The position numbers and the translations under genes are program-made. A stretch of DNA of 33,329 nucleotides from Acidobacteriota bacterium (GTDB lineage Bacteria > Acidobacteriota > Thermoanaerobaculia > Multivoradales > J023), in contig RFGL01000258.1 in the NCBI GenBank assembly GCA_003697015.1, positions 1 to 33,329 of the forward strand, written 5' to 3'. The notes under the pieces were generated by a model, which searched no databases, was not told the origin of the DNA, and saw only the letters and a program-made list of their open reading frames with translations. This document shows, one piece after another, positions 1-33,329 of the stretch; within the stretch, counting starts at the first letter, position 1, and each line of letters starts with the position of its first letter.

Positions 1-344
1 CGCCCCCGGCTGCCCCCGCATTTTCGGGCGGCCGGCGGGGACGCTGCAGCGCGGCTGTCCGGGGGCGCGCAATCCCTTGTCTGAGCCGGCTCGATCCCCG
101 GCCGGGGGAAGAACAATAACTACAACGAATTCAAGAGTTTACGAAAATCTTCCGGGGTTGGCAAGGGGCTTGAAAACGAGCTGAGGCGTGAAGCGAAAAC
201 CTTTCACCGAAAGGGGGTGGGACGAGCGAGCGAGAGACCGATGAGAGAACCGGCGACAGGGGCATGAAGCCGGCCATAAATCGATAACGAGAACGCATCA
301 CCAATAACGCCCGTCCCATGCGGGCACGAACCAAGGAGAACGCC

Positions 345-707
345 ATGCAGACCTACCGTACCGTCCGCACCGTCTTGACCGCCATCTTCTTCCTCGCTCT
401 CGCCGCCGGCGCGCCGCTCGTCGCCGCCGACGTGCCCGAGGGTCAGGTCAACGTCAACACCGCCGACGCCGAGCAGCTCGCCCTGCTGCCGCGCATCGGC
501 CCGGCCCTGGCGGCGCGGATCATCGAGTTCCGCGAAGAGAACGGCCCCTTCGAGCAGGCCGAGGACCTGATCCTGGTGCGCGGCATCGGCGAGAAGACCT
601 TCGCCCTGATGGAGCGTTTCGTGGTGGTCGAGGGCGATACGACCCTGAGCGAGAAGGTGCGGCCGAGCATGCTCGAGAGCAGCACCGGCGACGAGAACGA
701 CCGCTGA
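345..707 (+). CDS. ComEA-like helix-hairpin-helix secreted protein
   Basis: ORF 318..707; better start ATG at 345. N-terminal signal peptide (TVLTAIFFLALAAGAPLVAA), then the ComEA-type HhH 'VNVNTADAEQLALLPRIGPALAARIIEFREENGPFEQAEDLILVRGIGEKTFALM'. Confidence 0.88.
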   Translation: MQTYRTVRTVLTAIFFLALAAGAPLVAADVPEGQVNVNTADAEQLALLPRIGPALAARIIEFREENGPFEQAEDLILVRGIGEKTFALMERFVVVEGDTTLSEKVRPSMLESSTGDENDR

Positions 708-794
708 TCCCCTTCCCTTCCCCTCGCCGGGGCGATGCCGCCGCGTCGCCCCGGCCTTTTCCCGGAGCCAACCCCATGCTCAGGAGATCCCGAC

Positions 795-1427
795 ATGCGT
801 GCAGAATCCCACTCCAGCGTTTCCCCCGGGCGTCGCGGTCGGCGTGGCCTCACCCTGATCGAAATCCTCGTCGCCCTGACCCTGATCCTCCTCATCGCCG
901 GCCTCGGCGTGCCCTCCCTGCTCTCCTGGAGCCGGGCCCTGCGCCTGCGCATGGCCGCTTCGGAGGTGGTGGCGGCGATGCAGGCGGCGAGGCTCTACGC
1001 CGTCCGCCAGCAGCGCAACGTGGCGCTCAGATTCCGCACCGCCGAGGACGGCGGCGTCAGCTACGTGCTCTACCGCGACGGCGATGGCGACGGGGTACGC
1101 AACGACGACCTGGCGCGCGGCCGTGATCCCCAGGTCGGCGGCCCGCGCAGCCTGAGCCACTTCGGCCGGCTGGTGCGCTTCGGCTTCCCCCCCGGCGTCG
1201 TGCCGGTCGACCCGGGAACCGGTCGTCCCCTCGAGCGGCTCGAGGATCCGATCCGCTTCAACCGCTCCGACCTCGCCTCCTGGAGCCCCCTCGGCACCGC
1301 CACCCCGGGCTCGATCTACCTCACCGACGGCGCCAGCGGCCTGGTGGCGGTGCGCGTCAACCACCGGGCCGGCCGCATGCGGGTGCTGGTCTACGACGCC
1401 GGCACCGGCACCTGGCGGCGGGATTGA
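795..1427 (+). CDS. GspH/FimT-family type II/IV pseudopilin
   Basis: Prepilin cleavage/methylation motif 'GRRGLTLIEILVALTLILLIAGLGVPSLL' followed by GspH-like 'AASEVVAAMQAARLYAVRQQRNVALRF'. ATG at 795 preferred over 735. Confidence 0.85.
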   Translation: MRAESHSSVSPGRRGRRGLTLIEILVALTLILLIAGLGVPSLLSWSRALRLRMAASEVVAAMQAARLYAVRQQRNVALRFRTAEDGGVSYVLYRDGDGDGVRNDDLARGRDPQVGGPRSLSHFGRLVRFGFPPGVVPVDPGTGRPLERLEDPIRFNRSDLASWSPLGTATPGSIYLTDGASGLVAVRVNHRAGRMRVLVYDAGTGTWRRD

Positions 1428-1432
1428 GCGGC

Positions 1433-1816
1433 CTACCGCCGGTCGATGGGGCGCAGCTCGCGGCCGAGAGGGAGGAGGGACATCGGCACCAGTTTGAGGT
1501 GTTGCCAGGCGAAGGGGATGCCGATGATGGTGACCGCCAGGACCGCCGCGTGGACGATGTGGAGGAGGGCGATCTCCCAGCCGAAGAAGACCAGCCACAG
1601 GACGTTGAAGACCAGGCGCAGGCAGCTGTCGGCGTCCTCGCGGACCACCAGCTCCTTGCCGAAGGGGGCGAAGGTCGCCACCCCGAGCTTCATCGACTGG
1701 ATGCCGAAGGGAATCCCGACGATGGTCAGGCACAGGCCGAGGCCGCCGATGATGTAGCCCAACCCCGACAGCAGGCCCCCGAAAATCAACCAGATGACGT
1801 TTCCGATCAGCGACAT
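1433..1816 (-). CDS. yccF: YccF-domain inner membrane protein
   Basis: 'MSLIGNVIWLIFGGLLSGLGYIIGGLGLCLTIVGIPFGIQSMKLGVATFAPFGKELV' and a second YccF repeat 'LRLVFNVLWLVFFGWEIALLHIVHAAVLAVTIIGIPFAWQHLKL'. Confidence 0.9.
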   Translation of the reverse strand: MSLIGNVIWLIFGGLLSGLGYIIGGLGLCLTIVGIPFGIQSMKLGVATFAPFGKELVVREDADSCLRLVFNVLWLVFFGWEIALLHIVHAAVLAVTIIGIPFAWQHLKLVPMSLLPLGRELRPIDRR

Positions 1817-1861
1817 GTAGCCTCCTCAGTTTGGTGGGGCCGCGGCGCTCGCGGCATCTCG

Positions 1862-2287
1862 CTAGCCCTCCACCTCCCAACGCCGCCGGCGCTCGCTCTT
1901 GAGCCGGCTCCGGCGGCGTTTCGTCTCCAGCCGGCGGCGCCTGGCCGCCGCCGGGGTACGGGTGGGGCGCCGCGGCGTCTCCTCCGCCAGGGCGTCGCGC
2001 AGCAGCTCGACGAAGCGCTCGATCGCCAGCTGGCGGTTGCGCCGCTGGGAGCGGTGCTTCTGCACGTGCAGCCACAGCACCCCGTCCTTGGTGATGCGGG
2101 TGGGCAAACGCTGGTGGAGGCGCTGCCGTTGCGCCGGCGTCAGGCTCGGCGAGCCGGCGACGTCGAAACGCAGGGTGATGCGACTCGCCACCTTGTTGGC
2201 GTGTTGGCCACCGGGGCCGGCGCTCCTCGAGGTGAGAAAGCTCAACTCCGCTTCGTCGATCTGCAGCTGCGGAGTGATCTCGATCAT
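1862..2287 (-). CDS. arfB: ArfB-type peptidyl-tRNA hydrolase (class I release-factor-like)
   Basis: 'SRSAGPGGQHANKVASRITLRFDV' GGQ motif and basic C-terminal tail 'RRRRLETKRRRSRLKSERRRRWEVEG'. Start at 2287 (MIEITPQL) or 2308. Confidence 0.9.
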   Translation of the reverse strand: MIEITPQLQIDEAELSFLTSRSAGPGGQHANKVASRITLRFDVAGSPSLTPAQRQRLHQRLPTRITKDGVLWLHVQKHRSQRRNRQLAIERFVELLRDALAEETPRRPTRTPAAARRRRLETKRRRSRLKSERRRRWEVEG

Positions 2288-2322
2288 CGCCGGCTCCGGC
2301 GCTATCATACCGCCGCCGGACG

Positions 2323-3354
2323 ATGACCATCGAGCTCCCCATCGACGCCATCCTCGCCACGGCGCCGGCGCCGCCGCGGCGCGGCGCGGTGATCGGTCGC
2401 TCGCGCCAGGCGCGACCGATCTACGGCTACGTCTTCGGCCGCGGGCCGCTCCAGGTCAGCCTGATCGGCGGCTGCCACGCCGACGAGCCGGTCGGGCCGG
2501 CGATGCTCGAGGGGCTGATCACCTGGCTCGCCGGCAGCGGCAGGGATCACCCCCTGCTCGAGCGCGCCACCCTCCGCCTGGTGCCCCACGTCAATCCCGA
2601 CGGGGCGGCGGCCAACGCCCGGTGGAGCGAGCGCACGGTCGAGCTCGAGGACGGCGGCCGGGGATACGAGCTGGCGAGCTACCTGCGCCACGCGGTGCGG
2701 GAGCCGCCCGGCGACGACGTCGAGTTCGGCTTTCCGCGCTCCCCCGAAGACCGCGGCGCGCGGCCGGAGAACCTGGCGGTGGCCGCCTTCCTGCGCCCCG
2801 CCGCCCCCTTCGCCCTCCACGCCAGCTTCCACGGCATGGCCTTCGCCGCCGGGCCGTGGTTCCTGCTCGAGCGCGGCTGGGCCGAGCGCACCGCCGGCAT
2901 GCGGCAGCGCCTGCGCGCCCGCGTCCGCGCTCTCGGCTACCGTCTCCACGACGTCGACCGCGGCGGCGAGAAGGGCTTCCACCGCATCGACGAAGGCTTC
3001 ACCAGCCGTCCCGACTCGCGCGCCATGGCGGCCTACTTCGACCAGCGGGGGGATCCCTCGACGGCGCGCCTCTTCCGCCCCAGCTCGATGGAATTCGTCC
3101 GCTCCCTGGGCGGCGATCCCCTCACCCTGGTCTCCGAGATGCCCCTCTTCCTGCTCCCCGCCTCCCTCTACCGCCCGGGCGAAATCCGGCCGCCGGCGAT
3201 CGCCGAGCTCACCGCCCTGGCCCGGGCCGGCGACGACGACCGCCTGCGCCGGCAGGCCGCCGAGCTCGGCGTCCGCCCGATGCCGATCGCCGACCAGATG
3301 CGCCTGCAACTGGCCTACCTCGACGAGGCGCTGCGCCTCGTCGGGCGGACCTGA
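2323..3354 (+). CDS. M14 family zinc carboxypeptidase
   Basis: 'GGCHADEPVGPAMLEGLITWL' (HxxE zinc site) and 'LRLVPHVNPDGAAANARWS' typical of M14 peptidases. Confidence 0.85.
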   Translation: MTIELPIDAILATAPAPPRRGAVIGRSRQARPIYGYVFGRGPLQVSLIGGCHADEPVGPAMLEGLITWLAGSGRDHPLLERATLRLVPHVNPDGAAANARWSERTVELEDGGRGYELASYLRHAVREPPGDDVEFGFPRSPEDRGARPENLAVAAFLRPAAPFALHASFHGMAFAAGPWFLLERGWAERTAGMRQRLRARVRALGYRLHDVDRGGEKGFHRIDEGFTSRPDSRAMAAYFDQRGDPSTARLFRPSSMEFVRSLGGDPLTLVSEMPLFLLPASLYRPGEIRPPAIAELTALARAGDDDRLRRQAAELGVRPMPIADQMRLQLAYLDEALRLVGRT

Positions 3355-3390
3355 CCCCCTCCCCTTCCCCCCGCCGCTCTCAGGTGCGCT

Positions 3391-3449
3391 ATTCAGGTGC
3401 CAGGGTATTCGCCGGCATTCAGGTGCCAGGGTATTCGCAAATCGTTTAT
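3391..3449 (-). repeat. Two tandem copies of a dispersed GGTGCC-type intergenic repeat
   Basis: Plus strand 'attcaggtgccagggtattcgc' occurs twice, about 27 bp apart (3391-3412 and 3418-3439), followed by the 'GCAAATcgtttATTTGC' hairpin. The reverse complement 'gatttgcgaataccctggcacctga' resembles copies at 21871 and 22926. Confidence 0.75.
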
Positions 3450-3601
3450 TTGCAACAAGATATACGACCTTGAGCCCCGGGGGACCACCGCGCGCCGCCG
3501 GCGCCCATCCTCCACCGCCTCCGGGGCGAGATTCTGCCGGCTGGAGATTCGGCCGGCTGCGGGTGCGCAGCGGGAGGCTGGTGAAGAAGACGGGCCAGGG
3601 T

Positions 3602-4303
3602 CTACGCCGCCAGCAACGGATGCTCGCGCGCGGCGCGCTCGAGGTCGGGGTAGACCCAGTCGGCGCCGGCGCGGGCCAGGGCGCCGGGGGTGGCGAAGCC
3701 GGTGGCGACGGCGAGGCTGGGGATGCCGGCGGCGCGGGCGCAGTCGACGTCGCGGTGGCTGTCGCCGATGATCAGGGCGTCGGCGGGGGCGAAGCGGCGG
3801 CCGGTGGTGGCGGCGGCGCGATCGAGAGCGACCGGTGCCAGCTGGCGGCGGTCGACGCCGTCGTCGCCGAAGGCACCGAAGGGGAAGAAGCGGTCGAGGT
3901 CGAATCGGCCGAGCTTGACCTGGGCGGTGGCCTGCCAGTTGCCGGTCAGGAGGCCGATGGCGACGTCGTCGCGCTCGGCCAGGCGTTCGAGCAGCGGCAC
4001 GACGCCGGGCAAGAGCTCCATCCTGTCGCGCTCGAGGCCGGCGGCGAGACGCCGGCGGTAGGCCTCGCGCATCTCCGGCAGGCGGGCGAGGATGGCGCCG
4101 TCGTCGAGACCGAGGGGGCGCACCAGCTCGAGCACGATCTGCGGGTCGGTCTTGCCGGCGAAGCGGAAGCCGTCGACCGGCGCGTGACCGCCGAAGACCT
4201 CGGTCAGCGCCCCGGTGAAGAGATCGCGCACCTGCACGCCGCAGCGCAGCAGGGTGCCGTCGACGTCGAAGAGGATGAGCTTCACGACCGCCGACTCTAC
4301 CAC
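3602..4303 (-). CDS. HAD-family hydrolase (phosphoglycolate phosphatase-like)
   Basis: 'VKLILFDVDGTLLRCG' (DxDGT), 'GLLTGNW', 'LIIGDSHRDVDCARAAGIPSLAVATGF'. Real start may be GTG near 4285. Confidence 0.85.
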   Translation of the reverse strand: MVESAVVKLILFDVDGTLLRCGVQVRDLFTGALTEVFGGHAPVDGFRFAGKTDPQIVLELVRPLGLDDGAILARLPEMREAYRRRLAAGLERDRMELLPGVVPLLERLAERDDVAIGLLTGNWQATAQVKLGRFDLDRFFPFGAFGDDGVDRRQLAPVALDRAAATTGRRFAPADALIIGDSHRDVDCARAAGIPSLAVATGFATPGALARAGADWVYPDLERAAREHPLLAA

Positions 4304-4336
4304 CGTCCCTGCGCCCGCCCCCGCGGCGGCGGGGGG

Positions 4337-5152
4337 TCAGCGCCAGCGCGGCGGTTTCTTGGTCTCGAGGAAGGTGGCGATGCCGTGCCGGCAGTCGGCG
4401 GTGGCACGGGCTTCGGCGTTGGCCGCCGCGGCGCGGGTCATGGCCTCCTCCAGCGGCCGTCCGAAGACCTCGAGCAACAGGCGCTTGGTGCGGGCGATCG
4501 ACTCCGAGCTGGCGCGCTCGAGGATGCCGCTGGCCAGCGCCCTGCCGGCGGCGTGGAGCTCGGCCGCCGGCACCACCCGATTGACCAGGCCGACGTCGAG
4601 CGCTCGCCGGGCGTCGATCAGCTGCGGGTCGAGCAGCAGCTCGCGCAGGTCCCGCCCCCTGAGCCGCAGGGGCAGGAAGGTCGCCACCAGTGCGGCGACG
4701 AAGCCGATCCGCACCTCGCTGTACATGAAGCGCGCGTCGTCGGCGGCGACGACGTAGTCGTGGGCGGTGGCGATGCCGCAGCCGCCGGCGATGCAGGAGC
4801 CGTGCACCAGCGCGATGGTCAGCGCCTCCTGGCGCAGGATGGAGGCGAAGAGCCCCTCGAGGCGCTCGGAGTCCTCTCGGTTCTGCTCCGGCCCGGCCTC
4901 GGCCAGGCTCTGCAGGTAGGCCAGGTCGGCGCCGGCGGAGAAGTGCTTGCCCTGCCCCGAGAGCAGCACCGCGCGGACGCCCTCGGAGCGCAGGTCGTGG
5001 CGATAGAGGGCGATGATCTCGTCGACCATCTGCGGCGACAGGGCGTTGGCCTTCCGGGGATTGGCCAGCTCCACCCACAGCAGGTCGTCGTCGCGGCGCA
5101 GGCGAAGCGCCTCGAAGCGGCGATCGAAGCCCACCGGCGATTCAGTCGTCAT
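4337..5152 (-). CDS. Enoyl-CoA hydratase/isomerase family protein
   Basis: Crotonase motifs 'RAVLLSGQGKHFSAGADLAYLQ' and 'ALVHGSCIAGGCGIATAHDYVVAADDARFMYSEVRIGFV'. Confidence 0.88.
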   Translation of the reverse strand: MTTESPVGFDRRFEALRLRRDDDLLWVELANPRKANALSPQMVDEIIALYRHDLRSEGVRAVLLSGQGKHFSAGADLAYLQSLAEAGPEQNREDSERLEGLFASILRQEALTIALVHGSCIAGGCGIATAHDYVVAADDARFMYSEVRIGFVAALVATFLPLRLRGRDLRELLLDPQLIDARRALDVGLVNRVVPAAELHAAGRALASGILERASSESIARTKRLLLEVFGRPLEEAMTRAAAANAEARATADCRHGIATFLETKKPPRWR

Positions 5153-5486
5153 CGAGCAACTCCTCCGGCACCTCGATCTCCATCAACAGCAGACCCTGGC
5201 CGTGGGTCTTGCCCTGGGCATCGATCTTCAGGCTCTCGGTACCGCCCCCGCCGAGGGCATCGTGGAGGATGAAGTTCAGAGCGTGGAGATTGGGCACTTC
5301 GTAGCGCTCCACCTCGCCCCGGCAGATGGCGTGGAAATGCGCCTTGACCCGCTCGGCGGTGACCTGGCGCAGGAGCACCTCGTAGAAGCGCGGGTGATCG
5401 GCGATCAGGCCGACGTTGGAGGCATCGCCCTTGTCGCCGGAGCGGGCGTGGGCGATGCGCCAGAGCGGCACCTTCCTCACCTTCAT
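5142..5486 (-). CDS. AtuA C-terminal-domain-like protein
   Basis: 'VPLWRIAHARSGDKGDASNVGLIADHPRFYEVLLRQVTAERVKAHF' resembles the C-terminal domain of AtuA. ATGA overlap with the AtuA-N gene; 11-nt overlap with the enoyl-CoA hydratase gene. Confidence 0.82.
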   Translation of the reverse strand: MKVRKVPLWRIAHARSGDKGDASNVGLIADHPRFYEVLLRQVTAERVKAHFHAICRGEVERYEVPNLHALNFILHDALGGGGTESLKIDAQGKTHGQGLLLMEIEVPEELLDDD

Positions 5487-6850
5487 GCCTCCTCCACCGT
5501 CACCCGGAGGTGGTCTTCGACCTCCTCCCGCGCCAGCAGGGCCGGCCAGTAGGCCACCACCCGCTGGGGCTTGGGACGGCCGCCGGCGAAGCCGGTGACG
5601 CCGGGGGGGCCGGAGGTGACCAGCGGCGCCAGCTCCTTGCCGAACCGCTCGACCTTGGCGTAGTCCGGGTCGCGGACGCCGATGCGCAAGACCACCTCCG
5701 GCGGATCCTCCGGCGGCGGCAGGATGCCCGGCAGGCAGGCGCCGGCGGCGAGGATCTCGACCTCGCGGTGGGCGGGGTCGAAGATCACCCCGGCCCGTTC
5801 CAGCCGCCGCCAGACGACGTCGGCGCAGAGGCGTGCCTTCTCCACCGCCCGCGGCCCGGAGACGGTCAACGTGCCGGTGGTCTTGTAGCCCGCCAGATAG
5901 GAAGCCGAGACCTTCAGGTAGGGGGTCTTGGGACGGCCGCGGATGCCGTGGACCCGCACCCGGTCCGGGCCTTCCTGCTCGAGCTGGATGGAGGTGAAGT
6001 CGGCGGTGACGTCGGGGGTGACGTAGGTCGTCGGATCCCCCATCTCATAGAGCAGCTGCTCGGCGACGGTGTCGACCGTCACCATGCCGCCGGTGCCCGG
6101 GTGCTTGGTGACCACGAAGCTGCCGTCGGCGTAGCCCTCGACCAGCGGATAGCCGACGTTCCACAGATCCGGCACTTCCCAGAAACGGGTGAAATTGCCG
6201 CCGGTGCACTGGGGCCCGCACTCGATGACGTGGCCGGCGATGGTGCCGGCGGCGAGGCGATCCCAGTCCCCCGGCTGCCAGCCGTGCTCGTGCATCAACG
6301 GCGCCAGCGCCAGGGCGGTGTCGGTGACCCGGCCGCAGAGCACGATCAAGGCGTCCTGGCGCAGGGCCTCGATCACCGGTTCGGCGCCGAGGTAGGCGTT
6401 GGCGCTCGACATCTTCTCCAGGTGGGCGGCGATCGGCTCGCCGGTGTCCATGTTCTCGAAGCGGTGGCCGCGCGCCACCAGCTCCGGCAGGCGCGGCAGC
6501 AGGTCGTCCCCCTCCACCACCCCCACCCGTACGCCGGAGAGGCCGAGCTCGCGCGCCACCGCGAAGATCTGCTGGCGGCAGGCCTGGGGGTTGAGGCCGC
6601 CGGCGTTGGTCAGCACCCGCACCCGGCGTTGGTGGAGCTCGGGCAGGACGGCGCGGATGAAGTCGATGAAATCCCGGGCATAGCCCGCCGACGGATCGCG
6701 CAGCTTCTGGCGCATCATGATCGAGATGGTGACCTCGGCCAGGTAGTCCATCCCCAGATAGTCGATGTCGCCGCCGCGCAGCAGGGCGATCGGGGCGTCG
6801 ACGTTGTCGCCCCAGAAGCCTTGACCGTTGCCGATGCGGACGATTTTCAT
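5483..6850 (-). CDS. AtuA/DUF1446 family acyclic terpene utilisation protein (N-terminal part)
   Basis: ATG at 6850: 'MKIVRIGNGQGFWGDNVDAPIALLRGGDIDYLGMDYLAEVTISIMMRQKLRDPSAGYARDF', characteristic of the DUF1446/AtuA family. The longer 699-aa ORF start at 7582 is not used. Confidence 0.87.
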   Translation of the reverse strand: MKIVRIGNGQGFWGDNVDAPIALLRGGDIDYLGMDYLAEVTISIMMRQKLRDPSAGYARDFIDFIRAVLPELHQRRVRVLTNAGGLNPQACRQQIFAVARELGLSGVRVGVVEGDDLLPRLPELVARGHRFENMDTGEPIAAHLEKMSSANAYLGAEPVIEALRQDALIVLCGRVTDTALALAPLMHEHGWQPGDWDRLAAGTIAGHVIECGPQCTGGNFTRFWEVPDLWNVGYPLVEGYADGSFVVTKHPGTGGMVTVDTVAEQLLYEMGDPTTYVTPDVTADFTSIQLEQEGPDRVRVHGIRGRPKTPYLKVSASYLAGYKTTGTLTVSGPRAVEKARLCADVVWRRLERAGVIFDPAHREVEILAAGACLPGILPPPEDPPEVVLRIGVRDPDYAKVERFGKELAPLVTSGPPGVTGFAGGRPKPQRVVAYWPALLAREEVEDHLRVTVEEA

Positions 6851-6876
6851 GACACGCCTTCTCTCTCCGCCGTCGA

Positions 6877-8238
6877 TCATCGCACGTCCGGCGACGCGGC
6901 GGAACCGTCGCCGGCGGGGAGAACGGCGGCGATCCGTGCCGCCACCGCCCGCGCGAGGATACGGTTGCCGGCCAGGCCGAGATGGCAACAGGCGTCGCGG
7001 TAGAGGGGCTCCGGATGATCGGCGAAGACGCCGGTGAGGTCGACGAAGCCGATCCCTTCCGCCGCCAGCGCGGCCCCGCGCCGGCGGAGCAGGGGGTAGC
7101 CCGCTGCCACCACCGGCCGCCAGGGATGGTGGGCATCGACCGCCGTCTTCCGCTCCTCGTCGCTCAGGGGCTTCCCGCCGGCGACGTATTGATTGGGCTG
7201 CAGCAGGTGGAGATAGCGCACGCCGCGGCGCGCGGCGACGGCGTCCATCAGGCGCGAGGCGTCGGCCCACAGCTCGACCAGGAGGGGCAGGCAGTCGGCG
7301 GCGTCTCCCCCCAGGCAGGGCTCGGGCAGGTTGACCAGGCTCTTGGCACCGGCGCTCAGCCGCCGTCCCAGCCGGCGCTCGGCGAAGGCCGCCCGCCCCT
7401 CGGCGGCGAGGGCCGCCCGGCCGAGAAGGGCGCGGGCCAGCTCCAGCCGGCCGAGGACGGCATGGCGCGAGGCGACGGCCCGCCAGCGCGCCGCCCGCTG
7501 CCGCCAGCGCAGCACGGCGAGGGTCTCTTCCGCCTGCTCCAGGGTCGGTGCGTCGCGGCTCAGCTCGACGGCGGCGGCCCACAGGGTGCGGCGCGGGAAG
7601 TAGGGGTGAAAGCCCCCCTCGGCGTCCTGACCGCCGAGGGCGAGCTCGTTGTAGCCGTCGAGGTTGACCGCCACGTCGAGGGGCACGCCGAGGAGCAGTG
7701 CCTCGCTCAGGGCATAGAGCTGCTGCGGCTGCTTGTAGCCCCCTTGGGCGAAGTTGACCAGGTACGCAGCGCCGGCCTGCGGCCGCCGCCGGGCGAGCTC
7801 GGCGAGCAGCTCGTCGCCGGCGATCACCGCCAGATCGTTGGCCACCGAGCCGCCGAAGAGACCGATCACCAGGTCCGCCGCCGCCAGCTGCCGGTAGTCT
7901 TCGATCGACGACTGGTGGCCGAAGCGGTTGACCCGTCGGTTGGCCTCAAACCACGCCGTCCGGCCCCCGCTGCCGAACACCTCCGGCAGCGCGTCGCCCT
8001 CGCTCCCCGGCCGCAGAGACCAGCCGCGAAACGGCTGCGGCACCAACCGCGACACCGGCGCCCCCGCCGCCGGCGCGACGCCGCCCCCGACCCGCGTCGC
8101 CGCCCGCGCCTGCGGAAAGAGATCGAGCCCCCGCACCGCCAGCTCCGCCAGCCCGAGCACCAGCAGGCTGGCGACCACCATCAGCGCGATACGCGACGCG
8201 AGTCTGTGGATGGCACGGGATCCTGCGATTCTCGTCAT
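6877..8238 (-). CDS. Membrane-anchored SGNH/GDSL hydrolase-like protein
   Basis: N-terminal TM 'RIALMVVASLLVLGLAELAVRGL'; SGNH-like 'LVIGLFGGSVANDLA', 'YLVNFAQGGYKQPQQLYAL', 'VNLDGYNEL'. Confidence 0.72.
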   Translation of the reverse strand: MTRIAGSRAIHRLASRIALMVVASLLVLGLAELAVRGLDLFPQARAATRVGGGVAPAAGAPVSRLVPQPFRGWSLRPGSEGDALPEVFGSGGRTAWFEANRRVNRFGHQSSIEDYRQLAAADLVIGLFGGSVANDLAVIAGDELLAELARRRPQAGAAYLVNFAQGGYKQPQQLYALSEALLLGVPLDVAVNLDGYNELALGGQDAEGGFHPYFPRRTLWAAAVELSRDAPTLEQAEETLAVLRWRQRAARWRAVASRHAVLGRLELARALLGRAALAAEGRAAFAERRLGRRLSAGAKSLVNLPEPCLGGDAADCLPLLVELWADASRLMDAVAARRGVRYLHLLQPNQYVAGGKPLSDEERKTAVDAHHPWRPVVAAGYPLLRRRGAALAAEGIGFVDLTGVFADHPEPLYRDACCHLGLAGNRILARAVAARIAAVLPAGDGSAASPDVR

Positions 8239-8315
8239 GGTCCGCTGAAATGCTCTTCACGGCCCTTGTGGATTCGCCGGCCGGCAGGACCCACCGGATC
8301 GCCACCCGCAGAACG

Positions 8316-8807
8316 TCAAGGACCGATGATGCGACCGGTGAGGACGGTAGCGAGAAAGCAGAGCAGGTTGATCACAGCGTAGACGATTGCACCCGACGCG
8401 AAGGGCGCCAGCGGCAGATCCGCAGACTGAACAAACCGTCGCAGAGCGAGCCGGTAGCTCAAGTCCGGCCGTTCCTCCGCCGCCTTCTTCCGCTCGGTCC
8501 TAGCACGTTGTCCGGCGCGCAAATCCCACTCCAGCTCGTCGCTGATTTCTTCGAACAACGCGTCGCCGAGCTTGCGGGAGCGCTCGTGCATGGCGAGGCT
8601 GAAGAATGCAAAGACCGTGATTCCGACGCTCACGGTAACAAAGAGAGTCGAGCTCTGACCCTGAAGCACGAGGCTATAGGCATAGTTCGCCAAGTTGGCC
8701 AAGGTAAGTACCGCCGCCGCGAAGCCGTAGAATCTCAACCGAGACGCGATGGAGCCCAAGTAGGCCAGCGCGTCTTTCAACGCAGGTGCTCGAGCGGCGA
8801 TCTCCAT
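8316..8807 (-). CDS. Small multi-TM protein, partner of the upstream GTPase
   Basis: Apparent TM helices 'YGFAAAVLTLANLANYAYSLVL', 'LFVTVSVGITVFAFFSLAM' and 'FASGAIVYAVINLLCFLATVLTG', with a charged helical segment between TM2 and TM3. Only 11 nt downstream of the GTPase stop, same strand. Confidence 0.72.
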   Translation of the reverse strand: MEIAARAPALKDALAYLGSIASRLRFYGFAAAVLTLANLANYAYSLVLQGQSSTLFVTVSVGITVFAFFSLAMHERSRKLGDALFEEISDELEWDLRAGQRARTERKKAAEERPDLSYRLALRRFVQSADLPLAPFASGAIVYAVINLLCFLATVLTGRIIGP

Positions 8808-8818
8808 GGCCGAACCCG

Positions 8819-9643
8819 TCAGCTCCTGGCTGCATAGCCGAGGAGCGTCGTCAGCAGATGAGCCCTGCAGCGCAAGCGCTCCTCGTCGTCGAAGCTACCG
8901 CAAAGAGGGCTGATGCCGAAGAACCTGTGGAAGACGGAGCAATAAGGAAGCACGGCGTGATCCAAGCGCGCCAAGGGCTCCAGGGCGGATGCGTATTGCC
9001 CCCTCTCGTAATGCGCCATTACAGCATCGCGGTCATCCCACCAGAGGTCCGCCTTGGTCACCACGGTCAACATCCATTTTGCCGTGCTCGCATCGATTGT
9101 GCTCATCCATTCGTACAGACTCTCAATCTCTACGCTGCGGCGCTTTTTTAGAAATACCTTTCTTGGTCTGCCGGTCTTCGTAACGGCTGCTCCAGAACCA
9201 ACGGCATACTCATGATATCCGTAGCAAACTACGTTGACGACGCCCTCCACGCCTGCGGACATCGCCGATCGAACAGCCTGCCTCCGCTTCGGCTTGTGCT
9301 CGATCTGCCCGGGTGTGTCATAAAAAGAAAACGGTTTTTTGTTGAGCTGAACTTTTTTCTTCTCGAGTTTGGGCGTACGCGTCAGATGGTGGATCGCCTC
9401 GGGCAGCTCTTCGGTCAACGAGTTGAGGAAGTTGGTCTTCCCGGCGCCGGTTGCACCGACTACGAGTACCACATGGCGTTTTCTGAATAGATTGACCAGA
9501 CTCTCCAGCCAGCCTTCTTCCTGGGCCAGATTGATGAGATCGACGGCCGCTTTTGCACCGGCTGCGATCATGCTCGGATCTGGCATCGTCATCCTCGAAG
9601 CTGTGGACGATCCCCTTCGCTGACCCCGTGACGAGTCTAGCAC
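8819..9643 (-). CDS. P-loop GTPase of uncertain family
   Basis: G1/Walker A 'GATGAGKTNFL', G3 'YDTPGQ', G4 'VTKADLW'. Local base composition is visibly lower in GC than the flanks (24 of 60 G/C in 9301-9360). Alternative start at 9592 (MTMPDPSM). Confidence 0.78.
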   Translation of the reverse strand: MLDSSRGQRRGSSTASRMTMPDPSMIAAGAKAAVDLINLAQEEGWLESLVNLFRKRHVVLVVGATGAGKTNFLNSLTEELPEAIHHLTRTPKLEKKKVQLNKKPFSFYDTPGQIEHKPKRRQAVRSAMSAGVEGVVNVVCYGYHEYAVGSGAAVTKTGRPRKVFLKKRRSVEIESLYEWMSTIDASTAKWMLTVVTKADLWWDDRDAVMAHYERGQYASALEPLARLDHAVLPYCSVFHRFFGISPLCGSFDDEERLRCRAHLLTTLLGYAARS

Positions 9644-9656
9644 AGGCCGCGCGGTC

Positions 9657-11366
9657 TCAGGTCTGGAGCACGCCGGTGCGGAAGGGGGGGATGTCGGGGT
9701 TGGCGGCGGCGCAGGCGATGGAACGGGCGACGACGCGGCGGGTGTCGAGGGGGTCGATGACGTCGTCGACCCACAGGCGGGCGGCGGCGTAGCGGGGGTC
9801 CATGGCGGCGGCGTAGCGTGCCTGGATGCGTTCCAAGAGGGCCTTCTTCTCCTCCTCCGAGACCTCCTCGCCGCGATTCTTGAGCTGGATGGCGAGGAGG
9901 GTCTTCGACGCCTGCTCGCCTCCCATCACCGCGATCGACGCCGACGGCCAGGCGTAGAGGAAGCGCGCGCCGTAGGCCTTGCCGCACATAGCGTAGTTGC
10001 CGGCGCCGTAGGAGTTGCCGACGAAGAGGGTGATCTTGGGGACCACCGAGTTGGCCACCGCGTTGACCATCTTGGCGCCGTCCTTGATGATGCCGCCGCG
10101 CTCGGCGCGGCTGCCGACCATGAAGCCGGTGACGTCCTGCAGGAAGAGGATCGGCAGCTTCTTCTGATTGCACAGCTCGACGAAGCGCGCCCCTTTGTCG
10201 GCGGCGTCGGAGTAGATGACGCCGCCGATCTGCAGCTCCTCCTCGTGCTCGCCGGTGCCGGTCTTGCGGCTGACGATCGCCCGCTGATTGGCCACCACCC
10301 CGACCGCCCAGCCGTCGATCCACCCGGTGCCGCAGAGCAGCGTCCGGCCGTAGGTCGCCTTGTACTCGTCGAATTCGCTGCCGTCGAGCAGCCGCGCCAG
10401 CACCTCGCGCATCTCGTAGGGCCGGGTGCGGTCGCGCGGGATGATGCCGTAGAGGTCCTCGATCGGGTAAGCCGGCGGCCGCGGCTCGCGGCGGGCGAAA
10501 GGTGCTTCCTCGCCGCGCGCCAGCTGCGCCATCTGACGGCGGATGGTCTCCAGGCACGAGGCGTCGTCCGGATGGCGATGGTCGACCACCCCGGAGACGT
10601 CGCACTGCACCACCGCCCCGCCGAGCTCCTCGTTGTCGATGGTCTCGCCGATCGCCGCCTTCACCAGATGGGAACCGGCGAGGAAGATCGAGCCGGTGCC
10701 CTGAACGATGTGGGACTCGTCGCTCATGATCGGCAGGTAGGCGCCGCCGGCGACGCAGGAGCCCATGATCGCCGCCATCTGGAAGACGCCTTCGGCCGAC
10801 AGGCGGGCGTTGTTGTAGAACACCCGCCCGAAGTGCTCCTTGTCGGGGAAGATCTCGTCCTGCAGGGGCAGAAAGACGCCGGCCGAGTCCACCAGGTAGA
10901 CGATCGGCAGGCGGTTCTCCAGGGCGATCTCCTGCGCCCGCAAGATCTTCTTGCAGGTGATCGGGAACCAGGCCCCGGCCTTGACCGTGGCGTCGTTGGC
11001 CACCACCACCACCTCGCGGCCGTGGATCCGGCCGATGCCGGTGACCACCCCGGCGGCCGGCGCGCCGCCGTACTCCCGGTACATGCCGTGAGCCACCCAC
11101 ACGCCGAGCTCGAGGAAGTCGCCGTCCGGATCGCACAACGCCGCCACCCGCTCGCGGGCCAGCATCTTGCCCTTGGCCAGTTGCTTCTCCTGCACCTTCG
11201 GCCCGCCGCCTTGGCGGATCGCGTCGGCCTCGTCGCGCAGCCGATCGACCGCCTCCTGCCAGTGCCGCTGGCGCCGTTCGTAGGTCTCGTCGTAGCTCAG
11301 CTCGCTGTCGAGAATGGTCAAGGTCACGCTCCCTCGGTACGGCTCGGGTGTAGAAGGCGGCGCCAT
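9657..11366 (-). CDS. Acyl-CoA carboxylase beta subunit (biotin-dependent carboxyltransferase, MCC/PCC/AtuC-like)
   Basis: 'MLARERVAALCDPDGDFLELGVWVAHGMYREYGGAPAAGVVTGIGRIHGREVVVVANDATVKAGAWFP' and 'MCGKAYGARFLYAWPSASIAVMGGEQA'. Start at 11366 (MAPPST) or GTG 11327; the 11450 start would overlap the divergent gene. Confidence 0.92.
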   Translation of the reverse strand: MAPPSTPEPYRGSVTLTILDSELSYDETYERRQRHWQEAVDRLRDEADAIRQGGGPKVQEKQLAKGKMLARERVAALCDPDGDFLELGVWVAHGMYREYGGAPAAGVVTGIGRIHGREVVVVANDATVKAGAWFPITCKKILRAQEIALENRLPIVYLVDSAGVFLPLQDEIFPDKEHFGRVFYNNARLSAEGVFQMAAIMGSCVAGGAYLPIMSDESHIVQGTGSIFLAGSHLVKAAIGETIDNEELGGAVVQCDVSGVVDHRHPDDASCLETIRRQMAQLARGEEAPFARREPRPPAYPIEDLYGIIPRDRTRPYEMREVLARLLDGSEFDEYKATYGRTLLCGTGWIDGWAVGVVANQRAIVSRKTGTGEHEEELQIGGVIYSDAADKGARFVELCNQKKLPILFLQDVTGFMVGSRAERGGIIKDGAKMVNAVANSVVPKITLFVGNSYGAGNYAMCGKAYGARFLYAWPSASIAVMGGEQASKTLLAIQLKNRGEEVSEEEKKALLERIQARYAAAMDPRYAAARLWVDDVIDPLDTRRVVARSIACAAANPDIPPFRTGVLQT

Positions 11367-11434
11367 GTTATCCGACCCGCCGCCACCCGGGAACGAAGCA
11401 TCGCCGGCGGGCGCTGATAGCATGCGCGGCCACC

Positions 11435-13138
11435 ATGACCGGACCCTCACCCACCCGTGCCCGCCTCGCCGCGCTGCTGGCGTGGCTGGCGCTGCTGGCC
11501 CCGGCCTGGCTCTATCTGGTCAACGCGCCGCGCTTCGGCTTCCTGCCGGAGAACGACTACTACGGCATCGCCCTCCCCGTGCTGGCGCCGGAGGCCGACG
11601 CCAACCTGGCGCAGCGGCTCATCAGGGCGCGGTCGAACGAGCATCGGGTCGCTCTGCCGGCAGCCGTCTTCGCCCTCAACTACCACCTTTTCCACGGCCA
11701 CGACCTGCCCCTCTCTCTCCTCGCCCTGGCGCTCCTGGCGGGCGTCTTCACCCTGCTCTACCGCGCTCTGCCCACGGCGGTGCGCCGCTCTCCCCGGCGC
11801 TTCGCCTATGCCGCCGTCCTGGCCTTCTTCGCCTTCACGCCCGCCGCGGCCGACAACGTCGCCATGGGCTTCAGCGGCATCCTCTTCGGCAGCGCCAATC
11901 TGCTCGCCGTCCTCGCCATCTTCGTCCTCGCCCGCCGCGGCCGGAGCGGCGGCATCGCCGGCCTGTGGCCGATCCCGGTCCTCGGACTGCTGGGGATCTT
12001 CACCTTCAGTACCAGCATCGCCCTGTGGCCGGCCGTCGTCGCCGCCGGCATCCACCTGCGTCTCCGCCGCCGGCAGTGGTTGGTGCTCGCGCTGGCCGCC
12101 GCCGCCGCCCTCTCGTTCTACGCCAGCGGCTACGGCATGCCGCGCAGCCACCCGTCGCTGGACGTCGATCCGGTCGACGCGGTGCGTTTCGCCCTGGTCT
12201 TTCTCGGCGCCCCCGCCGGCCCCCGGACCGACGTCGCCCTGGCCGCCGGCGCTCTCGGTCTGGCCGCCGCCCTGCTGCTGGCGGGACTGATCCTGCGGCG
12301 TGCCGCAGCCGACCGCTTCGCCCTGTGGACGGGGCTCCAGGCCTACGCCGCAGCCAACGCCGCCGCCGCTGCCCTCGCCCGCGGCGGCTTCGGCGAGGAG
12401 ATGGCCGTCGCCTCGCGCTACGCCACCCTCCCCGCCCTCTTCTGGGCCGCGCTCCTGATCGCCGCCGGGCTCTACCTCGAGCAGCAACGGCCCCGCCGCC
12501 ACCGCCTCGCCGCCGCCGGCCTGGGACTGGTCGCCCTGCTGCTGGCGGCGCCGAGCCTCGCCCGCGGCCGGTCCCTGATCGACGCCTTCGCCGCCCGCGG
12601 CAGCGTCCACCCGGTCGCCGCCCGCGCCCTGGTGCGCGGCTACCGCGACGCCGACGTGCTGCGCGCCGTCAGCCTCAAGCCCGAGGCGATCTGGCAAGCC
12701 CGCGACGCTCTCCGCCGCCTGCACCACGTGCCTTTCGACCGCCGCCATCCGCCGCCGGTGGCACGCCGCCTGGCGCCGGCGGAGCTCGCCCCGGAGCCCC
12801 ACCCGCAGCTCGTCGGCCTGGTCGGCGGCCTCTATCCCCTGCCCGGCGCCGTCTACCGCCTCGGCGGCTGGGTCTTCGGCCGCGGCATCGAGGTCGAGGA
12901 GGTGCTGATCGTCGGCCGCGACGGCTGGACCCACGGCGAGGTGGTGCGCGGCATCTACGATCCGGCCCTGGTACGCCTCCATGGCCGCGCCGCCCGCGGC
13001 GCCAGCTGGGCGGCCTACGCCGATGCCGGGCGCCTCCTCGGGTCGACGATCTGCGCCCGCCCCGCCGGCGATCCCCGCTGCTATCCCCTGCCGGTCAGCG
13101 AGCTCGTCCGCCCCCGGCTCGAGCTGCCGGGCCCCTGA
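11435..13138 (+). CDS. Polytopic membrane protein, possibly glycosyltransferase-like
   Basis: 567-aa ORF with many hydrophobic segments; N-terminal 'LAWLALLAPAWLYLVNAPRFGFLPENDYYGI'. No catalytic motif recognised with certainty. Confidence 0.7.
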   Translation: MTGPSPTRARLAALLAWLALLAPAWLYLVNAPRFGFLPENDYYGIALPVLAPEADANLAQRLIRARSNEHRVALPAAVFALNYHLFHGHDLPLSLLALALLAGVFTLLYRALPTAVRRSPRRFAYAAVLAFFAFTPAAADNVAMGFSGILFGSANLLAVLAIFVLARRGRSGGIAGLWPIPVLGLLGIFTFSTSIALWPAVVAAGIHLRLRRRQWLVLALAAAAALSFYASGYGMPRSHPSLDVDPVDAVRFALVFLGAPAGPRTDVALAAGALGLAAALLLAGLILRRAAADRFALWTGLQAYAAANAAAAALARGGFGEEMAVASRYATLPALFWAALLIAAGLYLEQQRPRRHRLAAAGLGLVALLLAAPSLARGRSLIDAFAARGSVHPVAARALVRGYRDADVLRAVSLKPEAIWQARDALRRLHHVPFDRRHPPPVARRLAPAELAPEPHPQLVGLVGGLYPLPGAVYRLGGWVFGRGIEVEEVLIVGRDGWTHGEVVRGIYDPALVRLHGRAARGASWAAYADAGRLLGSTICARPAGDPRCYPLPVSELVRPRLELPGP

Positions 13139-13223
13139 GCCCGCGGGCACAGGACTCGGGCGCCGGCCCTGGAGCACCCTGAGGGCGGCGGGCGAAGCGA
13201 GCCGGCGAGGCGGCGGGGGTGCG

Positions 13224-13252
13224 TTGACAGGGCGGCGCGCCGGTGCCAAGAT
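13224..13252 (+). promoter_or_regulatory. Putative sigma70-type promoter of the YLDPxxGS operon
   Basis: Perfect -35 TTGACA at 13224-13229, 17-nt spacer, weak -10 CAAGAT (13247-13252, 3/6 match), upstream of ATG 13313. Confidence 0.4.
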
Positions 13253-13312
13253 CGCCGGCGCGTGAAGATTTCTACCGGAGCTTCACCTCACATGTACATG
13301 CGGAGCGTCACC

Positions 13313-13528
13313 ATGCGTCATCTCGGCCGATTCGTCCCCCTCCTCCTACTGGTCGCCGTCTTCGCCCGGCCGGCCTACGCCTACCTCGACCCGACCTCCG
13401 GGAGCATGTTCCTGCAGATGATCGTCGGCGGTATCGCCGGCGTGGCGGTAGCGCTCAAGCTCTACTGGCACCGCATACTGGGCTTCTTCAGTGGCGGACG
13501 ACGGCAGAATGACGAGCCCCCGGCTTGA
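13313..13528 (+). CDS. Small secreted/membrane protein with 'AYLDPTSGSMFLQ' motif
   Basis: 'MRHLGRFVPLLLLVAVFARPAYAYLDPTSGSMFLQMIVGGIAGVAVALKLYWHRILGFFSGG': signal peptide, YLDPxxGS motif, one TM helix. Family seen in surface-glycan/methyltransferase neighbourhoods. Confidence 0.82.
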   Translation: MRHLGRFVPLLLLVAVFARPAYAYLDPTSGSMFLQMIVGGIAGVAVALKLYWHRILGFFSGGRRQNDEPPA

Positions 13529-14927
13529 CGCGGGCTCTTTCCGCGATCGCACGGGCAGGGTCTTCTTCCGCCACGGCCGGGTCTATCGCGCCCTGAGCGA
13601 GACCGGCTACGAGAACTGGCGAGCCCTCGCCGGCAGTCGCTTCTTCCCCCAGGCCATGGCCGACGGCAGCGTCGTCGAGACCCGCGAGGTCGACCTCGCG
13701 GCCGGCGACGGCTTGCGCGCGAGCGACCTGCGCCAGCTGCCCGGCCCCTGGGTTGCCGCCGTCGAGCACCAGCGCATCCCCTTCGTCTCCTACCCCTACG
13801 AGTGGTCCTTTTCCATGCTGCGCCAGGGGGCGCTCCTGACCCTCCAGCTGCTGCGCGCCGCCCTCGACGACGACCTGATCCTCAAAGACGCTTCGTCCTA
13901 CAACGTGCAGTGGCGCGGCTGTCGCCCGACCCTGATCGACGTCGGCTCCTTCGAGCCCTGGCGCGCCGGCAGCCCGTGGGTGGGCTATCTCCAGTTCTGC
14001 CAGCTCTTCCTCTATCCCCTGCTGCTGACCGCCTACCGCGACGTCCCCTTCCAGCCCTGGCTGCGCGGCGCCCTCGACGGCATCGAGCCCGTCAGCTGCC
14101 GCCACCTGCTGCGCTGGCGCGACCGCCTGCGGCCGGGGGTGGTGATCGACGTCGACCTGATGGCCCGCCTGCAGGAGAAAGAAAGCGCCGCCCGGCCGAC
14201 GCGGCAGGACCTCCAGCGCGCCGGCTTCCGCAAAGAGATCATCCTCAACAACGTCCGCCGGCTGGAGCGGGTGATCACCAAGCTGCGCTGGCGGCGCAGC
14301 CGCTCCGAGTGGGCCGACTACGCCCGCGAAAGCTCCTACGACGAGGCCGCCCGCGCCACCAAGATCGACTTCGTGCGCCGCGCGGCGGCCGCCCGGCGGC
14401 GGCGCCTGGCATGGGATCTGGGGGCCAACACCGGTACCTACAGCCGGCTGGTGGCCGAGCACGCCGACTACGTCGTCGCGCTCGACGCCGATCACCTGGC
14501 GATCGATCGGCTCTACCGGCAGCTGGTGGCGGAAGGGCCGGCCAACGTCCTGCCCCTGGTCTCCAACCTGGCGGACGCTTCCCCCGGCCTCGGCTGGCGC
14601 CTGCGCGAACGCCAGCCCCTGGCCGATCGCGGCCGGCCCGAGCTGATCCTCTGCCTGGCCCTCGTCCACCACCTGGTGATCCGTCACAACGTCCCCCTGC
14701 CGGAGCTCGTCGGCTGGCTGGCCGAGCTCGGCGGCGAGCTGGTGATCGAGTGGGTGGCGAAAGACGATCCCATGGTGCAGAAACTGCTGGCCAACAAAGA
14801 CGACCTCTACGCCGACTACGACCCCGCCGTCTTCGAGTCCTGCCTCGGAGAGCGCTACGAGGTGGTGGCGCGTCAGGCCTTCCACGACGGCACCCGCACG
14901 CTCTACCACGCCCGCCCGCGGAGCTGA
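13509..14927 (+). CDS. Class I SAM-dependent methyltransferase (NoeA-like)
   Basis: SAM-binding 'LAWDLGANTGTYSRLVAEHADYVVALDADHLAIDRLY'; N-terminal 'SYPYEWSFSMLRQGALLTLQLLRAALDDDLILKDASSYNVQWRGCRPTLIDVGSFE'. Start overlaps the preceding gene by about 20 nt. Confidence 0.82.
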   Translation: MTSPRLDAGSFRDRTGRVFFRHGRVYRALSETGYENWRALAGSRFFPQAMADGSVVETREVDLAAGDGLRASDLRQLPGPWVAAVEHQRIPFVSYPYEWSFSMLRQGALLTLQLLRAALDDDLILKDASSYNVQWRGCRPTLIDVGSFEPWRAGSPWVGYLQFCQLFLYPLLLTAYRDVPFQPWLRGALDGIEPVSCRHLLRWRDRLRPGVVIDVDLMARLQEKESAARPTRQDLQRAGFRKEIILNNVRRLERVITKLRWRRSRSEWADYARESSYDEAARATKIDFVRRAAAARRRRLAWDLGANTGTYSRLVAEHADYVVALDADHLAIDRLYRQLVAEGPANVLPLVSNLADASPGLGWRLRERQPLADRGRPELILCLALVHHLVIRHNVPLPELVGWLAELGGELVIEWVAKDDPMVQKLLANKDDLYADYDPAVFESCLGERYEVVARQAFHDGTRTLYHARPRS

Positions 14928-14928
14928 C

Positions 14929-15375
14929 GTGAGCCCTGCCCCCCCAACCTGGCGCATCCGGCTCACGCGAGCGCTGCTGCTGGCGCTGATCGCCTGGGCC
15001 GGCGGCAGGCTCCTGGCCGAGGCCTACGACACCGCCCGCACCTGCCGCTTCAACCACCCGCCGGCCACCTTCACCGACCGCTGGCGCGTCGGCAGCCGGG
15101 ACTGGCAGCAGCTGGCGGACTTCGCCGGTTGGCTCGAATTGGTGGTCCCCGAGGGCGGCGTCGTCGCCTTCCGCGCCTGGCCCGACAACCGGCGCCTGGC
15201 GTGGAACGCCGCCTACCTGCTGCCGCGGCACGAGATCGTGCCGGTCGAACGCGGGTGGTCGTGGCATGCGGCCGACTACGCGGTGATGTTCCGCGGCACC
15301 TGGGATCACCCCCGGCTGGAGCTGATCTTCGAGCATCCCAGCGGCCGCATCTACCGCATCCGGCGGCCGCCATGA
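14929..15375 (+). CDS. Hypothetical protein with one N-terminal TM helix
   Basis: GTG start at 14929 just after the TGA of the methyltransferase; 4-nt ATGA overlap with the next gene. TM 'ALLLALIAWAGGRLLAEAY'. Confidence 0.68.
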   Translation: MSPAPPTWRIRLTRALLLALIAWAGGRLLAEAYDTARTCRFNHPPATFTDRWRVGSRDWQQLADFAGWLELVVPEGGVVAFRAWPDNRRLAWNAAYLLPRHEIVPVERGWSWHAADYAVMFRGTWDHPRLELIFEHPSGRIYRIRRPP

Positions 15376-16691
15376 GCAGTCTGACGTCCATCGCCGTCAA
15401 CGTTTCGGCAGCGGGCCTGGTCGCACTTCCGGCGGCTCTCGCCGGCCGCACCCTCTGCCGCACCTACGCCGCCGACGGCGAGCAGACCACCGCCTACCGC
15501 TGGCTGCTCGCCACCCTCGCCGGCCTCGCCGGCCTCCACCTCTGGATGCAGCTCCTCGACCTCGCCGGCGTGCCCTGGAACGGGTGGAGCGTGCTGCTGC
15601 CGCTGGCCGCCGCCGGCGCCGCCGGCGCTCTGCGCCGCCGCGGCGTGATCGACGCCCCGGCGACCTCCCTCGGCTGGGGCGACGCCGGCGCCGCCGGCGC
15701 CCTGCTGCTCTTCGCCGTCCTGCTGCGCGACGCCTGTCTGACGATGGCCGACGTGGTCTACCACTGGGGGATCAAGGCCCATCGCAATCTCCTCGCCGGC
15801 GGCATCGACTACGACTTCCTGCGCCAGCCGTGGAACCTCAACAAGCACCCCGACTACCCCCATCTGGTGCCCGATCTCTTCGTCGCCACCAGCCTCCTGC
15901 GCCGCAGCTGGCAGGAACCGGCCCTCCTCGCCTGGTCCCTGCTCTTCGCCCTGCTCGTGATCGCCGGCGCACGCGAGGCCTTGCAGCGGGCCGAGGTCAG
16001 CCCCTTCACCAGCCGCGGCGCCCTCGCTCTGATCAGCCTGGTCTACGTCTACTTCGCCACCAGCGCCATCATGGGCGGCAGCCCGGACCTGCTGCTCGCG
16101 GGCCTCCTGGTCATGGCCGGTCCGATCCTGCTGTCGCCGCCCGGCGACGCCGGCGACGGCCAGCTCGGCTGGCTCGCCGCGGTGGCGGTCGGCACCAAGT
16201 CCGAGGGCCTGCCCCTCGCCCTCCTGCTGATCGGCGTGCAGCTCCTGCGCCGCCGCGGCGCCGGTCTCGCCATCCGCCTCCCCACCCTCGGCCGCCTGCT
16301 CCTCCCCGCCCTCCTGATCGCCCTCCCCTGGGCCGTTCAGGTAGCGCGCTACGACCTCGCCGAGACCCGCGTCCGCGCCTTCGACCCGGCCCGCGCCGAG
16401 GCCGTCGCCCGCGGCCTGCTCGAGGGCATGGCCAGCCCCTTGTGGGCCGGCTTCCCCTTCGTCCTCCTGCTGCTGCCCTGGCTCCTCTGGCGCCGCGACC
16501 TCAGGCCCCTGGCGGCGGTCGTCGCCGGCCAGCTCGGGGCCTACGTCCTGGTCTACCTAACGAGCCCTCACGATCCCGCCTGGCAGGTCCGCACCAGCAT
16601 CGAACGCCTGCTCCTGCACCTGGTCCCGGCCACCCTCCTCCTCGCCGCCATCGCCCTCGACCGCCGCCGGGAACCGATCACAAAAACGTGA
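15372..16691 (+). CDS. Polytopic membrane protein, probable glycan-assembly/glycosyltransferase-like
   Basis: ORF 15129..16691; start ATG 15372 (MSSLTSIAVNVSAAGLVALPAALAG), translationally coupled. Multiple hydrophobic segments. Confidence 0.68.
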   Translation: MSSLTSIAVNVSAAGLVALPAALAGRTLCRTYAADGEQTTAYRWLLATLAGLAGLHLWMQLLDLAGVPWNGWSVLLPLAAAGAAGALRRRGVIDAPATSLGWGDAGAAGALLLFAVLLRDACLTMADVVYHWGIKAHRNLLAGGIDYDFLRQPWNLNKHPDYPHLVPDLFVATSLLRRSWQEPALLAWSLLFALLVIAGAREALQRAEVSPFTSRGALALISLVYVYFATSAIMGGSPDLLLAGLLVMAGPILLSPPGDAGDGQLGWLAAVAVGTKSEGLPLALLLIGVQLLRRRGAGLAIRLPTLGRLLLPALLIALPWAVQVARYDLAETRVRAFDPARAEAVARGLLEGMASPLWAGFPFVLLLLPWLLWRRDLRPLAAVVAGQLGAYVLVYLTSPHDPAWQVRTSIERLLLHLVPATLLLAAIALDRRREPITKT

Positions 16692-16705
16692 TCCCCGGCG
16701 CCGGG

Positions 16706-16753
16706 AAAAACCGATAGGACGGGCGAGCAGACGCGGAGGCGCTGCTCGCCCGT
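16706..16753 (-). terminator. Hairpin between convergent genes, probable terminator for the Cys-rich peptide gene
   Basis: 12-bp perfect stem ACGGGCGAGCAG (16719-16730) / CTGCTCGCCCGT (16742-16753). On the minus strand it is followed by an 8-nt gap and TTTTT (16710-16706). Confidence 0.55.
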
Positions 16754-16763
16754 GACGGAGCGA

Positions 16764-17033
16764 TCAGAACGTCGTGCCGCAGAAGCACATGCAGTTCGAC
16801 GGCCACCAGTCCTTGAAGCCGCAGCCATAGGTCTGATAGCAGGTGCTCTCGCAGGTCTGCTGGTCCGACGAATGAAAGGAAATGTCGCACCAGCCGGATG
16901 CGCCGTCGGGGGGCAGGAGCTCATGGCCGGGAGCGGCGGCGGTGGCGTCGGGCCCGGCCGACGCGGCACCGACCATGAGCAGCGCCAGAAGCGCCAGAAC
17001 GACGAGCCCGAGGGACGTGAGTTTCTTCTTCAT
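16764..17033 (-). CDS. Small secreted Cys-rich protein (89 aa precursor)
   Basis: ATG at 17033 with AGGAGG 7 nt upstream. 'MKKKLTSLGLVVLALLALLMVGAASA' signal peptide, then '...GWCDISFHSSDQQTCESTCYQTYGCGFKDWWPSNCMCFCGTTF' with 7 Cys. Confidence 0.82.
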   Translation of the reverse strand: MKKKLTSLGLVVLALLALLMVGAASAGPDATAAAPGHELLPPDGASGWCDISFHSSDQQTCESTCYQTYGCGFKDWWPSNCMCFCGTTF

Positions 17034-17270
17034 CTCCAATCCTCCTTTGGGTTGTTGGGGGGGTTCGACGGACGTGATTCGACGCACGAGCTCCCGCGCG
17101 GGAGCCTGCTCGAAAACCTTTCGGTAGACAAACTCCAGCCATTCACCCCGACGACTCCACGAGCCGCCGGGCGCTTGTCGACGCCACCGGATCCGCCACG
17201 TTGTCGGGCTACCGGCACACACCCCAATGCTCGACGGACGATCGAGCACGCTCTCTCGACGTAGCTATCG

Positions 17271-17300
17271 TTTGTAGCGTAGTCGGACGCTGGTTGTCAA
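17271..17300 (-). promoter_or_regulatory. Putative sigma70 promoter for the Cys-rich peptide gene
   Basis: Minus strand TTGACA (17300-17295), 18-nt spacer, TACAAA (17276-17271, 4/6 match). Implies a leader of about 230 nt before ATG 17033. Confidence 0.5.
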
Positions 17301-17417
17301 TACGCGCGGGGCGCGGCGATGGCAGCGATCGAGGCCGGAGGCATCCGGCACCACGGCGGCCTGCCGCCGCCGCTCCTCAGCACCGGCGGCCGCCGGCGCC
17401 GTGCTAGCATCCGCTCC

Positions 17418-18107
17418 ATGGACGTACGCGTCGTCGCCTTCGCCACCGCCAGCGACGTCGTCGGCCGGGAGCCCCTGACCATCGCGGTCGAGGACGGCGC
17501 CCGGCTGAGCGATCTGGCGCGCCGGTTGATGGAGCGCTTTCCCGATCTCGCGCCCCTCTGGCCGCGGCTGGCGGTGGCGGTCGACGGCACCCTGGCGAAT
17601 GGCGACGTGGCGCTGGCGGATGGCGTCGAGGTGGCCCTGCTGCCGCCGGTGTCGGGCGGCGCGCCGCCGCACGTGGCGTTGGTCGGCGAGGCGATCGATC
17701 CGGCGTCGGTCACCGCCGCCGTCGCCGGCCCGCGTTGCGGTGCCGTGGTGCTCTTCCTCGGCACCGCCCGCGATCACCACCGCGGCCGGGCGGTGGCCAA
17801 GCTCTCCTACAGCGCCTACCGGCCGATGGCCCTCGCCGCCCTCGAACGCATCGCCCGCGAGCTGGCGGACGCGCACCGGGCGAGCCTGGCCATCGTCCAC
17901 CGCCTGGGGGAGGTGCCGATCGGCGAAGCCAGCGTCGCCATCGCCGCCGCCGCTCCCCATCGCCAGGCGGCCTACCAGGCCAACCGCGAGGCCCTCGAGC
18001 GCCTCAAGCGCGAAGTGCCGATCTGGAAGCGCGAGCTCTACGCCGACGGCGAAGCCGTGTGGCGCGAGGAGGAGTCGCTGGCCGCCGCCGTCGAGCTGAC
18101 GTCTTGA
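17418..18107 (+). CDS. Fused MoaD-MoaE molybdopterin synthase (MoaX-like)
   Basis: N-terminal ubiquitin-like MoaD domain ending 'EVALLPPVSGG' (Gly80-Gly81), directly followed by MoaE 'CGAVVLFLGTARDHHRGRAVAKLSYSAYRPMALAAL...HRLGEVPIGEASVAIAAAAPHRQAAYQANREALERLKREVPIWKRELY'. Confidence 0.92.
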   Translation: MDVRVVAFATASDVVGREPLTIAVEDGARLSDLARRLMERFPDLAPLWPRLAVAVDGTLANGDVALADGVEVALLPPVSGGAPPHVALVGEAIDPASVTAAVAGPRCGAVVLFLGTARDHHRGRAVAKLSYSAYRPMALAALERIARELADAHRASLAIVHRLGEVPIGEASVAIAAAAPHRQAAYQANREALERLKREVPIWKRELYADGEAVWREEESLAAAVELTS

Positions 18108-19900
18108 GCCGCCGTCGTCCCCTCCTCTTGCCGGCGCTCTTCGCCGCCCTTCTCGCCGGTTGCGGCCGCGGCGTGATCGACGACGCCTGGCGCCGGCTCG
18201 ATTTGTGGGAGCTTCCCGGCGGCGTCTTCTCCCCCGTCGCCGAACGACCCCTGCCGCTGCGCGACGTGCTCCGGACCCTGCAGGACCGCTCCCTGCGGGT
18301 GCTCAACCCGCAGCCGGGAGAACGCCTCGCCTGGCGCCTCGAGCTGCTGGCGGCGCCTCGTTTCGAGGCCCGCCCGATCGCCGAGGGCGGACCTTGTGCC
18401 TTCACCGTCACCCTGCGCGACGCCGAAGGCGACGATCACCTGCTGCTGCACCACGTCGGACGGCCGTCGGGCATCAACCCGCCGCCGGCGATCACCGCCG
18501 ACCTGTCGCCCTTCGCCGGCCAGCGGGTGATGCTGCTGCTTGCCACCGCCGACGCCGCCGGCCCCGGCGAGGAGCCGTGCCGCCGGGCGAGCTGGGGCAG
18601 CCCGGTGGTGGTCCACCGCGGCCCCGCCCCCGGTCCGCGCCGCCGCGGACCGCCGAACGTCATCCTGATCGGCGCCGACACCCTGCGCGCCGACGTCCTC
18701 GGTGCCTACGGCCGGCAGCCGAGCATCACGCCGGCGATCGACCGCCTCGCCGCCGTCAGCGACGTGTGGCTCGAAGCCTTCGCCAGCAGCAACAACACCA
18801 ACCCCAGCTTCATCTCCCTGATGACCGGCCTCTACGCCAAGAACCACGGCGTCTACGACCTCGAATCCCGCCTGCCCGACTCCTACCTCACCCTCGCCGA
18901 GCTGCTCAGGGGGGCGGGCTACCACACCTGGGGCATCACCGCCGCCACCCACCTCGGCTACAGCTCCGGCCTGCGCCAGGGTTTCGATCTCTTCGTCGGC
19001 CCGAACGGCCAGTTCTTCGGCGAAACCGTGGTCGACGTCGCCCTCGGCTGGCTCGAACGGCCGCTCGCGCGGCCATTCTTCCTCTGGCTGCACTTCTTCG
19101 ATCCCCACGTGCCCCACAACCCACCCTCCCCCTACCACCTCGGCCGCCGGCCGGCCGATCGCTTCGGCCTCGGCCCGGTCGCCGAATGGACGCCGTTTCG
19201 CCAGCTCGGCGGACGCGACTTCGACCCGCGGGTCAAGCTGCCGATCCAGGGCCACGCCGACCTCTACCTCGGCGAGGTCGCCTACCTCGACCGGCAGATC
19301 GACCGCCTGCTCGACTTCCTGGAGAGCCGCCGCCTGCTCGACAACACCATCCTCGTCTTCGTCGCCGACCACGGCGAGACCCTGGGGGAACGCGGCAACT
19401 ACTTCGACCACGCCGGCCTCTTCGACATCACCACCCACGTCCCCCTCTTCATCCACTGGCCCGGGCAGCGCGAGGGGCGACGCCGGCCGGGGCTGGTACA
19501 GCACCTCGATCTCTTCCCCACCCTGCTGCGCCACGCCGGCGTCAAGCCGCCCCCCCAGGACGGCCGGGAGCTGCCCGCCGCGGCCGCAGGCGAGCGCGGC
19601 CGGCGCCTGGTCTTCGCCCAGCATGCCCTGGACAACGGCGCCATGGTGCGCGGCCCACGCTTCAAGTACGCGGTCAATCGCGAATCGCCGCTCTACCCCC
19701 AGGGCGCCTACCTCTTCGACCTCGTCGCCGACCCCGGCGAGCGACGCAACCTCGCCGGCAGCGGCCACCCGAAAGAAGCCGAGCTGGCGGCGATCCTCGA
19801 GCGCTGGCTGGCCGATCGCCAGCCCGGCGACGCGCCCCTGCCGGTGGAGCTCAGCGACGAGGAGCGCCGGCGACTCGAAGCTCTGGGTTACGGCCGCTGA
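18104..19900 (+). CDS. Sulfatase / alkaline-phosphatase-superfamily lipoprotein
   Basis: TTG start overlapping the MoaX stop (TTGA). Lipobox 'LLAGCG'; 'NVILIGADTLRADVLGAYG', 'ASSNNTNPSFISLMTGLYAKNHGV', 'LVFVADHGETLGERG'. Confidence 0.85.
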   Translation: MSRRRPLLLPALFAALLAGCGRGVIDDAWRRLDLWELPGGVFSPVAERPLPLRDVLRTLQDRSLRVLNPQPGERLAWRLELLAAPRFEARPIAEGGPCAFTVTLRDAEGDDHLLLHHVGRPSGINPPPAITADLSPFAGQRVMLLLATADAAGPGEEPCRRASWGSPVVVHRGPAPGPRRRGPPNVILIGADTLRADVLGAYGRQPSITPAIDRLAAVSDVWLEAFASSNNTNPSFISLMTGLYAKNHGVYDLESRLPDSYLTLAELLRGAGYHTWGITAATHLGYSSGLRQGFDLFVGPNGQFFGETVVDVALGWLERPLARPFFLWLHFFDPHVPHNPPSPYHLGRRPADRFGLGPVAEWTPFRQLGGRDFDPRVKLPIQGHADLYLGEVAYLDRQIDRLLDFLESRRLLDNTILVFVADHGETLGERGNYFDHAGLFDITTHVPLFIHWPGQREGRRRPGLVQHLDLFPTLLRHAGVKPPPQDGRELPAAAAGERGRRLVFAQHALDNGAMVRGPRFKYAVNRESPLYPQGAYLFDLVADPGERRNLAGSGHPKEAELAAILERWLADRQPGDAPLPVELSDEERRRLEALGYGR

Positions 19901-21243
19901 TCCCCCTGCTGGCGGATCCACGCCGCGAAGCCGGCGTCGAGTTGACGCCACGAGCGGCCGAGCTTGCGGCGCAGGCGCTCGGCGGTGGGCGCCTCGCCGG
20001 CGGCGACGTCGTCGAGGAAGGCGCGCAGGGCGGCGGCCTGGCGGCGCTCTTCGCCGTCGAGGAGATAGCGCAGGAAGGCGCCGCTCACGGCGTAGTGAAG
20101 GGATTGGCGGTCGCTGCGCATGAATCCCCCCCAGTCGAGAGCGAGCACCGTCTCGACGGAGGGCAGGCGACGGCGGCCGAGGGCCAGCTGCAGCTCGTGC
20201 AGGGCGGCCAGCCCGCCGAGATAGGTGATGCGCTGGCCGACCTCGAAACGACGGCCGCCGATCTCCCGCGGGTAGAGCCGGCCGCCGGCGTCGATGCGCG
20301 ACGAGGCCAGGCACTCGGCCACCCCCTCCTCCAACCACGGGGGCAGCGCCGGCCCCAGGGCGCGGCGGTTGATCAGGTGGGTGAGCTCGTGGACGAAGGT
20401 GGCGGTGACCTGGGTCAGATCGCCGCCGGCGGCGAGGGCGGCGATGCCCCGACCGCTGTGCCCGGCGGCGCGCAGGCCGACGAGCTCCTCGGTCTGCTCC
20501 TGGAAGCGGCGGTAGGCGGCCGCGGTGCGGAAGAGCACCACCGCCGCCCGCGGCTCCCCCTGGGGCTTGCGACCGAAGCGGATGGCGTAGATCGCGTCGA
20601 GCCTCCGCGCCAGGGCCTCGAGGCGCCGCAGGAGCAGATCATTGTCGACGTCGGTGTAGAGGGCGTAGGGACCGAGGGCGACCCGGCGCTCGCCGTCCAG
20701 AAGGGCGCGGGCGGCGGCCAGGCGCTCGGGGTCGGGCGGCTGGGGCTCGAGAGGCCGCGGCGGCTCGGGGTCGCGGCCCATCGGCGGCTCGCCGCGCGCC
20801 AGCCGCTCGCTGTAGACCCACCCCCGGCGGCCGCGGAAGCGCACCCGCGCCCAGCCCCCGCGCACCTCGCTGGCGTCGAGGTTGGCGTAGGCGTCGAAGC
20901 GCGCCAGCACCTTCGCATCCTCCGCCGGCCTGGCCCGCAGCTCCATGCCGGGCTCGACCCACACCAGGTCGCGGTCGGTGAGGGGAGGCGGCTCGACGAC
21001 GACGACCTCGGGCGCCTCCTCCGCCGGCGGCTCCCCCTCCTCCGCCGGCGGAGGAGGCGGCAGATAGTAGGCCTGGAAACGCGCCACCCAGGGTCCGACG
21101 TAGGGCCAGGTCGCCGCCCGGTGGACCAGCGGGTGGTCGGGGAAATTCGTCGCCCAGGTGGCGACCAGGACCAGCGCCAGGAAGAGCGCCCCCAGCAGCT
21201 TGATCAGCCCGTCGCCCAGCCGCCGTCGCCTTCTCATCCTCAT
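19888..21243 (-). CDS. SH3-domain gluzincin (peptidase MA-like) membrane-anchored protein
   Basis: N-terminal TM, Pro/Glu-rich linker, SH3-like 'VWVEPGMELRARPAEDAKVLARFDAYANLDASEVRGGWARVRFRGRRGWVYSERL', zinc motif 'FVHELTHLINRRALGPALPPWLEEGVAECLA'. 13-nt convergent overlap with the sulfatase gene. Confidence 0.75.
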   Translation of the reverse strand: MRMRRRRRLGDGLIKLLGALFLALVLVATWATNFPDHPLVHRAATWPYVGPWVARFQAYYLPPPPPAEEGEPPAEEAPEVVVVEPPPLTDRDLVWVEPGMELRARPAEDAKVLARFDAYANLDASEVRGGWARVRFRGRRGWVYSERLARGEPPMGRDPEPPRPLEPQPPDPERLAAARALLDGERRVALGPYALYTDVDNDLLLRRLEALARRLDAIYAIRFGRKPQGEPRAAVVLFRTAAAYRRFQEQTEELVGLRAAGHSGRGIAALAAGGDLTQVTATFVHELTHLINRRALGPALPPWLEEGVAECLASSRIDAGGRLYPREIGGRRFEVGQRITYLGGLAALHELQLALGRRRLPSVETVLALDWGGFMRSDRQSLHYAVSGAFLRYLLDGEERRQAAALRAFLDDVAAGEAPTAERLRRKLGRSWRQLDAGFAAWIRQQGDQRP

Positions 21244-21303
21244 GCCTCCGGGCTTGCAATTCTCGCATCCTGCCGTAGAGTGTGCCCACGATGAGCTTCG
21301 AGC
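21202..21303. repeat. 102-bp direct repeat, copy 1
   Basis: 'gatcagcccgtcgcccagccgccgtcgccttctcatcctcatgcctccgggcttgcaattctcgcatcctgccgtagagtgtgcccacgatgagcttcgagc'; 99/102 identical to 21976-22077. Confidence 0.97.
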
Positions 21304-21338
21304 GACTCATCCCTGGAGACCGACCTCCGCCGGTCACG

Positions 21339-21575
21339 TCAAAGCGATGCCAGGACGTCTCGACGGCTGACGCCCTTATGGCGAGCGACGGCGCGCAAGA
21401 TGGCGTTCAAGGTACCGATGCGCAATGTGGGATGCAGAGGTATCGCGATGCGATGATGGGAAGGATCGTCTGTTTCCCCGGCGTGACTACCGACCTGATT
21501 CGCTCGACGATATCCCCAAGACTGACAGAGCGCCTTGACCAAGGTGGTACCGCCGAGATCGCGCGGTAGCTTCAT
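21339..21575 (-). CDS. hicA: HicA-like mRNA interferase toxin
   Basis: In ORF 21339..21725 from Met51: 'MKLPRDLGGTTLVKALCQSWGYRRANQVGSHAGETDDPSHHRIAIPLHPTLRIGTLNAILRAVARHKGVSRRDVLASL'. HicA hallmarks: GSH and 'GTLxxIL'. ATGA overlap with hicB. Confidence 0.82.
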   Translation of the reverse strand: MKLPRDLGGTTLVKALCQSWGYRRANQVGSHAGETDDPSHHRIAIPLHPTLRIGTLNAILRAVARHKGVSRRDVLASL

Positions 21576-21781
21576 GCGACGGCGACGACCTCGTCGCGGA
21601 CCAGGTGCAGGCGAATCGCCGGCGGGGGGGTGCGATCGAAGTAGAAGGCCTGGACCGCCTCCTTGACGTTCTGGCGTAGCTCTTCCCAGCTGTCCGCCTG
21701 GGTGACGATGCTCTCGCCGAGGCATTCGGCAACGAAGCCGCCGTCCGCTTCCTGGGTGACTTCAAAAACAAGCTCGTTCAT
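21572..21781 (-). CDS. hicB: HicB-like antitoxin (short form)
   Basis: 'MNELVFEVTQEADGGFVAECLGESIVTQADSWEELRQNVKEAVQAFYFDRTPPPAIRLHLVRDEVVAVA', HicB RNase-H-like fold pattern. SD-like 'GGAGG' just upstream. Confidence 0.83.
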   Translation of the reverse strand: MNELVFEVTQEADGGFVAECLGESIVTQADSWEELRQNVKEAVQAFYFDRTPPPAIRLHLVRDEVVAVA

Positions 21782-21789
21782 GATCCTCC

Positions 21790-21811
21790 AGTATAGCCCG
21801 TCGCTCGACGG
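21790..21811 (-). promoter_or_regulatory. Putative hicBA promoter/operator
   Basis: Minus strand TATACT (21795-21790) next to the palindrome CCGTCG-CT-CGACGG (21798-21811). Confidence 0.4.
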
Positions 21812-21844
21812 CGGGGGCATCCGCGCCCGGTCGATTCCGGCTCA

Positions 21845-21898
21845 GGTCTTCGTAAGCCGTTGACCGAAAAAGATTTGTGAAGACCCTGGCACCTGACG
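21845..21898 (+). repeat. Dispersed GGCACC-type intergenic element with hairpin
   Basis: GGTCTTCgtAA (21845-21855) / TTgtGAAGACC (21875-21885) imperfect inverted repeat leading into 'CCTGGCACCTGAC'. Resembles copies at 3391-3449 (reverse strand) and 22921-22951. Confidence 0.65.
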
Positions 21899-21975
21899 TG
21901 GCCGCACCTGGCGCGGCCCCTGACGCGGGCGCCGGCAGATCCGACCCACGAAGGCAGGGGGACCCGGCGCGGGCA

Positions 21976-22077
21976 GATCAGCCCGTCGCCCAGCCGCCGT
22001 CGTCTTCTCATCCTCGTGCCTCCGGGCTTGCAATTCTCCCATCCTGCCGTAGAGTGTGCCCACGATGAGCTTCGAGC
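21976..22077. repeat. 102-bp direct repeat, copy 2
   Basis: Same 102 bp as 21202-21303 with 3 mismatches; carries the ATG (22065) of the moxR gene. Confidence 0.97.
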
Positions 22078-22904
22078 AATTCACCGGCACCGACACCTAC
22101 CTGGCCTCCGCCGAGCTGCGCGACGCGGTCAACGTCGCCATCGCCCTCGAGCGGCCGCTCCTGATCCGCGGCGAGCCCGGCACCGGCAAGACCATGCTCG
22201 CCGAGGCGATCGCCGAGGATCTGGGGCTCGAGCTGCTGACCTGGAACGTCAAGTCGACCAGCAAGGCCCGCGACGGGCTCTACGTCTACGACACGGTCCA
22301 GCGCTTGAACGACGCCCGCTTCGGCGACCGCGACGTCTCCGACATCCGGCGCTACATCAAGCTCGGCCCTCTCGGCCGGGCCTTCAGCGAGCCGCGCCGG
22401 GTCGTGCTCCTGATCGACGAGATCGACAAGGCGGACATGGAGTTCCCCAACGACCTGCTGCACGAGCTCGACCGCATGAGCTTCATGATCGACGAGACCG
22501 GCGAGACCGTCACCGCCCGCAAACGGCCGATCGTCGTCATCACCTCGAACAACGAAAAAGAGCTGCCCGACGCCTTCCTGCGGCGCTGCGTCTTCCACTA
22601 CATCGCCTTCCCCGACGAAGAGCTGATGGCCGACATCGTCCGCGTCCACCACCCGGATCTCGAGGCCGCCCTGCTGCGTCAGGTGCTGATCGCCTTCTAC
22701 TGGCTGCGCGATCAACCCGAGGTGCGCAAACGCCCCTCGACCAGCGAGCTCATCGACTGGATCGCCGCCCTGCGCCAGGCCGGCATCGCCGCCGAGCGCA
22801 TGGAGGAAGAGCTGCCCTTCCTCGGCGTCCTGCTCAAACGCGAGCAGGACTTCGAAGCCGTCAACCAGCGCCAAGTCCGGCGCCGCGTCGGACGGGTGAA
22901 CTAG
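22065..22904 (+). CDS. MoxR-family AAA+ ATPase
   Basis: 'RPLLIRGEPGTGKTMLAEAIAEDLG' Walker A, 'RRVVLLIDEIDKADMEFPNDLLHELDRMSF' Walker B, 'PIVVITSNNEKELPDAFLRRCVFHYIAFP'. Confidence 0.9.
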   Translation: MSFEQFTGTDTYLASAELRDAVNVAIALERPLLIRGEPGTGKTMLAEAIAEDLGLELLTWNVKSTSKARDGLYVYDTVQRLNDARFGDRDVSDIRRYIKLGPLGRAFSEPRRVVLLIDEIDKADMEFPNDLLHELDRMSFMIDETGETVTARKRPIVVITSNNEKELPDAFLRRCVFHYIAFPDEELMADIVRVHHPDLEAALLRQVLIAFYWLRDQPEVRKRPSTSELIDWIAALRQAGIAAERMEEELPFLGVLLKREQDFEAVNQRQVRRRVGRVN

Positions 22905-22920
22905 CCGAAACCGACTCACA

Positions 22921-22951
22921 CGAAACAACTTGCGAAGACCGTGGCACCGGA
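22921..22951 (+). repeat. Dispersed GGCACC-type intergenic element, degenerate copy
   Basis: 'cgaaacaacttgcgaagaccgtggcaccggac' compared with 'cgaaaaagatttgtgaagaccctggcacctgac' at 21865. Confidence 0.6.
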
Positions 22952-22979
22952 CGGGCCGGGCGACGAGCGAGGCGGCGCC

Positions 22980-23504
22980 TCAGCCGGCGCTCGCCTCGGC
23001 CTGGCGGTGGCGCCCCAGGGCGCGGTCGAGGTGGAGGCGGATCTTGCGGTCGTGCTCTCGGGCCAGGGCCTGCTCGAGGGCCGGCAGGGCGCGGGGGTCG
23101 GGCGGCATGAGGGCGAGCATGGCGGCGGCCATCTTGCGCACCCGCAGGCTGGGGTCGTTCTCCAGCCGCTCGACGAGGAGAGGCACGGCGTCGATCGGGT
23201 TCTGGTAGGGCTTGCAGTGGTCGCAGGACAGGGAGTGGACGGCCCACAGCCGCACCTTGCTCGCCGGATCGTGGAGCAGGGGGAGGAGGCTCTCCAAGGC
23301 TTCGCCGCTGGCGTCGCCGTGGCGGTCGAGGCAGATCGCGCACCAGTGGCGGACGTGCCAGTTCTCATGCTCGAGGCCGGCACGGATCGCCGGCAGAGCC
23401 GCCGCGCCCAGGGCTTGGAGCGCCACCAGCGCCGGGTAGCGCTGCGCCTTTTCGACGAAGGCAGCGACCAGGGCGTAGGGATCATTCATCGCATCGGTGG
23501 ACAT
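22980..23504 (-). CDS. HEAT-repeat protein
   Basis: ATG at 23504: 'MSTDAMNDPYALVAAFVEKAQRYPALVALQALGAAALPAIRAGLEHENWHVRHWCAICLDRHGDASGEALESLLPLLHDPASKVRLWAVHSL...', alpha-helical HEAT/PBS-lyase-like repeats. Confidence 0.8.
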   Translation of the reverse strand: MSTDAMNDPYALVAAFVEKAQRYPALVALQALGAAALPAIRAGLEHENWHVRHWCAICLDRHGDASGEALESLLPLLHDPASKVRLWAVHSLSCDHCKPYQNPIDAVPLLVERLENDPSLRVRKMAAAMLALMPPDPRALPALEQALAREHDRKIRLHLDRALGRHRQAEASAG

Positions 23505-23628
23505 GGGCTCCAACCTTTCGGCGGGCCGAGGACGATACCACATCCCTGGGATCGGTCCATCGACTGCGGCTGCGATTCCCTGCCGCCGGGGCACCTTCGG
23601 CGGCGCCCGCCCTGGTAGACTGGCCGTC

Positions 23629-24201
23629 GTGAGCCCAGACGAAAGTGAAGTGACCGCCCTCCTCGAGCGCTGGAGCGAGGGCGACGCGGACGCCTTGGGC
23701 GAGCTCATCCCCGTGGTCTTCGACCAGGTCCGCGACCTCGCCCACCGCCACCTGGCGCGCGAGGCCCCCGGCCACACCTGGCAGACCACCGAGCTGGTGC
23801 ACGAGGTCTACCTGCGGCTGGTGGATCGGCGGCAGGTTCAGTGGCAGAACCGGGCGCAGTTCTTCGGCTACCTGGCCGAGGTGATGCGCCGCCTGCTGAT
23901 CGACCACGCCCGGCGGCGCCTGCGCGAGAAGCGCGGCAGCGGCGTCCGACCGCTGCCCCTCGACGACGTCTTCGGTCTGGCGGAGAAACGGCCGCCGGAG
24001 CTCCTCGCCCTCGACGACGCCCTCGCCGGCCTGGCGCACATCGACCCCCGCCAGAGCCGCATCGTCGAGCTGCGCTTCTTCATCGGCCTCACCCTGCAGC
24101 AGATCGCCGACGTCCTCGGCGTCTCCCTGGCGACGGTCAACCGCGACTGGCGCAGCGCCCGCATGTGGCTCCTGCGCCAGCTCGCCGCCGGCTCCGATTG
24201 A
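23629..24201 (+). CDS. ECF-type RNA polymerase sigma factor (TIGR02999-like, kinase-linked)
   Basis: GTG start at 23629. 'EVTALLERWSEGDADALGELIPVVFDQVRDLAHRHLARE...TTELVHEVYLRLVD...LPRQ-like ...RQSRIVELRFFIGLTLQQIADVLGVSLATVNRDWRSARMWLLRQL' (regions 2 and 4). Confidence 0.9.
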   Translation: MSPDESEVTALLERWSEGDADALGELIPVVFDQVRDLAHRHLAREAPGHTWQTTELVHEVYLRLVDRRQVQWQNRAQFFGYLAEVMRRLLIDHARRRLREKRGSGVRPLPLDDVFGLAEKRPPELLALDDALAGLAHIDPRQSRIVELRFFIGLTLQQIADVLGVSLATVNRDWRSARMWLLRQLAAGSD

Positions 24202-24248
24202 GACGAATGATGGGCGGACGGCGCGTTTTCTGATGAGGTGATGGGGAG

Positions 24249-26618
<2,370 letters not shown>

Positions 26619-26630
26619 ATCACCGCAGGC

Positions 26631-26661
26631 AAAAACGGGTGGCCGGCGAACCGGCCACCCG
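26631..26661 (-). terminator. Intrinsic terminator of the 53-aa minus-strand gene
   Basis: Perfect 11-bp stem CGGGTGGCCGG-cgaa-CCGGCCACCCG (26636-26661); on the minus strand immediately followed by TTTTT (26635-26631). Confidence 0.8.
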
Positions 26662-26685
26662 CGCGGTCGGTAAGCCCCGACTGGA

Positions 26686-26847
26686 TCACAGCTCGGGGTC
26701 GACGCCGGTGGTGTGCTTGCGCTCGTCGTCGGTGCTGGTGGTCTGCGAGTTGGCGTCGCTCGCCACCACGCCGGCCAGGGGCTGGCCGATCGGCTCGAGA
26801 TTGCTCTCCTGACGGCGGCGGATCTGGGACTCGGTGGGATCGTACAT
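26686..26847 (-). CDS. 53-aa hydrophilic, Ser/Thr-rich mini-protein
   Basis: 'MYDPTESQIRRRQESNLEPIGQPLAGVVASDANSQTTSTDDERKHTTGVDPEL'. AGGAGG-type SD just upstream of ATG 26847 and an intrinsic terminator just downstream. Confidence 0.65.
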   Translation of the reverse strand: MYDPTESQIRRRQESNLEPIGQPLAGVVASDANSQTTSTDDERKHTTGVDPEL

Positions 26848-27124
26848 CGTCAACCTCCTTGCATGGTCGGATCGGGTCGGCACCGGGCGGGTCGTCGCTC
26901 GGGCCGTTGCCCTTCATCCAACAGAAGTGCAAGGGGGAGTCGAAACGGCTAAGCGGGGTGAAAAAAGGGTGGCACCTGGACCGTTCCACCGCGGACAAGA
27001 GGGGGCACCACGGAACCTTCCACGTCGGCGCCCTCACCGCCTCACCGCCGGCAGCAGCCGTGGAGGCGAGAACCATGGATCGTCGACCCGGACAAAAGGC
27101 TGGCACCCGCGCTACAGTCGGGCC

Positions 27125-28492
27125 ATGCTCAGCCTCCGTTACGACCGCGGCACGCTGGTGGTCGAGCCCGGGGACGACGGCCTGCCGCCGGGCCTGGTCC
27201 TTCCCGGCTGTGCCTTCGATCGCCGGGTAGGGTGCCTCCGCGCCCCGGCTTGGCGCTATCGCGAGGTGGTGACGGCGCTTCACCGGGCGAAGATCCCCTA
27301 CGACGACCGGGCGCGGGCCTACGAGGTGCTGGAGCTCGCCTCGCGCCTGGTGCGCCGGCCTTTCCCCCATCAGAGCGAGGCGGTGGAGGCGTGGTGGCAG
27401 GGCGGACGGCGCGGGGTGGTGGTGCTGCCCACCGGCTCGGGCAAGACCCACGTCGCGCAGCTGATCATGGAGCGCCTCGGCCGCAGCACCCTGGTGGTGA
27501 CGCCGACCCTCGACCTCATGCAGCAGTGGTACGGCGTCCTGAGCACCGCCTTCGACCTCGAGATCGGCCTCATCGGCGGCGGCTCCTACGAGCCGCGGCC
27601 GATCACCGTCACCACCTACGACTCGGCCCACATCCACGCCGAGCGCCTCGGCGACCGCTTCGCCCTGCTGGTCTTCGACGAATGCCATCACCTGCCCGGC
27701 CCGGCCTACGCCGCCGCCGCCGAGCTCTCCCTCGCCCCCTTCCGCCTCGGCCTCACCGCCACCCCGGAGCGCGAGGACGGCGGCGAATGGCGCCTCGAGC
27801 GGCTGATCGGGCCGACGGTCTACCGGCGGGAGATCAAGGAGCTCTCCGGCGACTACCTGGCGGACTACGAGACCGTCACCCTGCGGGTCCGCCTGTCCGA
27901 CGCCGAGCGCCAGGAGTACGAACGCGAGCGGTCGATCTACCGCGACTTCGTCGAGCGCAGCGGCATCCGCTGGGGCCGTCGCGGCTGGCAGCAGTTCCTG
28001 ATGCTGACCTCGGCCAGCGAAGCCGGCCGGCGGGCCTTCCTCGCCTACCGCCGGCAGCGGGCGATCGCCCAGGCCCCGGACGCCAAGCTGCGCCTCCTGG
28101 AGCAGCTCCTCGCCCGCCACCGCCACGACCGGGCGCTGGTCTTCACCCACGACAACGCCACCGTCTACGCCATCTCGCGGCGCTTCCTGATCCCCGCCAT
28201 CACCCACCAGACCAAGGTCAAGGAACGCCACCGGATCCTCAGCCGCTTCAACGACGGCGACTACCCCTTCGTGGTTACCTCGCGGGTGCTGAACGAGGGG
28301 GTCGACGTGCCGGCGGCCAACGTCGGCATCGTGCTCTCGGGCAGCGGCACGGTGCGCGAGCACGTCCAGCGCCTGGGGCGCATCCTGCGGCGCAAGGAGG
28401 GCAAGCGCGCCGTGCTCTACGAGGTGGTCGCCGAAGATACCGCCGAGGAGTACACCAGCGAGCGCCGGCGCCAGCACGATGCTTACCGCTGA
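27125..28492 (+). CDS. XPB/Ssl2-like superfamily II DNA helicase
   Basis: 'PFPHQSEAVEAWWQGGRRGVVVLPTGSGKTHVAQLIME', 'LLVFDECHHL', 'RLGLTATPERED', 'TSRVLNEGVDVPAANVGIVLSGSGTVREHVQRLGRILRRKEGK'. ATG 27125 preferred over the upstream ORF start 26834. Confidence 0.9.
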   Translation: MLSLRYDRGTLVVEPGDDGLPPGLVLPGCAFDRRVGCLRAPAWRYREVVTALHRAKIPYDDRARAYEVLELASRLVRRPFPHQSEAVEAWWQGGRRGVVVLPTGSGKTHVAQLIMERLGRSTLVVTPTLDLMQQWYGVLSTAFDLEIGLIGGGSYEPRPITVTTYDSAHIHAERLGDRFALLVFDECHHLPGPAYAAAAELSLAPFRLGLTATPEREDGGEWRLERLIGPTVYRREIKELSGDYLADYETVTLRVRLSDAERQEYERERSIYRDFVERSGIRWGRRGWQQFLMLTSASEAGRRAFLAYRRQRAIAQAPDAKLRLLEQLLARHRHDRALVFTHDNATVYAISRRFLIPAITHQTKVKERHRILSRFNDGDYPFVVTSRVLNEGVDVPAANVGIVLSGSGTVREHVQRLGRILRRKEGKRAVLYEVVAEDTAEEYTSERRRQHDAYR

Positions 28493-29693
28493 CCTGATCC
28501 AGACCCGGGTCTACAAGGGCGAGGTCCGGCCGCGCTACGTCGACCCCGCCGACCCCGAGCGTCTGGCCCTCGCCGGTCAGCTCATCGACCTCTTCAAAGC
28601 CCACGTCGGCGCACCGCGCCACGCCCTCGAGGAGGAGCTCCAAGCCCTCCTCGGTACCGGCACCGCCTTCCTCTTCCACCGCGCCCTGGCCAAGCTGCTG
28701 CGCGACCGCTGCCGCTTCGAAACCCGCTCGCCGGTGCCGCCGGAGGAGCTGCGACGCGCGGTCTTCAGCCGTGCCGCCGCGTGCTACCAGGCGCCGGAGG
28801 ACGACTCCGGGCGGCGCTTCCGTCTCGCGCGCGACGCCATCCTCGCCGCCGCGGCCGAAGACCTCGAGCTGACGCCGCAGCAGGTGGAGCAGGGGCTCTA
28901 CGCCGACCTCAAGGACGAGCAGGTGCTGGAGGAGTTCAGGCCCTGCACCCCGCGCTGGCTCCTCGACCGCTACAACGTCGCCCTCGCCCAGGGGGTGCTC
29001 TATCGGGCGGTCGCGCTGACCGTCGAGGTCGGCGGCCAGAGCGCCGCCCGCTACCGGGCGCTCTTCCGCAAGATCAAGTTCTTCCAGCTCATGCACCGCG
29101 TCGAGCGGCTCGACGACGGCTACCGCATCCACCTCGACGGCCCCCTGTCGGTGCTCAAGGCGAGCGGCCGCTACGGCCTGCAGATGGCGAGTTTCCTGCC
29201 CACCCTTTTGCACTTCGACGGCTGGCGCCTCGAGGCCGAGCTGCGCTGGACCCGGGCCCGACGCAAGCGCGTCTTCCGCCTCAAGGCGGAAGAGGGCCTC
29301 CACCCCCACAACCGGCTGACCGGCGTCTGGCAGCCGGAGGAGCTGCGCTGGCTGCCCGAGCGCTTCGCCGAGCTGGGCTCGGCGTGGAACGTCTCCACCG
29401 ACGCCGAGCTCGTCGACCTCGGCGGCGAAGGGGTGCTGGTGCCGGACTTCGTCTTCGCCCACCCGAACGGCGTCAAGGTGCTGATGGAGGTCTTCGGTTT
29501 CTGGAATCGCGGGGCGGTGCGCTCGCGCCTGCAGCTGCTGCGGCGGCACGGACCGAAGAACCTGATCCTCGCGCTGTCGAAGCGCCTGGCGGCAGCCGAG
29601 GACGATCTCGACGAGCTGCCGGGGGAGATCTACGTCTTCCGCACCACCCCGCTGCCGCGGCAGGTGCTCAAGCGCCTCGAGGCCTTTCTCTGA
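28479..29693 (+). CDS. DUF790/Bax1-like nuclease, partner of XPB
   Basis: 'MLTADLIQTRVYKGEVRPRYVDPADPERLALAGQLIDLFKAHVGAPRHALEEEL' and C-terminal 'VLVPDFVFAHPNGVKVLMEVFGFW' nuclease-like core. Overlaps the XPB gene by 14 nt. Confidence 0.85.
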   Translation: MLTADLIQTRVYKGEVRPRYVDPADPERLALAGQLIDLFKAHVGAPRHALEEELQALLGTGTAFLFHRALAKLLRDRCRFETRSPVPPEELRRAVFSRAAACYQAPEDDSGRRFRLARDAILAAAAEDLELTPQQVEQGLYADLKDEQVLEEFRPCTPRWLLDRYNVALAQGVLYRAVALTVEVGGQSAARYRALFRKIKFFQLMHRVERLDDGYRIHLDGPLSVLKASGRYGLQMASFLPTLLHFDGWRLEAELRWTRARRKRVFRLKAEEGLHPHNRLTGVWQPEELRWLPERFAELGSAWNVSTDAELVDLGGEGVLVPDFVFAHPNGVKVLMEVFGFWNRGAVRSRLQLLRRHGPKNLILALSKRLAAAEDDLDELPGEIYVFRTTPLPRQVLKRLEAFL

Positions 29694-29739
29694 ACGCCGA
29701 CACAGAAGGGGCCGCAACGGCGCGTCGAAAGGTGAGATC

Positions 29740-30300
29740 ATGCGCGAAACCGACGTGACCGAGCTGCTCCACGCCTGGCGTGCCGGCGACCAGGCCGCCC
29801 TCACCCGCCTTCTGCCGCGGGTCTACGAAGACCTGCGCCGGCTCGCCGGCCGCCACCTGGCGCGGGAGCGCGCCGGCCACACCCTGCAGCCGACGGCGCT
29901 GGTCAACGAGTGCTATCTGGAGCTCCTCGACCAGAACCGCGTCGACTGGCAGGACCGCGCCCACTTCCTCGCCATCGCCGCCCGCACCATGCGCCGCATC
30001 CTGATCGCCCACGCGCGAAAACGCCGGGCGATGAAACGCGGCGGGGGCGTTTTGCCCCTAACCCTGGACGAGGCCCTTGAGGTGGCGGGTGGACGCCGCC
30101 TCGACCTGCTCGCTCTCGACGACGCCCTGCGCGCCCTCGAAGCGTTGTCGCCACGCCAGAGCCAGGTCGTCGAGCTGCGCTTCTTCGGCGGCCTGACCAT
30201 CCCCGAGACCGCCGCCGTGCTCGGCGTCTCCCCGGCGACGGTCAAGAACGACTGGCAGATGGCCCGGGCCTGGCTCTTCAACGAGCTGCGAAAGGGGTGA
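29740..30300 (+). CDS. ECF-type RNA polymerase sigma factor (second paralogue)
   Basis: 'DVTELLHAWRAGDQAALTRLLPRVYEDLRRLAGRHLARERAGHTLQPTALVNECYLELLDQ...RQSQVVELRFFGGLTIPETAAVLGVSPATVKNDWQMARAWLFNEL'. Confidence 0.92.
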   Translation: MRETDVTELLHAWRAGDQAALTRLLPRVYEDLRRLAGRHLARERAGHTLQPTALVNECYLELLDQNRVDWQDRAHFLAIAARTMRRILIAHARKRRAMKRGGGVLPLTLDEALEVAGGRRLDLLALDDALRALEALSPRQSQVVELRFFGGLTIPETAAVLGVSPATVKNDWQMARAWLFNELRKG

Positions 30301-30304
30301 CGAC

Positions 30305-33163
<2,859 letters not shown>

Positions 33164-33255
33164 GGCGCCGCCGGCGCCCTACCGCGCCGCGCGTCGTCCT
33201 CTTCGGCGGCCGCCGGCAGCACCAAGCCGTCGCCCCTGGCGACGCCTTCCCCTGC

Positions 33256-33329
33256 ATGAGCTCTACGGCGCCGCCGGCCAGCCCCGTATTCGCGCGTCGG
33301 ACTCACGAGCTGCTGAACGAAGAAGCCTC
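33256..33329 (+). CDS. Possible 5' end of a gene truncated by the window edge
   Basis: ATG at 33256 open to the end: 'MSSTAPPASPVFARRTHELLNEEA'. Too short to assign. Confidence 0.25.
   Translation, partial: MSSTAPPASPVFARRTHELLNEEA

Follow-up and report, generated by a model that had tools for sequence, protein, structure and literature searches.

Toxin-antitoxin cassettes between long direct repeats of duplicated target DNA in an acidobacterial genome

A hicBA toxin-antitoxin (TA) cassette lies inside the divergent promoter of a peptidase-like gene and a moxR gene, bracketed by two copies of that promoter region. The same design is found at further loci of this Acidobacteriota genome, and the footprint, i.e., TA cassettes of unrelated families between long direct repeats of duplicated, mutually unrelated target DNA, is well supported. 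The window, by which we mean the whole stretch of 33,329 nucleotides that was analysed, is contig C420 of a 5.34-Mb bin consisting of 500 contigs.

The original prediction described the repeats as 102 bp long with three mismatches, and a gapless alignment of the two copies bears this out over 102 bp with 3 mismatches at a spacing of 774, see Table 1. A repeat finder extends the copies to 108 bp at 95%. It had also been proposed that copy 1 serves the peptidase and copy 2 moxR, the other halves being vestigial, and the positions of the start codons agree with this. Copy 1 contains the working peptidase ATG at 21243 (minus strand) next to the vestigial moxR start, while copy 2 contains the working moxR ATG at 22065 and a vestigial peptidase start in which the first ATG is lost. 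As the promoter is present in two copies, both neighbours keep their start region. The coding content of the 672-bp insert is hicB and hicA only, with neither a transposase nor an integrase. The hicBA DNA is single-copy in its own genome, and only a dispersed intergenic repeat within the insert is found again. An Rfam search of the locus gave nothing relevant, and folding of the 102-bp target gave no structure that beats shuffled sequence. Elsewhere in the window, at 24046-25091 and 30151-31165, there are diverged direct repeats of several hundred bases (76-85%, ~6.07 kb apart), where a gene pair encoding an RNA polymerase sigma-like factor and a repeat-bearing protein kinase looks duplicated.

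Table 1. Features of the hicBA locus in the window
Feature	Position	Strand	Remarks
Left neighbour, SH3-domain peptidase-like gene	19888..21243	-	PF06347, E=1.3e-6
Copy 1 of duplicated target	21202..21303		peptidase start, divergent intergenic region, vestigial moxR start at 21291
Inserted segment with hicBA, 672 bp	21304..21975		G+C 64% vs 71% for the contig
hicA, predicted toxin gene, 78 aa	21339..21575	-	PF07927, E=5.1e-5; GSH motif kept
hicB-like putative antitoxin gene, 69 aa	21572..21781	-	47-72% identity to hicA-adjacent small genes elsewhere
Dispersed intergenic repeat copy within insert	21851..21898	+	other copies in this genome
Copy 2 of duplicated target	21976..22077		vestigial peptidase start, intergenic region, moxR start
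Right neighbour, MoxR-type AAA ATPase gene	22065..22904	+	AAA / AAA_5

Both hic genes are intact and overlap by 4 bases on the minus strand. The match of HicA to its Pfam family is slightly under the curated cutoff of that family (27 bits). The GSH motif, with the catalytic histidine, is conserved in the alignment with homologues, and 26 further genomes of the class have hicA homologues. HicB matches no Pfam or NCBIfam family; its resemblance is to the small partners of hicA in other genomes (Table 1).

The divergent promoter occurs insert-free in a relative, and the repeat is therefore duplicated target DNA. In JALCBJ010000063.1 (G005, same family, labelled Thermoanaerobaculia), the start codons of the divergent peptidase and moxR genes are ~60 bp apart, and there is no insert. 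An empty peptidase-moxR site in relatives is what the original prediction had proposed to look for, and finding it supports the claim that hicBA entered a compact divergent promoter without a transposase and that a very long stretch of the target was duplicated in the process. This is the sole empty site for the window locus, it belongs to a family-level relative, and its peptidase is only 34% identical. Orthologues of moxR are 81-83% identical in five other genomes of the family, and no counterpart of the moxR region was found in G001, a genome of the same genus. In G006 (L056 1975-4998), other genes occupy ~3 kb between the peptidase gene and moxR, which may mean that this promoter region has received insertions repeatedly.

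A search for further cassettes with ~100-bp duplications had likewise been proposed, and it yielded a second hicBA at a tRNA-Sec gene as well as other TA families in the same genome. The second hicBA, both parts of which score above the Pfam cutoffs, is located on C330 behind tRNA-Sec (3000-3099). The 3' part of the tRNA (3034-3102) is duplicated on the far side of the cassette at 3710-3779, 70 bp at 93%. As to an empty site, the tRNA-Sec was not found beside the downstream gene in relatives. On C311, a POT transporter gene and dinB converge, and a vapBC module (MazE/AbrB-type antitoxin and PIN toxin) is located between their ends. The duplicate measures 90 bp (93% identity), and its length rises to ~111 bp once the 12 bp deleted from the vestigial copy are included. 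The vestigial dinB end was detected by protein search. The POT/dinB pair is found without vapBC in four relatives, one of them of the same genus.

On C160, three repeats of ~110-130 bp are interleaved with two modules, PhdYefM+PIN and RHH+PIN. The three repeats include the dispersed intergenic repeat and have not been linked to a host gene. On C382 (L148 4730-6313), the genes of an HTH protein resembling HigA and of an HNH nuclease weakly similar to PtuB lie between 116-118 bp repeats that include the last codons (3' end) of pdxT. This pair is a candidate addiction or defence module, possibly an undescribed TA or defence pair. For the hicA gene on C334 no flanking repeat was found; its right flank is short because the gene is near the contig end.

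The copies in the window are 3% diverged, while those of the other cases are 7-12% diverged, so the event is "recent", as originally described, in a relative sense only. The 3-12% divergence between copies argues for separate events and for the long persistence of a structure that could be deleted. Clean excision of hicBA through recombination between the repeats, another part of the original prediction, is plausible, but such long-lasting, diverged repeats suggest that excision is rare or counter-selected.

The association between long repeats and TA genes seen in the window is more than chance. A scan covered 1.24 Mb of the 5.34-Mb bin in 109 stretches, in which C382 and C330 were included on other grounds. 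Direct repeats of at least 50 bp and at least 88% identity, 150-6000 bp apart, are very few in these 1.24 Mb and most of them bracket TA-type genes. Those with a gap above 150 bp are found in the window, C330, C311 and C382, in a cluster by a Y1 transposase gene on C254, and in two more places: C69 has a borderline pair (51 bp, 88.2%), and the contig end of C382 has an array. In a separate flank test, requiring a length of at least 60 bp and an identity of at least 85%, five of the 21 TA loci (HicA, PIN, ParE) are flanked by repeats, compared with none of 4000 random positions drawn from contigs that were chosen regardless of TA genes (Fisher p ~2e-12). With the window excluded, this becomes 4/20 (p ~4e-10). 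A looser score of flank similarity (>=24) was dropped, as 3.4% of random positions pass it, mostly through low-identity similarity.

Flank similarity is also present at hicA/PIN loci in other genomes of the class and order (L119, L120, L143, L129, L252, L324 and L329), with repeats from 35 bp to 1.1 kb. Those of L119 and L120, which resemble dispersed intergenic DNA, were left out of the count of target duplications. At L129 and L252, which are from two species of the order, hicBA/hicAB modules of two different types are each enclosed by tandem 1.1-kb gene copies (~83% identity) of the same gene family, and ~0.4-kb copies enclose hicBA/hicAB in a third genome of that order. Control loci with MoxR show no flank similarity (0/44). 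None of eight TA loci in E. coli K-12 has such repeats, i.e., the pattern is not universal among bacteria.

A comparison of six inserts revealed no common termini, no terminal inverted repeats above between-locus controls and no common segment. The inserts encode no recombinase, and no integrase gene is present in those of 0.6-0.7 kb. In the three contigs measured (the window, C330 and C311), the G+C content of the insert is 64-68% vs ~71% for the contig. Duplications of 70 to ~130 bp affect targets as different as a divergent promoter, a tRNA gene and the ends of genes. The differing targets, together with the lack of common ends and of a recombinase, argue against a transposon, against attachment sites with a common core and against integron cassettes. 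A composite or simple transposon was rejected, as there are no terminal inverted repeats above the controls and duplications of 70-130 bp are not of a short fixed length. A tRNA-targeted integrative element was also rejected, since the integrase gene is missing from the 0.6-0.7 kb inserts.

Insertion with long target duplication has been described for restriction-modification systems (Nobusato et al. 2000, Gene 259:99; Furuta et al. 2010, NAR 38:2428, both as cited in later work), which are also addiction modules. The target duplications there are long and variable, on the order of 100 bp, according to PMC3874152, PMC1643837 and PMC3031569. Our cassettes share with these systems an addictive gene pair, the absence of a transposase, a variable direct duplication of ~100 bp and a single-copy empty site in relatives. 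Thus, in its repeats, in its empty sites and in having no transposase, the footprint of the cassettes matches this mode of insertion. However, the restriction-modification insertions were first described in Helicobacter, while the cargo here is type II toxin-antitoxin modules of several families, and, unlike in those reports, many cases are found in one acidobacterial genome. A search of the open-access literature turned up no paper in which this concept is extended to TA modules.

The closest TA example is a MaOC1-linked ParDE-like pair in Microcystis aeruginosa PCC 7806, which is enclosed by direct repeats of 152 bp (PMC7935541). It resembles our cases in the long identical direct repeats around a TA pair, and it is conserved in a few strains, but the Microcystis repeats include an inverted repeat, and no origin from duplicated target DNA was traced for them.

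We suggest that the cassettes were probably captured without a transposase, with duplication of the target, and that the TA modules were kept because their loss between the repeats is penalised. Both the molecular capture step and the addiction filter are steps that we infer. In the window, a foreign-looking segment of ~0.67 kb would have been captured into the compact divergent promoter, either (a) through widely staggered nicks at a break, followed by fill-in and end joining, or (b) through a template switch into a TA donor and a return upstream of the departure point. Deletion between the direct repeats would then remove the antitoxin, and the longer-lived toxin would penalise the loss, while ordinary DNA inserted by the same route would be lost through reverse recombination. 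Deletion between short direct repeats can be RecA-independent (PMC5426353). Addiction by chromosomal TA modules is not to be assumed, as the chromosomal dinJ-yafQ and ccdO157 of E. coli failed to prevent deletions or to stabilise DNA in tests cited in PMC2654758. It also counts against our explanation that neither a donor nor a circle nor an excision product was seen, and that the HicB of the window is unusual, having no Pfam match.

More tentatively, bacterial chromosomes could be capturing small fragments of any kind all the time, without a transposase and with duplication of ~100 bp of target, with only the addictive modules, TA and restriction-modification, remaining visible. As the duplication makes the insertion reversible, ordinary cargo would then vanish without a trace. 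We regard this as possible rather than probable.

Another order of events would start from a tandem duplication of the target, after which a TA segment entered or replaced part of it and blocked collapse of the duplicate. The end product would be identical, and the hicBA/hicAB modules between tandem copies of 1.1 kb and ~0.4 kb in three other genomes of the order are what such a history would leave. However, the insert must then have hit the exact tandem junction in each of several cases, and the relatives showed none of these targets as tandem copies lacking an insert. We therefore consider this order of events rather unlikely.

It is very unlikely that small TA circles were integrated site-specifically by a trans-acting tyrosine integrase, with the repeats as attachment sites. 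The tRNA-Sec case does follow the classic arrangement, its insert being flanked by an intact tRNA and a 3' fragment, and like genomic islands at tRNA 3' ends it duplicates the 3' part of the tRNA. Unlike such islands, the C330 insert is ~0.6 kb and has no integrase, and the other targets, a divergent promoter and gene ends, are non-tRNA and share no common core with it or with each other. The duplicates range from 70 to ~130 bp, and the inserts are without a recombinase. Integron gene cassettes are similar to the C160 array in that small TA cassettes lie between repeats; however, the target-derived repeats here are host gene ends, a promoter or a tRNA, unlike integron attC sites.

The dispersed repeat (about CGTAAGTC...ACTTGCGAAGACCCTGGCACCTGACG) often occurs in short arrays and is also found in the window at 3393-3448, in L148, L152, L273 and L149, and in other places. 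A tandem-repeat reading of it was rejected, as this accounts for local arrays only. It occurs beside the TA modules on C160, C334, C413 and C382 more often than expected. The Y1 (REP-associated type) transposase gene at G000:C254:3660-4007 (L206) adjoins repeats of 89-137 bp from another sequence family. From the copy within the window insert, those in or beside the modules on C160, C334, C382 and C413, and the presence of a Y1 transposase on C254, it could be speculated that TA cassettes are mobilised or attracted by the dispersed repeat, one possibility being a REP-like element on which this transposase acts. We find this highly improbable: the C311 and C330 cassettes have no copy, so the repeat is not required, the tested copies fold no better than shuffled sequence, and the repeats by the Y1 gene are a different sequence. 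Y1 transposition, moreover, is not known to produce target duplications. Finally, the metagenome bin is fragmented into 500 contigs and short-read assembly can go wrong at repeats this long, but an assembly artefact is extremely unlikely, because the copies differ, their outer edges enter unique sequence, the neighbouring genes are intact and the design recurs on several contigs and in other genomes.

How solitary chromosomal TA modules move between genomes has long been asked, since they carry no mobility genes. One genome in which several TA families lie between long repeats, mostly of duplicated target DNA, provides a concrete footprint. This footprint links TA cassettes to the insertion mode of restriction-modification systems, and the idea of a survivor filter becomes directly testable. 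If, on the more tentative reading, fragments of all kinds are captured and only addictive cargo survives, solitary chromosomal TA cassettes would be the fossils of an otherwise invisible flux of insertions.
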